Source of the DNA: Bacteroidota bacterium
GTDB taxonomy: Bacteria; Bacteroidota; Ignavibacteria; Kapaibacteriales; UBA2268
NCBI GenBank assembly: GCA_004322215.1
Contig: SCSM01000015.1
Location: 1-64,000, forward strand
Direction: 5' to 3'
DNA: 64,000 bases
Shown: positions 1-64,000 of the stretch, piece by piece
Layout: every line of letters starts with the position of its first letter
How positions within the stretch are numbered: position 1 is the first letter of the stretch
Position numbers and translations under genes: made by a program
Notes under the pieces: model-generated
Told to the model about the DNA's origin: nothing
Databases searched by the model: none
Seen by the model: only the letters and a program-made list of their open reading frames with translations

Positions 1-429
1 TTTTTGTGTTTTTGCGATTCGTTTCTGATAGCGTTCTTCTGACTTTCTAAGCATTTCTTCCAATTCCGATTTCCGCTTCTCATATTCTTTGGTTGCTTTA
101 GAATTGCGGGTTTCGGCTTGAGACCTCCAGTCTTTGACTTTGCGACGCTCACGATCCAGTGATTGATTCTTATTTAACAATGTCCTTTTAAGTGCGGCAA
201 TCTTCTGTTTGTTTGATATTTCCTTATTTTCAGCAATTGGTTTTGCTTCCGCTTCAGTCTTTTTATCAGAACTTACAGCTTCCAGTGGTTTTTCGACAGC
301 CGGAACTTGTTCTTTCCCTTGTTCAAGTTCTTCGGGAGGCAGAACTTCATCAACTTCTTTAAATTTTGATTCAGCAGGTTTTTCCTTTGTTTTAGAATCC
401 TGCTCATCCTTTCTGAATAACTTTTTCAT
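1..429 (-). CDS. Charged coiled-coil protein, 5' part only
   Basis: An open frame runs on the minus strand from an ATG at 427-429 to the window edge, 143 codons without a stop, so the C-terminus is missing. A GGAG ribosome-binding site lies about 8 nt upstream of the ATG. The product starts MKKLFRKDEQDSKTKEKPAE and is rich in Lys and Glu. A Pro/Glu-containing, probably disordered segment covers about residues 20-70. A Lys/Arg/Glu heptad-like stretch that should form a coiled coil covers about residues 75-143. There is no signal peptide and no catalytic motif. I do not recognise a family. The plus-strand frame that covers the same bases is low-complexity and is its shadow. Confidence 0.6.
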   Translation of the reverse strand, partial: MKKLFRKDEQDSKTKEKPAESKFKEVDEVLPPEELEQGKEQVPAVEKPLEAVSSDKKTEAEAKPIAENKEISNKQKIAALKRTLLNKNQSLDRERRKVKDWRSQAETRNSKATKEYEKRKSELEEMLRKSEERYQKRIAKTQK

Positions 430-1125
430 TGTAAACTCCATAAATGATTGAAAAATATAATCTTAATTCGTTTATTAGTACGTACAAGAACTGAATACAA
501 TATAATAAATACCGGAGTTAGGAACAAGAAATATTTTGTTTAACTTAATTATTTTTCAAGCTGTTATGATGGTAGTTATGATGATTTAGGAAAAATTGAT
601 TTGATTAAAGTAATTTTGTTCAAAATTCAAATTTTTGGGTTGATTTGTTTATACAAAAGTGGCATTTCAGATGATTTAATAGTAAAATGTTGAATATTCG
701 ACAATTATGATGATACCGCTATATTATTAGAGTGTGTTTTTATTAATCTTGGAAAAAAAGTTTTATTTCCAAATGTATAGACAATAACATAATGTTAATA
801 CTATTAATACTGGTTATACAGGAATAGGTATTATTACGTAATTAATTTTATATATTTAATTACCCTGTAAATATTTTGGTAAAGTTTCATACATGGTCTT
901 ATTTTAACTTGGACCAAATCAAATTATTAGTTTATTTCATAAAAATTGCATCTGAGAATAATATTCAAACTACCATGTTGCAATTTAGCATCCACTGTAA
1001 TAAATGCAATTAAAACTTTACAATAACCTAATTTAGATTGATTTGCAAAAGATTATTTATTAACTATTTATAATTAATTTTCAGTTTATTTTAATATAAA
1101 TCTTGCTTTTATATAAAATAATTAT
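430..1125. other. AT-rich intergenic region, no gene seen
   Basis: About 700 bp between the divergent coiled-coil gene and the DUF134 gene. It is very AT-rich with stops in all frames. I see no tRNA, CRISPR or convincing small ORF. It should hold the promoter of the leftward gene, but I cannot point to a clear pair of promoter boxes. Confidence 0.5.
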
Positions 1126-1160
1126 TAAATTTGTTATGAGTATATGCTCATAATAAATTT
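1126..1160 (+). promoter_or_regulatory. Promoter -7 box overlapped by an operator-like inverted repeat
   Basis: TAAATTTG at 1126-1133 fits the Bacteroidota -7 consensus TAnnTTTG. It overlaps the left arm of an imperfect inverted repeat: AAATTTGTTATGAG (1127-1140), 6-nt spacer, CTCATAATAAATTT (1147-1160), one mismatch in 14. The inner TTATGAG/CTCATAA arms are perfect. The repeat ends 11 nt before the ATG of the DUF134 DNA-binding protein, so autorepression is the simple reading. That is inference; binding is not shown. Confidence 0.55.
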
Positions 1161-1171
1161 ATTAAAGAATT

Positions 1172-1597
1172 ATGTCAAGACCAAGAAAATGTAGATTTGT
1201 AGAACAATTTCCGGCTGCGACTTTTTTCAAGCCGAGTGGAATTATGATGAGAAATTTAGAAAAAAACATCATAAGCCACGATGAGCTTGAGGCATTAAGA
1301 CTTGCTGATTTAGAAGCAAAGTTTCAAGAGGATGCGGCAAGGCAAATGGGAATCTCAAGAGCGACCTTCGGAAGGATAGTCGAGAAAGCCAGGTACATTG
1401 TTGCGGATGCACTTATCAATGGGAAAGCACTGGTTATTGAAGGAGGTGATTTTTGCTCAGAATTTATAATGAAAATGCAAAAAAATAATATCATAAGCAG
1501 AAATTTTATTTCAAATAGAAGGGATAAATGTAAAAATTGTCCAAAATTGGAAAGAATAGATATAAAACCTCAAAAAGAGGATATTAAATTAAATTAA
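1172..1597 (+). CDS. DUF134 / UPF0251 family DNA-binding protein
   Basis: 141 aa. Residues 1-95 match the DUF134 pattern: an MSRPRKCR start, a FKPSG motif, then a sigma-like helix-turn-helix (DELEALRLADLE...AARQMGISRATFGRIVEKAR, roughly residues 37-74). The C-terminal part carries CKNC (about residues 126-129) and could bind metal. The family is a small putative regulator commonly found beside NifB/NifX-domain proteins in anaerobes, as here (11-bp gap to the next gene). An inverted repeat over its own promoter suggests autoregulation. The start is the first in-frame ATG after that repeat; the ribosome-binding site is weak. Target genes and ligand are unknown; the downstream cofactor-like protein and the TauE exporter are the obvious candidates. 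Confidence 0.85.
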   Translation: MSRPRKCRFVEQFPAATFFKPSGIMMRNLEKNIISHDELEALRLADLEAKFQEDAARQMGISRATFGRIVEKARYIVADALINGKALVIEGGDFCSEFIMKMQKNNIISRNFISNRRDKCKNCPKLERIDIKPQKEDIKLN

Positions 1598-1608
1598 GGA
1601 GTTTTACA

Positions 1609-2094
1609 ATGAATAAGGATAGTTATAAAATTGCAGTTGTTACAAACAATGGCACTTCAGTAAGTCAACACTATGGCTCGTCAAGATTCTATGAAGTTTT
1701 CACTATAGAAGACAATGCTGTTATAAAACGAGAAAAAAGGGAAAAAGCTAATTTTCATGCACCCGGTCAACCGTATAATCAGCATTTACACCAACATCAG
1801 CATGGCAGTATTAATTCAATTTCCCCTGAATCCAATACAGGTATGATGCAAAAAGGACAAGGTTCAGGAATGGGACATGGCTGGGACCATCACTCGGAAG
1901 ATAAACATAAAACGATGATTGGTAATATTTTGGATTGCAAATACCTGCTTGCAAGAGGCATGGGTTATGGTATATACAATCATTTGAATAATGCAGGTAT
2001 TGAACCAATTGTTACAGATATTCAGTTAATTGAAGAAGCTGTTAATTCAGTGATTGACGGAACGATTGTAAATCATTCTGAAAAATTACATTAA
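1609..2094 (+). CDS. NifX/NifB-domain protein (dinitrogenase FeMo-cofactor family) with a His/Met-rich insert
   Basis: 161 aa, preceded by a good AAGGAG site. Residues 6-35 (KIAVVTNNGTSVSQHYGSSR) and 103-155 match the PF02579 fold that binds iron-molybdenum cofactor precursors or iron-sulfur clusters in NifX/NifB/NafY. Between them, residues about 48-100 form a His/Met/Gln-rich insert (HLHQHQHG, HGWDHH) that ordinary family members lack and that looks metal-binding. No nif structural genes are in the window, so a nitrogenase role is not supported; such stand-alone proteins next to DUF134 are usual in anaerobes and their role is unknown. Probably co-transcribed with the DUF134 gene. Confidence 0.75.
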   Translation: MNKDSYKIAVVTNNGTSVSQHYGSSRFYEVFTIEDNAVIKREKREKANFHAPGQPYNQHLHQHQHGSINSISPESNTGMMQKGQGSGMGHGWDHHSEDKHKTMIGNILDCKYLLARGMGYGIYNHLNNAGIEPIVTDIQLIEEAVNSVIDGTIVNHSEKLH

Positions 2095-2164
2095 AAACTA
2101 AAAAGAGGATAGGTGCATCAAGGGTGTCCATCATTTAAAAAAAAATGACTAAAATAAGTTTTAT

Positions 2165-2899
2165 ATGTCAATTGAAATCATATTAACAATAAGCATAGCA
2201 ATTTTTGTAATTGCTATGCTTTATTCTTCGGTTGGGCATGCAGGAGCATCGGGGTATATTGCTATTATGACACTATTTGGACTTGCTTCGGAAGTAATCA
2301 AGCCAGCTGCCTTATTACTTAACATATTTGTTGCGAGTATCACAACCTTTCAATTTTGGCAAGCAGGGCATTTTTCTTGGAAAATATTCTGGCCATTTGC
2401 AATAACATCTATACCGTTTGCTTTTCTTGGAGGTTATTTGAATTTACCAACTCAAATATTTAAAATTATCATTGGTATTGTTCTTCTATATTCCGCTTTG
2501 CAATTCTTTATTCATAGTAAAGAGGAAAAAATATCGTATTTGCCAAATAAACCGATAGCTATTACCACTGGTGCAGGACTTGGTTTTCTTTCAGGACTGA
2601 CAGGCGTTGGAGGCGGTATTTTCTTAACACCCTTACTGATTTTAATGAAATGGTCGAAAACAAAAACAGCTGCGGCAGTTTCTGCCTTATTCATTCTTGT
2701 TAATTCTTTATCGGGTTTATTAGGAAATATAACAAGTACAAAACAACTTCCTTTATTTACAATTCCTTTTGTAATAGCAGTGATTATTGGGGGTTCGCTT
2801 GGTTCATATTTAGGGAGTCGAAGATTTTCACCACTATTAATAAAAAGGCTCCTTGCAATTGTATTAATATTTGCAGGAATTAAACTAATTTTCACTTGA
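2165..2899 (+). CDS. TauE/SafE family membrane transporter (sulfite or organosulfonate exporter family)
   Basis: 244 aa, eight hydrophobic helices. It shows both halves of the TauE/SafE fold: VGHAGASGYIAIM near the N-terminus and the repeated LSGLTGVGGGIFLTPLL motif around residues 138-156. Members export sulfite, sulfoacetate or other sulfur or small organic anions. The substrate here cannot be read from sequence, but the sulfur-related genes in this window make a sulfur oxyanion plausible. It follows the NifX-like gene by 70 bp and may be in the same transcript. No internal stop or truncation. Confidence 0.8.
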   Translation: MSIEIILTISIAIFVIAMLYSSVGHAGASGYIAIMTLFGLASEVIKPAALLLNIFVASITTFQFWQAGHFSWKIFWPFAITSIPFAFLGGYLNLPTQIFKIIIGIVLLYSALQFFIHSKEEKISYLPNKPIAITTGAGLGFLSGLTGVGGGIFLTPLLILMKWSKTKTAAAVSALFILVNSLSGLLGNITSTKQLPLFTIPFVIAVIIGGSLGSYLGSRRFSPLLIKRLLAIVLIFAGIKLIFT

Positions 2900-3079
2900 T
2901 TTTTTTTTTAAGTTATTAATAATCTTTTGATTAGATAATTAAATGAAAATAATAAATAATTAACCTTAATTTATTATAACACGATGACTGATTTAGTCCT
3001 TGTTCAATTAATAAATTGGAAGATAATAAATTTTATACAATGATTTATAATATATCCACTTAATTTTTAGGAGTTTATT

Positions 3080-3592
3080 ATGGGAAGAAAAGCAATCGAA
3101 ATACTCGACATTGATGTCAACCAATTAATTTCCGTTCTTAATGCCACTCTTTCGGAAGAATGGCTGGCTTACTACCAATATTGGATTGGAGCGCGATTAA
3201 TGGAAGGTCCCATGAGGTCTGAAATCGAACCGGAGCTAATGCTACATGCAACACAGGAATTCAATCACGCGGTTTTACTTGTTAACAGGATTATTCAGCT
3301 CGGAGGTACTCCTGTACTTAGTCCTTCCGACTGGATGGTTCTTGCACGTTGTGATTATGATGCTCCCACTGACCCTTATGTTGAAATTATTCTGGAACAA
3401 AATCTCAAGGGTGAGCGCTGTGCTATCCAAAGATATAAAGAGATTGCCGATTTTACTAATGGCAAAGACCATTCAACGTTTCAAATTGCTATAACAATTC
3501 TGAATGAAGAATTGGAACATGAGGAGGATATCGAAGGCTGGATAAATGATATAAATAAGATGAAGGAAGATTTTAAAAAAATCAGATTATAA
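3080..3592 (+). CDS. Ferritin-like di-iron protein, Dps-like (DPSL) type
   Basis: 170 aa, four-helix bundle of the ferritin/bacterioferritin superfamily. Probable di-iron ligands are E27, E60xxH63, E112 and E144xxH147. Two cysteines, C91 and C114, sit near the active-site helices, as described for the Dps-like/thioferritin subgroup of archaea and anaerobes; that points to peroxide-dependent iron oxidation and storage rather than classical bacterioferritin. No haem-ligand Met is evident in the usual position. An AGGAG site lies upstream. It is transcribed alone: a 180-bp gap precedes it and a strong hairpin follows. It probably protects against peroxide or free iron. Confidence 0.8.
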   Translation: MGRKAIEILDIDVNQLISVLNATLSEEWLAYYQYWIGARLMEGPMRSEIEPELMLHATQEFNHAVLLVNRIIQLGGTPVLSPSDWMVLARCDYDAPTDPYVEIILEQNLKGERCAIQRYKEIADFTNGKDHSTFQIAITILNEELEHEEDIEGWINDINKMKEDFKKIRL

Positions 3593-3596
3593 AAAA

Positions 3597-3628
3597 TCTA
3601 AGGGGGGATTAATAATATCCCCCTTAGA
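3597..3628. terminator. Bidirectional hairpin terminator between convergent genes
   Basis: TCTAAGGGGGGAT (3597-3609) pairs with ATCCCCCTTAGA (3617-3628) with one bulged G. It lies between the convergent ferritin-like gene and the response regulator gene, with A-rich sequence on the left and AT-rich sequence on the right, so it can serve both strands. Confidence 0.75.
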
Positions 3629-3638
3629 TAATTTTAAA

Positions 3639-4157
3639 TTATTTCTTTTGAATTGCTTCAAATGCTTTCTTTAATGAATCGGTATCGGCTTTTGATAAGG
3701 ATTCGAGCATTTTTTGTCTATATCCTGCTTCATCATCTTTTTTCTTTTCGATGATTTCCCGGGGAATATCGAGGTTAAGTAATTGACAGACTTTTTCGAT
3801 ATAATTCTCAGGTTTAACGGGCTTTTCAAGATAAACCCCCGGTCCCTGCATCATCATTGTATCAAAATCCACCTTACCAAGTTCATCCCTTGCATGACCA
3901 GTAACAATAAGAACAGGAATTTTCAACCACTGTTTGTTCTTTTGTAAATCCCGATAAAATTTTATTCCCGAATGTTTCGGCATTACAAGGTCAAGAGATA
4001 TTAAATCAGGAACCTGATTTTTTAAAATTTCCAATGCTTCTAATCCATCAGAAGCGAGTAGAACTTCGAAACCATAATTACTGAGGGCAGATTTTAGATA
4101 ATTTCTCACATCAGCTTCATCATCGACAACGAGAACAGTCTTATTCAAATTTTTCAT
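3639..4157 (-). CDS. Response regulator, receiver domain with C-terminal helical tail
   Basis: 172 aa. Residues 6-122 form a receiver domain with acidic residues D12/D13, phosphoacceptor D56 (ISLDLVMP), the switch Thr in VTGHA and the Lys of LEKPVKP. Residues 125-172 are a charged helical tail, with no DNA-binding or enzymatic output domain. Only 14 bp separate it from the upstream PAS kinase gene on the same strand, so the two form a two-gene operon and a likely cognate pair. The output must be through protein-protein contact or phosphotransfer. Confidence 0.9.
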   Translation of the reverse strand: MKNLNKTVLVVDDEADVRNYLKSALSNYGFEVLLASDGLEALEILKNQVPDLISLDLVMPKHSGIKFYRDLQKNKQWLKIPVLIVTGHARDELGKVDFDTMMMQGPGVYLEKPVKPENYIEKVCQLLNLDIPREIIEKKKDDEAGYRQKMLESLSKADTDSLKKAFEAIQKK

Positions 4158-4171
4158 AGAATACCTTTAGT

Positions 4172-5974
4172 TTAATTTATTTTTTTAGATTCTTTTGCAA
4201 TCGTTTCAAGTCTTTTCAACGGAAATATCATCCTGAAAGTCGAACCTTTATCAGGTATAGAATCAACTTCAAGTGTTCCGCCATGTTCCTTTACAATTTT
4301 ATTGACAGTCAGTAAACCCAATCCGGTTCCTTTATTCCCTTTTGTAGTAAAGAAAGTTGTAAAAATTTGTTGAATAACTGCTGAATCCATGCCACAGCCA
4401 TTATCACTAACCTCGAAAACCAAAGTTGCATGTTTGAATTTAGTCCTGATTTCAACTTTACCTTTTTTATCTTCTCTCATCATAGCGGCATCTATAGCAT
4501 TCGATACAAGGTTTGTCAGACATGATTCGATACCATCGGGGTCCAATGGAAAATTATAAACGCTTTTACCAAGTTCGGAAATTAATTCGACATTTTGAGT
4601 CCTTGCTGTTTCATAATATAATTCCGTAATGTCCTTTACAATTTTATTTGGGTCAACAGGAACAAGTTCAGGAAGCCTGCCCTTTGCAAAACTTAAAAAT
4701 CCTTTAACCAAATCCGTTGTTTTATTAAAATTTCTCTGGAGAATTTCCCAGCCTTCAACAATTCGGGAGGCTTCGCCTTGCCTCAAGCCTGTATCGACGA
4801 TATACATTCCTCCTTCGAGTCCCATTAATACATTTTTTATCGTGTGGGCAAGGCCTGCAACCGTTTGGCCTACGGTACCTAATCTTTCAGCTTCCATTCT
4901 CTCTTTTTCCAGTACTTTTATTCTTCTCAAATCTTGAAAAAAGGCTACTCTGCCGAGAATATCTTTTTTACTTCTTAATTCCAATGCATTAAATCTTACG
5001 GGAATATCTTTACCGTTTGAATCAATGATTGTGGCTTCTTCCTTCTTTGTAATAATGCCTTTTTTATTTGGCTTTCCGAAAAATTCCTTCGGAAAAATAC
5101 TTTTTAGGGAATTATAGACAGGTTTTTTATTTGATTGCCAGCTTAAAATATTCTTAGCAGATGAGTTCATTATAACAGTTTTATTTCTCTCATTTGTTGC
5201 GATTATCCCATCATCGGAATTTTCAATTAACGTTGCGAAAAAGTCATGGGATTTTCTTAAAGAATCCTGAAGCTCGGTGATTTCTGTAATATCATTTGCT
5301 ATTTCCATCACCAATTGTACTCCTTTTTCATTTTTTGAAAGGGTCGATGTGTTAACAAAATATCTTGTTTCTTCTCCTGAAAAAGTAGTGCCTATTTCCG
5401 ACGAAAAATGGTCGAGTCCATCCTTGAAAGTAAGTGCTGCCGGACACCTCCGGCATCTCCTACCCCTTTTTTTATACACTTCATAACAGTGCTTACCTTG
5501 TACCTCTCCAAATGTGTCCCTAAGCTTTTTGTTCGCTCGTATTATCCTATAATTTGTATCAATAATGGATAAATAACTCGGGACGTTTTCAAAGAAAATA
5601 TTATATTCCCTCTGGAACTTTGTTGTCTCTGTTACATCTGTTGACATTTCGACAACATATTTTACTTTACCAGATTTATCTCTTAATGGTGCAAGATGCA
5701 CAATATAGTGGCAAATTTTATTATTTTTATCAATGCCTGATTCGTTAGAGACTTTTGTAACACCTTGTTCAAATACTTCTTTTATCATGCAATGTGAACA
5801 TTGAACGGAAGTTTTCTTATATACTTCATAGCATTTTTTCCCTTCCCAATCTCCAAAATATTCTCGAAAGTTGTTATTTGCCTGAATAATATTTAAGTCT
5901 TTATCTATGATGTCTAAATTAAATGGTAACAAATCATATAATTGTTCTGCTATTATTTCTTGTAATTCTTCCAA
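4172..5974 (-). CDS. PAS-domain sensor histidine kinase with cysteine-pair PAS domains
   Basis: 600 aa, soluble, no membrane segment. There are three PAS domains (about residues 12-115, 125-235, 242-352), then a HisKA-type helix with the conserved His in GLAHTIKN (H377), then an HATPase domain (N-box NLVSNAID, G1 SDNGCGM, G2 TTKGNKGTGLGL). The first two PAS domains each carry C-Y-E-V-Y...CxxC: C48, C59/C62 and C163, C174/C177. Such triads could bind a metal or iron-sulfur cluster or sense thiol redox state. It is a close relative in length and layout of the kinase at 48053-49855. The partner is the adjacent receiver protein. The signal is unknown; cytosolic redox or sulfur state is my inference. 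Confidence 0.9.
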   Translation of the reverse strand: MEELQEIIAEQLYDLLPFNLDIIDKDLNIIQANNNFREYFGDWEGKKCYEVYKKTSVQCSHCMIKEVFEQGVTKVSNESGIDKNNKICHYIVHLAPLRDKSGKVKYVVEMSTDVTETTKFQREYNIFFENVPSYLSIIDTNYRIIRANKKLRDTFGEVQGKHCYEVYKKRGRRCRRCPAALTFKDGLDHFSSEIGTTFSGEETRYFVNTSTLSKNEKGVQLVMEIANDITEITELQDSLRKSHDFFATLIENSDDGIIATNERNKTVIMNSSAKNILSWQSNKKPVYNSLKSIFPKEFFGKPNKKGIITKKEEATIIDSNGKDIPVRFNALELRSKKDILGRVAFFQDLRRIKVLEKERMEAERLGTVGQTVAGLAHTIKNVLMGLEGGMYIVDTGLRQGEASRIVEGWEILQRNFNKTTDLVKGFLSFAKGRLPELVPVDPNKIVKDITELYYETARTQNVELISELGKSVYNFPLDPDGIESCLTNLVSNAIDAAMMREDKKGKVEIRTKFKHATLVFEVSDNGCGMDSAVIQQIFTTFFTTKGNKGTGLGLLTVNKIVKEHGGTLEVDSIPDKGSTFRMIFPLKRLETIAKESKKIN

Positions 5975-6541
5975 CTAAATTTCTCTTAATAATAATCAAT
6001 ACCACAAATATATAAATATAAGTGATAATTTATTCCTAATACCTCTAACACTGTTATATTTATGATTGTTGTCATAAAATGAATAGAAATTAATTTATAT
6101 TTTTTAAGTTATTGATTTTACACATTAATTATAAATGAACTATTAGAATAAAAATGAATTTATTTTTCCTGTTTTTATAACTAATTATATTTTATGAACT
6201 TATTAATACAACATATAAATCACATTTGATGGAAATAGTCTATAAGTACACTCTCTGGTTGACAATAGTGTTCCGATTATTCTTTATTTTGTAGTAAAGT
6301 TAATATTGTATTTTATTATGCTAAATAAAAGAATAAATTAATAAAAAATAACTATATGTATGTAATATTTTGTTTGGTATAGAATTATAATTTTCAATGA
6401 GTTAATTGTATTCTGAAATTTCTCATTTAAAGCAAATAAAATACAAGTATAAAAAAAGAATGTTAAGTCTTATAAATATATGGATATTTAAATAATTTAC
6501 AAATAAGAAATATATTTTAATTTACTAACTGGAGCGAAAAA
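5975..6541. other. Divergent intergenic region between kinase and redox operon
   Basis: 567 bp, very AT-rich, between the leftward kinase gene and the rightward redox operon. It must carry both promoters, but I cannot pick a convincing TTTG / TAnnTTTG pair. I see no small gene, tRNA or clear hairpin. A GGAGCG ribosome-binding site lies just before the ATG at 6542. Confidence 0.45.
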
Positions 6542-6931
6542 ATGAATAATAGTAAAAAGAAAATTTTGGTTGTGGACGACGAACCCGACGTCCTAAAGTA
6601 CTTGGAAACTCTATTTTCAGATAATGGATTTATAGTTTTTACAGCAGTTAATGGCGCTGATTGTATGTTAAAAGCATTGTGTGAAAACCCAGATTTAATC
6701 ACTCTTGATATTTCTATGCCTTCAGAATCGGGGGTAAGAGTATTCAGAGACCTTCAGGAAAACGAACAAACAAAAAATATTCCTGTAATTATCATCACTG
6801 GAATTACCGGCGAATTCCAAAAATTTATTTCAACACGCAAACAGGTGCATCCTCCTATTGATTATTATGAAAAACCAATTGACAGAGACAAACTGCTTTT
6901 ACGTGTTAAAGAAATATTAAAAATTGATTAA
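6542..6931 (+). CDS. Stand-alone response regulator receiver
   Basis: 129 aa, a receiver domain only: acidic D12/D13, phosphoacceptor D56 (LITLDISMP), Thr in IITGIT, Lys in YEKPIDR. It is clearly more similar to the 125-aa receiver at 47638-48015 than to its neighbour at 3639: both share VDDEPDV, the GVRxFREL/DL region, a segment of FISTRxQVxPP, and EKPIDR. It leads the redox operon (29 bp before the iron-sulfur subunit gene). With no output domain it may act by binding a kinase or the redox complex. The GGAGCG site supports the start. Confidence 0.88.
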   Translation: MNNSKKKILVVDDEPDVLKYLETLFSDNGFIVFTAVNGADCMLKALCENPDLITLDISMPSESGVRVFRDLQENEQTKNIPVIIITGITGEFQKFISTRKQVHPPIDYYEKPIDRDKLLLRVKEILKID

Positions 6932-6960
6932 TTATTTATTTTATTCCTATTGAGGAAAAT

Positions 6961-8325
6961 ATGTTCTATGAAAATCAAAAAAAGGCAGTTGAAATTCCTG
7001 ATATGAAATATATTATCGATAAACCGCCTTTGGGTGATAGAGTTTCTAAATTTCTTGAAATTTTTGCTTCTATATTAGACCATAGCAATTACCGTATTGC
7101 ACTCGAACATTACATACATGTATCGGCTAAATGCTCAAGATGTGCAAGCAGCTGCCATGTTTTCCAAACAACAAAAGATTTGAAAGATATACCCTGCTAC
7201 CGTTCCGAATTACTACTCAGTATCTATAGGCGTTACTTCTCATTCGAAGGAAGTATGTTTGCAAGGATATTTGGAGGGTTTGAACTTACTGAAGAACATA
7301 TTGATAAAATGGCTCATTCATTCTGGAACTGTACTGCCTGCCGTAAATGTGTCCTGGAATGTCCATCAGGCTTAGACCATGGAATGATGACTCATCTTGC
7401 CAGGTATATTATGGCAGAAATGAATCTTGTACCAAGAGCTTTAGTAGTATCAACAAGGGAGCAATTGCATGGTGCTACCGGAAATACTTCTGGAATACCT
7501 TTAGTTGCATTAAAAGATTCTCTTGAATTTCTTGAGGAAGAACTTAAGGAAATGCTGGAAGTTGATATTAAATTTCCCCTTGATGTTGAAAATTCGGAAT
7601 ATATATTTTTTGCACCTGTCTCCGATTATTTAATGGAGGCAGATACTCTGATGGGTATTGCTGCTGTTCTTCATGCCGCCGGAGTAAGCTGGACCATAGG
7701 TTCAAAATATTTCGATGCTATTAATTATGGCTTATTTTACAGTGACCTTGTTTTGGGGAGAGTATTAAGAAAGATACAGGAAGAAACTCAGAGATTGAAG
7801 GCTAAGAAAGTATTAATAGGTGAGTGCGGCCATGCCTCCCGTAGTGCGACCTTCCTTAAAACATATTGGCGAGGAGACGATTGCCCTGAAATTATTAATA
7901 TCATGGAGCTAACAAATCAATTGCTCAAAGAAGGAAGAATCAAGCTCGACCCTAATAAAGTAACAGAACGGGTTACTTACCACGACCCATGCAATATTGT
8001 CCGCCAGGGATGGATAGTCGAACAGCCAAGAGAAATTATAAGAACTTTCTGTAAAGACTTTGTCGAAATGACACCGAACAGAACTGAGAATTATTGCTGT
8101 GGCGGTGGAGGAGGTACTGTCTCGATTGATGAAATTAGAAAGTACAGGACATCTATTTCCGGTTATAAAAAAGCTGAGCAAATAAGGAAAACCGGAGCCC
8201 ATTATGTTATTGCTCCCTGTGCGAATTGCAAAAAGCAGATTCGGGAAACGATGGAAGATAATAAAGTTGACGGTGAACTTGTGGGATTGCACGATTTGAT
8301 TTTAAAGGCAATAGTGATTGATTAG
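6961..8325 (+). CDS. HmcF/DsrK-like heterodisulfide reductase-type iron-sulfur protein
   Basis: 454 aa, cytoplasmic. Two ferredoxin-type cluster motifs: C58xxC61xxxC65 with a further C79, and C124xxC127xxC130xxxC134P. Two CCG domains follow, ending in HDPCN...NYCCGGGGG and APCANC; these bind the unusual [4Fe-4S] cluster of HdrB/HdrD. In Hmc, Tmc and DsrMK complexes such a subunit sits on the cytoplasmic face with a NarI-like cytochrome b (here at 12072) and reduces a disulfide or similar acceptor. The fourth ligand of the first cluster is not in the usual CP position, which is unusual. Homologous to the DsrK-like protein at 49995-51596. Confidence 0.85.
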   Translation: MFYENQKKAVEIPDMKYIIDKPPLGDRVSKFLEIFASILDHSNYRIALEHYIHVSAKCSRCASSCHVFQTTKDLKDIPCYRSELLLSIYRRYFSFEGSMFARIFGGFELTEEHIDKMAHSFWNCTACRKCVLECPSGLDHGMMTHLARYIMAEMNLVPRALVVSTREQLHGATGNTSGIPLVALKDSLEFLEEELKEMLEVDIKFPLDVENSEYIFFAPVSDYLMEADTLMGIAAVLHAAGVSWTIGSKYFDAINYGLFYSDLVLGRVLRKIQEETQRLKAKKVLIGECGHASRSATFLKTYWRGDDCPEIINIMELTNQLLKEGRIKLDPNKVTERVTYHDPCNIVRQGWIVEQPREIIRTFCKDFVEMTPNRTENYCCGGGGGTVSIDEIRKYRTSISGYKKAEQIRKTGAHYVIAPCANCKKQIRETMEDNKVDGELVGLHDLILKAIVID

Positions 8326-8369
8326 TATTTATTATTATTAGCTTATATTAATTATTATAAAGAAAATAT

Positions 8370-10673
8370 ATGAAAAAATTATTTTTATTTGTTATCCTAA
8401 TCATTGGATTGAATAACATAACTAACATACATTTATATGCACATCATAAAACGATTAAAGGCAAAGTATTGGTTGCTAATGGAGGTTTAGAGCCTGTAGT
8501 TGGAGCAACTGTTAGAATCGCAAATACCGTGTTTGGTACTATTACGGATAAAGAAGGGAAATTCACTATCAGAAATGTTCCTGACGGGAAATTTGAAATC
8601 ATTATTTCTGCAGTGGGTTTGAAAACTATTAAACATCCTATTGAACTGAAGCATATAGAAGGCGATGAATTGGAATTAGAATTTCAAATGGAAGAAGCTC
8701 CTATTCAAACAGCAAATATTATTGTTACTGCAACCCGAAGCGAAAAAATATATGAAGATATACCAATAAAAGTATCAACTATCGACGAAAAAACTTTAAA
8801 CATAACAAATTCAAATAATATTAAAGAAGCGCTTAATTATCAACCTGGACTGAGAACCGAAATAAATTGCCAGAATTGTGGTTTCAGCCAGGTACGTATC
8901 AATGGAATGGAAGGTAAATATTCCCAAATACTGATTGATGGAAAGCCGATTTTTTCGACTTTAAATGGTGTTTACGGACTTGACCAAATCCCAACTGCAA
9001 TGATAGACAGGATTGAAGTAATTCGTGGCGGCGGTTCTTCGCTTTATGGTGGCAATGCTGTTGCCGGTGTAATCAATATTATAACAAAGGAACCTTGTGC
9101 AAACAGTTACAGTATTGAATATAATAGTGCTTTTACGAATAATAAAATACCTGAATATTACATTAATTTAAATTCTAGCATAATTAGTGAAAAACAGGAT
9201 GAGGGTTTAACATTGTTTGGCACGCTCAATCAAAGATATGAATTCGATGCAAATGGTGATGGATTTTCTGAAATCGGAAGAATGAATGTTAAAACATTTG
9301 GCGGAAGACATTTTTGGAAATTAGCTCCTAAAAGTAAAATCGTATCGGAATTTCATACTATTTTCCATGAAATACGGGGTGGCAATAAATTTGATGTACC
9401 ACCACATGAAGCCGACGTTTGTGAAACTGTAAAAAATAATACAATTTTAGGGCAAACATCATATGAACAATATATCGGTGATAATAATAAGCTAAGTCTT
9501 TATTTATCTTTTCAAGAAACAAAAAGGAACAGTTATTATGGTGCTAATAAAGATTTAGATGCATATGGTATAACCGATAACCAAACCTATGCCGCAGGAG
9601 CGCAATATTACATTATTTTTGAAAATATTTTAGGTTATCATATTGTTACCGCGGGATATGATATTAATTACGATGCTATCAATGATTCTGCTCCGGCTTA
9701 TAATCGTTCAATTCATCAAATTACAAATACTAATGGAATATTTATACAGGATGATTGGAACATATCTTCATTTCTAAATATTATATGGGGAGCGAGGTTT
9801 GATAAACACAACCTGATTGACAACTTAATTATTAATCCTCGGGCGAGTTTATTGTGGAAGATATTTGCCAATTTGTCTTTCAGAGCAACCTATTCAACCG
9901 GTTATAGGGCTCCACAAGCTTTCGATGAGGACTTACATGTAACTCAAGTCGGAGGTGAAAGTCTTGTTATTAAATTAGCTGATGACCTTAAACCGGAATA
10001 TTCACACTCATTCAATATTTCCACCGATTATTCTTTAAAATTATTCAATATTCCTCTTGCGCTTTCACTCGAGTATTTTAATACAATTCTGGAAGACGCT
10101 TTTATCCTCGAAGATTATGGAACTGATATAAAAGGCAATAAAATTCTACTCAGAAAAAACGGAGATGGAGTAAAGGTATATGGTATTACAGCCGAAATTC
10201 AAAGTGAATTCAAAGAATTATTAACATTCCGTGCTGGCGTTACTTATCAAAACAGTCTTTATAATAATCCTGTCGAATGGTCATCCGGTGACACAGTCAT
10301 TGGAACATTACCACAATCTTCTGATAAAATCTTTAGAACACCAAATTTATACAGTTTCTTTTTGACTTCTGTTAAAATCGTTGATGGCTTGAACCTATAT
10401 TTATCCGGTAATTTCACGGGGAGCATGTATGTACCTCATTATGCAGGATATATTAAAGGAGATGAGTTATTAGATTCCAAAAATTTTATCGAAATTAATT
10501 CTAAGCTTTCATACGAAATTCTTCATTATCCAGATATTATATTAAGTATAGGTTGTTACAATATCTTTAACAGTTATCAAAACGATTTCGATATAGGTAT
10601 AAATAGAGATGCCGGCTTCATTTATGGCCCGGCAAGACCTATGACAATTTTTTTCAGTATTAAAATCATTTAG
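8370..10673 (+). CDS. TonB-dependent outer-membrane receptor with CarboxypepD_reg-like domain
   Basis: 767 aa. Signal peptide (about 1-24), a carboxypeptidase-regulatory-like beta-sandwich (about 28-112), a plug domain (about 118-240, with VIRGGGSSLYGGNAVAGVINI) and a 22-strand barrel ending in an aromatic-rich strand. Two cysteines sit in the plug region (NCQNCGFSQ), a pattern seen in a subset of receptors. The substrate is unknown. The position inside an operon for a haem- and iron-sulfur-rich redox complex suggests import of a metal, haem or cofactor, but this is inference. It starts 44 bp after the HmcF-like gene and ends 5 bp before trmO. Confidence 0.9.
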   Translation: MKKLFLFVILIIGLNNITNIHLYAHHKTIKGKVLVANGGLEPVVGATVRIANTVFGTITDKEGKFTIRNVPDGKFEIIISAVGLKTIKHPIELKHIEGDELELEFQMEEAPIQTANIIVTATRSEKIYEDIPIKVSTIDEKTLNITNSNNIKEALNYQPGLRTEINCQNCGFSQVRINGMEGKYSQILIDGKPIFSTLNGVYGLDQIPTAMIDRIEVIRGGGSSLYGGNAVAGVINIITKEPCANSYSIEYNSAFTNNKIPEYYINLNSSIISEKQDEGLTLFGTLNQRYEFDANGDGFSEIGRMNVKTFGGRHFWKLAPKSKIVSEFHTIFHEIRGGNKFDVPPHEADVCETVKNNTILGQTSYEQYIGDNNKLSLYLSFQETKRNSYYGANKDLDAYGITDNQTYAAGAQYYIIFENILGYHIVTAGYDINYDAINDSAPAYNRSIHQITNTNGIFIQDDWNISSFLNIIWGARFDKHNLIDNLIINPRASLLWKIFANLSFRATYSTGYRAPQAFDEDLHVTQVGGESLVIKLADDLKPEYSHSFNISTDYSLKLFNIPLALSLEYFNTILEDAFILEDYGTDIKGNKILLRKNGDGVKVYGITAEIQSEFKELLTFRAGVTYQNSLYNNPVEWSSGDTVIGTLPQSSDKIFRTPNLYSFFLTSVKIVDGLNLYLSGNFTGSMYVPHYAGYIKGDELLDSKNFIEINSKLSYEILHYPDIILSIGCYNIFNSYQNDFDIGINRDAGFIYGPARPMTIFFSIKII

Positions 10674-10678
10674 AAATA

Positions 10679-11161
10679 ATGGAAATTATATTTAAACCTA
10701 TAGGAACAATTTATTCTCCTTTTAATGAGACAACAGGGATGCCAATTCAGCCATCAGCAGCCATCGGTATTCATGGATGTATAATCATGAATGATGAATT
10801 TATTGAGGGTATTAAGGATTTAGATGGATTTTCACATATTATTTTAATCTATTATTTACATTTAATAGAACACTCCCAGCTTTTAGTTAATCCGTTTATG
10901 GATTCAGTTGAGAGAGGAATTTTTTCAACAAGAGCTCCTGCCAGGCCCAATCCGATTGGACTATCGGTTGTCAGATTAATTGATATTCAAGATAACAACC
11001 TTATAATTGAAAATGTTGATATAGTGAATGGAACTCCATTATTGGATATAAAGCCCTACGTACCAGAATGTGAAAATTATGACGACGATTATAGAATTGG
11101 GTGGCTAACAGGAAATATTTATAAATTAAAAAATATGAAATCCGATGAAAGATTTAAATAA
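10679..11161 (+). CDS. trmO: TrmO/TsaA family tRNA (t6A37) methyltransferase
   Basis: 160 aa, matching the UPF0066 family in length. The N-terminus has the family's PIGTIYSPF motif, and STRAPARPNPIGLS is the strongest signature. Characterised members use S-adenosylmethionine to methylate N6-threonylcarbamoyladenosine at position 37 of certain tRNAs. Relatives are often embedded in metal- or redox-related operons in anaerobes, where their role may differ. It begins 5 bp after the receptor gene and its 3' end overlaps the next gene by 17 bp, so translation is probably coupled. Confidence 0.85.
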   Translation: MEIIFKPIGTIYSPFNETTGMPIQPSAAIGIHGCIIMNDEFIEGIKDLDGFSHIILIYYLHLIEHSQLLVNPFMDSVERGIFSTRAPARPNPIGLSVVRLIDIQDNNLIIENVDIVNGTPLLDIKPYVPECENYDDDYRIGWLTGNIYKLKNMKSDERFK

Positions 11162-11690
11162 AATATTACAATCAAACAGCATAGAAGATTTATCAAAAGA
11201 AGAACTCTATGGCCTTTTAAAAATCTATGCCAAGAACTGGCTTGTCCACGATGGATGTTGGTTTTTATCGGTCGAGGAAAAGCATGGTATTGATGAGGCA
11301 ATAAACATTGACAGGGAATCCTGGCGGAAATTTACGGTTATCGAAGCTAAAAGGATAAAAGAATTTTTGAATCTTCCTGATAATTCAGGTATTAAAGGTT
11401 TAGCAAAAGCATTAAAATTTCGGCTTTATTCTACAATCAATGAAGATAAGATTGTTATCCATGATAATAAAAATATGGATTATTATATCCGTACTTGTCG
11501 CGTTCAGGAAGCAAGACGCAGAAAGGGATTACAGGATTTTCCTTGTAAAAAAGTTGGGAATATTGAATACCGTTTTTTTGCTAAGACAATTGATGAAAGG
11601 ATTGAAACAGAATGTATTTCGTGTCCTCCTGAAATAACTGATGATAATTATTACTGTATCTGGAAATTTACATTAATAGAAAGGGATTAA
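11145..11690 (+). CDS. DUF6125-like cytosolic protein
   Basis: 181 aa, no signal or membrane segment. The second half has the pattern I associate with DUF6125 proteins of anaerobes: RTCRVQEARRRKGL, FPCKKVGNIEYRFFA, TIDERIETECISCPP. Four cysteines are concentrated there (CRVQ, PCK, ECISC), so metal or cluster binding is possible. The function is not established. It overlaps trmO by 17 bp and is followed after 1 bp by the CGGC-domain gene, so it is firmly inside the redox operon. Confidence 0.65.
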   Translation: MKDLNKILQSNSIEDLSKEELYGLLKIYAKNWLVHDGCWFLSVEEKHGIDEAINIDRESWRKFTVIEAKRIKEFLNLPDNSGIKGLAKALKFRLYSTINEDKIVIHDNKNMDYYIRTCRVQEARRRKGLQDFPCKKVGNIEYRFFAKTIDERIETECISCPPEITDDNYYCIWKFTLIERD

Positions 11691-11691
11691 C

Positions 11692-12057
11692 ATGGAAAAG
11701 CTCTTGATATTCGGTTGTAAAAAAGCTATGAACGATGCATGTATAGCTTGTTCACGTTGCCTTGTCGGATTCAATCGCCGTGAGGGTGAATTCTCGCAAT
11801 ATAAAGAAAAAGAGGTTGAACTTATTGGATTGCTTAACTGCGGAGACTGTCCCGGTGCGATTGTTGTTACACGTCTTGCACAATTCAGCTTGTGGAATAA
11901 ACAAATGAATGAGAAGCCGACTAAAATTCATATTGCCCCTTGTGTTATTGACCATTGTCCTTATAAGGACATAATCATAAATAAAATTAAAGCAAAGTCA
12001 GGGATTGAGGTTATTGAAGGTACACATCCTTATATACCTCAAAATATTTTTGGTTAA
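11692..12057 (+). CDS. CGGC-domain protein (putative metal-binding)
   Basis: 121 aa. It fits the CGGC family (PF08821): a central LLNCGDCPGA motif, a short Trp-containing helix, PTKIHIAPC, then HCPYKD and EGTHPY near the C-terminus. The namesake motif reads C-G-D-C rather than C-G-G-C, a small departure. Additional cysteines at the N-terminus (GCKKAMNDACIACSRC) add to a total of about nine, suggesting a metal site. No reaction is known. It lies 1 bp after the DUF6125-like gene and 14 bp before the cytochrome b-like gene. Confidence 0.75.
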   Translation: MEKLLIFGCKKAMNDACIACSRCLVGFNRREGEFSQYKEKEVELIGLLNCGDCPGAIVVTRLAQFSLWNKQMNEKPTKIHIAPCVIDHCPYKDIIINKIKAKSGIEVIEGTHPYIPQNIFG

Positions 12058-12071
12058 ATAATAAATATGAT

Positions 12072-12779
12072 ATGGAAGAATTATTAAATTTTGCGAAGGG
12101 TCCGCTCTTCAGGTTTTCATTTGCCATTATGATTTTAGGACTAATAAGGTTATTTGTTTTATCTTTAATTAACGGATTAGAAGCAAAGAAAAAAGCTCGG
12201 GATAAATCTATTCCAAAAGGATATGTAAGAAAAATGACTTTCGGTTTTTTATTTCCTCTCAGAGCATTTCGTGTTAAGCCAATTTATGCCTTTGTTTCAA
12301 TATTATTTCACATTGGACTCTTATTCACACCTATATTTCTTTTTGACCATGCTTTGCTATTTCAAAATTCAATCAAAATTAGCTTGATAAATTTATCTTT
12401 GTCGAAACAGGTAGCTGATTGGATGACAATAACAACAATAATAACAGGAATATTACTCTTCATCATAAGGATTAGCAGTCAAACTTCAAGATTTATAAGT
12501 AGGAAGCAGGATTATTTATTGCCCCTGTTGTTGCTCATTCCATTCATTAGCGGTTTAGTATGTGCTCAATTAACAGTTGAACCGGATGTTTATAATGCTT
12601 TTATTTTGATACATATTCTTAGTGGTTGCTTGATTTTTATACTAATGCCATTCACGAAAATAGCTCATTGCATTCTATTGCCATTGAGCCAGTGGATAAC
12701 AGCCAGGGCTTGGAAATTTCCTTCGGAAGCCGGGGAGAATGTAGTGATTGATTTAGGGAAAGAAGGGGAAACATTATGA
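12072..12779 (+). CDS. HmcE/NarI-like membrane cytochrome b subunit
   Basis: 235 aa with five probable transmembrane helices (about 10-32, 73-95, 117-136, 151-170, 177-200). Histidines inside or at the edges of helices (FHIGLLFTP, HILSG, AHC) can ligate two haems b as in NarI, DsrM and HmcE. Short for DsrM and close to HmcE/TmcC. It would move electrons between the quinone pool and the HmcF/DsrK-like subunit encoded upstream. Its stop overlaps the start of the ferredoxin subunit gene in an ATGA, so the two are translationally coupled. The family assignment rests on topology and neighbourhood more than on a strict motif. Confidence 0.65.
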   Translation: MEELLNFAKGPLFRFSFAIMILGLIRLFVLSLINGLEAKKKARDKSIPKGYVRKMTFGFLFPLRAFRVKPIYAFVSILFHIGLLFTPIFLFDHALLFQNSIKISLINLSLSKQVADWMTITTIITGILLFIIRISSQTSRFISRKQDYLLPLLLLIPFISGLVCAQLTVEPDVYNAFILIHILSGCLIFILMPFTKIAHCILLPLSQWITARAWKFPSEAGENVVIDLGKEGETL

Positions 12780-13597
12780 AAGCAATTCTAACTGATATAA
12801 CTAAATGCATTGGTTGTAATGAATGTGTAAAAGCTTGTAAGGTAACCAATAACCTACCTCCTGATAAGCCGAGGGAGTGGCAGAAAACAGATGGTTTATC
12901 TGCAAGCAACTGGACATCGGTATTGCATAATGGAAAATATAATTTAAGAAAGCAATGCAGACATTGTGTTGAACCTGCCTGTGTTTCGGTGTGTCCGGTA
13001 GGTGCATTGCATAAAACTGAAACAGGTGCTGTTGTTTATGACAGTGATAAATGTCTCGGATGCCGCTATTGCATGATGGCTTGCCCTTATGGCATTCCGA
13101 GGTATGATTGGGATGAGCCGGTTCCTTATATAAAAAAGTGTATTTTGTGTTATCACAAAATAAAAGATGGTACAATCAGCCAGCCTGCCTGTACTTCTGC
13201 ATGCCCAACCGGTGCTACTATCTATGGTGAAAGAGATGAACTTCTGAAGGAAGCAAGACAAAGAATCAATGCTGAACCGGATAAGTATTTGGACACTATT
13301 TATGGAGAAAAGGAAGTTGGAGGTACTAATGTTCTATACATCACAGCAAAAGACTGTCCATTGGATTTTCTGCTTTACTACAATAATAGAATAGAAAAAG
13401 GTAAGGAACTTGCAGGAATGCCTGATTTGAATGAAGCAATTCCAATCACAACAAAATGGGCTATGGGAGCTGTTCCATTTGCCTTCCTCGGCATGGGTGC
13501 ATTGATGAGTGGTATATATTGGGTAATTAATCGAAGGAATAAATTGCAAAGCGAGAATCAAAAAGAAAATCAAAAACAAGAGGACGAAAATGGATAG
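12776..13597 (+). CDS. HmcB/DsrO/HybA-like four-cluster ferredoxin subunit with C-terminal anchor
   Basis: 273 aa. Four cysteine groups typical of DMSO-reductase-type electron-transfer subunits: CIGCNECVKAC, CRHCVEPACVSVCP, CLGCRYCMMACP and CILCYHK...CTSACP, giving four [4Fe-4S] clusters over residues 10-145. A single hydrophobic helix (about 227-247) anchors the C-terminus, followed by a charged Gln/Glu/Lys tail. No Tat signal is visible, so the clusters would lie on the cytoplasmic side unless exported with a partner. It couples HmcE-like and NrfD-like subunits (4-bp and 8-bp overlaps). In Hmc and related complexes this subunit passes electrons between the cytochrome and the membrane subunit. 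Confidence 0.85.
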   Translation: MKAILTDITKCIGCNECVKACKVTNNLPPDKPREWQKTDGLSASNWTSVLHNGKYNLRKQCRHCVEPACVSVCPVGALHKTETGAVVYDSDKCLGCRYCMMACPYGIPRYDWDEPVPYIKKCILCYHKIKDGTISQPACTSACPTGATIYGERDELLKEARQRINAEPDKYLDTIYGEKEVGGTNVLYITAKDCPLDFLLYYNNRIEKGKELAGMPDLNEAIPITTKWAMGAVPFAFLGMGALMSGIYWVINRRNKLQSENQKENQKQEDENG

Positions 13598-15464
13598 GAT
13601 AAATAAAGCGAAATTAATTCTTTGGACAATTCTGGGAATTGCAGGTGCAGTTGCTATAACCCGTTTTATTTTCGGGCTTGGTGTTACGACAAATTTGACT
13701 GACAATACACCATGGGGGTTTTGGATCGGCTTTGATGTTATGGGAGGTGTTGCACTTGCCGGGGGCGGCTTTGTAATTGCAGCTTTTAATTATATTTTTG
13801 GAAAAAAAATATTACATCCGATAGCAAGGGCTGCTATTTTGACTGCCTTTCTTGGCTATGTTGCCGTTGCGATTGGATTACTTTTTGATTTGGGCTTACC
13901 GTGGAACATTTGGCACATGATAATTTATTGGAATCCTCACTCACCATTATTTGAGGTTGGCTGGTGCGTCATGCTTTATTTGACTGTTCTTACTCTTGAA
14001 TTTACTCCGGTCGTACTTGAAAAATATCCTAATATTAAATTACTTTCAATAATACATGGATTTCTTTATAAAATCAGAATTCCACTTGTAATTCTTGGAA
14101 TAATGCTATCCACTTTACATCAGTCTTCACTTGGCAGTTTATTTTTAGCTATGCCATATAGGTTACATCCATTGTGGTATTCACCAATTATTCCTGTTAT
14201 TTTCTTTTTCTCGGCAATTTGCCTCGGGTTTATGATGGTCATGGTGGAAAGCATGACTTCAAGCTACTTATACAGGAAGGAGCAGGAAATTCATATCCTC
14301 GGAAAAATCAAGAAGTATGCTTCCTATATGCTGATATTTTATTTATTTGTAAGATTTGCTGATATAATTATTCGTGGTGCAGGTTCTTTCCTTTTTAGTT
14401 TTAGTTGGGGAATGTCTTTGTTTTGGATTGAGATTCTCCTATCATGCATTATACCATTAATTATATTTTCTATGCCAATTAAAAAAATAAAAATATCTAT
14501 CCTTTATTTCGGGGCTTTTATAGGTGTTGTTGGTGTCGTTTTCAACAGACTCAATGTTGGTGGAATTACTCATCTGAATAATTTAACCGAAATTGGTTCA
14601 TTCTATTTTCCATCTTTGATGGAATTTTCAATTTCAGCCGGTGTGGTTTCTGCCGCAATGCTAATTTTTTTCTATTTTGTTGAGAATTTTAAAGTGTGGG
14701 AAGAATCTCCATTTGATAATTTAGTAATAAATAAAGCATCCAAGTTTAATTCATTCAAAGTATATTTAGGTTCAAATCCGATAGTGAATAGAACAAAATT
14801 CTCATTTTCTTTTATTTTTGCATTCGGATTAACTTTTGCTCTTATATCAGGCGGGGAGATTCACAGCAGTGGTTTCGATAAATCACCCGTTACAAAAGCA
14901 CGCGGAGCGGATACCCTATTAATTGATGGCAACAGGGATGGATATGGTGTTGTTTTCGCTCATGTCAATCATCAGAAGCTTGGTTATACATGCGGCTACT
15001 GCCATCATATTAATAAACCTGATGATAAAGCAACAGGGTGTTATGAATGTCATGATGATATGTATTTAATTGGGGATGCTTTCCGGCATGATTGGCATTC
15101 TTCTTCAAGCGGTGCAAATCTTGACTGCTTCAAATGTCATAATAAATCTGTGAGTAAGGGAATGAATTTCAAATTTTCAAATAAAAAAGCCACTCATATA
15201 TGTCAGAATTGCCATAATAAAATAATTCCCTTAGATTCAAGAATAAAGATATTGAAGACATACAAATCGCTGTCTTATACAGATGCTATGCATTCATTGT
15301 GTATTAATTGCCATGAACAAAAATTACATACTGATAGTTTATTGAAACAGATAAAACCTAACTTAGCTCAGTGTTCAAAATGTCATAAAAATTTTAGTGT
15401 TTTTAAAAAAGATAAAAAGCTTTTTCAAGGAAAAAAAGAGAATAAATGGGTAGTCGTTCCATAG
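13590..15464 (+). CDS. NrfD/HybB-type membrane subunit fused to a six-haem cytochrome c
   Basis: 624 aa. Residues 1-365 are an NrfD/HybB/HmcC-type integral membrane domain of about 9-10 helices (TPWGFWIGFDVMGGVALAGG is its typical start). A further helix at about 402-420 leads into a periplasmic domain with six CxxCH sites at C468, C484, C513, C538, C571 and C595, with extra histidines for bis-His ligation as in cytochrome c3. In Hmc and Dsr complexes the NrfD subunit and the multihaem cytochrome are separate proteins; here they are one chain. It overlaps the ferredoxin gene by 8 bp and is the last gene of the operon. A quinone-linked periplasmic electron route is inferred. Confidence 0.88.
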   Translation: MDRINKAKLILWTILGIAGAVAITRFIFGLGVTTNLTDNTPWGFWIGFDVMGGVALAGGGFVIAAFNYIFGKKILHPIARAAILTAFLGYVAVAIGLLFDLGLPWNIWHMIIYWNPHSPLFEVGWCVMLYLTVLTLEFTPVVLEKYPNIKLLSIIHGFLYKIRIPLVILGIMLSTLHQSSLGSLFLAMPYRLHPLWYSPIIPVIFFFSAICLGFMMVMVESMTSSYLYRKEQEIHILGKIKKYASYMLIFYLFVRFADIIIRGAGSFLFSFSWGMSLFWIEILLSCIIPLIIFSMPIKKIKISILYFGAFIGVVGVVFNRLNVGGITHLNNLTEIGSFYFPSLMEFSISAGVVSAAMLIFFYFVENFKVWEESPFDNLVINKASKFNSFKVYLGSNPIVNRTKFSFSFIFAFGLTFALISGGEIHSSGFDKSPVTKARGADTLLIDGNRDGYGVVFAHVNHQKLGYTCGYCHHINKPDDKATGCYECHDDMYLIGDAFRHDWHSSSSGANLDCFKCHNKSVSKGMNFKFSNKKATHICQNCHNKIIPLDSRIKILKTYKSLSYTDAMHSLCINCHEQKLHTDSLLKQIKPNLAQCSKCHKNFSVFKKDKKLFQGKKENKWVVVP

Positions 15465-15695
15465 AAATATTAATGCATTACTTAAACTTATTAATACATC
15501 AATAACATTTTTGAAAATATTTTTTTCAAGACTATCTGTATAAAATATCTTCGATTACATTTTCAGGCTAAACGTTCTATTTTTGAATTTTTTTCTTTTT
15601 ATAATAACTTGTTAATGTGAGTTCGATATAAGAATTTGAATAAATTCAATCCTCCATATTTTTGTAAAGCATCAAAAAAAAGAGGTGAAATTATC

Positions 15696-15818
15696 ATGCA
15701 AAAAAATGAATCACTTGTTATACAAATATTTTACGAAATTGATGATTATTCAAAGAAATTTCTCAAATATTTAAAGGCAAACTTATTTGTTGTGGTCAAC
15801 GATAGAGAATATAAATAA
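15696..15818 (+). CDS. Small ORF, possible transposase N-terminal remnant
   Basis: 40 aa from the ATG at 15696, preceded by a strong AGAGGTG site at 15681-15687. An upstream in-frame ATG at 15636 gives 60 aa but has no ribosome-binding site. The text LVIQIFYEIDDYSKKF vaguely recalls the N-terminus of some DDE transposases; no catalytic domain follows, so it would be a remnant. It could equally be a genuine small protein. Low confidence on both existence and identity. Confidence 0.3.
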   Translation: MQKNESLVIQIFYEIDDYSKKFLKYLKANLFVVVNDREYK

Positions 15819-15824
15819 AGAAGC

Positions 15825-16001
15825 TTAATCTAAATAAATAGTATTTAATTGAGGATTTTCCAAATTCTGAAAAACCTCATTTGATATGGTCAATTCTTCA
15901 TCTTCAATTATCAAAAAATCTTTTAATTTCCAAGACATTACTTTATAGAATGAGATAAATACTACTTTAAAGAGTGTTTTCAATTCAGATGAATTGCACA
16001 T
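15825..16001 (-). CDS. Small ORF of 58 codons, unknown
   Basis: Reads on the minus strand from the ATG at 15999-16001 to a TAA at 15825-15827. The product begins MCNSSELKTLFKVVF and ends in QLNTIYLD. Composition is protein-like (balanced Lys/Glu, alternating hydrophobics), with acidic patch IIEDEE in the middle. It is convergent with the small plus-strand ORF just to its left. No family recognised and no strong ribosome-binding site. It may be a fragment of a decayed gene in this accessory stretch. Confidence 0.3.
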   Translation of the reverse strand: MCNSSELKTLFKVVFISFYKVMSWKLKDFLIIEDEELTISNEVFQNLENPQLNTIYLD

Positions 16002-16167
16002 ATAAGAAATTTTATGTGTTGAAAAATTTTAGTGAAATTTATTTTTATTTCTTATTGAAACAGAAAATATTTTAGTATATTTGTTCTCTTAAAAATTAAT
16101 TCGAGAATCTATGTAAATAATTGACATTTTAGGTAAAAAATAGAATTTAAGCGTAGTCTTACTATCG

Positions 16168-16284
16168 TTCTTGATAGAAAATCGTCAAAATAATAGCACG
16201 AGAACGGTAAGAAGGCACGCCCAGATAACTGGGCGTTCCCTTTTTGCTTTCGTGCAGGGTGTTTGACGATACCTCTATCAAGAG
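16168..16284 (+). ncRNA. Candidate structured RNA: long rod-like hairpin with downstream T-tracts
   Basis: A nested series of complementary segments makes one 117-nt rod: 16168-16177 with 16275-16284; 16181-16189 (ATCGTCAAA) with 16262-16270 (TTTGACGAT); 16196-16201 (GCACGA) with 16250-16255 (TCGTGC); 16209-16215 with 16239-16245; and an apical ACGCCCAG ATAA CTGGGCGT at 16217-16236. GGCGTTCC (16232-16239) can alternatively pair with GGAACGCC (16294-16301), which is followed by six T's, so a terminator competes with the apical stem. It lies about 95 nt upstream of the M12B-like protease ATG. It does not match a riboswitch or 6S/SRP core that I know. Confidence 0.45.
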
Positions 16285-16379
16285 TAAAATTGTGGAACGC
16301 CTTTTTTATTTTAATATCATCCTTACAAAGATTAATATCATGTTCAAATATATTTTTATTAACAATATTGGAGAATCCT

Positions 16380-18647
16380 ATGAAAACTTTATTTTCAATT
16401 TTTGTAATTCTTGTTTTTACTATTACCCTTACTTTTTATTCTTATTCGCAAAACAAATTAATCCTAAAAGATGTATTCATCCTCGAAAAGAATTTAAATG
16501 AAATTCAAAAAAACGGTGTATCTATCCTGCTTTTGAATCACTCAATAAATTTCAAGAATCTCAATAATGTTTCAGAATTAATCATGAAGAATTTTCCAAT
16601 AAGTAATGTTCAAACATCTGATGTTAAATTAAAATTGACTAATTCAATAATTGATAACAAAACACTGATTACAACTGGTGATAACATCAGAATGAATCTA
16701 CCATTATTAAGCAGATTCAAAGGCACTATTTTCGGTGAAGTCAATTCAGAAGTATTTATTACATTCATTGATAACACAATGTATTGTAATATCAAAAGAG
16801 AAAATAATGAAGAATTTACAATTTTACCTTCAACAATAAATCAAAATGAATACATCATTTCAGATAAAACTAATAATATCTCCGAGATAGCCATGAACTG
16901 TGGTTCTGTCGAGCCAATTGATTTAGCAAATAACATGATGAAGTATAAAAAAGATAAGATTTTATCAGATAAGACACTTCAAGTTGATATTGCAATTGAT
17001 ATGCAGTATTACTGGTACAGTATAAAATTCCCAAATGACAGTATTAAAATCAGAAATTACATCTTATCAGTCTATTCAATGATTTCATATATCTATGAAA
17101 AAGAAATGAATATAACAGTTCACATCCCCTGGTTGCATATCTGGACAACGCAAGACCCATATAATTCTTTAAATCCGGGTGTGTTAATCAACAATTCAAT
17201 TATTTCTAATTATTGGAAGACAAATAATCTAAGTGTTCAGGCAAATCTCGTTCATGTGATTAATGCACATGGCGAAGGTGGTGTTGCCAACTATAATTCA
17301 CTTTCGGGAGCATTCGGTGGAATACATGACGGAAACAGATGGGGGCCATTTGCTGGACTTTCAGTTCATGGCGACATGTATCTCTTACCTTTTGAATCTG
17401 ATAGTCTATTAAGATTTGATTTTGATGTTCATACAATAGCTCACGAAATGGGACATAATTTTAACTGTCCGCATACTCATAGTTGTTCATGGAATCCTAT
17501 GATAGATACTTGTGCAACAGATGAAGGTATAAGCGGCGGTTGTCTTAATTCTAATCAACAGAGAGTAAGAAATGATGGCTCAATTATGAGTTATTGCAGA
17601 GAGATTAACAATTGGGTATCTAAAATGACATTATTAGCAAGACCTGCCCTTCTAATTAGAAATTATGCTGAATCGTGCAATCTAAAAGAAGCAAATTCAA
17701 ATACGAATAAACCAACAACTGTTCCTATACTTGTTAGACCAAAAAAAGATACATCAGATGTTCCAATTACACCTACATTTATTTGGAAGTCAGACAATAT
17801 AAATTATGATATAATAGAAGCATATCATTTTCAACTTTCTACATCAGATAATTTTTCTTCATTTATAGTTGACACAATTATTAATGACACTACATTCTTT
17901 TTATCATCACTAAATGAAGGAACAGATTATTACTGGAGAGTAGCTACAAAAAATTATTTTGGGGAAAGTCCTTTTTCAAATACTTGGAAGTTTACAACAG
18001 AATATAGTGTACCGGATGCACCTGAACTACTTTCACCACAAACAGGCGATACAATTTTAATTAAGCATGATACAATTGATGTTCATGGGGATATAACTGT
18101 AAAGGACACAATAATTGGTGGTCAATTTATCTGGAGTGGGAAAAGTTCAATAGACTATTATCAGTTACGAATATCAACTGAGAAATATTCAGATGTCTTT
18201 GTAATAGACAGCACTGATATAACTGATACAACTTATCAATCTTCATCAATTATGGTACTTGAGCCAAAGCAATATTATTGGCAGGTGAAAGCTTATGGTA
18301 AAGGCGGTGAAAGTGAATGGTCGAATTATGGCAGATTCAGAATAGTAGTAGAAACATCAATAACAGGTGTAGAAGAATCGGCTAATAAGAATTTAGAAGT
18401 AAATATTTATCCTAATCCTGCAAATGATAAACTGAATATCATGCTCATTTTGCCATACAATTCAGAGATTACAATTGCTGTACATGATATATTAGGAAAT
18501 AGACTATATCAGGAAATAGGTGAAATAAAACAATCAGGTTCAAATATTATTACAATACCTATAACCAATTTACATTCAGGTTTATTCAATATTCAGATAA
18601 GAACAAATAAAGATAATATCATCAGGACATTTTGTGTATTCAGGTAA
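16380..18647 (+). CDS. Secreted M12B/reprolysin-like metalloprotease with T9SS sorting domain
   Basis: 755 aa from the ATG at 16380, which has a GGAGA site and opens directly with a signal peptide (MKTLFSIFVILVFTITLTF); the open frame extends further upstream but without a ribosome-binding site. The catalytic motif is HEMGHNFNCPH (about residues 355-365), with the Met-turn in IMSYC. Two fibronectin-III-like domains follow (about 455-660; both contain YYWRV/YYWQV strands). The final ~75 residues (IYPNPANDKL...) are a type A T9SS sorting domain. Zinc endopeptidase exported across the outer membrane; substrate unknown. It stands alone, downstream of the structured-RNA candidate. Confidence 0.88.
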   Translation: MKTLFSIFVILVFTITLTFYSYSQNKLILKDVFILEKNLNEIQKNGVSILLLNHSINFKNLNNVSELIMKNFPISNVQTSDVKLKLTNSIIDNKTLITTGDNIRMNLPLLSRFKGTIFGEVNSEVFITFIDNTMYCNIKRENNEEFTILPSTINQNEYIISDKTNNISEIAMNCGSVEPIDLANNMMKYKKDKILSDKTLQVDIAIDMQYYWYSIKFPNDSIKIRNYILSVYSMISYIYEKEMNITVHIPWLHIWTTQDPYNSLNPGVLINNSIISNYWKTNNLSVQANLVHVINAHGEGGVANYNSLSGAFGGIHDGNRWGPFAGLSVHGDMYLLPFESDSLLRFDFDVHTIAHEMGHNFNCPHTHSCSWNPMIDTCATDEGISGGCLNSNQQRVRNDGSIMSYCREINNWVSKMTLLARPALLIRNYAESCNLKEANSNTNKPTTVPILVRPKKDTSDVPITPTFIWKSDNINYDIIEAYHFQLSTSDNFSSFIVDTIINDTTFFLSSLNEGTDYYWRVATKNYFGESPFSNTWKFTTEYSVPDAPELLSPQTGDTILIKHDTIDVHGDITVKDTIIGGQFIWSGKSSIDYYQLRISTEKYSDVFVIDSTDITDTTYQSSSIMVLEPKQYYWQVKAYGKGGESEWSNYGRFRIVVETSITGVEESANKNLEVNIYPNPANDKLNIMLILPYNSEITIAVHDILGNRLYQEIGEIKQSGSNIITIPITNLHSGLFNIQIRTNKDNIIRTFCVFR

Positions 18648-18701
18648 TTAGTAGAGTTCATACATTAATAAATTATTGTTTAATATATTTGGAGGAAAAC
18701 T

Positions 18702-19577
18702 ATGAATCAGTTTGATTTGAAAACTGTCCCGCAAGAAGAGTTGGTATCATTTTACGGTCTTTTATTTTCGGCAGGTAATTCTGATAAAGAACTTGATAAA
18801 GAAGACTTATCTGCAATTTATGAATTGATAGATTTGGATTTACTTGACTACCAGCATAAAGAGATTGTAAAAGATTTCATTCTTAAACCACCCGATACGG
18901 ATATTTGTTTGAAAACTTTATCTAACGGCACAGAGGAATTGAAATTTTCTGTATTAGTGGGTATTGTAGAAGTCGCACTTGCTGATGATGTTATAGTAGA
19001 TGAAGAGATGTTATTTCTTAACAGAGTTTGCCATGAATTAAATATAACACAGGAACAGTTAGAAGCTATAATCAACTTTATTAAAGAAGGTAAAAGAATA
19101 CAAAGAGAAGGTCTTGACAACAATGCAGCCGAACTTGCATTGAAAAGTGCAGCCAGTGGATTGACAGCTGTCGGTGTACCAATAGCAGCCGTTTATTTTA
19201 GTGGAACTGTTATTGGTTTAAGTGCAGCCGGAATAACATCCGGGCTTGCCACTTTAGGATTAGGGCTTGGTATGGTTCCGGGTATAGGAGTGGCTATCCT
19301 GATAGGAACAGGAATATTTGTTAGTCTAAAAGCATTATTCGGAGACAGCAAAAAGAAAAAGGAAAAAATTATAAGAGGTGAAAATGAAAGAAAATCACAG
19401 CTTGTTATTAAAAATCTACATGAAGCAATAAACAAAATAATTAGTAAAATAGAAGAACTGCAAGTAAAAGCACTTCAATCTGATGCCAATGAAAATGCTA
19501 TCAATGAGCTTAAAGAAAGACTTCTAAAACTTAAAAAGATAGTATTACAAAAACAAGGAATAGCTTATGTTCAGTAA
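18702..19577 (+). CDS. TerB-like domain protein with glycine-rich membrane hairpin
   Basis: 291 aa, preceded by GGAGG. Residues about 75-130 resemble a TerB domain: VLVGIVEVALADDVIVDEEMLFL, with acidic residues D95, D96, D100 to E102 that could bind metal. Residues 152-213 are an unusual Gly/Ala/Leu-rich double hydrophobic segment (glycine-zipper-like), then a basic KKKKEK stop-transfer and a C-terminal coiled coil (about 230-284). TerB occurs in tellurite/stress and phage-conflict gene systems, often linked to membrane modules. The start of the next gene overlaps its end by 11 bp. First gene of a four-gene run that I do not recognise. Confidence 0.6.
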   Translation: MNQFDLKTVPQEELVSFYGLLFSAGNSDKELDKEDLSAIYELIDLDLLDYQHKEIVKDFILKPPDTDICLKTLSNGTEELKFSVLVGIVEVALADDVIVDEEMLFLNRVCHELNITQEQLEAIINFIKEGKRIQREGLDNNAAELALKSAASGLTAVGVPIAAVYFSGTVIGLSAAGITSGLATLGLGLGMVPGIGVAILIGTGIFVSLKALFGDSKKKKEKIIRGENERKSQLVIKNLHEAINKIISKIEELQVKALQSDANENAINELKERLLKLKKIVLQKQGIAYVQ

Positions 19578-20994
19578 TAAGGAATTGATTGAACTAAAGT
19601 CTATTCTTGTTGCACAACGTAATATCATGCTCACGGTTAAAATGGCTCTTAATGAGATTGAAAAAAGCATTAATAGTAATTCAGTTCATCAGCAAGCAAT
19701 TGTTGAATTAAATTCTGATTTAGACTTCATCGAGAAATATGTCGACCTGTTAGATTCAACTGATATTGAATTTTCTGATGATGACATATCAAAATATTAT
19801 ACAGAAACAAATAAGAAATATACAGCAGACATTGAGAAATTAACATTTGAGAATTGGAAACAATTTGTTCGTGATACGACTGCTTATAATATTCGGAACA
19901 ATCTTAACTTATTTTCACCCTATGATTCAATGCTGACTGATGAAGATTTGAAACTATTAAAATCTGATAATTATCATAAGCAATATCAATGGGATAAATG
20001 GGATTATATTTTTGTCGGTTTTGCCGGTATTATAGCTTCGATAACAGACCATTTATTTGTTAAAATTCCAATTGATTTAACCGCAGGTAAATATATTGGT
20101 CAATCAGGAAGTGAAATTACTAAAAAGTTAAGAGACATTCATCTCCCGGATAATATTCAGAAGTGGTTAGAGAATTTTTCTAAAGTACCTTATGATGTTG
20201 TGAATGATGGTTTAGAAGGTATGGCAGGTAGAACACACCGAATGCAGTCTTTGGGACATGACCCTATTCTTGGATTCATTTTTGGAATAATAGATATTTA
20301 CAATGGCAGTTTAACAGGTTTTTCATATAATAGTAAATCAAAACTACATACACTTACCACAAAAATAGTTTCAAAGAATCAATCTATAAGTTTAACAAAG
20401 GCATTTTTATTACAACTTGGACATTTATTATCTGATGTTGGAACAAAAATGGGTATTCAGCCACCCTTTTTTACATTATTTCAAGGTATTAATTTTAAAA
20501 ATAAATTCTCGCCTAAAAATAGAACAATCGGAGAAATTGCACGTTGGATGTATATAAACGGATATGATTTTAGACATTTTCTAACTATGGGTGTTACCCC
20601 TGGTACAATTGAAATTATTCTTAGAACATACCTAATGATACGCCATTATTTTGAAAAAGGTGAAATTGAATTTAAATTAGCAAATAATCCGAAATATCGC
20701 AGTATGCTATTATCAGCACATTCAATAGCATGTTTAAGCAATGCAGGAAAGGTAGCTATATATCAAGCTAATCCTCTGGCTATTAATTATACTGAATGGT
20801 TAGCACTAATCAGGTATTTAGTCCCATCATTGAAATATTGGGTTTTTGATAAAACAAGATTAAAACTTGAGTACATTGAAAAAATCAATGAAAATGGTTG
20901 GTCTGAAATAATTGTGGAATCAAATATTATTCTCAATAAAATAATTTCAACCGAATCAAATAGATTTGAATTGGGAAGGACAAATTTATTATAA
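19567..20994 (+). CDS. Putative membrane-bound metal-dependent hydrolase, YdjM/DUF457-like
   Basis: 475 aa. A helical N-terminal third (about 1-130) precedes a region with spaced acidic and histidine residues in hydrophobic surroundings: ITDH (D161, H162), RTHRM (H224), GHDPILGFIFG (H231, D232) and LGHLLSDVGTKMGIQPP (H286, D290, T293). The last resembles the GHLLLDxxTPxG motif of YdjM/DUF457 proteins, zinc-dependent membrane hydrolases related to phospholipase C. This is a motif-level match only; the rest is unfamiliar. It overlaps the TerB-like gene by 11 bp, so the two products are probably made and used together. The substrate could be a phospholipid, but that is inference. Confidence 0.45.
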   Translation: MFSNKELIELKSILVAQRNIMLTVKMALNEIEKSINSNSVHQQAIVELNSDLDFIEKYVDLLDSTDIEFSDDDISKYYTETNKKYTADIEKLTFENWKQFVRDTTAYNIRNNLNLFSPYDSMLTDEDLKLLKSDNYHKQYQWDKWDYIFVGFAGIIASITDHLFVKIPIDLTAGKYIGQSGSEITKKLRDIHLPDNIQKWLENFSKVPYDVVNDGLEGMAGRTHRMQSLGHDPILGFIFGIIDIYNGSLTGFSYNSKSKLHTLTTKIVSKNQSISLTKAFLLQLGHLLSDVGTKMGIQPPFFTLFQGINFKNKFSPKNRTIGEIARWMYINGYDFRHFLTMGVTPGTIEIILRTYLMIRHYFEKGEIEFKLANNPKYRSMLLSAHSIACLSNAGKVAIYQANPLAINYTEWLALIRYLVPSLKYWVFDKTRLKLEYIEKINENGWSEIIVESNIILNKIISTESNRFELGRTNLL

Positions 20995-21042
20995 CTAAAC
21001 ACAGATTTCGCCAAAAGAATATTTAAAAGTGAAGTGAAATAT

Positions 21043-21552
21043 ATGGAAAAAGAATCAACCGAAATAAAAGGTATCCGTAACCAACATTATTTCTTTGTTC
21101 AAAGTTTTCTATACGATTATATTTATAGGCATCCTTTTGCGAGTTTAGAATTTTTTACAGGTGTAATAGAGCTACATTCAGTGGAGGAATACTTAAAAGG
21201 GATTTGGGATTTTACATATACTGCAATTCGAGATACTATTCCGAATGTTGAAAAAATTGAAATTGATAAATTGCCATATACAGTAACGGCAATAGATGAA
21301 TTTAGGACAATTGTTGTAATTACCCTGCCTGAACCACAATCTATGACTGAATCTTATTATGTTGCTATTTATTATCAACATGAAGATAAGAAATCTGACC
21401 CGGTATTTCGGTATTTTACACTTGAATACCACCACAAAAATAAATCGGCTTTTTGTGAATTGACAGATGATGGGCATAGTCTTTTTGGGTTTCACAAAAT
21501 TCTAAGTGAAGATGAATTTATTGAAGAAATTAAAAGTATTGTTATTGATTAA
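21043..21552 (+). CDS. Hypothetical protein of the TerB/YdjM-like operon
   Basis: 169 aa from the ATG at 21043; a GTG 9 nt upstream is also possible, and GAAGTG serves as a weak ribosome-binding site for the ATG. Soluble, alpha/beta composition, strongly aromatic (HYFFVQSFLYDYIYRH near the start; YYVAIYYQH and FRYFTLEYHH in the centre), with two Cys-free histidine-rich strands. The C-terminus is acidic. I do not recognise the family. It lies 48 bp after the hydrolase-like gene and 11 bp before the next, in the same direction. Confidence 0.6.
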   Translation: MEKESTEIKGIRNQHYFFVQSFLYDYIYRHPFASLEFFTGVIELHSVEEYLKGIWDFTYTAIRDTIPNVEKIEIDKLPYTVTAIDEFRTIVVITLPEPQSMTESYYVAIYYQHEDKKSDPVFRYFTLEYHHKNKSAFCELTDDGHSLFGFHKILSEDEFIEEIKSIVID

Positions 21553-21563
21553 GAATAAAAATT

Positions 21564-22079
21564 ATGTGGCGTAAAAGAAATTCGGAAGGAATATGGATTG
21601 AAAAGGTCAATCAACTTGAGCAATCTGCAGAAGTAAATTTGCATGATATGGTTATTGGGTTCTTTAGTGGAAACTTGCTTAATAAGGAAAATTTACGAAA
21701 AGTGATAATGGATGTATTAGAATTTGCTGATAGCCACCGTGACACTTTTTGTAGTGAAAAAGAGGAAGATAATAAAGAAATAATTGAGGTAAATTCAAAA
21801 GAAAATACTACTACTATAACACTATCTACAAGTTTTGTTTATCTACGCATTGCAGAAACAATAGTCGAGGAACTTGGAGATTTAGAACTTGCTTGTCAGG
21901 TGTATAAGCAGTGTGAAGAACTTGCAGTTGATGTTGCAGACTTATCAGATTTGGCTGATTCAATTTTGCTGCATTTAAAAGATGAAAAATGGTATGAGAT
22001 ATTAAAAACAAAGGCTAATTCTATGGTTAAGAATTATAAGGATATTTTGGCTATTCAGATGGATTTGATTGATAATTAG
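21564..22079 (+). CDS. Hypothetical helical protein, last gene of the TerB/YdjM-like operon
   Basis: 171 aa, soluble, all-helical by composition. The C-terminal half (about 88-170: YLRIAETIVEELGDLELACQ...) looks like a tetratricopeptide or similar helical-repeat fragment. The middle (about 60-85) is acidic and Thr-rich and may be a linker. It has no catalytic residues that I can identify. It starts 11 bp after the preceding gene and ends the run; a 10-bp inverted repeat follows 27 bp downstream. Confidence 0.55.
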   Translation: MWRKRNSEGIWIEKVNQLEQSAEVNLHDMVIGFFSGNLLNKENLRKVIMDVLEFADSHRDTFCSEKEEDNKEIIEVNSKENTTTITLSTSFVYLRIAETIVEELGDLELACQVYKQCEELAVDVADLSDLADSILLHLKDEKWYEILKTKANSMVKNYKDILAIQMDLIDN

Positions 22080-22408
22080 AAATTTTGCAGATTTCGGAAA
22101 ATATGAAAAATCAGATCCGGCTATTTTTGCATGGTATCAGTTTTATCTGATTTTCTGTCGTACCAAAAAAATAGTATCGCTATTAAATTTTGGAAAAAAT
22201 TAGGTTTGATATTTTATCATATTTTCTACTAAAAATTTATTAATTTATACTTCATAAATAAAATAATGATATTTATTTTTAATTACATCAAATGATCTGG
22301 TATAGTTAATGTAAGAAAGTGTTTGTATAAAACAGAAAATAGTTCACATTTGATGATAAATTGTAAAAGTATATAGTCCAAAGTTAATAATATTATATTT
22401 GCTATTTT
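22080..22408. other. Intergenic region with an inverted repeat
   Basis: 329 bp of AT-rich sequence. It contains AAAATCAGAT (22107-22116) and ATCTGATTTT (22145-22154), a perfect 10-bp inverted repeat with a 28-nt loop that could end the upstream operon, though no T-tract follows directly. Near its right end TATATTTG (22394-22401) fits the -7 consensus just 8 nt before the ATG of the next gene, which would give an almost leaderless transcript. Nothing else seen. Confidence 0.4.
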
Positions 22409-23749
22409 ATGGATGACAAAAACCAAAATAGAATCATTGATGTTCTTCTGAAAGAATACGAAGACAGAAGAAATGAAAATTCTTGGCATACAGAAAGATA
22501 CCATAAACAAATAAAATTCGTAACAATTTATTTCTCCATCTTGATTTCAATTATTAGTTTATTATCAAATCTTAACAATAAGGAAATTTTAAACAAAGCA
22601 ATTATTATTGAAAATTTATCAATTAATTATGATATTATCATCTATATAATTCTAATTGTAGCTCCTGTTTTAGGTTTCTATTTATTTACCGTTGTATTAG
22701 ATGCTTTATTTATGTTAGCTATTAATGGCATAAGAGCAGGTATTATCGAAATAAAAATTAACAAATTAGTAGATAATAGCATACTTGTTTGGAATCATAA
22801 GATAATATCGAATTTATTTTCACTTGATAAAACACATTATAAATCTTGGATTAAACCAAATTTATTATTATCAATATGGGTCTTTATCATTTATTTAGCA
22901 GTCAATATATCTTTTTGTATATTTTGTTATTATTCTGCAAATAGTATGTTTTTTATATACTCATATATTTTAATAGCTTTAACTATATTTCACTTATATC
23001 AATTTCTTGCTTTTCACTTAATTGGTGTGCAACATATTTCAGATGAAATTCATTTAGAATCAGAAGAAGCAGTTAGTAATTTTAATATTCATAAATTTAA
23101 TGCTGATATACCTGTATTGGTAATAATATTATCAATTATGATTGGTTACATTCCAATGCTATTATTTAGTATTCAGTCCAAATCATTTCTTCCTTCTATT
23201 TATTACCAATTTCCATTTTCAACAAATATTTCTGTATTAGTTGGTGATTTATTTTTTATACCTTTATTTAATTTTTACTTTCTAAAATTAATTATTAATG
23301 TGAGGAATAAAATAAAAGTTTTAATTATCCCATTAATAGTAATATTCCTATTTTCTTTATTAGCCCAATTTTTTATTCATTGGATATGGATTTCAGATTC
23401 TTATTTAGGATTTATGGATCTTTATTTAAATAAGCTTTCTTTTGCAGGTTGGTGGCATCTTTTTTACTCAGTTATTGAAACTACTGCAATATTATTATTT
23501 TTATTTATTGCTTGGAAGTTTAGAAAATTGGAAGATATTATTAAAATCAGTTTTAGGGGTTTTATTATTTTTACAATTTATTCTTTTCTTAGTATAATTG
23601 ATTTAATAATTCAAGAAAATTTTGTATATAAATCTTATAATTTTACTTTGTTTCTATATCGATATTCAGTTGTTTTTATAAAATTAGTTTTGGTAGTTAT
23701 CATCTTAATTGGTTTAAAGATGAGGTATAATAAACTCAAAAAGATATAA
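22409..23749 (+). CDS. Polytopic membrane protein, unknown
   Basis: 446 aa, very AT-rich and Ile/Phe/Leu-rich. After a charged cytoplasmic N-terminus (about 1-33, LLKEYEDRRNENSWHTERYHKQ) there are nine or ten predicted transmembrane helices (near 36-54, 72-100, 152-178, 180-207, 230-250, 265-285, 303-327, 345-368, 374-393, 405-428). No transporter signature is visible. The short charged N-terminus before the first helix recalls small membrane effectors in conflict systems, but the match is weak. It is transcribed alone; an inverted repeat separates it from the convergent polymerase-like gene. Confidence 0.6.
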   Translation: MDDKNQNRIIDVLLKEYEDRRNENSWHTERYHKQIKFVTIYFSILISIISLLSNLNNKEILNKAIIIENLSINYDIIIYIILIVAPVLGFYLFTVVLDALFMLAINGIRAGIIEIKINKLVDNSILVWNHKIISNLFSLDKTHYKSWIKPNLLLSIWVFIIYLAVNISFCIFCYYSANSMFFIYSYILIALTIFHLYQFLAFHLIGVQHISDEIHLESEEAVSNFNIHKFNADIPVLVIILSIMIGYIPMLLFSIQSKSFLPSIYYQFPFSTNISVLVGDLFFIPLFNFYFLKLIINVRNKIKVLIIPLIVIFLFSLLAQFFIHWIWISDSYLGFMDLYLNKLSFAGWWHLFYSVIETTAILLFLFIAWKFRKLEDIIKISFRGFIIFTIYSFLSIIDLIIQENFVYKSYNFTLFLYRYSVVFIKLVLVVIILIGLKMRYNKLKKI

Positions 23750-23775
23750 TCAATTATTTTAGAACTTCAAAACCT

Positions 23776-23882
23776 AATACATCAAAATTTTGCTATAATT
23801 TCTATATATTATTCTAATACCTATAATAAACAACCATCACTAAATGCTTGGGTATTTACCAAATTCAAAATTTTGATGTATT
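23776..23882. repeat. 17-bp perfect inverted repeat in a convergent gap
   Basis: AATACATCAAAATTTTG (23776-23792) is the exact reverse complement of 23866-23882. The two arms enclose 73 bp. The 13-mer TATTATTCTAATA also occurs twice in the same direction here, once inside and once overlapping the right arm. It lies between the 3' ends of two convergent genes, so it may be a bidirectional terminator or the relic of an element end. Confidence 0.6.
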
Positions 23883-23904
23883 ATTCTAATATCTCAACTT
23901 CACT

Positions 23905-25461
23905 TTAACTCTTCCTTTTCGTTTTAAACAACTTTTCAAACGTCTCTGAACTGACAGTTGTAATTGTGTGTTCTCGTTCATCCTGACTAACGGTGTCGTT
24001 TATTTTAAACGTTTTTAAACATTGAGTATGTGAATTATTCTCTGAATTTTCATTTACAATTTCCGGGTGATAAGTATTACTATTGAACTCATACAAATAT
24101 AGCTTTTTCTCTTGTTCCTCTATATTATGGAACTCAAGTTTTAAAGGTAAACGAATACCATGTAATCTATAGCCGACTTCGAGTATTTTATTTCTTGTTT
24201 TAATTACATCTTCAATTGAAGGGTCAAATATCATGATTGAATCATGTATAGTTGCATAGAACATATTTTCTGGCATTTCTTTCAATAATGTGTGAATCCA
24301 TATTTCTGATTCCATTTTCTGTATTCTTTTAGCAAGTTCAGAACCACCAGGGTTAATCCAATTAACAGGATGATTTTCTAACAATTCTAATCTTTGTTTT
24401 TCGGTTATCAGTGCCTTAAAGAATTTAGGATAAGCAGTCGAACAATATTTAGCAAATTTTCTTATCTCCTGTATTTTATCGTTACCGTCTTTAAACTTTA
24501 GAGTATAAGCACCATTACTTTTTGTAAAAAGGAGTGTGTCCATTATTCTTTGTTTAACCCACTCTCTTGTTTCATTCATATCATGTGCAATAGTGTCATA
24601 CAATAAACCTGATAAACAAAGCTGTTTTACTTCGGGTTCTATTTCGTATTTATTACTTTCCAAATACAAACAGAGCATCAACGGTTGCGTATTAGAGCCA
24701 TCAATTTCAATTTTCTTGTTTAGAACCATTCCTGAACATATATCTTGTATATAAAGAAATTTTCTTAGTGCCTTTGGAAAAGATGTCAAGACTGTATTAA
24801 ACCTTGAATTTGACAACGAAACAGACAAATTATGCAAGAAACCATGATGTATCTTATTAACTGAATCTAAATAGTAATTTACCTTTACCATGATATTCTT
24901 TTGTTGGTTTTTAGGCTTTTTATCATTTTCTTCAACCCATATCGGCTCTTGTTCAGTTATCCATTTATCAGCTTCTTCCTTATCAATAAACAGACATTGT
25001 AGGTTATCGTATTGCTGATGTAAGTAGGGTTTTAATTTTAGATACCTGTTCTTATAGAACTTTTGCTTGATATTAATTATCTTCTTGATTACTCCCTTGT
25101 ATTTGTATGGATAGATGATAGATCTTTCAAAGAAGTATTTATCTGCAAGCTTGAACTGATATGACCTATTACCGGGTGAATAGAAACCTGATTTTTCAAT
25201 TATACCTAATTGAATCAATCTCTCAACAGATTTGATGTAATAATCGGAAGAAAAGATTGCACGCAATAAGTCAGAATGATAGCCAATTGCAGGATTCTGT
25301 TCTTCAGTGTCTTTGTAGATATGGTTTTGCAGTTTCAAATGCGTGATAAACAAAAGTGCATTTTCAAGAAGTTTAGGGTTTTTGAACGTAATATCATTTT
25401 TTAAAATAGCCATGATACTATCTGGCACAATGGCTGCGAAATTAGTGTTTTCATAGAACAT
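23905..25461 (-). CDS. Winged-helix protein with family-A / T7-RNA-polymerase-like palm motifs
   Basis: 518 aa. Residues about 30-110 look like a winged-helix domain (LLRAIFSS...SVERLIQLGIIEKSG...YQFKLADKY). The centre carries three motifs in the order and character of the polymerase A superfamily: motif A EIDGSNTQP (D254), motif B RxxxKxxxM (R299, K303, M307) and motif C TIHDSIMI (H406, D407). DGS and HDS are the forms found in T7-type single-subunit RNA polymerases; the spacing (49 and 104 residues) is nearer to family A DNA polymerases. The motif B tyrosine is replaced by Leu (L311). The tail after about residue 455 is low-complexity. Beside the integrase, it is probably the replication or transcription protein of a mobile element. 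Confidence 0.5.
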   Translation of the reverse strand: MFYENTNFAAIVPDSIMAILKNDITFKNPKLLENALLFITHLKLQNHIYKDTEEQNPAIGYHSDLLRAIFSSDYYIKSVERLIQLGIIEKSGFYSPGNRSYQFKLADKYFFERSIIYPYKYKGVIKKIINIKQKFYKNRYLKLKPYLHQQYDNLQCLFIDKEEADKWITEQEPIWVEENDKKPKNQQKNIMVKVNYYLDSVNKIHHGFLHNLSVSLSNSRFNTVLTSFPKALRKFLYIQDICSGMVLNKKIEIDGSNTQPLMLCLYLESNKYEIEPEVKQLCLSGLLYDTIAHDMNETREWVKQRIMDTLLFTKSNGAYTLKFKDGNDKIQEIRKFAKYCSTAYPKFFKALITEKQRLELLENHPVNWINPGGSELAKRIQKMESEIWIHTLLKEMPENMFYATIHDSIMIFDPSIEDVIKTRNKILEVGYRLHGIRLPLKLEFHNIEEQEKKLYLYEFNSNTYHPEIVNENSENNSHTQCLKTFKINDTVSQDEREHTITTVSSETFEKLFKTKRKS

Positions 25462-25843
25462 GATTTGTTTTCTTTTTTTTAAATTATCTTCTTCTTTATA
25501 TATTCTTTTCTTAAAAGAAATATCAATTGAAGCATGATATTTTGAAAAAACGAAGACATATAGGTACAGGAGATTCGGAAGGTTATCTATAATATCAACT
25601 TCAATAAGCAGTAGTAAACATAAGGCAACTTTAGTTACTTACTATCTATATATGCCTTCGTTTTTTGGGTAGTTATTCTTTTTAAAGAATGAATATTATG
25701 CTCATACTTCAATTATACAAGAGCCATTAAACAATTTTCCCGTATTGATATGATGATAAATTAGATAAACTACCAAGTCATTGACAACTATTAATAAGAA
25801 GTGTACAATGGAATAAAATTTGTATCAATGCTTTCTTGTAAGG
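25462..25843. other. Non-coding, palindrome-rich region beside the polymerase-like gene
   Basis: 382 bp without a gene. An imperfect ~20-bp inverted repeat (25545-25563, AAAAAACGAAGACATATAG, against 25646-25666) encloses about 82 bp. On each side sits a smaller palindrome: TTCTTTTCTTAAAAGAA near 25503-25519 and ATTCTTTTTAAAGAAT near 25675-25691. The symmetry and its position upstream of the polymerase-like gene would suit a replication origin, promoter control region or small hairpin element. I see no iterons. Confidence 0.4.
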
Positions 25844-26353
25844 CTAATCAGTAGATTTATCAGAATAATCGGAAACTAATAATTTAAAAGATTCATCAAT
25901 TATTTTGTCGGCTTGTTCCTCATTGAATTCTCCATTCAAAGTAATTTCGACAGACTTTTCGCTGTCCTTTATTCTTAAACATATACTTTGGGTTTTGTCA
26001 GATATTTTGCCGTCTGAATCAATTTTTTTTATTGGCAATTTTACTACGCTTTTCCAGAGAAATTTAATTCCTTTTTTTAATATATCATAAGCAAGATTGA
26101 CAGTAAGACCACCAAAAATAAGTTCAATATAATGTTGATTAAAGTATAAAATAATATCTGAAATTTCTATACCACTAAAGCAGTAATGTTGTTTTGTTAA
26201 TTTTTCTCTAATGATAATTATATCAAGTTGTTTATCAAGTTCTAACTTCATAAAGTCATCAATCAATTCTTCGGGTATGTAGTCCTGATAAACGATATTC
26301 AGACATTGTTTCATAGTATATCTATCTTTGTTGAAGAAATGTTTATGTTGCAA
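25844..26353 (-). CDS. Hypothetical protein in the integrase-linked region
   Basis: 169 aa as read from the first ATG; a second Met (residue 14, MKQCLNIVY) could be the real start. The first half is charged and helical. Residues about 70-105 are more hydrophobic (HYIELIFGGLTVNLAYDILKKGIKFLW) and may be one membrane-associated helix. The C-terminal third looks like a small beta-rich domain ending in an acidic tail. I do not recognise it. Same strand as the polymerase-like and integrase genes, with 380 bp and 266 bp gaps. Confidence 0.55.
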   Translation of the reverse strand: MQHKHFFNKDRYTMKQCLNIVYQDYIPEELIDDFMKLELDKQLDIIIIREKLTKQHYCFSGIEISDIILYFNQHYIELIFGGLTVNLAYDILKKGIKFLWKSVVKLPIKKIDSDGKISDKTQSICLRIKDSEKSVEITLNGEFNEEQADKIIDESFKLLVSDYSDKSTD

Positions 26354-26619
26354 TAAGTTTTATTAATTGGTTATTTTACCAGATTATTATTTTTTAACTT
26401 ATGTGTCTTCATCATTATCAACACTTTAATTCTATAAAGTATCATATCTATTATTTCTTTCATTCTTTTTATTCATTCTACTTCTAAGAATCAAAATTAG
26501 TATAAATATTATTTGGAAGCAAAAACTATTAATGATTTCAAATATTAAACTTAAAAATAGAATATTTGCTAATTGAAAGATACCTCGATTGACAAATTAT
26601 TAATAAAATATGGTGGTAA

Positions 26620-27813
26620 TCATGTCTGAATGCTTGGTTTTGATTTTTTCTTCTTTTCCAACTCTTTTTTCTTCAAATCTTCTTCTGTTATCTCGATATT
26701 AATAATATCAGCTACCTCATCTTTTTTCTTGCTTATCAGGTTTGCATAAATTTCTGTTATAGCAACAGATGAATGCCCCATTATTTTTGACACTGTATAA
26801 ATATCAACACCCCGCGATAATGCCAGGGTTGCCCAAGTATGACGGGAAACATGGAAGTGGATATACTTTTGTATTCCGGCTTCAATTGCAATTTCTCTTA
26901 ATTTATCATTGATAAAAGATTTTGATTTTGGTAAATTAAATACAAAGATGTCTGAAGGATGTTTTTCTTTTTGCTTATTATAAATATCAATTGCTAATCT
27001 TGATAACTTAATGTTCGACACACCTTTTGTTTTTTGTTGTCTGAAATAGAGGTAGGCATCATTTTCTTTATTAAAATTAACATTTTTAAACTCTAATGCT
27101 CTTATATCACCCAATCTCAACGAGGTCTGTGAAGAAAAAATAAAAGCGTTTTTAATATCACTATATTTTGTATCAACCATAATAAATTTCTTGAGTTCAT
27201 CTTCATTTAAGAATTCTCTTTTGGATTCAATCCCTTTAATACGAATTTTACTTGCGGGATTTGTTGGTATAATATTATCACTGACAGCACGATTAAGGGT
27301 AGCTGCGAAAACGGTCATATAAGTTTTAGCAGTTTGATTTACTAATTTATTCTTTCCAACTAAGTCTAAGAGATACTCTCTGAACTTCATGCAAAATTTT
27401 GTATTGATTGAACTAAAATTCAAGTAGCTACTTTTAGTTTGTATTTTTACAAATTCTTCTAATTTTCTTAATGCTCCATTATATGAAGGGAGTTTATTTT
27501 TATTACTTATATTTTTAAAATAATCTAAAAAGTCTGCATCAGTGATTTTCTTATTCAATTTAAAATTGTTTTTATCTCCGAGATACTCCTGTTCGAGCAT
27601 ATCACGTTTTAGTTCTGCTTCATATAATACCCTTTTATCTTCTTTAGTAATGAACTCTTTACCGCTTACTTTCAAATTAAGAAATGTACGTTGCCGTTCC
27701 TTGTCTATATTATATTCAACATACAAACTAAAACCTTCGGGTAAATTATTGAGATGAATTTTCCCTTTCTTACTTTGATTTAATCTTTTAATTTCGTCCT
27801 TTAGTTTTGGCAT
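26620..27813 (-). CDS. Tyrosine recombinase / integrase, Bacteroidota type
   Basis: 397 aa. Arm-binding N-terminal domain (about 1-85), SAM-like core-binding domain (about 90-185) and catalytic domain (about 200-372). The catalytic set is complete: R233 (SLRLGDIR), K261-263 region, H321xxR324 (HVSRHTW), H347 (MGHSS) and Y356 (EIYANL). The C-terminus is a Lys/Glu tail. It catalyses site-specific insertion and excision of a mobile element. Its own upstream region, 230-280 bp away, holds the 3' half of a tRNA-Leu gene, a classic attachment site for this class, so the gene sits at one end of the element. Confidence 0.92.
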   Translation of the reverse strand: MPKLKDEIKRLNQSKKGKIHLNNLPEGFSLYVEYNIDKERQRTFLNLKVSGKEFITKEDKRVLYEAELKRDMLEQEYLGDKNNFKLNKKITDADFLDYFKNISNKNKLPSYNGALRKLEEFVKIQTKSSYLNFSSINTKFCMKFREYLLDLVGKNKLVNQTAKTYMTVFAATLNRAVSDNIIPTNPASKIRIKGIESKREFLNEDELKKFIMVDTKYSDIKNAFIFSSQTSLRLGDIRALEFKNVNFNKENDAYLYFRQQKTKGVSNIKLSRLAIDIYNKQKEKHPSDIFVFNLPKSKSFINDKLREIAIEAGIQKYIHFHVSRHTWATLALSRGVDIYTVSKIMGHSSVAITEIYANLISKKKDEVADIINIEITEEDLKKKELEKKKKSKPSIQT

Positions 27814-28040
27814 ATTTAGTTATTTTTTTTATATATATGTAATGAATTTATATTTACAAAAATAATGAGTTTTTAACTAAGGAACAATAGTTAAACATAC
27901 ATTTACATACATTTAAAATAATAATAAAATGATGCTAATAGAAAGTGAATATTTATCAATATCAGTAAGTAATTGAATTACAATAATAATAAATAATAAT
28001 GTATTTCTATATCGAACATTATGTTTTTACAGTTTACTAA
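27814..28040. other. AT-rich gap upstream of the integrase
   Basis: Short AT-rich spacer between the integrase start and the tRNA fragment. It includes the direct repeat ACATACATTT (twice in tandem near 27896-27917), which could be an integrase arm-binding site. No gene is seen. A minus-strand frame across the tRNA fragment is an artefact (see rejected items). Confidence 0.35.
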
Positions 28041-28093
28041 TTTCAGGGTGTAGTGAGAGAACTCTCGTGCAGGTTCGACTCCTGTTCCGGGCA
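28041..28093 (+). pseudogene. 3' half of tRNA-Leu(CAG): integration-site remnant
   Basis: The sequence from 28041 reads as the end of a class II tRNA: anticodon loop TTCAGGG (anticodon CAG at 28044-28046), 3' anticodon strand TGTAG, variable arm with GAGAG (28055-28059) and CTCTC (28062-28066), T arm GCAGG-TTCGACT-CCTGT (28069-28085), acceptor strand TCCGGGC (28086-28092) and discriminator A. The upstream bases do not give a matching D arm or 5' acceptor strand (GCCCGGA expected). A tRNA cut at the anticodon loop beside an integrase is the expected product of tRNA-directed integration. I could not find the intact partner tRNA in this window. Confidence 0.7.
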
Positions 28094-28108
28094 CTGAATT
28101 GAAAAATA

Positions 28109-28133
28109 AGACACTTGCGAGTGTCTTTTTTTC
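28109..28133 (+). terminator. Intrinsic terminator behind the tRNA-Leu remnant
   Basis: AGACACT (28109-28115), loop TGCG, AGTGTCT (28120-28126), then a run of seven T's. It follows the tRNA 3' end by 15 nt, so it is probably the native terminator of the tRNA gene. That implies chromosomal sequence lies to the right and the element to the left. Confidence 0.75.
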
Positions 28134-28275
28134 GTTATTGATGAAGTCGGAAAAACATGTCCAAGTACAAACCACGTACAAATCTGAAATAGTTTAAGAA
28201 AATCATTGTTCTACTCTTGGCTGATTCAATAGTCAACGTTAATTAGGACAGCGTAATTATTCATTAATCATAATT

Positions 28276-29169
28276 TTATCGCATAGGTCTGAAGGCAGTC
28301 GAGTTGAGGTATTCCCTGTGCCTCATGTCCAAAATCTCGTCAACAGGTATATTTTCGAGCAATGAATATTTCTCGGCAAGTGGTTTCATCTTGATTCCGA
28401 TGTCGGATATGCAGTAATAAAGCAGAATGCATAATTCGAAATTCGAGAGATGGTCGTGGAAAAGATTAGTGTATAGCCATTTGTTTTTGATTTCGCTCGA
28501 ATCGATGAATTTGATGATGTTATGTACATTCCTGAGGTAATGCCCCAGCACTTCTTGGTGGCGGTTGAAAAAGTTCAGGAATGCTTCGTTGATTGTTCCT
28601 TGTATATCCTCTTTATCGGGAAATGTACCGCCGACTATTTCTATGTGATTCGAGAAAATGTATTTGAAATCATTATAGAACTGGAAAAAGCATTGCCTGC
28701 CGACTATTCTTCTTTCCGTGTTGGTTACGACATCATACTGTTCGATTGTAATATTATTAACAATGTCATTATGCAGTGTAATCAACTGGAAAAATGTGTT
28801 TTCGAATGTCTGGATGAAAAGAGTCTGGTTTTGAGCTCTGAGTTGCTGTGTCTGCTCGATGACTTCCTGGCGGTTCAGCTCGAGCTCGTGTCTTTGGGAT
28901 TTTAGTTCCATTCTCTGGAAGCGGAGTGCTTCGTAAAAAAGAATAACTCCTGCTAAAGCCCATAGTGTGCCGACAGTTCCTTCGAGCAATTGACCCAAAG
29001 CACCGAGCTTGTTGTCCTGGATGTCGCTAATCCAGTTGAACACGAAAATATCGAGTGAGAACAAAATGAAAATTATTAAAATGATGACAATACCTATCCA
29101 TATAAGAGATATTGAAAATCCCTCATACGAAAATACTGCCGACGGTTGTTTTTTCTTTTTTTCAAACAT
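28276..29169 (-). CDS. Putative phage abortive infection protein (putAbiC-like)
   Basis: 297 aa. Two N-terminal transmembrane helices (about 17-42 and 60-83), then a Gln/Glu/Arg-rich coiled coil (about 84-118), then the soluble domain of the putAbiC type (PF16872): FENTFFQLITLHNDIVNNI (about 128-146) is the strongest match, followed by a helical domain with HxxxLGHYLRNVHNIIKFID. These membrane proteins are linked to abortive phage defence, but the mechanism is not known. It lies just outside the tRNA-Leu remnant and is divergent from rtcB (130 bp between starts). Confidence 0.8.
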   Translation of the reverse strand: MFEKKKKQPSAVFSYEGFSISLIWIGIVIILIIFILFSLDIFVFNWISDIQDNKLGALGQLLEGTVGTLWALAGVILFYEALRFQRMELKSQRHELELNRQEVIEQTQQLRAQNQTLFIQTFENTFFQLITLHNDIVNNITIEQYDVVTNTERRIVGRQCFFQFYNDFKYIFSNHIEIVGGTFPDKEDIQGTINEAFLNFFNRHQEVLGHYLRNVHNIIKFIDSSEIKNKWLYTNLFHDHLSNFELCILLYYCISDIGIKMKPLAEKYSLLENIPVDEILDMRHREYLNSTAFRPMR

Positions 29170-29299
29170 TGATATATCATTATAATGATTGTAAGCAAAG
29201 TTAATAAATTTTAGAATAAATCGGCAATAAATATTTTGTGTATTAAAGCAAAAAAAAGATTATTTTTCGTCTTTGTAATTTTATAAGCGAGATAATAAA

Positions 29300-30739
29300 A
29301 TGTTAGAAAATTTAAAACAAATATCGCCTGTAATCTGGGAAATCGGAATTGGTGCAAAGGACTTTATGAATGTGCCTGCCCGAATCTTTGCCAGCGAAGA
29401 CATGCTCGGGCTCGTTGACAGGGACAGGACTATTCACCAGTTAATTAATGTAACGAGTTTGCCGGGAATCATTTCGTATGCAATGGTTATGCCGGATGCA
29501 CACGAAGGATACGGATTTCCTATCGGTGCAGTGGCAGCAACTGATTTGAGCAATGGGGTAATCTCGCCTGGTGGAATCGGGTATGACATCAACTGCGGTA
29601 TCCGGCTTCTCAAATCGAATCTCAGCTATGATGATATAAAAAGCAGGATTGACCTTGTTGCAAAGGAAATCAACAGGTATGTTCCTTCAGGTGTAGGCAA
29701 AGCAGGACGTCTCCAGTTGAGCAATGCAGATATGGAGAAAGTGCTGAATTACGGCTGCAAGTGGGCAGAGAGCATGCTTTATACGGAAGATAACGATTTG
29801 AAATTTATCGAATCGGGGGGCTGTCTCGAATCCGCAGATTCATCTAAGGTTTCGAGGAATGCAATAGACCGTGGCAGGGACCAGCTCGGAACTATGGGTG
29901 CGGGTAATCACTTTGTCGAAGTGAACAGGGTGCAGCAAATATTTGATGAAGAAATTGCCCGTGCTTACGGATTGTATGAGAATCAGATTGTAATACAGAT
30001 ACACACCGGCTCACGCGGATTGGGGCACCAGGTCGCAACGGATTATATAAAGCAAATGCTTGCAATTGCCCCGCAATATGGAATCACGCTCCCCGACAGG
30101 GAATTGTCTTGTGTGCCGGTTTCATCGCCGGAAGGTCAGTCATACTTTGCAGCTATGTCCGCATCTGCAAATTTTGCATGGACAAACCGCCAGTTAATCA
30201 CCTGGGAAATCCGCCAGCCATGGAAGAATATATTCGGGGAATCATCAGGGAAACTCGAAATTTTGTATGACGTAGCTCACAATATTGCAAAAATCGAGGA
30301 GCATACAGTCAATGGAGAAAAAAAGAAAGTGCTCGTCCACCGTAAAGGTGCAACAAGGGCATTTCCTGCCGGTCACCCGGAAGTTCCTCCTGAATACAGG
30401 AATGTAGGGCAGCCGGTGCTGATTCCCGGAAGCATGGGAACCGCATCTTATGTGCTTGCCGGAATGAAAGGGAGCATGGAACTCAGCTTCGGTTCAAGCT
30501 GCCACGGTTCGGGAAGAGTGATGTCGCGAACAGCAGCCAGGAAAAAGATTGACGGCGAAGAGTTGAGAGACGAACTTAATAGGATGGGAATAAATGTCCA
30601 GGCAGGTTCATTCAAGGGTTTGTCGGAAGAAGCACCTCAGGCATACAAGGATGTGGAATCGGTTGTGAATGTTGTAGAGGAAGCGGGAATAGCCAAAAAA
30701 GTTGTAAGATTAAAACCGCTTGCAGTGATTAAAGGATAA
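29300..30739 (+). CDS. rtcB: RNA-splicing ligase RtcB
   Basis: 479 aa, the usual length. Manganese and GMP-binding motifs are present: GIGYDINCGIRL (Cys ligand), GAGNHFVEV (His), HTGSRGLGHQ (His), HRKGATRAFP and the guanylated-His region SCHGSGRVMS. It joins RNA 2',3'-cyclic phosphate or 3'-phosphate to 5'-OH ends using GTP. No archease gene is adjacent. It may act in RNA repair after endonucleolytic damage; a link to the neighbouring abortive-infection gene is speculative. A hairpin terminator follows immediately. Confidence 0.95.
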   Translation: MLENLKQISPVIWEIGIGAKDFMNVPARIFASEDMLGLVDRDRTIHQLINVTSLPGIISYAMVMPDAHEGYGFPIGAVAATDLSNGVISPGGIGYDINCGIRLLKSNLSYDDIKSRIDLVAKEINRYVPSGVGKAGRLQLSNADMEKVLNYGCKWAESMLYTEDNDLKFIESGGCLESADSSKVSRNAIDRGRDQLGTMGAGNHFVEVNRVQQIFDEEIARAYGLYENQIVIQIHTGSRGLGHQVATDYIKQMLAIAPQYGITLPDRELSCVPVSSPEGQSYFAAMSASANFAWTNRQLITWEIRQPWKNIFGESSGKLEILYDVAHNIAKIEEHTVNGEKKKVLVHRKGATRAFPAGHPEVPPEYRNVGQPVLIPGSMGTASYVLAGMKGSMELSFGSSCHGSGRVMSRTAARKKIDGEELRDELNRMGINVQAGSFKGLSEEAPQAYKDVESVVNVVEEAGIAKKVVRLKPLAVIKG

Positions 30740-30743
30740 TGAA

Positions 30744-30771
30744 GCAGGGGCAATTCATGGATTGCCCCTGC
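30744..30771. terminator. Hairpin terminator between rtcB and the DUF1573 gene
   Basis: GCAGGGGCAAT (30744-30754) pairs perfectly with ATTGCCCCTGC (30761-30771) around a 6-nt loop, between two convergent genes. The same core AGGGGCAAT...ATTGCCCCT recurs at 31589-31612, so this is a repeated hairpin type. Confidence 0.75.
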
Positions 30772-30791
30772 GATATTTCAAAAAAAGAAAT

Positions 30792-31511
30792 TTATTTCTG
30801 TATTGAATTGATTTTTACTGTGTCATTGACAACGCTGCTGCCCTGGATTGTGATTTCAGGATATTCGGGATGAGAAGTCCTCATCTTCAATATACAACCG
30901 AAATAACCTTTATTTTTAGGCGTTACAGTAGCAACAATTTCATATTCCTCATGCGGTTTAAGAGTCAGTTCTTTCGGTATTTTTACTTTAACATAATCGG
31001 GAGCTACGGATATATCGGCAAAAGTAACTGTTTGGGAAGAGTTGTTTTTCAATACAACTTTCGATGTTGATTCGGTTCCCAATTTCATATCATCGAAGCT
31101 GAAATATTGAGCCGGTGATACTTCAATATCAACCTGAACCTCTGCCTTGAGATAAAGGTTAACATTCGGTTTTGCAGGGTCGTTCGATTCGATGAAAACG
31201 GTTTTAACAACTGGTCCTGACTTTGCGGCAACATTGAGGCGAACATCGAGATTAGCCGTTTGACCGGGTTCAAGTTCTTTCTTATCGAGAAGAACCGCAG
31301 TACAGCCGCAAGAAGGTCTGACATTACTAATCATCAATTTTTGATTTCCTGCATTCTTCAGTTCGATAGTAGCTTTTAGAGGTGATTGTTTCGGAGAAAC
31401 CATATTCCAATTGTATGAATCTCCGCCGACAATTTCGAGATTAGGTTGCGCGTTTGCACATAAAACGGGAAGAATACCCATTAATAATAAAATATTGATA
31501 AATCTCTTCAT
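30792..31511 (-). CDS. DUF1573 domain lipoprotein-like / secreted protein
   Basis: 239 aa. A signal peptide (about 1-21, MKRFINILLLMGILPVLCANA) precedes two Ig-like beta-sandwich domains. The first has the DUF1573 signature: F/L..KNAGNQKLMISNVRPSCGCTAV (Cys-Gly-Cys at about residues 67-69), LEPGQTANLDVRLNV. The domain is common and of unknown function in Bacteroidota envelopes. It stands alone, flanked by two copies of a GGGGCAAT-type hairpin. Confidence 0.85.
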   Translation of the reverse strand: MKRFINILLLMGILPVLCANAQPNLEIVGGDSYNWNMVSPKQSPLKATIELKNAGNQKLMISNVRPSCGCTAVLLDKKELEPGQTANLDVRLNVAAKSGPVVKTVFIESNDPAKPNVNLYLKAEVQVDIEVSPAQYFSFDDMKLGTESTSKVVLKNNSSQTVTFADISVAPDYVKVKIPKELTLKPHEEYEIVATVTPKNKGYFGCILKMRTSHPEYPEITIQGSSVVNDTVKINSIQK

Positions 31512-31588
31512 GTAAAACCTAAATTAATTTTTACTTAATTAATATAACAAATTACGAATAATGCTCATTAATTATTGTGAAAATGAAA

Positions 31589-31650
31589 AGGGGCAATAAA
31601 TGAATTGCCCCTGCATTTTTGTTGTTAGTTAGGGCAATTCATTAATGCCC
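31589..31650. repeat. GGGGCAAT-type hairpins between two minus-strand genes
   Basis: AGGGGCAAT (31589-31597) pairs with ATTGCCCCT (31604-31612). A second, weaker hairpin follows with GGGCA (31632-31636) and TGCCC (31646-31650), separated by ATTCATTAA-like sequence. The first is a near copy of the terminator after rtcB. It probably terminates the M36 protease transcript. Confidence 0.6.
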
Positions 31651-31659
31651 GTACAATTT

Positions 31660-34600
31660 TTAATACAAAATCAATTTGCCTGAACGGGTTTTATCACCTG
31701 TGCTTAGCCGGTAAATATACATGCCCGGATTTGCCTTGTTGCCGTCTGATTTGAATCCGCTCCAAACGGCAAATTTCCTGCCGTCAGACTGGCTTTCGTC
31801 AACTAATGATGCAACCACATTGCCCATCAGGTCATAAATTTTAAGTGTAACATGAGCCGGTAAAGCTAACTCATAGTAAATGGCTGTAGATGTGCTGAAC
31901 GGATTCGGATAAGCGGACAATCCGGACATAATCCCATCCTCGTTTACAGCCAATTCATTATAAGCACTGATTAAATCGGATTTTGTGATTGTGGATTGAC
32001 GCTGTTGCCCGTCAGTGATAGTCAACGAAACATTATAAATGCCCTGTACAGTGTAAGTATGAATCGGATTTTTAAATTCGCTGGTTACTCCGTCACCGAA
32101 TTCCCAGAACCATGTTGTCGGATTACCGAAACTTAAATCAGAAAAGTTAACCATAAGTGGAATCAGTCCTGACGTTTTATCAGCAGAAAAACTGGCGCCG
32201 AAAGCATCATAAACAGTAATGTAATCATTTTTGATTAACTGCGAAGAATCACTATTATTAATTACCATTAGAATGACAGAATATTTGCCTTCATTCGTAT
32301 ATGTGTGTTTTGGATTTTGTTGAGTTGAGGTGGCTCCATCGCCAAAATCCCAATGCCAGGAAGCGGGTGTCCCTTTTGAATTATCAGTAAATTGAACTTC
32401 AAACGGCATTGTTCCTTCCATTGGAGTGGCTGAAAAATCGCTCTGTACAGATATAACATTTATGAAATTACTTTTTGATTTTGTATCCTGGTTGGATTCA
32501 TTCGAGGCAGTTAATGTAACATTATATGAGCCATTATTTTCATAAATATGCTTAGGATTTTGTTCAGAAGAATTATGATTATCACCGAAATCCCACCACC
32601 AGGATGTTATATTTCCTTTAGAAGAATCAATAAACTGGACAGATAGAGGAGCTACACCGGAAGTAGGTTTTGCACCAAAATTAGCAACGGCATTTGGAGG
32701 AGCGGCTTTTCCCGGATAAAGTATTTCGAAGTCATCAACGAGTGCTTCAGTCAGGTAGACAAGCATTCCCTGTTGAAACATCTGTGAATGTACAACGAAC
32801 CTGAATCTCATTCTGTTGGTTGTGTTTACATAATCATCAAGGACGAATTGGGATTTAGTCCATCCGCCCGTAGATGAATTAAGCGTATCGGCGCTGACCC
32901 ATGATGTACCACCATTGCTCGATATTTCAAAAATCATAGTTGATTCGGCACCGGGAATTTGAATAAAATAAACCTCAGAGGTAAAATACTTATAAAATCT
33001 GACAAGTGTATTAGAGTATTTTGATAAATCATAAAGTCTGGAAATCAAAGTAGTAGTACCATTCGGCATATTAGTCATCAATGCAGTTAATCCCCCGCTG
33101 GTATTTACAAGATGCCCGGTTACGAAACACCGGGAGCCAACCGGAGTGTGGTCTTCGCCCGGTTGTAATTCGGTTGCATCATTACCTGTTCCCAAAGTCT
33201 CTCTCTGAGGTATAGCCCATTCCCAAAGTCCGTTGGTGGCATTATCTCCCGGACCGCCAACTGTCCAGTTCGGTTCAATTTCAAATTCCTCGAGGTCGAG
33301 TGATTCGTAACCAACAAGAAATTGATATGGTACGAATTCGGGATAAGTACCGGTAAATTTGAAAGTGCTTCTGCTAACACTCTCGATTGCCTGAATATAG
33401 TATTTTACCATAGTTCCATTCGGCATAGCCGGAATTTCTGCCCTGTACTGTGTAGATTGGGGGTCATTGGGTGAAACTTTGACCGCAGGAACAAAATTCA
33501 AAGTTTTCATATTATCTGTGGAATAAACCACAAAAGTCGAGTCGGGGTGACTGTTTAAAAAATTCGGTTCTGATTTTAAATCAAAATTGACAATATACGG
33601 GTCAGTTATGTTTTTTGTATCTTCGAGCGGAGTATGATTGAATGAAAAAGCAAGCATCAAATCTGTTCCGATATGATGTTTATTAAAGGCAGTGCATATC
33701 TCCATCAGATGTGGTGTCCCGTTGCTCGGGTCATTGTCACCCGTACCGTAATTATCATCGGTGAGAGTGGATTCGATGAACCATTCATTGAATGCAATTC
33801 CGTCGTCCTCATCATCGGGGGTTCCATACTTTGTAAAATGTACTATATGTTCTGCAATTTCCCTCGAAGTTAACATTCTTAAGTCCCAAAATGCACCGGA
33901 CAGTATTAATCCGTCATGATGCGGTTCACCTTCTATACTATCGGGGTAGATATTAATATTATCTATATTTCTGACATTTTCATTAGTATCTCCCTCATAA
34001 GCTCCTTTACCTATTATATGGTCATCGTACATAAATGCGGGACCGAGGTCTGCTGTGGCTTCATGTACAGAGCCGTTTATCATTCCAAGCGGTTGGGTGC
34101 CTCCATGCTCTAAATAGAGTTGTGCATTTATGCTGTGAGTGTACTCGTGATAAAGAATTGCAGGAGTTTCTGCAAAGTGATTTGGCGGACTTTCAGTGCC
34201 ATAAAAAGTAATGTCCCTTCCGTCTGAACCGGCATTATACATAAAAGATTCAGGTATTATCGTAATCACAACCTGGAAGTCCATTCCTTCAAATAAAGGG
34301 TCCAATTTTTTAACATAATCATGTATGTAATTAGTATGATAAAATAACATTCTTTCATGTAAATGAGAATTATTATCAGTCCAGTTAAGCGTGAAATCAT
34401 TACCGGGAGAAATAGTGTTTTCAAAATATGCAGAATCCCTCGAACTCTGTTCATACACGATTTTAGCCCATCTACCCTGCATCCTTGATGAAACGGAATT
34501 ATTTGTAGATATGTCCTTAGAGAATTTACCATTGGAATCCGTTATAAACCTTTCCGTACCAATATTGACATATTGGTTTGGAAAAGACTTCAATTTCTGA

Positions 34601-34854
34601 CTGTCGTAGGAATACTTCTCTTTTATCCAACCGTTAACATTAATATTTGTATTTACATCATGAACTTTGTTCAATCGCCAAATAATATTACCGGAATGGG
34701 CATCAACGAATGAATTGAATTTACCCGCAGGTTGAGTGGTTTCCACTTGAATATCATAAACAAGTGAGAATCTGACTTTACCTTTTTCCTTAACAGGCAG
34801 TATGTAAACTTTACCTGCTGATTGAGTGACATCGTTCCTGGCATCGTATTTCAA
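31660..34854 (-). pseudogene. M36 (fungalysin-like) metalloprotease with PKD domains and T9SS domain; main part of a frameshifted gene
   Basis: 1064 codons, entered only by a TTG and lacking a signal peptide. Residues 1-65 are the end of a fungalysin propeptide (LVYDIQVETT...FVDAHSGNIIWRLN). The catalytic domain has HEYTH at 236-240 and E265 (VHEATADLG). After a linker come three PKD domains (WWWDFGDNHNS, WHWDFGDGATS, WFWEFGDGVTS) and a type A sorting domain with YPNPFSTSTAIYYELA and KIYDLMGN. The missing signal peptide and propeptide start are in the overlapping frame 34851-35456. Together they make one protein of about 1265 aa, so this is a single gene with a frameshift: mutation, sequencing error or recoding. 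Confidence 0.8.
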
Positions 34855-35456
34855 TCCTGCAGATGTGCATTATTCATTGCTTTGGAAAGTGGAACTGTAG
34901 GGGTGGTGCTTATGTTTATATTATTGTAAAAATCAACTCCGAATGCAATTACTTTGGCGTCTTCCCTGATTCTCAACTCAATTTCGGACAAGAGAACTTC
35001 AATTCCTTTATAAACCTGCCTGAATCCGACATACCAAAGTTTATTTACTTTTTTTGTTTTGGTAAAAATAAGGTTATCGGGATTAATATTCAGAATTTTT
35101 GCATTATCCCTAAGGAACTGCATGGACGCATCTTTGATATTTGCTTCAGATATATTATCATAGTTATTAATTTGAACCGGCTTGCCTAAAGCCCGGTGCG
35201 GAGTCATGGTTGCTTTTTCAATCATCACAGTCCATTTGCCGTTTCGCTCAAAAAAAGCTTTCCAATCGGCGTTACGCAAAGGTGCCTGAGTAAAATCAGA
35301 AGCCGGATTAGATTTTGATTTTTGAGAGGGTAATAAAATGGAGCCGTCTTTTTCGATAAATGAAATTGATTTCGTCTTCGATAACGCTGGCTGGTTCATC
35401 ATAATGATAGAAACAACAATTGTTAATACAAGGAAAAATGCACACATCTTTTTCAT
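34851..35456 (-). pseudogene. Signal peptide and propeptide of the frameshifted M36 protease
   Basis: 201 codons with a signal peptide (about 1-27, MKKMCAFFLVLTIVVSIIMM) and the N-terminal FTP propeptide domain (about 75-190: ITNFD-like NNYDNISEANIKDASMQFL, YVGFRQVYKGIEVLLSEIELRI, KVIAFGVDFYNNI). It ends at a TGA that overlaps the TTG opening the downstream frame (34851-34854). No long homopolymer or classical slippery heptamer is visible right at the junction (CATCTGCAGGATTGAAATAC). Confidence 0.75.
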
Positions 35457-35676
35457 AAATTATCCTTAAATTTTAAATTTTGGTTCAGTTATATATATTA
35501 ATAGACACAAAAATTTGCAATTTGTTTCAGTGATAAAATAATTATTTTACGCACCTATTAAGCTGTTGACAGTAGCCCTGTCTTAAATTCGTAAAAATTA
35601 ATTTGTTTATCGTATTTCTAAAATCTATTTTTGTAAACATAGTGTTCCTTTATTATTAACATTAATAATTATATTT

Positions 35677-36360
35677 ATGAAAATTAATTTTAATTCAATG
35701 AAAAATCTTTCTAATAAAGAAATACTTATCGGTGTCCGATATGGTTTAAACAATTTTCTTGATTTATACAATAGTGCATTTATCTTGAAAGAAAATAAAA
35801 AATTTGGTATTGCAAATTCTTTATTAATTTTATCTATTGAAGAACTTATAAAAGCGATTACTTTATTTGCTATGTTAATAGCTAAACCTGAAGATAGAAA
35901 ATGGTTTAAAGATTTTTTTGAATACAATAATAATTCTGATGAAGATAATAGAAGTCTCCATAAAAAGAGACATGAAATAGCTAAATATTTAAAGTTGATA
36001 TTATCCCAAAATAATCTTAAGAAATTAGAGGGATTGAATACTAATCCAACGACTAGTGAAATATACAAAATAATGGACAAAGAGATTGATACTGACCAAA
36101 TTGAAAAAATTACTTCAATGAATTTTTTTTCTAAATGGTTTGATAAAGCTAATGATACTAAAAATGCCGGAATATATGTTGGATATAATAAAAAATGGTA
36201 TTTCCCACAATATATAGAAGAAAAAGATTTTATTAAATCTATAGCTGAAACTAAAGATTTGATATTTGTTTTGTCAAATTCTTTAAATAATATTTTATCC
36301 ATCCCTTATTCAGACCTTATTAAATTTATAAATTATTTAAAAAAAAGATTTTATAAATAA
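35677..36360 (+). CDS. AbiV family abortive infection protein
   Basis: 227 aa, soluble, mostly helical. It fits AbiV (PF18728): an N-terminal helix with GVRYGLNNFLDLYNSAFIL, then FGIANSLLILSIEELIKA (E55, E56, K59), then HKKRHE (H95, R98, H99), and NAGIYVGY near residue 170. The E-E-x-x-K and R/H elements recall HEPN-like effectors, but a nuclease role is inference. Lactococcal AbiV blocks phage late translation through a phage protein. Very AT-rich. It is the passenger gene of the transposon and converges on the transposase gene. Confidence 0.75.
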   Translation: MKINFNSMKNLSNKEILIGVRYGLNNFLDLYNSAFILKENKKFGIANSLLILSIEELIKAITLFAMLIAKPEDRKWFKDFFEYNNNSDEDNRSLHKKRHEIAKYLKLILSQNNLKKLEGLNTNPTTSEIYKIMDKEIDTDQIEKITSMNFFSKWFDKANDTKNAGIYVGYNKKWYFPQYIEEKDFIKSIAETKDLIFVLSNSLNNILSIPYSDLIKFINYLKKRFYK

Positions 36361-36364
36361 GTTT

Positions 36365-36437
36365 ATACTGGCTGTTGGAATCGAACCAACAACTAAGTAG
36401 CTACTCTTCGTGTTAACCTTTATCACCAGACCAGTAT
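36365..36437 (-). tRNA. tRNA-like sequence, anticodon arm degenerate
   Basis: About 73 nt on the minus strand with a perfect acceptor-like stem (TTTATACTGG, 36362-36371, against CCAGTATAAA, 36431-36440) and a perfect T arm (GTTGG-TTCGATT-CCAAC, 36390 to 36374). A D-arm-like GTG...GG...CAC follows the 5' strand. Only 19 nt lie between D and T arms where about 23 are expected, and no 5-bp anticodon stem forms, so I cannot assign an anticodon. It may be a tRNA pseudogene or a tRNA-shaped hairpin. It lies inside the transposon between two convergent genes. Confidence 0.4.
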
Positions 36438-36449
36438 AAATATAATTCA

Positions 36450-37418
36450 TTATTTTTTCTTTCTTTTTCTTCTATATGCTAATGTTTTAACATTCTTTTT
36501 AGGTTTATAATTTACTAAGCATTTATCTTCAGCAACTGACTTATCAATGAATTCCTTGAATGAATCCTGCCGTCTATTTCTACGATTATATTTAAAAGCA
36601 TATTCGGCAAGATAAAAAGGTAAATATTTCTTACTTATTGCCCTATAATTTCCCTTGATACCATTTTTAATGATACTCCAAAAACCTTCAATAGTATTTG
36701 TATGGAGAATACCTTTTGCAAAGGCTTCTTTATGATTTATTGTTAAATGCTCAACAACTTCATCAAATTTTTTATATGAATGAAATTCATCAGTTATAAC
36801 TATTGCTTCATCTTCATTTACGTATCTTTTTAACATTGCAAGAAGATTTCTGGTTGTTAATCTTTCCATCAATTTTGTTGTAACCTGTCCATCTTTTCCC
36901 CTTGATACAGCTCCAACAACTGGGACTTTTCTTGTTCCCCTGCCTCGTTTATTTTCAACTCGGCTTAAAACAGGTGCATTATCAGGTGGAATTATCTTGC
37001 GTGGCTTTCCACCAAGATATGCTTCATCCATTTCCACTATGCCTTCGAGTAAATCCGCTTGGTCAAGCATACCACAACGGATTCTCATACAGGCATACCA
37101 AGTAGTATTATAAGGTATTCCCAAATCTCTTGATAATTCCATGTGAGATATTCCCATTGGTGCATTAACCATTAAAGCAGTCAAATAGAACCAAGTAGGT
37201 AAATCAAGTTTTGTTCCCTCGTAAATTGTGCCAACAAGGACACTAAAATCACGATTACATTTATTACAATGGTATCTGTAAGTATTTTGCCTTTCAGTAA
37301 TTCGTTCATCCTTATTGCAATAAGGACAGATAGGATTTTTGCCCCATCTTACCTTCTCTAAATGAGCAATGCACTTAGCATCTGTGTTTAATTTCCGTTG
37401 TAATGTTATTAAATTCAT
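36450..37418 (-). CDS. IS1595 family transposase
   Basis: 322 aa. Zinc-ribbon N-terminus (C31PYC34 ... C51NKC54), then the ISXO2-like DDE/DDH-type catalytic domain: D131 (VEMDEAYLGGK), D210 (VITDEFHSY) and HTNTIEGFWS (H239, E244). The C-terminus is strongly basic. Length and motif order are normal for the family. It catalyses transposition of the element bounded by the 24-bp inverted repeats. The gene appears intact. Confidence 0.92.
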   Translation of the reverse strand: MNLITLQRKLNTDAKCIAHLEKVRWGKNPICPYCNKDERITERQNTYRYHCNKCNRDFSVLVGTIYEGTKLDLPTWFYLTALMVNAPMGISHMELSRDLGIPYNTTWYACMRIRCGMLDQADLLEGIVEMDEAYLGGKPRKIIPPDNAPVLSRVENKRGRGTRKVPVVGAVSRGKDGQVTTKLMERLTTRNLLAMLKRYVNEDEAIVITDEFHSYKKFDEVVEHLTINHKEAFAKGILHTNTIEGFWSIIKNGIKGNYRAISKKYLPFYLAEYAFKYNRRNRRQDSFKEFIDKSVAEDKCLVNYKPKKNVKTLAYRRKRKKK

Positions 37419-37719
37419 ATTAAATTATGCTAATTAGAAAATCACATTACAAAAGAAATCGTGTACCACTCTATATTTGTTCTGTCCCATATATTTTTAT
37501 TATTATTTTTATTAAATATTTCTTATATATTTGTATTTACTACAACTTAATTTAATTAATTTTTATCGTTCTGTCATCACCTTAATAGGTGCGTTATTTT
37601 ATTATAATTCAGTAATTAAATTTAATGATAAAATCGGATTTGAAAGTAACTTTTTTTCAAATTGACAAATATCATACTTTAAATGACACAATAAAGGTAA
37701 ATTTGTCTCAAAAAAATAT

Positions 37720-38631
37720 TTATTTTATCTTTCCATCCATAGCATCATCATATATTGTAGAATTAGTCGGGTCGAGATATTTCAAATACTGGAAGACCTG
37801 TTTCTTTTGGTATCCGTTAAACAAACCGGCAATTTCCTGTGCTTTGGAATCAAAAAATTCCTGGAGCAATACGCTTGGTCCTGTCATCTTCTGCTCTTTG
37901 AAAACTGACATCTCTGTAATGACACTGTCAACAGCAGCGATTGCCTGCTGTTTATTGGTTGCCATCCTGTCCAATCCGTCAACATAATATGAAAAAATCA
38001 GCTTACGAAAATCATTAAACCGGACATTGTTCAGCTCGGAGGCGAGATTAAACCTATTAAATTCGCCCGGATTGGAATAAGTCTGGTAACCCTCAGCACT
38101 GTAAGAAGCGCCGAGAAGGACAAGGTTCTTTGCCGTTTCGAAAGCCGGGCTGCCGTCTAATTCACCATAAGTGTCCATATCGAATCCGATAACAAGATTC
38201 ATATAAAAATCAATAAGAGTGGTGAAAGCGTTGAATGTGTTAGGGTCGTATTTAAGATAAGCACCTAAACCGTACTCGAAGCTCCACTTTTGGTCATAAA
38301 ATTTACAATTAACAGATTGTCCTTTATCAGGGCCGTCAAGAAAGCGTCTTGAAATGATAAGTAAACGCGCGGAAAATCTGTTGTTTGTGCCTCCGGCGAG
38401 GTATATTGTCAAATCAACGGGAATTTTGTCTCCTTTCCAATCGGTTTTGGTGAACTTCTGGTTGTTAATGTAATTCTTGACATCGCTTTCCATATTGGAT
38501 ACCTGTGTGCGTGCCTCGAAAGGAAGTTGTTCCATGTTTACGGTTACATTGACATCTATTTCCTGAGCATAAATTTTGTTTAATATTATTAAAGAAATAA
38601 TAGTCAATATATATTGAAATTTTCCTCTCAT
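37720..38631 (-). CDS. porD: PorD-like DUF4835 family protein
   Basis: 303 aa. A signal peptide (about 1-22) then the DUF4835 pattern: VNVTVNMEQLPFEARTQVS at the start of the mature protein, WKGDKIPVDLTIYL, and ASYSAEGYQTYSNPGEFNRFNLASEL. Family members include PorD, implicated in T9SS function or gliding in Bacteroidota. This matches the many T9SS substrates in the window. It lies just outside the right end of the transposon, whose insertion left the coding region intact; its terminator may have been displaced. Single gene. Confidence 0.85.
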   Translation of the reverse strand: MRGKFQYILTIISLIILNKIYAQEIDVNVTVNMEQLPFEARTQVSNMESDVKNYINNQKFTKTDWKGDKIPVDLTIYLAGGTNNRFSARLLIISRRFLDGPDKGQSVNCKFYDQKWSFEYGLGAYLKYDPNTFNAFTTLIDFYMNLVIGFDMDTYGELDGSPAFETAKNLVLLGASYSAEGYQTYSNPGEFNRFNLASELNNVRFNDFRKLIFSYYVDGLDRMATNKQQAIAAVDSVITEMSVFKEQKMTGPSVLLQEFFDSKAQEIAGLFNGYQKKQVFQYLKYLDPTNSTIYDDAMDGKIK

Positions 38632-38716
38632 TTTTTCCTCAAATTGAATTTTAAACTTTTCATTTTTTTATAACATTTCAGTAAAATATATATTGTATTT
38701 ATAATATCAATTAAAT

Positions 38717-39751
38717 TTAATTTATTACTATAAATTTCATATATTCACTTGTCCCGTTACTTATTAATTTTAAAAAATAAATCCCGGAATTCAGATTGAA
38801 TAGTGATAAATCGAGTCCGACAATATTGTTACCTTCCATAGATTTATAATTAATCAATTTTGTGATAACACAACCGAAAACATCAATAATTTCGATGTCA
38901 AAATAATTCTCAAAGGTTGCTAAAAATCTTAACTCAATCTTTGAACAAGCCGGATTAGGAGACAAGGTACAGATTTTGAAGCCGTTCGGTTCATTCATTT
39001 GAACTGAATTAATTATATCGGCTTTCACATCGATATCATCAATTTTCAATTTAGGCCTGGTCCCGCTTGCGCTGTCACTTGGAATATAATAGTATTTCCA
39101 TCTCACCTGGACGAGAATCCTGTCTTCTGCTTCCTGCGGTAAAATGACTGAAAAAGACTGCTCGTGAGGCGGATGGGGATAATTGTTCAGATAGCCGGAA
39201 TAATTGTATTCGACAGGCTTGCATACAGAGTCCGACAAATCGTAGAAATTTCCTGAATTACCCAACCGATATTGGAACCTGATGCAATACTGCCTGTTGC
39301 TTATTCCCGAAAGCCCGACCAATCCTGCTATCCAGCTTATATTAATGTTTTTGTAATTTATAGTTCTCAATGCCAATACGGCTTCGCCGACATATCCGGG
39401 ATTAAAGCATACAGAATCATCCTGTGTTTTCCCGGTATTGATAAAACCGATACCATCATCACCCAAACCCTCAATTCGTGAGCGGGAATCAAGATTATAC
39501 GGACACTTCCAGTCGGTTTCCATTTCATCATTAAGTTGGGGGTCTTGTTTTACGGTTTGATGAAAAATCATATTGGGCGGATAAGTTCCATCGGGATTGA
39601 TTGTTGCAGTTGAATCCCATGATAAAAGCCGATATGTCCCGTTTGCCAAATCATAAGGTATCGGTGATGTGGGCTGTGAATCCAGTTGATTCACGATAAA
39701 AGTTAAAAATATAAAAATAAACAGATAAGTATTTATGGTTAAGATTCTCAT
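38717..39751 (-). CDS. Secreted protein with T9SS sorting domain, unknown function
   Basis: 344 aa from the Met that opens a normal signal peptide (MRILTINTYLFIFIFLTFIV); a Met nine codons upstream is possible but would give an odd N-terminus. The body (about 30-255) is a beta-rich domain with paired cysteines (CPYN, CFNP) and no recognised enzyme motif. Residues about 265-344 form a T9SS type A domain: ICTLSPNPACSKIEL, FDIEIIDVFGCVI, LNSGIYFLKLI. Exported to the cell surface or medium. Single gene upstream of the multi-hairpin repeat. Confidence 0.75.
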   Translation of the reverse strand: MRILTINTYLFIFIFLTFIVNQLDSQPTSPIPYDLANGTYRLLSWDSTATINPDGTYPPNMIFHQTVKQDPQLNDEMETDWKCPYNLDSRSRIEGLGDDGIGFINTGKTQDDSVCFNPGYVGEAVLALRTINYKNINISWIAGLVGLSGISNRQYCIRFQYRLGNSGNFYDLSDSVCKPVEYNYSGYLNNYPHPPHEQSFSVILPQEAEDRILVQVRWKYYYIPSDSASGTRPKLKIDDIDVKADIINSVQMNEPNGFKICTLSPNPACSKIELRFLATFENYFDIEIIDVFGCVITKLINYKSMEGNNIVGLDLSLFNLNSGIYFLKLISNGTSEYMKFIVIN

Positions 39752-39854
39752 AATAATATGAAAATAATAAAAAATCATTTTCTAAATATAAATATTTCTG
39801 ATAATAATTCTTAGTTTTTTTTTAAATTTAATATTAATTGTTATTTATTTTTCT

Positions 39855-39987
39855 TGAATAGCCACTATTTTTAAATAGTGGAGTGGTTGTAAAACCAGTT
39901 AAGGACTTTAGTCACTAATTTTAAGAGGATAAATCCTTTTTCTGTGGTGTTGCTACAAGTCCACGACTTGAAAGTCGTGGCTATTCA
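39855..39987. repeat. 133-bp multi-hairpin repeat (REP/MITE-like)
   Basis: Bounded by TGAATAGCCAC (39855-39865) and its perfect reverse complement (39977-39987). Inside is a row of small hairpins: CCACTATTTTTAAATAGTGG, TGGTTGTAAAACCA, GACTTTAGTC, AGGATAAATCCT and CCACGACTTGAAAGTCGTGG. The last resembles a hairpin at 52629-52650. No coding capacity. It fits a non-autonomous palindromic element in the 247-bp gap before the oxidoreductase gene. Confidence 0.7.
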
Positions 39988-40026
39988 TAATTGTTCATTA
40001 TTAATAATATTTTTTAAAAGTAAATC

Positions 40027-41160
40027 TTGGAAAAAGTTGATATTACCATTATCGGTGCCGGTGTTGTCGGGCTTGCAATAGCGGCAAATGTATCTGAGAA
40101 AAGCCGAAACGTTCTGGTTGTTGAAAAACATGAGTCATTCGGACAGGAAACCTCGAGCCGAAACAGCGAAGTAATTCACGCAAGCATTTACTATCCTAAA
40201 AACTCGCTGAAAGGTAAACTTTGTCTCGAAGGCAACGAATTGCTTTATGAGTTATGTAAAAAATACAAAATATCACATAAAAATACAGGCAAGCTCATCG
40301 TTGCAGTTAACGATGAGGATGAAGCACTGCTTCCTGATTTGCTCGATACAGCTATGAACAATGGTGCAAAGGGAGTTCGAATTATTTCAAAAGATGAAGT
40401 GAAAAAGCTGGAGCCGAATGTTGAAGCTAAAGCTGCAATTCATTGTCCAACATCGGGAATAGTTGACTCACACAGCTTAATGAGACATTATGAGGCAATG
40501 GCAATAGAAAAAGGAGCAAATGTGATTTATGGAATTGAGGTTGATTCAATAGATAAAACCGGTGAGGGTTATAATGTCGGATACAAGGACAGGAACGGTG
40601 AGAAAGGGATATTTAATACAAGAATAATAATTAATTGTGCAGGTCTTGAGTCCGGGAATATATCGGAACTTGCAGGAATAAACCAGGACGAAGCCGGTTA
40701 CAGAATTCAGAGATGCAAGGGAATTTATTTTCGTGTTACCCATGGAATAGAAAAATTCCCAAAAATGCTTATTTATCCGGTACCTCCAATTAATGGGCAT
40801 GTTGGGATACACACCACACCCGACCTTGGAGGCGGAATGAGATTGGGACCACATTTCTACTGGACTGACGAAACGGATTATAATGTTGACGGAAGTTTCA
40901 AGGAGTATTTCTTTAATTCGGCGAGACAGTTTTTATCTTTTCTGAAAATCGAGGATATACAACCGGACATTGCGGGATTTTATCCCACACGACAAAAGCC
41001 GGGAGAAGGATTAATTGATTTCGTAATAAAACACGAAAAAGAAAGAGGATTGGACAATTTCATTAATCTTGTCGGAATCGAATCACCGGGATTGACTGCT
41101 TCGCCGGCGATAGGCAGGTATGTGAAGGGGATGATAGAAGAAATTGATAATGGAAAATAG
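40027..41160 (+). CDS. lhgO: FAD-dependent L-2-hydroxyglutarate oxidase/dehydrogenase-like protein
   Basis: 377 aa, starting at a TTG (no better start upstream; weak ribosome-binding site). N-terminal FAD-binding motif ITIIGAGVVGLAIAA, then SSRNSEVIHASIYYP, which is typical of the L2HGDH/LhgO branch of the DAO family, and VGIESPGLTASPAIGRYV near the C-terminus. Members oxidise L-2-hydroxyglutarate to 2-oxoglutarate and pass electrons to quinone or oxygen. The exact substrate is not proven here. Single gene in a region of secreted proteins. Confidence 0.85.
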   Translation: MEKVDITIIGAGVVGLAIAANVSEKSRNVLVVEKHESFGQETSSRNSEVIHASIYYPKNSLKGKLCLEGNELLYELCKKYKISHKNTGKLIVAVNDEDEALLPDLLDTAMNNGAKGVRIISKDEVKKLEPNVEAKAAIHCPTSGIVDSHSLMRHYEAMAIEKGANVIYGIEVDSIDKTGEGYNVGYKDRNGEKGIFNTRIIINCAGLESGNISELAGINQDEAGYRIQRCKGIYFRVTHGIEKFPKMLIYPVPPINGHVGIHTTPDLGGGMRLGPHFYWTDETDYNVDGSFKEYFFNSARQFLSFLKIEDIQPDIAGFYPTRQKPGEGLIDFVIKHEKERGLDNFINLVGIESPGLTASPAIGRYVKGMIEEIDNGK

Positions 41161-41268
41161 GTATTTGGATATAGACATCAAATTTTGATTTTATTTAAAT
41201 TTAAACAATAAATACATTTTAAATCACTCTTTAAGAAAAATTATAATAATTCAATTCGTAGGTTAAAT

Positions 41269-44211
41269 ATGAAAAAGAATTTTATACTTATTTTATTTCT
41301 GATTATTACATACCTTAACTTGACCTATGCCCAGAAATGGGAAGAATGTAACAATGGCTTGTATGGCGGATTTATAAAAGCATTTGCTGTTAATGGCTCT
41401 TTGATATTTGCCGGTACAGACGGTGGTGGGATTTTTTACAGTACAGACAATTGCCAAAATTGGTTAAAAGCAAATAACGGATTAACAAACTTATACATAA
41501 CAAGTCTTGTCATCAAAGATAATATGATTTTTGCAGGCACTCGCGGGAGTGGAGTATTCAGAAGCTCAAACTTTGGAAATAACTGGACACAAATTAATAA
41601 TGGCTTGTCCGGAAATCATGTTACTAGTTTAACATTTAATGACACATATATTTTTGCCGGTACGAGTGATTCAGGAGTATATCGCAGTTCTGATAATGGA
41701 GATTTGTGGGAGGAAGTTAATACTGGTTTGAAAAATATAAGAATCACTTGTCTTGCAACAATGGGGATTAACATCTTTGCAGGTACAGAAGGTATATATT
41801 ATGATGGAGGAGTTGTCTATTTTAGCCCGGATAATGGACAAAATTGGACACAAACAGATACTGTATTTGGTAATATCAGTATATTTGCTTTGGAAGTTTG
41901 TGACTCAATAATTTTTGCATCTGCTGGTAGACTTTTTTATAGTACAGATAATGGAATAAACTGGATTGAAACATATTTAAGTGGTCATGAATTTAAAGGT
42001 ATAAAGATAATAAATAATGAGATTTATGTTGGAGGAGATTTTGGAGTTTTTCATAGTGCCGATATGGGATTAAATTGGGAGAGAATTGGATTATTTACAA
42101 AAAATTGGGAAATATTTGGATTATATGCAAGTAAAATAACTGCTATAAATATTCTAAATACAAATTTAATAGTTGGCACAGAAGGGAATGGAGTATTTCT
42201 TTGTAAAAATAACGGAAAAATCTGGAATGAAGTCAATGAGGGATTGGATAGTTGTGGTGTATCTGATTTACTGGTAAGAAAGAATGATATTTTAGCAGCT
42301 ACTGGCAATGGTGTTTATCGAAGTACAAATAATAGTAATTTATGGACTAATATCGGTTTGAAGAAAATAGGAATAGGTTGTTTAGCTGATAGAGGTACTT
42401 ATATCTTTGCAGGTTCTGACAGCGGAAAAGTATTTGTTAGTTCCAATAATGGTATTGATTGGACAAAAACGATTACATATCCTAATTATAACGTTTCTGA
42501 CTTGGCTGTGATGGGAAATTATATTTATGCAGTTGAAGGTGGTGATTTATTTCAAAGCATTAATAATGGTGCAATCTGGACACAAAATAATAATGTTTTT
42601 CCTGATCAATGGGGTAGAGTAAGCAGTTTGGCAGTCAAAGGAAATAAATTATATGCAGGAACAAATCAAGGTTTATTACTTAGTACAGATTATGGAAATT
42701 CATGGATTAAAATTAGCAAAGGATGGACCAAAGACAATGTTGAAACAATAGCTTTAAGAAATACAGAAATATATGCCGGTACTTATGATAATTATATATA
42801 CTATAGTTCAGATGAAGGGGGAAATTGGAAAGAAATCAAACAAGGAGGAAATTATGATGAATATAATAATCGTTCACATAATTTGAAAGTAAATGGTAAT
42901 AGTATAATTGAAGGAACAAACAAAGGTGTATTGGTTAGCACAGATATGGGTAGAAATTGGTCAAATATAGGACCCAATAAAACATTTATTAATTGTTTGG
43001 CGACTAGTGGCACAAATTTATTTGCAGGAATTAATAAAGGTGTTTTACTTAATGTTAATAATGGTATTACTTGGACTGAAGTAAATAAAGGCTTAACAAA
43101 CACAAGGGTATATAGTTTCGCTGAATCCGGTTCTAATATAATAGCTGGAGCAAATGGACGAGGTGTATTCCTGAGTACAAATAATGGTGCAAATTGGACA
43201 CTTATGAATGATGGAATAGCGGATTTGAATATTAATTGTTTAGCTGCTGATAATGAGAATATTCTTGCCGGAACATCTTATGATAGTTTATATCTTTATT
43301 CATTTAAGGATAAGTATTGGTATCAGATAAATAAACAACACCAAATAATAGGATTAAACTGTATTACTAAAAGTGATTCACTATTATTTGTTGGGTCTTC
43401 TTATAAAGGTATATATCTTAGTTCTAATAAAGGTGAAACATGGAAAGAGGCGAATAATGGTTTGCCTTTAAATAATGCTGCTTATCCTTATATGTATCTA
43501 TTGGTTGTGAGTGATTCAATAATATTTGCAGGTACATCCTGGGGTTTATATTATAGCACAAATTATGGTATAGAATGGATAAAAAATAATGGAGTACAAA
43601 ATAGTGTGTATTCTTTAGTGATAGATGGTAATAATTTGATAGCCGGTTCATACAATCGGTTGTTCATCAGTTCAAATAATGGTGTAAATTTTAATGAAAT
43701 AAATGATAATTTAAAAGATATAGGATTTGGAAGCTTAGCAGTATATGGAACAAATATAATTGGTTGTTGTTCAAAAGAAGGAGTAATCCTTAGTACGGAT
43801 TTTGGTCAAACCTGGTCAGAATATAATAACGAACTACCGAATAATAAAAATGTTTATCTAAAATTAAAAGATAAAAGATTGTTTGCCGGAACTGATGGCT
43901 GTGGTGTTTATAAAATTGATGTTTCTTATCTCGATGTTGATGATGAGATAAATAATGAAAGTCTAATAAACCTTTATCCAAATCCTACACTAGATAAAAT
44001 AAATATTTCTTTGGCTTCTTCTGATGAAAATAACGTTTCAATTAAAATCATCAATCAGCTTGGTATGGTCTTATATGAAAATAATTTTATGAACAATATA
44101 ATTAAAAATTCAATTACGATAGATACCCGAAAATATCCATCAGGGATTTATTATTGTGTTATTAGAACAAATCAATACACTGAGACAAAAAATTTTGCGA
44201 TTATCAGATAA
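41269..44211 (+). CDS. Secreted BNR-like beta-propeller protein with T9SS sorting domain
   Basis: 980 aa. Signal peptide (1-21), then about 18 repeats of ~45 residues built on IFAGT..GG.F.STDNG..W....NGL (sialidase/BNR or Ycf48-like blades), reaching about residue 895, probably two or three propellers. A type A sorting domain ends the protein (LYPNPTLDKINISL, PSGIYYCVIRTNQ). The repeats lack catalytic residues, so a binding or surface role is likely. Similar repeat units open the protein at 61322. DNA-level similarity between repeats is limited, so this is not a recent tandem duplication. Confidence 0.85.
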   Translation: MKKNFILILFLIITYLNLTYAQKWEECNNGLYGGFIKAFAVNGSLIFAGTDGGGIFYSTDNCQNWLKANNGLTNLYITSLVIKDNMIFAGTRGSGVFRSSNFGNNWTQINNGLSGNHVTSLTFNDTYIFAGTSDSGVYRSSDNGDLWEEVNTGLKNIRITCLATMGINIFAGTEGIYYDGGVVYFSPDNGQNWTQTDTVFGNISIFALEVCDSIIFASAGRLFYSTDNGINWIETYLSGHEFKGIKIINNEIYVGGDFGVFHSADMGLNWERIGLFTKNWEIFGLYASKITAINILNTNLIVGTEGNGVFLCKNNGKIWNEVNEGLDSCGVSDLLVRKNDILAATGNGVYRSTNNSNLWTNIGLKKIGIGCLADRGTYIFAGSDSGKVFVSSNNGIDWTKTITYPNYNVSDLAVMGNYIYAVEGGDLFQSINNGAIWTQNNNVFPDQWGRVSSLAVKGNKLYAGTNQGLLLSTDYGNSWIKISKGWTKDNVETIALRNTEIYAGTYDNYIYYSSDEGGNWKEIKQGGNYDEYNNRSHNLKVNGNSIIEGTNKGVLVSTDMGRNWSNIGPNKTFINCLATSGTNLFAGINKGVLLNVNNGITWTEVNKGLTNTRVYSFAESGSNIIAGANGRGVFLSTNNGANWTLMNDGIADLNINCLAADNENILAGTSYDSLYLYSFKDKYWYQINKQHQIIGLNCITKSDSLLFVGSSYKGIYLSSNKGETWKEANNGLPLNNAAYPYMYLLVVSDSIIFAGTSWGLYYSTNYGIEWIKNNGVQNSVYSLVIDGNNLIAGSYNRLFISSNNGVNFNEINDNLKDIGFGSLAVYGTNIIGCCSKEGVILSTDFGQTWSEYNNELPNNKNVYLKLKDKRLFAGTDGCGVYKIDVSYLDVDDEINNESLINLYPNPTLDKINISLASSDENNVSIKIINQLGMVLYENNFMNNIIKNSITIDTRKYPSGIYYCVIRTNQYTETKNFAIIR

Positions 44212-44218
44212 TTTGTTC

Positions 44219-44611
44219 TCAATTCATTAATTTTTCTGAAATTTTTTCTATTCCTTTGACGACTCTTTCTAAAAGGTCGTCGTTGTTGATTGGCTTTGCT
44301 ATATAATCATCAGCACCGGATGCCCTGGCATAGTTTTCGGCTTTGCTCGAAGCAAGGGCGGTAACCATTATAATATAAGGTTTGGGCTTAATCCATGCAA
44401 TAGTTCGCCTGATTAATTCGATGCCGTCCATAACGGGCATCATCCAGTCGGCAAGTAGTACATGGAACGTATCTTTTTCGAGGAATGCAAAAGCTTCGGC
44501 ACCATTGTAAGCAACTTCTGTCTGATAACCTTTATTTGTAAGGATTTTTTTGAGCAGGAGAGCATTTGTATATTCGTCTTCTGCTACCAATATTTTATAT
44601 TGAATTGACAT
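44219..44611 (-). CDS. Stand-alone response regulator receiver
   Basis: 130 aa from the Met of MSIQYKILVAEDE; a Met 15 codons upstream exists but would add an atypical leader. Receiver domain with E11/D12, phosphoacceptor D55 (VLLADWMMPVMDG), Thr in VTALAS and Lys in IAKPIN. There is no output domain. It is a CheY-like type, different from the EPDV receivers at 6542 and 47638. No kinase gene is adjacent; it is convergent with the propeller gene. The partner is unknown. Confidence 0.85.
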   Translation of the reverse strand: MSIQYKILVAEDEYTNALLLKKILTNKGYQTEVAYNGAEAFAFLEKDTFHVLLADWMMPVMDGIELIRRTIAWIKPKPYIIMVTALASSKAENYARASGADDYIAKPINNDDLLERVVKGIEKISEKLMN

Positions 44612-44803
44612 ATAATCATCGTTAATAATTGAACAAAAATAATTTTGTTTCATCACTTTAACAGAGAACTTTTATAATAATAATTCGACACAAAAAAATT
44701 AATCTTTAATCATTGACGATTGTAAACTTAGATAAATTTAAATTTCTTTTATTTTATATAATAATGTAAATTTAGCTTGCTATTCCAAACAAAAGGTGAG
44801 ATT

Positions 44804-46348
44804 ATGAAAACAAAATTATTTGTAATTGTAAGTTTATTCGTTTTTACATCTTTCACAAAGCTAATTAGCATAGGTTGCTATGTCGCCACATGGGGTGATG
44901 ACAATAATCCCGGAACAGAATTGCTCCCATTTAAAACAATCCAGAAAGCCGCAGATGTTGCTGTTGGAGGAGATGAAATCCGAATCCTTAGAGGAGTTTA
45001 TAATGAGCATGTAATAATAAAAAATTCAAAACCAGAACTCTTGTTTTTCAGGGCAGAAGGTGATTCAGTTATTATAGACGGGACAGGATTTGATGTTTAT
45101 TGGTCAGGTATTATTGATATTGTTGGACAATCAAATATATTCTTCCAGGGTTTAAGAGTTATTAATTCTAATGGTGCGGGGTTTTGGTGTGACTCATCCG
45201 AAAATATAATATTTTTTTCAAATAGTACTTTCAATACTGCTTCATCAGGTATAGCAGCATGGAATAGTAAAAACATTAAAATTAATGGCAATACAATTGA
45301 AAATGCATGCTCAAATATGTCTCAGGAATGTATTACTGTAGCAAGATGTGATTCATTTGAAGTGACAGGGAATAAAGTATCAAATTGCTACAAAGAAGGA
45401 ATGTGTTTAAAAGACGGTTCAAGTAATGGTATTGTACGGGATAATACTGTTTATGATGTTATTAATAAACTCGGGATTTATGTTGATGCATGGGATAAGC
45501 ACACATTTAATATCGAAGTTTTTAACAATCTTGTACATAACTGCAATGCAGGTGTAGTCCTTGCTTCCGAGATGGGCGGATTATTGGAAAATATTTGGGT
45601 TTACAACAATGTTATTTATGATAACAAATTCTTGGGTATTGATGTATCCTATAACGGCGATGATACAACGGTAACATATCATCCAATCAAAGATGTGTAT
45701 ATAATTAATAATACAGTTGTGAAGAACGGCTATGAATGGGGAGGTGGAATTGCAAACAGCAACAGGGATGCAACAAATATAATTGTGAGAAATAATATAT
45801 GCAGTGAAAATCGTTCATTCCAAATAGCACATGAAGGAATTAATCCCTCAAACATGACAATAGACCATAATTTAATCTGGGATTTCCTGGAATATCCCGA
45901 TGAAGAAAGAGGAACGGATTTCGTAGAAGCTGACCCTATGTTTGTGGATACGGCTAATAAAGATTTCTACCTGCTCTCAAATTCACCTGCAATAGATGCA
46001 GGTTCCCCCGAACTTGCCCCTGATTTTGCTTTTCGGGGTGGAGACAGACCTCAAGGAAAAGGATTTGATATTGGAGCTTATGAATATTTAATACTAGATG
46101 CTGAAGAGAAAGGAAATAATATTGAAAGTATTATTGGAATTTCTCCTAATCCCTTCAGCGAATTCTGTACCATTAAATCGGATTCTTATGCAGTTCTTGA
46201 AATATTTGATTTGTTCGGAAGAAGCATAATAAAAGCGAAGGGACAGATTGTCTGGGAGCCTGACGGAAGCTTATCACAGGGGATTTATTTCGTTAAATTT
46301 AAAATCAACAATAAAACCCAAACAAAGCCGATTGTGTTTCTCAAATGA
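44804..46348 (+). CDS. Secreted right-handed beta-helix protein with T9SS sorting domain
   Basis: 514 aa from the ATG at 44804 with an AAAGGTGAG site; signal peptide about 1-22. The start of the mature protein (YVATWGDDNNPGTELLPFKTIQKAADVA) is the DUF1565/pectate-lyase-like signature, and Asn-rich coils such as NGNTIENACSN continue to about residue 400. The C-terminal ~75 residues (ISPNPFSEFCTI...LSQGIYFVKFKIN) are a T9SS domain. Probably a polysaccharide-binding or -cleaving surface protein; no catalytic residues can be named. Confidence 0.82.
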   Translation: MKTKLFVIVSLFVFTSFTKLISIGCYVATWGDDNNPGTELLPFKTIQKAADVAVGGDEIRILRGVYNEHVIIKNSKPELLFFRAEGDSVIIDGTGFDVYWSGIIDIVGQSNIFFQGLRVINSNGAGFWCDSSENIIFFSNSTFNTASSGIAAWNSKNIKINGNTIENACSNMSQECITVARCDSFEVTGNKVSNCYKEGMCLKDGSSNGIVRDNTVYDVINKLGIYVDAWDKHTFNIEVFNNLVHNCNAGVVLASEMGGLLENIWVYNNVIYDNKFLGIDVSYNGDDTTVTYHPIKDVYIINNTVVKNGYEWGGGIANSNRDATNIIVRNNICSENRSFQIAHEGINPSNMTIDHNLIWDFLEYPDEERGTDFVEADPMFVDTANKDFYLLSNSPAIDAGSPELAPDFAFRGGDRPQGKGFDIGAYEYLILDAEEKGNNIESIIGISPNPFSEFCTIKSDSYAVLEIFDLFGRSIIKAKGQIVWEPDGSLSQGIYFVKFKINNKTQTKPIVFLK

Positions 46349-46368
46349 ATTTAATATTCGGTTGAATA

Positions 46369-46662
46369 ATGAAAGTTCTGAGAGTAAAAAATATAAATGA
46401 CTGCTTCGAAAGTACAAACGTCAGGGATGCCATAGTCGATGCACCAATCAGCAAGAGTTTTATTGATTATCTTGGTAAGTTGGGTAAGCTGATTTATGAG
46501 GCATCTCTCGAAAAGCCGTATTTCAAGGTGATTGTCCGGGCGAAATACACTATCAAAGGTTCTCAGGGAAATAAGACGATTCGAATGATGTTTCCTGAAA
46601 ACGCAGGTGATATGTATGTTGATGAGATTGTTGAATATATAAACCAATTTAAAATGAATTAA
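46369..46662 (+). CDS. Small hypothetical protein
   Basis: 97 aa, soluble, mixed alpha/beta. N-terminus MKVLRVKNINDCFEST, then a helical centre (SKSFIDYLGKLGKLIYEASLEKP) and two beta strands (FKVIVRAKYTIKGS, KTIRMMFPENAG). One cysteine. It starts 20 bp after the beta-helix gene. A near-complementary minus-strand frame covers the same bases but has poorer composition. I do not recognise a family. The codon use resembles the neighbours, so it is probably real. Confidence 0.6.
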   Translation: MKVLRVKNINDCFESTNVRDAIVDAPISKSFIDYLGKLGKLIYEASLEKPYFKVIVRAKYTIKGSQGNKTIRMMFPENAGDMYVDEIVEYINQFKMN

Positions 46663-46821
46663 CAATTAACAATGTAAAATGCAAACGTAGAGGTCAGACC
46701 TGCGTGTCTGGCTAAATGATTTATCAAAATAATAATTTATTTAAAATTGATAATTGGGAATTTAAAAAAAATGTTTAATTTCGATTTGTTCATTCTTTCA
46801 ACAATTAATTTGAGTTTGATT

Positions 46822-47469
46822 ATGAAAATTATATCGCGAATACTGATTTTATCTATTGCTTCAATCGGCTTGTTAGCATCGAATCTGCCCCAGGACACTG
46901 TCATCAAAGACGAGGATAAGGTATATACATCACTCGACACAGCATTGATGGAGCCGTCAAAAGTATATAAATTAGATTTGAATAACGGCGAATTGAATTT
47001 ACTGCCGGAAACAGTTGGAGCTTTGACTAACCTGAGAGAGCTTGTATTGATGATTAATAACCTCGGCAAACTCCCGGAATCCATAGGCAAACTCACAAAC
47101 CTTCAAAAGCTCGATGTGTTTCAGAATAAAATCAAATCCCTGCCGAAAAGCATTACCAATTTGCAAAACCTCGAGGTACTTGATTATTCAGATAATGGTA
47201 TCAGCAAAATTCCAGAAAGCATATTTGAATTAAGGAAGCTGAAACGGCTGATACTCAGTTCAAATGAAATCGGTTCCGTTCCGAAGAACATTGAGAAACT
47301 TATAAATCTCGAATATCTCGATTTGATGGGAAATAATATATCGAAACTGCCGGATAATATGAGCAAGCTGACAAACCTGAAGCATTTGAATTTGCGTCAA
47401 AACAAATTTTCAGATAAGGAAAAAGAGAGAGCAAATGCATTGCTTCCGAATACCAAAATAAAATGGTGA
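46822..47469 (+). CDS. Leucine-rich repeat protein, secreted
   Basis: 215 aa from the Met of a clear signal peptide (MKIISRILILSIASIGLLA); the frame opens further upstream but without a sensible leader. From about residue 55 to the end there are six or seven 23-residue LRRs of the type LPESIGKLTNLQKLDVFQN. The protein ends one partial repeat after the last, without a T9SS domain. Bacterial LRR proteins of this form mediate protein-protein contact. Upstream (46693-46716) lies GTAGAGGTCAGACCTGCGTG-type intergenic sequence with a small CAGAC/GTCTG hairpin. Confidence 0.75.
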   Translation: MKIISRILILSIASIGLLASNLPQDTVIKDEDKVYTSLDTALMEPSKVYKLDLNNGELNLLPETVGALTNLRELVLMINNLGKLPESIGKLTNLQKLDVFQNKIKSLPKSITNLQNLEVLDYSDNGISKIPESIFELRKLKRLILSSNEIGSVPKNIEKLINLEYLDLMGNNISKLPDNMSKLTNLKHLNLRQNKFSDKEKERANALLPNTKIKW

Positions 47470-47637
47470 AATTGATAGAGGTAATTAATGAATTGCATCT
47501 GTGGTGTTCAAACTTTTATAATGACTTAAGAAAAATGAAAGATTGCAGGAAAATATTAAATTCTTTCCACTATCAAAAACAATTTATATTGTTCCCATTT
47601 AAGTATGAAGAAGGATTAGAGTAGGTGTAAACAGAAT

Positions 47638-48015
47638 TTAATTTCCCACTAATTCCTTCACTTTTGTTATCAGCAACTCGCGGTCAATCGGTTTTTCAAA
47701 GTATGCTACAGGTGGCTTAACCTGTCTGCGGGTTGATATGAACTGTTTAAATTCTGATGAAATTCCTGTTATGATTACAACAGGTATATTTGCAGTGACT
47801 GAATCATCCTGCAATTCCCTGAATGCCCTGACTCCTGATTCTTCCGGCATTGTGATATCGAGAGTAATTAAAGCAGGTTTGTCATTTTTGGCTTTTTCAA
47901 AACATTCTTTACCATTCACAGCAGATATAACATCGTAACCGTTGTCCTGGAAAAGAATCGTCAAATAGGTCAGAACATCGGGTTCATCGTCAACAATTAA
48001 AATTTTCTTTGCCAT
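47638..48015 (-). CDS. Stand-alone response regulator receiver (sulfur locus)
   Basis: 125 aa, receiver only: D9/D10, phosphoacceptor D53 (LITLDITMP), Thr in VIITGIS, Lys in FEKPID. Strongly similar to the receiver at 6542-6931, with the shared FISTRxQV segment that is unusual between beta4 and beta5. It is 38 bp downstream of the PAS kinase gene on the same strand and is probably its partner. With no output domain it may act on the neighbouring Dsr proteins, on another regulator, or in a phosphorelay. Confidence 0.9.
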   Translation of the reverse strand: MAKKILIVDDEPDVLTYLTILFQDNGYDVISAVNGKECFEKAKNDKPALITLDITMPEESGVRAFRELQDDSVTANIPVVIITGISSEFKQFISTRRQVKPPVAYFEKPIDRELLITKVKELVGN

Positions 48016-48052
48016 TTTTATCTCCGTTTTAGTTCAATTATTTTTTTCAATT

Positions 48053-49855
48053 TTAATTAATATTGGTTTTTACAGGAATAATAATTCTGAAAACCGAACC
48101 TTTGCCTTCATTGCTGTCGAATTCTATTTTACCACTGTGTTCAATCACAATTTTCCTTATAGTGAGCAATCCCAATCCTGGACCTTGCCCACCTTTGGTT
48201 GTAAAAAAAGTTGTGAATACTTTTGCCTTTACTTCTTTTCTCATTCCGATTCCGTTGTCCGACACCTCAAAAATCAATTCCCTGTCGCTTTCTTTAATTC
48301 GAAGGTAAACTTTACCGTCAGATTTACCGCTTATAACAATAGAGTCAATAGCATTTGAAATCAGGTTGTTCAGACAGGTTTCAATTCCGTCCGGGTCGAG
48401 CAAAGCGGGTTTAATGTAGGGTGTGGATTCAAGGATGAGTTTTATTCCGTACTTATCGGCTGCCATACTGTGATAATCAATTGCCTTATTAGCTAATTCA
48501 ACAGGATTAACGGATTTTAAAGCGGGTTTCTTGCCTTTTGTATAATCAATAAAACTGTTGACAAGCCGGGTAGTTTTTTTCATGTTATTGTTAAGCACAT
48601 CCCATCCCAGTGACAAACGCTTTTTATCGTCATTTTTGATACCCGATTCAAGCAGGTACATTCCACCTTCGATACCCATCAGCAAGTTTTTAATAGTGTG
48701 GGAAATGCCTGCCAGCGTTTCCGAAATAACTTCATCTCTTTCATGTTCGAGCATTTTTTCTTCAGCATTTTTTTGTGTTCTCAGGTCGGAAATGAAGGCA
48801 ATCCTATTTGTTTTTTTGTCCTTGTATTTTATTTCGAATGCTTTAAATTTAACGGGAATTTCCTCTCCGGTATGATTTCTCAGTGCAATAACCGGATTGT
48901 CAATAATCATACCTTCATTGTCTGCATTCTGGAAAAATTCTTTAGGGAACATTTCCTTCAGTGTATTGTAATTCGGCTTTTTCTTTCCCTTCCAGTTTAA
49001 AATCTCATTAGCAGGTTTGTTCATGAATATAACTTTATTCTTTTGGTCGAGAATAACAACACCATCGGAAGTATGCTGCAAGAGAGAATGGAAAAATTCC
49101 TGGTCTCGCTCGAGTTGTGTTTGCAGCTCATAAATTTCGGTAATATCCAAAGCCATCTGCAGTACACTTGACACCCCATCCTTTGACTTGGTTAAAGGAG
49201 TAGTGGTTACAACATAATGAGTTTCTTCGCCATCGAGTGACAAACCTACTTCAGTTGATGTATGCTCTAAACCGTCATCAAATGTTTCCCTTGCCAGGCA
49301 AATATTGCATGGTACTTTCTTTTTCTTCCAGACTTCATAGCAATGCTTGCCCTCGATGCTTCCGAAAGTATCGCGGAATTTTTGATTTGCACGCACAATC
49401 ATAAAATCCCTGTCCATTACAGTAATATAGCAGGCAGCTTTTTCAAAAAGAAGCCCATATTCCTTTTGCAGCAATTCGGAATAAATAATGTCTGTTGACA
49501 TCATTAACTGGTATTTGATTTCTCCCCTGGAATTTTTTATCGGAGAATAGTGATTCACATATTGGCAGCTTCTGCCGTTCTTGTCATAACCGGCTTCGTT
49601 AGATACCAATACTTTGCCCGAAACGAAAGATTCATCGGATTGGCAGTTTCGGCATTTTTCATCTGCTTTTTTGTAAACCTGCCAGCAGGATTTACCTTCC
49701 CAGTTGCCGAAATAATTCCTGAAATTATCATTTGCATAAACGATTTTATGCTGCTTATCAATGATTGAAACATTGAATGGCACATGTTCTATAAAGCCAG
49801 ACGAAATTAAATTCGCTAAGTCATCAGGAATATTTGAAATCGGCTTAATAGCCAT
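48053..49855 (-). CDS. PAS-domain sensor histidine kinase, paralogue of the 4172-5974 kinase
   Basis: 600 aa from the ATG at 49855 (a TTG three codons upstream is less likely), the same length as its paralogue. Three PAS domains: the first with C57, C68 and C71 (CWQVYKK...CRNC), the second with CYEVWKKKKVPCNIC, the third without cysteines. Then a phosphoacceptor His in GISHTIKN (about residue 380) and a complete HATPase domain (NLISNAID, SDNGIGM, GPGLGL). Soluble. It lies 139 bp downstream of the dsrK-like gene. Cysteine triads suggest sensing of redox state, metal or persulfide, which would suit a sulfur locus; the ligand is not shown. Confidence 0.9.
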   Translation of the reverse strand: MAIKPISNIPDDLANLISSGFIEHVPFNVSIIDKQHKIVYANDNFRNYFGNWEGKSCWQVYKKADEKCRNCQSDESFVSGKVLVSNEAGYDKNGRSCQYVNHYSPIKNSRGEIKYQLMMSTDIIYSELLQKEYGLLFEKAACYITVMDRDFMIVRANQKFRDTFGSIEGKHCYEVWKKKKVPCNICLARETFDDGLEHTSTEVGLSLDGEETHYVVTTTPLTKSKDGVSSVLQMALDITEIYELQTQLERDQEFFHSLLQHTSDGVVILDQKNKVIFMNKPANEILNWKGKKKPNYNTLKEMFPKEFFQNADNEGMIIDNPVIALRNHTGEEIPVKFKAFEIKYKDKKTNRIAFISDLRTQKNAEEKMLEHERDEVISETLAGISHTIKNLLMGIEGGMYLLESGIKNDDKKRLSLGWDVLNNNMKKTTRLVNSFIDYTKGKKPALKSVNPVELANKAIDYHSMAADKYGIKLILESTPYIKPALLDPDGIETCLNNLISNAIDSIVISGKSDGKVYLRIKESDRELIFEVSDNGIGMRKEVKAKVFTTFFTTKGGQGPGLGLLTIRKIVIEHSGKIEFDSNEGKGSVFRIIIPVKTNIN

Positions 49856-49994
49856 AACAAACAATTAATATATTTTCACAATCAAATTAATATTCTTAAA
49901 TAAAAAAAATTATTCGAACACCAGCTTATATTTTAAATATCCTATAAATTAAAATTATCATTACATCAGTTATTGCTACTAAGTTATGTTTTAT

Positions 49995-51596
49995 TTACAT
50001 CATTTCAAAATCAATAAAGCCCTCTTTTACGTCAACCATTGCATTTACAATCAGTTCGACCAGGCCGGAATAATAAAGACCTGATTTGGCTTTAGCTCCA
50101 TAAAAATCAAATAAGTCGCGAAAAGCCCCTTTGCAATTGGAACATGGAGCACACACATATTTTGGAGTTCCAGGACCGGGGTCAACATCGGCAAAAGCAT
50201 TCAGTACCTGCTCGAATTTCATACGACTCGCAATTTGAATTCTCCAGTCGCTGAAATTGTTACCGCTCATAATTGCAAATCCGCTGCCGCCTCCACAGCA
50301 GTAATTTCTTGTTCCATGCGGTTCCATTTCCCTGAACTTGGGAGCAAGGTATCTCAGTACTTTTCTTTGCGGTTCGACAACACCCATTGACCTTACGAGG
50401 TTGCATGGGTCATGTAGTGTAACGGGGAACCAGTTCCTGTCGGGGTCGAATTTGATTTTCCCGCTGAATACAATGTCGTGCATAAGAGTCATAGAGGTTT
50501 CCCGCGGTACAGCACCTGCGAATATCCGGTCTGCAATGACTCCCATTGCTTTGCTTTCGTGCCCACATTCACCCATTACGATTTTTTTGACTTTCAGCTT
50601 TTTCGCAATTTCGAAATGCTTCATTGCAATTCTTGCAAGCTGGACATCATCATAGAATAAGCCGTAATTAACGCCGTCGTAGCCGACTAAATCGCTGGAC
50701 ATTGTCCAGGAAATACCTGCAGCATCCAGTATTGTAGCAAATGCTCCGGGATTATCTGGCCAGGCAAGAATTTCACCCGCATTATGAATTAGAAGAACAT
50801 CGGCACCTTCAACATCCCATTTTGTTTCGATTTTGATACCTGTTCTCTCGCCTATGTCTTCATCGATAAATTCAAGATTGTCTTTTACAACTAAAGAATT
50901 CATTCCCGTGCTGGAGCCGACTTCGAGTTGCTGAACGGTGCCTTTCTCGTGGAGTTCTTTAGCGGTCAATCCCATTTCCATACTGAATAATTTTCTCAAC
51001 TCATGTGTGATTAAGCCATTATCGACACCAATCGGACAACTTTGGGCGCAACGCCTGCAAAGGGTGCATCTATAGCTGAGTTCAAACAATCGGGCTATCA
51101 AATCCCAATTCAGTTCGATACCACCGTTCTGGAAGGATTTATATATCTTATTTCCTTTTTTGACATATTTAAAATACAGTCTCCTCAACACCTCAGCCCT
51201 GTATGTTGGCCTGTAAATTTCCATCTCGCCGCTTCCGACAAATATAGGGCAGTCCTGGCTGCAGGTCTGACATCGGGCGCAATACTCCATCGAAAGTGTC
51301 AGTGGCTGTAAAAATGCCCAGTTGTTCTCTTTAGTGAAAAGCTTGTTCAATCCCGATATGAAGATATCAACCAGTTTCTTCTCTTCCTCTTCAGATCCTG
51401 GCTTTTTCAATCCAACAGCCATCACCCCATCGAGAGATGCCTCATATTTAGTTTTAATTTCAGACGATAACGTTTTGAATCCCGGTTGGTCCTGCAATTT
51501 ATCATAAGGAGCAGGTAGAGGATACAATTTCTCCAATTTAATTTCAGCCAACTGCTCAACAGGTGAGCTTATATCTTTGAGCTTAATATTTGTCAT
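49995..51596 (-). CDS. dsrK: DsrK-like heterodisulfide reductase-type iron-sulfur protein
   Basis: 533 aa from the ATG that overlaps the dsrM-like stop in an ATGA (51593-51596); a strong GGAGGAG lies upstream. Two [4Fe-4S] motifs (YCARCQTCSQDCP and CTLCRRCAQSCP), then CCG domains with LHDPCN, NYCCGGGSGF and CAPCSNC. As the cytoplasmic partner of DsrM it is expected to exchange electrons between the quinone pool and the DsrC cysteine pair or trisulfide, and dsrC lies two genes upstream. Larger than the HmcF-like paralogue at 6961 and with both clusters complete. Translationally coupled to dsrM. Confidence 0.88.
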   Translation of the reverse strand: MTNIKLKDISSPVEQLAEIKLEKLYPLPAPYDKLQDQPGFKTLSSEIKTKYEASLDGVMAVGLKKPGSEEEEKKLVDIFISGLNKLFTKENNWAFLQPLTLSMEYCARCQTCSQDCPIFVGSGEMEIYRPTYRAEVLRRLYFKYVKKGNKIYKSFQNGGIELNWDLIARLFELSYRCTLCRRCAQSCPIGVDNGLITHELRKLFSMEMGLTAKELHEKGTVQQLEVGSSTGMNSLVVKDNLEFIDEDIGERTGIKIETKWDVEGADVLLIHNAGEILAWPDNPGAFATILDAAGISWTMSSDLVGYDGVNYGLFYDDVQLARIAMKHFEIAKKLKVKKIVMGECGHESKAMGVIADRIFAGAVPRETSMTLMHDIVFSGKIKFDPDRNWFPVTLHDPCNLVRSMGVVEPQRKVLRYLAPKFREMEPHGTRNYCCGGGSGFAIMSGNNFSDWRIQIASRMKFEQVLNAFADVDPGPGTPKYVCAPCSNCKGAFRDLFDFYGAKAKSGLYYSGLVELIVNAMVDVKEGFIDFEMM

Positions 51597-52561
51597 TTTT
51601 TCTCCTCCTTCGCCGGTGCTGAGCTTGCAATCGCAATCCAGTTTTTGTTTCCGTCTGCACCTATATGAGGTGCAGCCCATGTTACCTTCTGATTCAACTG
51701 TTCACTAACTCTTTCGGCAATCTTGCTGCCGGGAGCATTTGGTGTGTCTTCCCATCTCACACTATGATATGTAAAGTATTTTGCAAAGAAATGTGTCATG
51801 TGTGTGAAAGGAAGATAAATAATGAAAAAGAGTGAAATGATTATATGAGAATATCCGATTTTCGGAATAATTACCGGTATATTCATTGCAATATCTTTCG
51901 AGAATGTAAGTAATCCGAGGTAAAAGCCCATCAAATTAATTACCATGTTAGTATCAACAATTCTCCACCAAAGAGCAGTAAAATAAATTACACCAATTAA
52001 AAGTATATTGAAATAATGACTTGCCGTGCTGTATTTAGCGAGATTTCTATTCACAATTCTGGAGAACAATAGACGAATAGCACCCAAGATACCAAGAATT
52101 GAACCGAACCAAATTAAAACATCAATAACAGTTCTGTAAATTGACCAAAAGCTGTCCCAAAATGATTTCGGCTCAAATACAAATGGAGAAATACCGGTAA
52201 TTTGAATTAATATCGCAATAATAAACAATGCAATATTTCCGATGAAAAGATATAGTGCAAAGTGGAACGGGAATGAGCCAAGCCAAAGCTCTTTATTATG
52301 CTCCCAAACTCCTTTTAATAATAAAATTTCGGGTATCATTACTTTCAATTCGCCGAGATGGTCTTTTTCTTTCTTTTTTGTCCACCAGTCAACTTCCTCG
52401 AGGATTGAGCCGCCATAACTTGCCCTTCCTTTTTCATGTGGAACGGGATAAAGTTCCCATCTCAGGTGAACTGGTGCCGTTGCAATTTTGACAAACTTAT
52501 AAATCACAACCGCAAGAAAAATCAGAACAGATAAATATGTAAAAATGAATAGCAAATACAT
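51593..52561 (-). CDS. dsrM: DsrM-like membrane cytochrome b subunit
   Basis: 322 aa. After one helix (about 1-24) comes the DsrM-type loop APVHLRWELYPVPHEKGRASYGG...EEVDWW, then five further helices (about 100-128, 145-165, 185-206, 212-232, 243-266). Histidines in FHFALY, HYFNIL, SHIIIS and FTHMTHF can ligate two haems b. It ends in a soluble tail and an AKEEKK terminus. It would link menaquinone to DsrK. Longer than the HmcE-like protein at 12072 and a better match to DsrM. The stop codon overlaps the dsrK start. Confidence 0.87.
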   Translation of the reverse strand: MYLLFIFTYLSVLIFLAVVIYKFVKIATAPVHLRWELYPVPHEKGRASYGGSILEEVDWWTKKKEKDHLGELKVMIPEILLLKGVWEHNKELWLGSFPFHFALYLFIGNIALFIIAILIQITGISPFVFEPKSFWDSFWSIYRTVIDVLIWFGSILGILGAIRLLFSRIVNRNLAKYSTASHYFNILLIGVIYFTALWWRIVDTNMVINLMGFYLGLLTFSKDIAMNIPVIIPKIGYSHIIISLFFIIYLPFTHMTHFFAKYFTYHSVRWEDTPNAPGSKIAERVSEQLNQKVTWAAPHIGADGNKNWIAIASSAPAKEEKK

Positions 52562-52686
52562 TAATATCTCCGGTTCTATTATATTATTAATTTATTCAGA
52601 ATTTTCTATTTAAACAATACTTCTTACTACCACAATCTGAAGATAGTGGTTATTAAAAAAAAATCACAAAAATTGTTACATAAATC
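52562..52686. repeat. Short gap with a REP-like hairpin
   Basis: ACCACAATCTGAAGATAGTGGT at 52629-52650: arms ACCAC/GTGGT and ATCT/AGAT around a GA loop, with one A/A mismatch. It has the same plan (CCAC...CT-GA-AG...GTGG, followed by TATT) as the last hairpin of the repeat at 39855-39987. It lies between dsrC and dsrM and could weaken read-through or stabilise mRNA. Confidence 0.5.
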
Positions 52687-53004
52687 TTACACACAGCCGG
52701 TCGGCTTTGCTAAGCCGGCAACCTTACAGGCACCTTTTGCAGGACCTGACGGAAACAATTCATAAATCCTCTTCAAAGGATATCCTGTTTCCTTGCAAAG
52801 CTTTCTTATCATCGGAGCAATACCGTATTGCTTGAAGTAATCCCTCAAATAATGAATTACTTTCCAATGGTCTTCTGTAATATCAGATACATCCTCTGTG
52901 CTGGCAAGTGCTTTCGCAACTTCTTCATTCCATTCTTCGGGATTCTCCATGAATCCGTCTTCATCAACATTAATCTTTACTGTTCCAAATTCAAATAAGG
53001 GCAT
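52687..53004 (-). CDS. dsrC: DsrC-type sulfur carrier protein
   Basis: 105 aa from MPLFEFG, whose ATG has a GGGAGGA site 5 nt upstream; a GTG five codons earlier overlaps that site and is unlikely. Typical DsrC/TusE fold with DEDGFMENPEEWNEEVA, HWKVIHYLRDYF and APMIRKLCKETGYPLKRIYELFP. The C-terminal arm ends GACKVAGLAKPTGCV: a penultimate Cys and a second Cys 11 residues before it, the two redox cysteines of true DsrC. It carries sulfur as persulfide or trisulfide and is a substrate for DsrMK. Lies between dsrL-like and dsrM-like genes. Confidence 0.95.
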   Translation of the reverse strand: MPLFEFGTVKINVDEDGFMENPEEWNEEVAKALASTEDVSDITEDHWKVIHYLRDYFKQYGIAPMIRKLCKETGYPLKRIYELFPSGPAKGACKVAGLAKPTGCV

Positions 53005-53077
53005 TTCATCCTCCCACACGTTTTATTATGTTAATACAAATATTTTATTGTGCTTTTTAAAACATAAACAATTTATT

Positions 53078-54811
53078 TTAAAAAATTACTTTCCCTGTTT
53101 CCTGGTCGCGAGGAGCTATCTGTCCGTTCATTGGGTTTCTCATTTCGATAAAACCGCAGGGACATGCCTCCGCACATTTATTACATCCTTTGCATACATC
53201 TAATTTAAAGGTATATGGTTGAAACTTTGTTACCGGCTTATGAATTGCCTGGTCCTGACACAAACTCCAACATGTTCCGCAATCGAAGCAGTGGCCGCAA
53301 CTCATACATCTTTTTGCCTCGTCAATTACCTGCTCTTCGGTATAAGTGAAACTTATTTCCTTTTCCAAATCCTTCAGCCGTTCTTCAATGCCAATCTTTA
53401 GATTTTCATTTCTGAATTTCTCCGCATAATAAGTAAGAACCATTTTGTCTTTTGTAACGATTGACAGTTCTTCTTCAGCTGCCGGCTCGATACCTCTGAA
53501 TTGACAATGAATTGTTTCGGCAGCTTTCCTCCCCTGGTAAATCGCAATTGTAACTAATCCAAGGTCGAGGTTATCGCCACCGGCATATACTTTATCTTCC
53601 TTTGTTTTGAATTGAGCATCAACTTTAATCCAGTCTTTCCCCTCATGAAGTTTGTCCAAGCCATCGAAATCCGGCTCCTGGCTGATTGCTGAAATAAGCG
53701 TTGTGCAATCAAAGGTTGTTTCAGTACCCTTAATAGGTACAGGTCTCCTTCTGCCCGATGAATCCGGCTCACCAAGTTCCATCTTTTGGCACCTCATTGC
53801 AACTACTCTGTCGCCATCCTTAATTAATTCAAGAGGAGCTACGAGAAATTCAAACTTAACATCTTCTTCTTCTGCTCCAACTATTTCTTCTTCTATTGCA
53901 GGCATTTCCAATCTGGTTCTGCGGTAAACAATCCATACTTCCGCTCCTAATCTTCGTGAAACCCTCGCTGCATCAATTGCAGTGTCGCCGCCACCGACTA
54001 CCAAAACCTTATTCCCGACTTCTACTTTTTGTCCCGAATTGATTTTATTCAGGAACTCGGTTCCTGTGAAAACATTCGGTGCTTCCTCATTCGGCAAGCC
54101 GAGCAATTTGCCTTTGTGAGCACCGATACCAACGAAAATTGCATCATAATCATTTTGCAATTGCTCATAAGAAATGTCTTTCCCTATAATTGTATTTGTT
54201 TTAATTTCGACGCCGAGCTTTTCGATTCTTCCTACTTCTTTATCGAGAACAACAGAAGGCAATCTGTAATCGGGAATGCCATATCTCAACATTCCTCCTG
54301 CTTTGCCGAATGCCTCGAACACTGTTGGACTGTAACCTCTGCGGGCAAGCTGGTACGCACAGGATAAGCCGGCAGGTCCCGCTCCTATAATCGCAATCTT
54401 CTCTTTGTTTTTTTCTTCAGTCAGCATCTCAAATGGAAGGTCATGTTCGAGTGCATAATCGCCGATAAATCTTTCGACATTATTTATTCCTGCCGGTCCT
54501 TCCTTGTATTGCCTGTTACATTCTCCTTCGCATGGATGAGGGCAAACCCTTCCGCAGACTGCCGGGAATGGATTCCTGTCTGCAATAATTCCGAATGCCT
54601 TTTGGAATGATTCATCGTAGGTTCTGCCTGCGTCTTCAGTCTGTGCGATTGTTGTTAGTATTTCTCTAATCCTCGTTCCGTTGGGACATCCGTGCATGCA
54701 GGGAGCAATCTTTTCCGAAAACTCCGGTCTCAGAGGTGAAGTTTCTACAGATGAGCCGCCTGAATGGCTCCTGCCTCCCAATGGTTTTTTCTGTTTAACT
54801 ATTAAAGCCAC
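53078..54811 (-). CDS. dsrL: DsrL-like FAD/NAD(P)H iron-sulfur oxidoreductase
   Basis: 577 aa. N-terminal GltD-like iron-sulfur domain (CMHGCP, CGRVCPHPCEGECN), then FAD-binding IAIIGAGPAGLSCAYQLA, the typical GGMLRYGIPDYRLP, an NAD(P)-binding VLVVGGGDTAIDAARVSRR, and AGGDN near the second FAD contact. The C-terminus has several ferredoxin-type groups: CMSCGHC, CGTCWSLC and CKGCNKCAEACPCG. This fits DsrL, which couples NAD(P)H to the Dsr system, and is somewhat shorter than the well-studied ~650-aa forms. A general glutamate synthase small-subunit-like enzyme is the alternative; the dsrC neighbour, 59 bp downstream, favours DsrL. Confidence 0.78.
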   Translation of the reverse strand: MALIVKQKKPLGGRSHSGGSSVETSPLRPEFSEKIAPCMHGCPNGTRIREILTTIAQTEDAGRTYDESFQKAFGIIADRNPFPAVCGRVCPHPCEGECNRQYKEGPAGINNVERFIGDYALEHDLPFEMLTEEKNKEKIAIIGAGPAGLSCAYQLARRGYSPTVFEAFGKAGGMLRYGIPDYRLPSVVLDKEVGRIEKLGVEIKTNTIIGKDISYEQLQNDYDAIFVGIGAHKGKLLGLPNEEAPNVFTGTEFLNKINSGQKVEVGNKVLVVGGGDTAIDAARVSRRLGAEVWIVYRRTRLEMPAIEEEIVGAEEEDVKFEFLVAPLELIKDGDRVVAMRCQKMELGEPDSSGRRRPVPIKGTETTFDCTTLISAISQEPDFDGLDKLHEGKDWIKVDAQFKTKEDKVYAGGDNLDLGLVTIAIYQGRKAAETIHCQFRGIEPAAEEELSIVTKDKMVLTYYAEKFRNENLKIGIEERLKDLEKEISFTYTEEQVIDEAKRCMSCGHCFDCGTCWSLCQDQAIHKPVTKFQPYTFKLDVCKGCNKCAEACPCGFIEMRNPMNGQIAPRDQETGKVIF

Positions 54812-54849
54812 TTAATTTCCGTTTTATATATTTTACATCAAATTCTCTT

Positions 54850-55287
54850 CTAAATACCACCGTAAGGATACATTCCCTTTTTGATTTTTTCCATTTCCGA
54901 CAAAAGCATATCGTGCTTCTTCTCGTCAGTCAGCAGATAATCGAGAAGGTAGCGGGCGAGGTTGGAAGTGGTTTCGTCCATTGCTTCCTTTGCCTTTGCA
55001 ATTGTCTGCTTTTCCAGTTCATCGTGATGCTCGAGCATTTTCCACATTGCGAGAAGTTCGTCGGGGGAAATCGTTACGGGCTGCTTTTCGTAATGGTCAA
55101 TGATTAGCTGCTGGACACGTTTGTGCATAGCGGAATCCTGACGGATGATTTCCATAATCAAATGAATCAGCGGATTCTGAGTCTGTTTGATAATTTCGGT
55201 TGAGTTTTTCATCGACTCATCCTCGATTGCCTGCCAGTTCTTCAGAATTTTCACCAGCTTTGCTATTTGCTGCTTTTGTGTTGCCAT
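54850..55287 (-). CDS. Ferritin-like four-helix protein upstream of dsrL
   Basis: 145 aa, all-helical. Candidate metal ligands are E22, E46, H55, E86-H88, E90 and the pair E122xxH125, arranged as in rubrerythrin or ferritin-like proteins. The C-terminus MYPYGGI is short and ordered-looking. I do not recognise a named subfamily. First gene of the minus-strand sulfur operon (38 bp before dsrL-like), so a role in metal or oxidative protection of the iron-sulfur enzymes is plausible. Divergent from the ArsR gene. Confidence 0.6.
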   Translation of the reverse strand: MATQKQQIAKLVKILKNWQAIEDESMKNSTEIIKQTQNPLIHLIMEIIRQDSAMHKRVQQLIIDHYEKQPVTISPDELLAMWKMLEHHDELEKQTIAKAKEAMDETTSNLARYLLDYLLTDEKKHDMLLSEMEKIKKGMYPYGGI

Positions 55288-55488
55288 AAAACTTCGCCAA
55301 TTACATCAATTCAACCATGTAAGTTCGTAATTTTTTAAATAAATCGCCAATAAAAAAATCCGAACACAAACCGTTATGAAATTCCATTCATTACATAACT
55401 AATTGTAAATTACGCTTTTGATGAGATTGATACTACTGAAATCATTAGTTTGTAATTGCACTGTTGCAGTATTTTAGGAAATATTTAT

Positions 55489-55538
55489 TTTGAAATTCAT
55501 AAAATTTTAATAATTTTGTTGTTTAGAAATAACTAAAC
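55489..55538 (+). promoter_or_regulatory. Bacteroidota-type promoter with operator-like repeat for arsR-family gene
   Basis: TTTG at 55489-55492 and TAATTTTG at 55511-55518, 18 bp apart, fit the -33/-7 boxes of Bacteroidota. GTTTAG (55521-55526), 6-nt spacer, CTAAAC (55533-55538) is a perfect inverted repeat at the expected transcription start, 14 nt before the ATG of the ArsR-family gene. Autorepression is the natural reading. Confidence 0.6.
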
Positions 55539-55552
55539 TATTAAACAAATTT

Positions 55553-55867
55553 ATGAAAGATAAAGCGATTTATAAAATGCACGCTAATATATGTAAAGTA
55601 TTAGCTAATCCATTAAGGATTGAAATAATTGACATAATAAATGATTCTGAAAAATCATTCAGCGAATTACAACAAAGAACTAATGCTTTAAAATCGAATT
55701 TATCTCAACATCTATCGTTGATGGTTTCTTTGGGAATTTTATCTGGTAGAAAAAGCGGGATTAATTCTTATTTCAAGTTATCTTCACCTAAGGTCGCTCA
55801 AGCTTGCAGGATTATGAGGGAAGTTCTAATCGAAAATATTAAAAAGCAGAACGATATTATAAGCTGA
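55553..55867 (+). CDS. ArsR/SmtB family transcriptional regulator
   Basis: 104 aa, winged helix-turn-helix over the full length: KVLANPLRIEIIDII, FSELQQRTNALKSNLSQHLSLMVSLGILSGRKSGINSYFKL. It lacks the CxC metal site of ArsR, and instead has only two cysteines, C14 (helix 1) and C85 (helix 5). Two-cysteine ArsR proteins such as SqrR and BigR sense persulfide, and this gene sits between a Dsr operon and a sulfide:quinone oxidoreductase gene, so a sulfide/persulfide sensor is a reasonable inference. A palindrome overlies its promoter. Confidence 0.88.
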   Translation: MKDKAIYKMHANICKVLANPLRIEIIDIINDSEKSFSELQQRTNALKSNLSQHLSLMVSLGILSGRKSGINSYFKLSSPKVAQACRIMREVLIENIKKQNDIIS

Positions 55868-56002
55868 CAATATAAAATTTAGTTTATGTTCAAATGTCAT
55901 TAATTATCAATTTAAAATTTTCAATTTTCATTGAATTTTCAATAAATTAATTTTTTAATTTTAAAACATATTAAATTAAAACTATAATTATACAAAGTGA
56001 GT

Positions 56003-56023
56003 TGTCAAGAGTAACTCCTGACA
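56003..56023. promoter_or_regulatory. Palindromic operator candidate upstream of the sqr-like gene
   Basis: TGTCAAGAGT-A-ACTCCTGACA: 10-bp arms around a single central base with one mismatch, 87 bp upstream of the sqr-like ATG. It differs from the GTTTAG/CTAAAC repeat at the arsR promoter, so a second regulator may bind here. The rest of the 243-bp gap is AT-rich without a gene. Confidence 0.5.
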
Positions 56024-56110
56024 CGGCTTGAATCGAACATTTTAAATTACCCGATTAAGAATAAATTATTCTTGCATAATGTGAGTTATAAAATTAAAAT
56101 GAGGTAAATT

Positions 56111-57343
56111 ATGAAAACAATAATAATTCTCGGTGGAGGCATCGGTGGAGTTGTCTCGGCAAATAAATTAAGAAAGAAACTCCATTCAGAATACAAAATT
56201 ATTCTGATTGAAAAGAATCCTGTTCATTACTTTGTACCTTCGTTTATGTGGGTAATGACAGGAGATAGAAAACCCTCGAATATATCAGTCAAACTCGAGA
56301 AACTTGTGAATCCGGGTATTGACTTAGTAATTGCCGAAGCCAAAAGTATTGATTTAATAAATAAAAATGTTAATACATTAAATGGTAATTACAATTATGA
56401 CTATCTTATAATCGCTCTTGGTGCGGAATTAGCACCCGAATTAATTAATGGTTATAATCAGGATTTCCAAACATTCTATTCATTCGAAGGGTCGGTAAAA
56501 CTATTTGAAGCTCTTCAGAATTTTAATGGCGGTACAATTGATGTTGTTGTCTGCTCTTTACCTTATAAATGTCCAGGAGCTCCAATTGAAGGTACTCTTT
56601 TAATTGCAGATTATCTGAGAAAAAAAGGTTTGGACAATAAAATTAAAATTAATTATTTCACACCTGAGCCACAGCCAATGCCTGTTGCCGGTCCTGAGCT
56701 TGGTTCAAGTGTGATAAAGCTTCTTGAATCGAATAATATCGTATTTCACCCCTTATATAAACTTGAACGAATTGTTCACGATAACCGGGAAATATTTTTC
56801 GAAAACAAAAATTCTGAAAAGTATGATTTGCTGGTCATAATTCCTCCTCACCGGAGTCCTCAGGTTGTCAGAGATTCGGGTATAACAAATGAAGCCGGCT
56901 GGATTCCGGCAAATCCTCAAACGCTTGAAACAAAATATGAAAACGTTTTTGCAATCGGCGATATTACATCAGTTCCTGTTCCCGGCAGATGGAAACCAAA
57001 TGTTCCGATGATGCTTCCCAAAGCAGGGGTTTTCGCTCACGGGCAGGCAGAAATTGTAGCTGATAGAATTATTGATAAAGTCAATAATATAGGGAATAAA
57101 CATATTTTCAAAGGAGATGGTTATTGTGTTATCGAAGCCGGGAATAAAAAAGCCGCCTTTGCTTTTGGAAATTTTTATGGTGAACCCCACCCCAATGTCA
57201 TAATGAAGAAGATTGGAATAAAATGGCACATAGGAAAAGTAATGTTTGAAAAATGGTGGCTTTCGTCTGGTGTAAAGAAATCATTAATAGAAGTATTAAT
57301 AAAATTTGGAATAAAACTATTTAGAATACCCATTAAAATATAA
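56111..57343 (+). CDS. sqr: Sulfide:quinone oxidoreductase-like FAD protein
   Basis: 410 aa. FAD-binding IIILGGGIGGVVSA at the N-terminus, substrate/disulfide region VVCSLPYKCPGAP (C148, C154), and second FAD motif FAIGDITSVPVPG. C154 matches a catalytic Cys of SQR; the partner Cys usually found near the second FAD motif is absent (the region reads MMLPKAGVFAHGQAE), and C339 lies further on. It may be one of the less-characterised SQR types or a related flavoprotein. The C-terminal amphipathic helices suit membrane binding. Expected reaction: sulfide to polysulfide with quinone reduction. It is 20 bp upstream of the DsrE-like gene. Confidence 0.8.
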   Translation: MKTIIILGGGIGGVVSANKLRKKLHSEYKIILIEKNPVHYFVPSFMWVMTGDRKPSNISVKLEKLVNPGIDLVIAEAKSIDLINKNVNTLNGNYNYDYLIIALGAELAPELINGYNQDFQTFYSFEGSVKLFEALQNFNGGTIDVVVCSLPYKCPGAPIEGTLLIADYLRKKGLDNKIKINYFTPEPQPMPVAGPELGSSVIKLLESNNIVFHPLYKLERIVHDNREIFFENKNSEKYDLLVIIPPHRSPQVVRDSGITNEAGWIPANPQTLETKYENVFAIGDITSVPVPGRWKPNVPMMLPKAGVFAHGQAEIVADRIIDKVNNIGNKHIFKGDGYCVIEAGNKKAAFAFGNFYGEPHPNVIMKKIGIKWHIGKVMFEKWWLSSGVKKSLIEVLIKFGIKLFRIPIKI

Positions 57344-57363
57344 ATTATGAAAGGAATACAAAT

Positions 57364-57717
57364 GTGAAAATCTTATTAGTGATCAATGACGCACCTTATG
57401 GTACAGAAAAAGCATATAATGCATTACGTCTTGTAATGACATTACAAAAAGAACATACTGATGTTGAAGTTAGAATTTTTCTTATGGCTGATGCTGTGTT
57501 TTGTGCTCTTCCCGGGCAAAATACACCAAATGGATATTATAACATAGAAAGAATGCTCAATAGTGTAGTCAACAGAAACGGGAAAATCAAAGCATGCGGA
57601 ACCTGCGCCCAAGCCCGCGGTATATTCGATTTACAATTCATTGAAGGCATCGAACGAAGCAATATGAGCGAATACACAAATTGGGTTCTTGACAGCGACA
57701 ATGTTTTGACATTTTAA
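57364..57717 (+). CDS. DsrE-like family protein (putative sulfur relay)
   Basis: 117 aa starting at GTG (57364), with AAAGGA upstream. DsrE/TusD-like alpha/beta fold: KILLVINDAPYGTEKAYNALRLV, VRIFLMADAVFCALPGQ, and the conserved cysteine region IKACGTCAQARG near residue 78-86. Members transfer or bind sulfur, and related single-subunit forms accompany SQR genes. Two cysteines in CGTC suggest thiol chemistry. It is 20 bp downstream of the sqr-like gene, so the two form an operon that could pass polysulfide sulfur on to DsrC. Confidence 0.85.
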   Translation: MKILLVINDAPYGTEKAYNALRLVMTLQKEHTDVEVRIFLMADAVFCALPGQNTPNGYYNIERMLNSVVNRNGKIKACGTCAQARGIFDLQFIEGIERSNMSEYTNWVLDSDNVLTF

Positions 57718-57938
57718 TAAATTCCAATAAATATGCAATTGCTATGTGATTAGATTCGATTCGATTTGTTTAATCCTATTCAATAAATATGTCATCGCTA
57801 TGAGATTCCTCAACATTTTTCATTATTCATTTTTCATTATTCATTTCAATAAAAATCCCTTTGAATGCTCACAAAAAAGTTATAATTTTGGTTTGTTAAT
57901 CTTTAAATTGTTTGTCATTCATTCCACGGGTTGTCATT
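57718..57938. repeat. Direct repeats in the gap after the DsrE-like gene
   Basis: CAATAAATATG followed by AT.GCTATG.GATT occurs twice in the same direction (near 57724-57749 and 57780-57806). CATTATTCATTTTT is then repeated in tandem near 57820-57848. No gene is supported here. The origin of the repeats is unknown. Confidence 0.5.
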
Positions 57939-60209
57939 ATGAAAAAGTTGTTTGTTGTCTTATTAGCACTGATGTTCTTGTCCAACGGTTTATTTTCACA
58001 AACCGGAATCACTCAAAAAGTTGAAAATGTTAATTTAATTCCTGTCGGCAAGGCAGAGTCATACTATCCGCCAGTTCAAACGGGAACAGTTTTTGAAAGT
58101 AAAGATTCAAAGTCCACTACACTTGCTGAAACAGAGTGGATTTTGCTCGATACAATTTTCGTAGAAACAATTATTCCTCCCTCGGGGAATATTGGGGTAA
58201 TTCTCAACACGGGAACGAGGACATTGGAGCTGATTTATCCTCACATTCTTACTCCTGAGGCACAAAATGCTGTTCTGAAATCGCCGAAGTGGCTGCGGCT
58301 TCAGCTCGAATATACTTTTTCAAAACTGTCACCTGAAAATCAGAATGTATTTGCGGGTATAATAAATCTCGCATCAGACCCGTATATTGACGAGATTGCA
58401 TTCACAATTGCATACACATCGCCTGAATTTCTCGCTTCGGATTATTGTTTCCCTGAACTTTATGAAGACAATGCCCGCCTGGTTTATTCGCATGACAGTG
58501 ACCTCGCTTATGTTGATATTATTGATTACGGAACTTCAACGACAGATGAAAATTATTATTCGACAGTGAAGTACTGGAAGATAGACAAAGACTCGAACCG
58601 TGTGCAGGTTGAAGTGCCGAGAGACATTTATTATATGTACATAGTTCATCCGAAAATAACAGATGAGTATGAAGGATATGTCAATCCCACACTATTTGAA
58701 AGTAATGAGAATCACTTAACAAATCTTGAATATCCTCCATCCGGATTTTTCTGGCGCGATTACATGTACACCCATACTGAGAAAAAGCCGGGCAATCCTG
58801 AGGAAGACTTCCCGGTATTGAAGGATGAAGCAGTCAAATGCAATGTCCTTTGGGATGAGAAAAACGCAGAGCCTTCGGCAGTACGCACAGTAACAAAGTG
58901 GATAAACGACGTGATGGAATTCAATTCGGGTGTTGAACGCCCGCACCAGCCGGTCAGAATATATGCACTTCATTTGGGAAGATGTGGCGAGCATGAGGAC
59001 ATAACGGCAGCGGCGGCAAGGTCCTTGCTCATTCCCACGAGAGGTATAGAAGCAATGTCTTCGGACCATGTATGGAATGAATTTTGGGACGAGCAATGGT
59101 GGCAATGGGAGCCGGTGAATAATTCACACAAAGACAATTTTTGTTACGAAAAGGGATGGGGAAAGAAATTCGGTTCTATATTATCGCACCGGAGCGACGG
59201 AGTTGTGGAGCATGTTGCAAAAACTTATTCTGAAAAATATTGTACTATAAATGTTTATGTACGGGATAGTCATGAACGACCGATTGACGGCGCACTGATA
59301 ATTATTTATCAAAAAGGAAATTTAGACCAAACGAGATATTATACGGATAGTTATGCTTACACTGACAAAGAGGGAAAAGCAACAATTTTGGTCGGAGAAG
59401 GACTTAAGTATTATGCGAAAATGAAGTCTTCACTTGGAGATATACCACCCGAGGATAATAAAGTAATAATCCTAAATGAAAATCCGGTAGCAGGACAAGA
59501 ATACTCTTATGTTTTGCGTCCTTCGAATTTCCAGCAGGTTAAATATCCTTCATCTATTCAGTTTCCCGATGTTCCAAGCGACGAATATTTATTTAAAGTG
59601 AATTATTCAGTCCCGAATGAAAATATAAATTGGAAGGTTTTATTAAACGATTTTCCCGGGGGATTCATTAATTATGAAAAACCGGGTGCCGATGTTAATT
59701 TTTATATAGCAGATGAATATAATTTTAATCAGTTTAAAGATAATCAAAACCATTCAGTCATCGAAGCAAAATACAATGTATCCAATCTCAATACCGAATA
59801 TAAATTCCGTCGTTGGTGGCAATATTATGCCTGGCTGAGCAATAATGAAAGCTTCAATAACGGAGTACAGGCACAGGCATCATTTTCTTTGTATGTGAAT
59901 AAATTGGTTGGTGTTGATGACGGCTCGAATGCTGAATCACGGCAAATTATATGCTATCCTAATCCGATGAGCAGTTCAACAACATTCAAATTCAAAGTTC
60001 CAGATTTATCGAATATCCGATTATCAATTTTGGATATACATGGGAGAGAAGTAAAAAGATTGGTTGATGGGATTTTCCAATCCGGCATCCAATCTATTGA
60101 ATGGGATGGAAGGGACGAACAAGGAAATGAATTGACAAACGGAATGTATTTCTATCAACTCGACATCAACGGAAGGAAAGAAGTCGGGAAAGTGTTGGTT
60201 GTGAGGTGA
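57939..60209 (+). CDS. Secreted transglutaminase-like protein with T9SS/FlgD-like C-terminal domain
   Basis: 756 aa from the ATG that opens a signal peptide (MKKLFVVLLALMFLSNGLFS). A beta-rich N-terminal domain precedes a transglutaminase-like core: Cys349 in GRCGEHEDI, His377 in SDHVWNEFW, and WQWEPVNN after it. A carboxypeptidase-regulatory-like segment follows (about 425-500, VRDSHERPIDGALIII). The final ~85 residues are a sorting domain with a FlgD-like Ig fold (CYPNPMSSSTTFKFKVP, LDIHGREVKRLVDG). It would cleave or cross-link peptide bonds at the surface; substrate unknown. Confidence 0.85.
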   Translation: MKKLFVVLLALMFLSNGLFSQTGITQKVENVNLIPVGKAESYYPPVQTGTVFESKDSKSTTLAETEWILLDTIFVETIIPPSGNIGVILNTGTRTLELIYPHILTPEAQNAVLKSPKWLRLQLEYTFSKLSPENQNVFAGIINLASDPYIDEIAFTIAYTSPEFLASDYCFPELYEDNARLVYSHDSDLAYVDIIDYGTSTTDENYYSTVKYWKIDKDSNRVQVEVPRDIYYMYIVHPKITDEYEGYVNPTLFESNENHLTNLEYPPSGFFWRDYMYTHTEKKPGNPEEDFPVLKDEAVKCNVLWDEKNAEPSAVRTVTKWINDVMEFNSGVERPHQPVRIYALHLGRCGEHEDITAAAARSLLIPTRGIEAMSSDHVWNEFWDEQWWQWEPVNNSHKDNFCYEKGWGKKFGSILSHRSDGVVEHVAKTYSEKYCTINVYVRDSHERPIDGALIIIYQKGNLDQTRYYTDSYAYTDKEGKATILVGEGLKYYAKMKSSLGDIPPEDNKVIILNENPVAGQEYSYVLRPSNFQQVKYPSSIQFPDVPSDEYLFKVNYSVPNENINWKVLLNDFPGGFINYEKPGADVNFYIADEYNFNQFKDNQNHSVIEAKYNVSNLNTEYKFRRWWQYYAWLSNNESFNNGVQAQASFSLYVNKLVGVDDGSNAESRQIICYPNPMSSSTTFKFKVPDLSNIRLSILDIHGREVKRLVDGIFQSGIQSIEWDGRDEQGNELTNGMYFYQLDINGRKEVGKVLVVR

Positions 60210-60248
60210 TATAGTTATACATAAATTAAAATTAAATTTAGTTAATGA

Positions 60249-61061
60249 ATGAAAAATTGGTCAAATATTGAAAGATTACGCTGGGACCCTGAGATTAGAG
60301 AAATTGACAGATTCGAAAAGTCTCTTGGTGAAATTCCTAAAATAGTAAAAAACATACGTGAGCTTATTACGAGATTCGAAGTATGTCATTTTAAATATTC
60401 AGAGCATATTAGAACGATAACTTTTTCACTTCACAATCTTGTGAAGATGGTCGAGCCGTCAACAATTGGGAAAAATCATATTAGTAAAGGATTGAAGGTT
60501 TTGAAAAATGACAAAACCGGAAGAAGTAAGATTGGACAGCAATATGTGAGGGCAATCAGAAAATGGCTAAAAAATGATACGTCAAAAAAAGAGGCAATTC
60601 GTAAAACCAAAGAATTTGATGAAAATATATCAAAATGGCTTGGTGCTAAGAATCCCGATAAAATCAGGTTAATCAAATTATTATTAGCAAGAATATTGTG
60701 GGATTGGGAATCATATAATAAGTTGCAAATAAAAGGGGAATATGAAGAACTTGAGAAACAAATTTGCAGGATAGATATTTGCCACTATGCATTTCCATCA
60801 AACCTTGACTTACTATTAAAAAGCATCGGAGAAATGAAACTGGCGGATGGTTTTGAGGGCTGCGGCTCTTTTAATGAAAAAATCAAAGAAGAAGTAATAA
60901 GGGAAATTAAATATATTAATAAACATCTAATTAAATGGTCAAAAGAGAAAAGAGTACCTACACAGGCAAGATTGTATAAAATTTGGTTATTAACAAGTCT
61001 TAAAAAAACTTTAATAGAACAGCTACATTTATATAGTCCTAAAATTGAATCTGCGAATTAA
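60249..61061 (+). CDS. Hypothetical helical protein
   Basis: 270 aa, soluble and almost entirely helical, rich in Lys, Arg, Glu and Trp (WSNIERLRWDPEIREIDRF, IRKWLKNDTSKKEAIR, LARILWDWESYNKLQ). Four cysteines, two close together (CRIDIC). No recognised domain. The gene begins 39 bp after the transglutaminase-like gene with no good ribosome-binding site, and a hairpin follows it. Its composition differs from its secreted neighbours, so it may be an independent gene. Confidence 0.6.
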   Translation: MKNWSNIERLRWDPEIREIDRFEKSLGEIPKIVKNIRELITRFEVCHFKYSEHIRTITFSLHNLVKMVEPSTIGKNHISKGLKVLKNDKTGRSKIGQQYVRAIRKWLKNDTSKKEAIRKTKEFDENISKWLGAKNPDKIRLIKLLLARILWDWESYNKLQIKGEYEELEKQICRIDICHYAFPSNLDLLLKSIGEMKLADGFEGCGSFNEKIKEEVIREIKYINKHLIKWSKEKRVPTQARLYKIWLLTSLKKTLIEQLHLYSPKIESAN

Positions 61062-61069
61062 TATTTGTA

Positions 61070-61095
61070 GAGAAGCATTGCAATGCTTTTCTTTA
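61070..61095 (+). terminator. Hairpin terminator
   Basis: AAGCATTG (61073-61080) and CAATGCTT (61081-61088) form a perfect 16-bp palindrome that can extend as a stem, followed by TTCTTTATTT. It lies 11 nt after the preceding stop codon, so it is a likely terminator for that gene. The remaining ~230 bp before the next gene are AT-rich and empty. Confidence 0.6.
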
Positions 61096-61321
61096 TTTAT
61101 AAAATATATTAATTATAAGCCATCATTTTTAATTCTTCGTAATTGATAAACAATTCAATCAATTAAAAACATTGTACAACTGTAAAATAATATTTTCTGC
61201 ACTCAAACGACAAACGATTTTAGGGTTAGTTAATAATATTGTGTGTAAAATAAATTAATTTATTTAGTGAATGTTAATTTTTGATAGCAAACTATTTTCA
61301 ACACTTATCATGGAGGGTGCG

Positions 61322-64000
61322 ATGTATAAAAAAATACTGTTTCTTATCCTTTTTGTCTTGTCTTCATATTCTGTCTTTTCACAGGATAGCAGTGCCTGGG
61401 CAAATATAACATTACCGGCAAATTTAAATACAGACATTACGGCTTTCGCTCAGTCCGGCAACGAAGTTTATCTCGGTACAAACGGACAAGGTGTGTTCTC
61501 GTCCAATGACGGCGGCAATACCTGGTTTAACAACTCACTTGCTACGATGACAGCTGATGGAATCAACGGAATACTAATCGGCTTGAATAAACCGACATAT
61601 ATAACAGGTAAAAATTCAGTTTATATTACGAGCGACAACGGTTCAAGTTGGAATGAGATTAGTAATTTCCCGAAAGATGACGGTTCAATACAATGTGCTG
61701 CACTCAGCATGGGAGGAAATCTTGCAATCGGGACACCGGCATCTGTTTGGTATTATTCCGAAAATGTCGACGGTTGGTTCTGGTATAAACTGAACATTCA
61801 ATATGGGCCGATGGATGTCAAGGCAATGGCTTTCAATCAGAACGAACAGTTGTTTTTGACTTGCATCCACAGACAATCACCTGAAATTTATCTTGTTGAC
61901 CCAAAGGGACAGATGACATTCCTCGAAATAGTAAAGAACATAAGGGAATCACCGCTCGCAAGTTTTTTTGCAATGAATGCAAACGGTGTTATGTTTTGCA
62001 GTGTCGGTAAGTCATTTTACCAATTCGAATATGCATCGAACTTGTGGTCATTATTTACAGAAAGCCCGCAGAAAAATGTCAGAAGATTCAAATTTGCAGG
62101 CACAGGAAATCTCCTTTCTTTCGATGATTTGAATCTTAGGATATTTAATCCCAAAGACAATCAATGGCTGCCGGACAGCCCTATTCTGAACTTCGATGAC
62201 AATATAATCGATGCAACGATAGACGGACAGGATGCCGTATGGCTGATTCGTAAAAGAGCAATATTAAAGAGTGATGGACCCGTTGATAAAATCATCAGCT
62301 TTATTTTCAGCAAATACTTCATCGTGAAAGATGCACAGGGTGCCCTGATGAGACACAAAACATTTGTATTATACAAAGCAAGCTGCGATAATAATCAATC
62401 GGGGATGGGGACAATAACAACAAATAATAACGGCGGTTTTTATCTAAATTATAATTATTACGGATTCCATACCGGAGACCAAATCAAGTTGGAAAAGCTG
62501 GTTTATACTGAATATGCAGTAAAGACCGGTCATTCGCAAATGGGTAACAAGATGTATGATGTTTACCTGAACAATATGAAGTATGATGGTGTCGGAAATC
62601 CGCATTATTACTCATTAACAGATGATAACTCTCAGACAATAATAATGGACCATTCATGCATTCACCGTTTCCTAGTATTTTCAGTTGAGTGGGAAGCCAA
62701 GCGTGCATACCTTGATACAGTCGCATCCTGGAGTAAATTAATGTCCAACTTCCTGTGGGATGTTACCGACGGACAGCTTTACGTGGAAAGAGTTGACATA
62801 TTCGATAATTACCAGAGGTGGAACCAGGCGGACATGAGGTTTTTTGCCAATAACCTTGTATGGCCCAATGCGGCAGTAAATGGAGTTTATAGTATTGACA
62901 GCAGGGGAGACCAGGTGAGAATGCCGCGTCGCTGGCTGGGTAACTCCGATGACACACGAAATTGGTCCACAAGGAACGATTGGTTCACTTATGATGACCG
63001 AAGTTTGCAATTGTTCATGAGTTCGACTATGGCACATGAACTTGGTCATTACATGTTAAGTTTTTATGATGAATATGTATGGGTTGACACAAACAAGGCA
63101 AAACTTCTGCCGGCAGGATACAACATGGGTTTCATGCAATACCAGTATCAGAATGCACCCGATTGGTCTTCTGAGATGTCAGACCCGGACAGGTATTCCA
63201 ATCCTAATTACAGATACACCGCACAATGGGCTTACAACGGAAGCGATTGCTGGACTCAGTTCAGGAATAAATATCAGGGGTATTATGCAGACCCCGATGG
63301 AGGTGATGATATATGGGTACCGATTGTATTTCCGAAGGACAGAACATTATCCGGTGGCTTAGGATTCTTAAGGGGACCGGCTGATTATTCGTATGGACAA
63401 ACACAGTGCAACGTGATACCAATTACAGAAACCAATGTTTATGACCAGTTTTTCAGTGCAGGTGATTTCAAATTCACAGTGGTTGATGAACACGGCAGCC
63501 CGATGGCTAAGGCGGATATTGTTGATATGGTTCCGTTTTTCTCTACATATTTGGTTAAAACACAGCAGGGACAGTCTGCAGATAACGGCAAAATGACTGT
63601 CGTAGGTGCAAATGTAAATGATGTCATATTCATATCGGCGAAAAGAGAATTGGATTTCGGAATTATCAAAGTTCCGTGGTTCTATTTTTATGCTGTGACT
63701 GTAAGCGCAGTTACCGGGGCAAAAGGTAATGATGACCAGATACAGGATGAGCCGATTATTCAAATATTTCCCGTCAAATCAGATAACAGATTGGTTAATT
63801 CGATGAAATATGATTTTTCCGGAAATATATTTTTAGATTTTTATACAAATAAAAAGTTCAGTACTAATCCGAGTATTGATATTATGCTCCAGGACAGCTC
63901 TGTAAAAAGTTACAACTTGATTTTTGACGACAAAAAAACAGTTTATAGTGCAAAGGTTACAGAAGCAGTACCAGACGAAGGAACATTTTTATTCAACACA
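61322..64000 (+). CDS. Secreted HExxH metalloprotease-like protein, 3' end cut by the window
   Basis: 893 codons open to the window edge from an ATG with a GGAGGGTG site. Signal peptide about 1-21 (MYKKILFLILFVLSSYSVFS). Residues about 35-330 carry beta-propeller-like repeats (YLGTNGQGVFSSNDGG, VYITSDNGSSW) related to those in the protein at 41269. The catalytic motif HELGHYMLSFYDEY (H572, E573, H576) recalls the HExxH...DEY motif of CLCA-type metallohydrolases. An Ig-like segment (FKFTVVDEHGSPMAKADI) follows. The C-terminus, where a T9SS domain would be expected, is missing. No stop occurs in frame. Confidence 0.8.
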   Translation, partial: MYKKILFLILFVLSSYSVFSQDSSAWANITLPANLNTDITAFAQSGNEVYLGTNGQGVFSSNDGGNTWFNNSLATMTADGINGILIGLNKPTYITGKNSVYITSDNGSSWNEISNFPKDDGSIQCAALSMGGNLAIGTPASVWYYSENVDGWFWYKLNIQYGPMDVKAMAFNQNEQLFLTCIHRQSPEIYLVDPKGQMTFLEIVKNIRESPLASFFAMNANGVMFCSVGKSFYQFEYASNLWSLFTESPQKNVRRFKFAGTGNLLSFDDLNLRIFNPKDNQWLPDSPILNFDDNIIDATIDGQDAVWLIRKRAILKSDGPVDKIISFIFSKYFIVKDAQGALMRHKTFVLYKASCDNNQSGMGTITTNNNGGFYLNYNYYGFHTGDQIKLEKLVYTEYAVKTGHSQMGNKMYDVYLNNMKYDGVGNPHYYSLTDDNSQTIIMDHSCIHRFLVFSVEWEAKRAYLDTVASWSKLMSNFLWDVTDGQLYVERVDIFDNYQRWNQADMRFFANNLVWPNAAVNGVYSIDSRGDQVRMPRRWLGNSDDTRNWSTRNDWFTYDDRSLQLFMSSTMAHELGHYMLSFYDEYVWVDTNKAKLLPAGYNMGFMQYQYQNAPDWSSEMSDPDRYSNPNYRYTAQWAYNGSDCWTQFRNKYQGYYADPDGGDDIWVPIVFPKDRTLSGGLGFLRGPADYSYGQTQCNVIPITETNVYDQFFSAGDFKFTVVDEHGSPMAKADIVDMVPFFSTYLVKTQQGQSADNGKMTVVGANVNDVIFISAKRELDFGIIKVPWFYFYAVTVSAVTGAKGNDDQIQDEPIIQIFPVKSDNRLVNSMKYDFSGNIFLDFYTNKKFSTNPSIDIMLQDSSVKSYNLIFDDKKTVYSAKVTEAVPDEGTFLFNT

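Follow-up and report, generated by a model that had tools for sequence, protein, structure and literature searches.

The window, i.e., the stretch of 64,000 nucleotides that was analyzed, carries on its minus strand an open frame for a protein of 518 aa (Table 1). The frame runs from an ATG to a stop codon, and the plus strand contains many stop codons in the same region. A tyrosine integrase gene lies 1.2 kb upstream of it, with a shorter ORF in between. The product of this ORF was modeled from its single sequence with low confidence (pLDDT 52), and the model is a poor basis for a comparison with OB-fold SSB proteins. The host also has an ordinary Pol I of full length, encoded on a different contig. 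In the same genome, a second full-length paralogue of the polymerase, which is very diverged, is found beside a TPR-CHAT gene (L072, positions 6200-7441, minus strand).

Table 1. Positions of the polymerase gene, its motifs and the surrounding features in the window
Feature	Position	Strand	Evidence
Two genes matching Bunzi defence BnzA and BnzB, possible cargo	18702..20994	plus	PADLOC E 9.2e-37 and 1.7e-77
Perfect 18-nt inverted repeat just past the polymerase gene; may be a terminator, an origin or the end of the element	23775..23883	.	homology of decayed copies starts at 23763-23817
Compact family-A (TV-Pol-like) polymerase gene, 518 aa	23905..25461	minus (25461→23905)	open frame, fold, motifs in 29 relatives
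Motif C, residues 404-409, TIHDSI (catalytic D407)	24235..24252	minus	D407 29/29, H406 27/29, S408 27/29
IQKMESE, residues 380-386, counterpart of Pol I IQGTAAD by motif order	24304..24324	minus	E384 29/29, Q381 26/29
Motif B (O-helix), residues 299-307, RxxxKxxxM	24541..24567	minus	K303 29/29, R299 26/29
Motif A, residues 252-260, EIDGSNTQP (catalytic D254; Q259 at steric-gate position)	24682..24708	minus	D254 29/29, N257 and Q259 28/29
Template-contacting hairpin, residues 218-236 (R220, T226, R233)	24754..24810	minus	R220 29/29, T226 28/29, R233 27/29
N-terminal winged-helix-like domain, residues 29-105	25147..25377	minus	predicted secondary structure; region aligned by hhalign with TV-Pol-like proteins
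169-aa ORF between integrase and polymerase	25844..26353	minus	no Pfam/PHROG/PADLOC family
Tyrosine integrase of the element	26620..27813	minus	Phage_integrase 5.5e-21, Phage_int_SAM_5 4.2e-16
Duplicated 3' half of tRNA-Leu(CAG) and terminator, att-like right end	28042..28157	plus	copy of C3:8157-8272

The mobile element

The right edge of the element is marked by a partial tRNA-Leu gene, 229 bp from the start of the integrase gene. This copy is 93% identical over 116 bp, and 98% over the first 95 bp, to the corresponding segment of contig C3, where the tRNA-Leu gene is intact. At this edge, the G+C content steps from ~26-30 to ~39%. Just beyond the att-like repeat lies a putAbiC/AbiP-like gene (28276-29169, minus strand), which is not considered a part of the element because it is syntenic in two genomes of the same genus. 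In G003, a genome of the same genus, only 3.0 kb separate a NrfD-type gene from the putAbiC gene, whereas the window holds an insert of 12.8 kb between them. The Bunzi-like gene pair lies inside the same genome-specific insert as the polymerase gene. In G003, this integration hot spot is occupied by a gene for a phage terminase instead (L116, positions 5868-7367).

Decayed copies of the C-terminal part of the polymerase, 79-84% identical, are found elsewhere in the genome, two of them on C20 and one on C33. Their homology begins beside the perfect 18-nt inverted repeat that follows the polymerase gene. In the C33 copy, a stretch resembling 22083-22133 is joined directly to 23798; the segment in between (22134-23797), which contains an ORF of 446 aa, is missing there. 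No clean left end could be located for the element: the decayed copies indicate a position at about 23.76-23.82 kb, whereas by synteny with G003 the insert starts at around 15.5 kb.

Bases 1-91 of the window contig are the reverse complement of the first 91 bases of C3, and the two contigs probably join at this 91-bp overlap. C3 also holds a second integrase fragment, at nearly equal spacing to a tRNA-Leu fragment. Since the genes clustered at 1.1-15.5 kb are syntenic in G003, no claim is made that a single element spans the entire region from one tRNA-Leu copy to the other. The mobile-element setting that an earlier note on this DNA had recognized is substantiated by the tyrosine integrase, the genome-specific insert, the tRNA-Leu repeat and the decayed copies elsewhere in the genome.

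Predicted fold and conserved residues

An AlphaFold2 model of the polymerase, built with an alignment of 12 sequences, has a mean pLDDT of 70 and a pTM of 0.64, with values of ~85-92 for most of the palm. In VIA-align, the model matched T7 DNA polymerase (Z 17.0; 283 aa, 4.6 Å), Pol theta (Z 16.6) and Klenow (Z 15.8). These fold alignments cover about 280 residues at 4.1-4.8 Å, and the identity to the Pol I/T7 DNA polymerase types amounts to ~9-15%. The same DNA polymerase families are among the matches listed by Foldseek (E 2.7e-4), and T7 RNAP and other single-subunit RNAPs are absent among the fold matches listed by the two programs. Matches in the BFVD viral library include a barbavirus (divPolA2-type) Barba phage protein, virophage replication proteins and unnamed small phage proteins. 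Thus, the structure prediction and fold search that the earlier note had suggested revealed a palm fold, and the matching of family-A DNA polymerases, together with the conserved catalytic residues discussed below, bears out its claim of a family-A-type polymerase palm.

Ahead of the palm, the prediction contains helices at residues 29-50, 64-69 and 72-84, followed by strands at 88-92 and 102-105. This is the topology of a winged helix and agrees with the domain that had been proposed to precede the polymerase motifs. Two further predicted helices, 118-143 and 184-205, are located at the candidate two-helix coiled-coil thumb, where the confidence of the model is mixed.

Translation of the gene confirmed the order and the places of motifs A, B and C as described before. 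Motif B displays R299, K303 and M307, and its O-helix Tyr position is indeed occupied by Leu (L311). Among 29 aligned sequences, six residues are the same throughout (R220, D254, K303, P345, E384 and D407), and five more are found in 28 (N257, Q259, K355, Y288 and T226). Because these residues are conserved across 29 relatives, the motifs are not due to chance. The invariant set includes D254, K303 and D407, on the conservation of which the earlier note had made its proposal depend. Motif A reads DI.NSQP in most family members. Most relatives, i.e., 24 of the 29, have Phe or Tyr at the O-helix position; Leu is present there in three, which are the window protein, L002 and L003.

Two additional signatures of family-A polymerases had been overlooked before. 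The pattern R220xxTxxTxxxxxxR233 in the hairpin precedes motif A, in the same order as the TGRLSS Arg and a downstream Arg of the host Pol I. Similarly, IQ381KME384SE is positioned just ahead of motif C, as is IQGTAAD in the host Pol I.

Relatives and placement among compact polymerases

Single-sequence searches of Pfam, PHROG, NCBIfam, PADLOC and PDB with the window protein yielded no credible match, and the family profile matched PDB sequences not at all or only by chance. Also by scans of Pfam, PHROGs, NCBIfam and PADLOC, the protein could not be assigned to a curated family, and the family is absent from every curated protein library scanned. Relatives were recovered by searches with small alignments. 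Judged by its sequence conservation and predicted structure, the window protein together with these relatives is a real, uncatalogued subfamily of compact family-A polymerases.

The full-length relatives measure 387-548 aa, with one exception of 686 aa that has a fused C-terminal domain. They are found in genomes of Ignavibacteria/Kapabacteria, in large phage contigs of IMG/VR and on one Hymenobacter plasmid. Bacteroidota is the phylum of the window, and of 395 genomes sampled at this level, 14 contain a relative, counting the window's own genome. Six uncultured-phage records of 595-735 kb carry one each (among them L020, positions 5368-6561, and L038-L041), and the family suggests an identity for the gene in these records. 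Two of the six have an equal length of 735,411 bases and encode identical relatives. A genome of 735 kb is the largest phage genome reported in PMC7162821, and from its length and source type, one of the 735-kb records is presumably that genome. In a tree of the core region, nine members from large phages are grouped with a support of 100/99, and the window protein pairs with its Ignavibacteria relative with a support of 99/98; deeper branches are weak.

As to the question raised in the earlier note, whether homologues sit beside integrases, a tyrosine integrase was found within the scanned neighborhood of six of the 14 relative loci examined. At three of the 14, the gene is adjoined by an AAA_24 ATPase gene, accompanied at two of these three by DUF3871. 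Restriction enzymes or methylases are encoded near other relatives, and a reverse transcriptase is also among the neighbors. The relative at L080 (6523-8583) has a C-terminal match to a model of group I intron endonucleases of the GIY-YIG type.

The closest known relatives, which are not mentioned in the earlier note, are TV-Pol and divPolA2. The TV-Pol family was described by Iyer, Abhiman and Aravind (2008; PMC2579912), and its carriers named there include Microcystis phage LMM01. The TV-Pol-like profile assembled here comprises an LMM01 ORF located beside transposase genes, which we take to be the TV-Pol meant in that study, together with proteins of a Calothrix plasmid, two Polaromonas plasmids and two genomes of the window's phylum. 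The divPolA2 profile consists of six phage proteins. In hhalign, the 29-sequence profile matched the TV-Pol-like profile with an E of 2.4e-11 (Prob 97) in an alignment of 340 columns that extends to the N-terminal region. It matched the divPolA2 profile with an E of 7.8e-11 and the motifs in register, in the palm only (profile columns 200-408), and no shared N-terminal domain was detected in that comparison. Controls with reversed, column-shuffled and integrase alignments gave E values of 0.2 or worse. Small profiles were needed here, as a single divPolA2 or LMM01 sequence is too thin for comparison. The window protein alone reached an E of only 0.19 against the TV-Pol-like HMM and is, therefore, placed in a subfamily separate from the TV-Pol-like set. 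Motif A of L083, EIDMRNCHYALF, is intermediate between DISNSQPLF of the family and DIENCHYSI of the TV-Pol-like set. Taken together, the two profile matches, the clean controls and the intermediate motif of L083 suggest that the window family most plausibly forms a branch of its own within the TV-Pol group, taken broadly. Three sets of compact family-A polymerases with separate descriptions are connected in this way, i.e., TV-Pol, divPolA2 and the window family.

Like the TV-Pols (PMC2579912), the window protein has a compact palm core with two Asp residues (D254 and D407), no Pfam nuclease, a β-hairpin with an absolutely conserved Arg (here R220) ahead of motif A, and RxxxK in the fingers. 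The TV-Pols are likewise carried on integrase- or transposase-bearing elements, plasmids and phages. Their motif A, however, is D..NCHYS instead of DI.NSQP, and a D5-like helicase is neither fused to the window protein nor encoded among its Pfam-scanned neighbors. Such a helicase, fused or adjacent, is one of several alternative TV-Pol contexts and is not obligatory (PMC2579912). The TV-Pol-like gene of a Polaromonas plasmid is located 11 bp from repA, which favors a role in replication. Like divPolA2, a protein of ~430 aa found in barbaviruses, ICP1 and phages related to them (PMC11348598), the window family combines a family-A palm with a novel N-terminal domain and lacks an exonuclease. In contrast, motif A of the reference divPolA2, AUR84708, is DFKAFET, its hosts are mostly gammaproteobacteria, and the match is confined to the palm and fingers.

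Possible function of the polymerase

The fold, the conservation of catalytic and template-contacting residues, the homology to the TV-Pol-like and divPolA2 proteins, the linkage to the integrase and the tRNA-Leu repeat, and the decayed copies are computed results. The polymerase is probably active as an enzyme. We consider it fairly likely that it is a compact TV-Pol-type member of family A, devoid of an exonuclease, that serves the replication of the excised element. By analogy, its most likely role would be that of a TV-Pol-type primase/polymerase. The integrase would excise the element in circular form, its DNA may be bound by the winged helix of the polymerase, and the thumb/palm/fingers core may start and/or extend DNA strands on a single-stranded template; the element would then replicate before its reintegration or loss. 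The start of synthesis might be primer-independent, as was demonstrated for CCPol-MP, which has been proposed to replicate SCC elements (PMC7581432), and as was predicted for the TV-Pols (PMC2579912).

Like the CCPol-MP/PolA-SSB primases of SCC elements (PMC7581432, PMC10061031), the window protein is an A-family polymerase on a recombinase-bearing element. However, the PolA-SSB primases have kept a sequence that resembles Pol I, and they have an OB-fold SSB and a helicase as partners, whereas neither a helicase nor an SSB gene was recognized in the element in a Pfam scan of the window neighbors. This counts against a replicase, as do the Leu at the O-helix Tyr position, the non-significant sequence comparison with Pol I/T7 polymerases and the presence of a separate replication initiator on a plasmid with a relative of the polymerase. 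A more far-reaching proposal is that a self-contained winged-helix/polymerase would recognize the origin of the element, lay its own primer and elongate it without a separate primase, with a Gln/Leu gate that relaxes sugar selectivity, and would represent one more kind of replicative primase, employed by integrative elements of Bacteroidota and by the largest known phages. This we regard as unlikely. If primase activity is confirmed, the range of A-family primases would widen from elements of Bacillota to those of Bacteroidota and to megaphages.

The earlier note had labeled the protein as T7-RNA-polymerase-like. It does share the palm superfamily and the DGS, RxxxKxxxM and HDS letters with T7 RNA polymerase, but Gln259 and Leu311 replace Gly542 (the position of Pol I Glu710) and the motif-B Tyr639 of the latter. 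Moreover, since the Gln is near-invariant and the O-helix position is mostly Phe/Tyr across the family, DGS and Met307 are not family traits. The fold matches listed are DNA polymerases, and a T7 RNA polymerase reading of the window protein is unlikely. The idea of a polymerase used by the integrase-bearing element holds in so far as a family-A palm is encoded next to an integrase within a mobile segment, but its T7 RNA polymerase half is not supported. When the family profile was compared by hhalign with the Pol I set, T7 DNA polymerase and T7 RNA polymerase, no significant match was obtained (E 0.39 for T7 RNA polymerase). The resemblance to Pol I (Klenow, Taq) and T7 DNA polymerase resides in the best fold matches (Z 15-17) and the order of all motifs, but the window protein lacks a 3'-5' exonuclease and has Gln for the steric-gate Glu. 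In Pol I, the Glu/Tyr pair at the steric gate and the O-helix excludes ribonucleotides. Because this pair is Gln259/Leu311 in the window protein, sugar selection might be relaxed.

A dedicated T7-type RNA polymerase that transcribes the genes of the element is distinctly improbable, as, besides the replaced residues and the fold matches, no promoter-recognition domain of the T7 RNAP type was seen, although for the homologous divPolA2 an RNA polymerase was left open on fold grounds (PMC11348598). The gene could also be cargo that encodes a primer-dependent DNA polymerase for repair or gap filling and not the replicase of the element. Repair has been proposed as a possible function of divPolA2 (PMC11348598), and the varied neighborhoods of the relatives, in which restriction, methylase and reverse transcriptase genes are found, are compatible with it; still, the recurrent link to integrases, plasmids and large phages and the N-terminal DNA-binding domain in common with TV-Pol-like proteins make such a role rather unlikely.

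Even less probable is a part in anti-phage defence, e.g., the production of protective or toxic nucleic acid in the manner of defence reverse transcriptases. The Bunzi-like pair in the insert and the restriction genes near relatives speak for it, but no PADLOC model was matched, except RT_X at an E of 0.019, and phages including megaphages themselves encode relatives of the polymerase. That the protein is an inactive remnant in a decaying element is hardly credible: three decayed copies in the genome and the replacement of the O-helix Tyr by Leu might be taken as signs of it, but the Leu is common to two other full-length relatives, and the frame in the window is open over its full length with every invariant residue in place, whereas the other copies are visibly broken.
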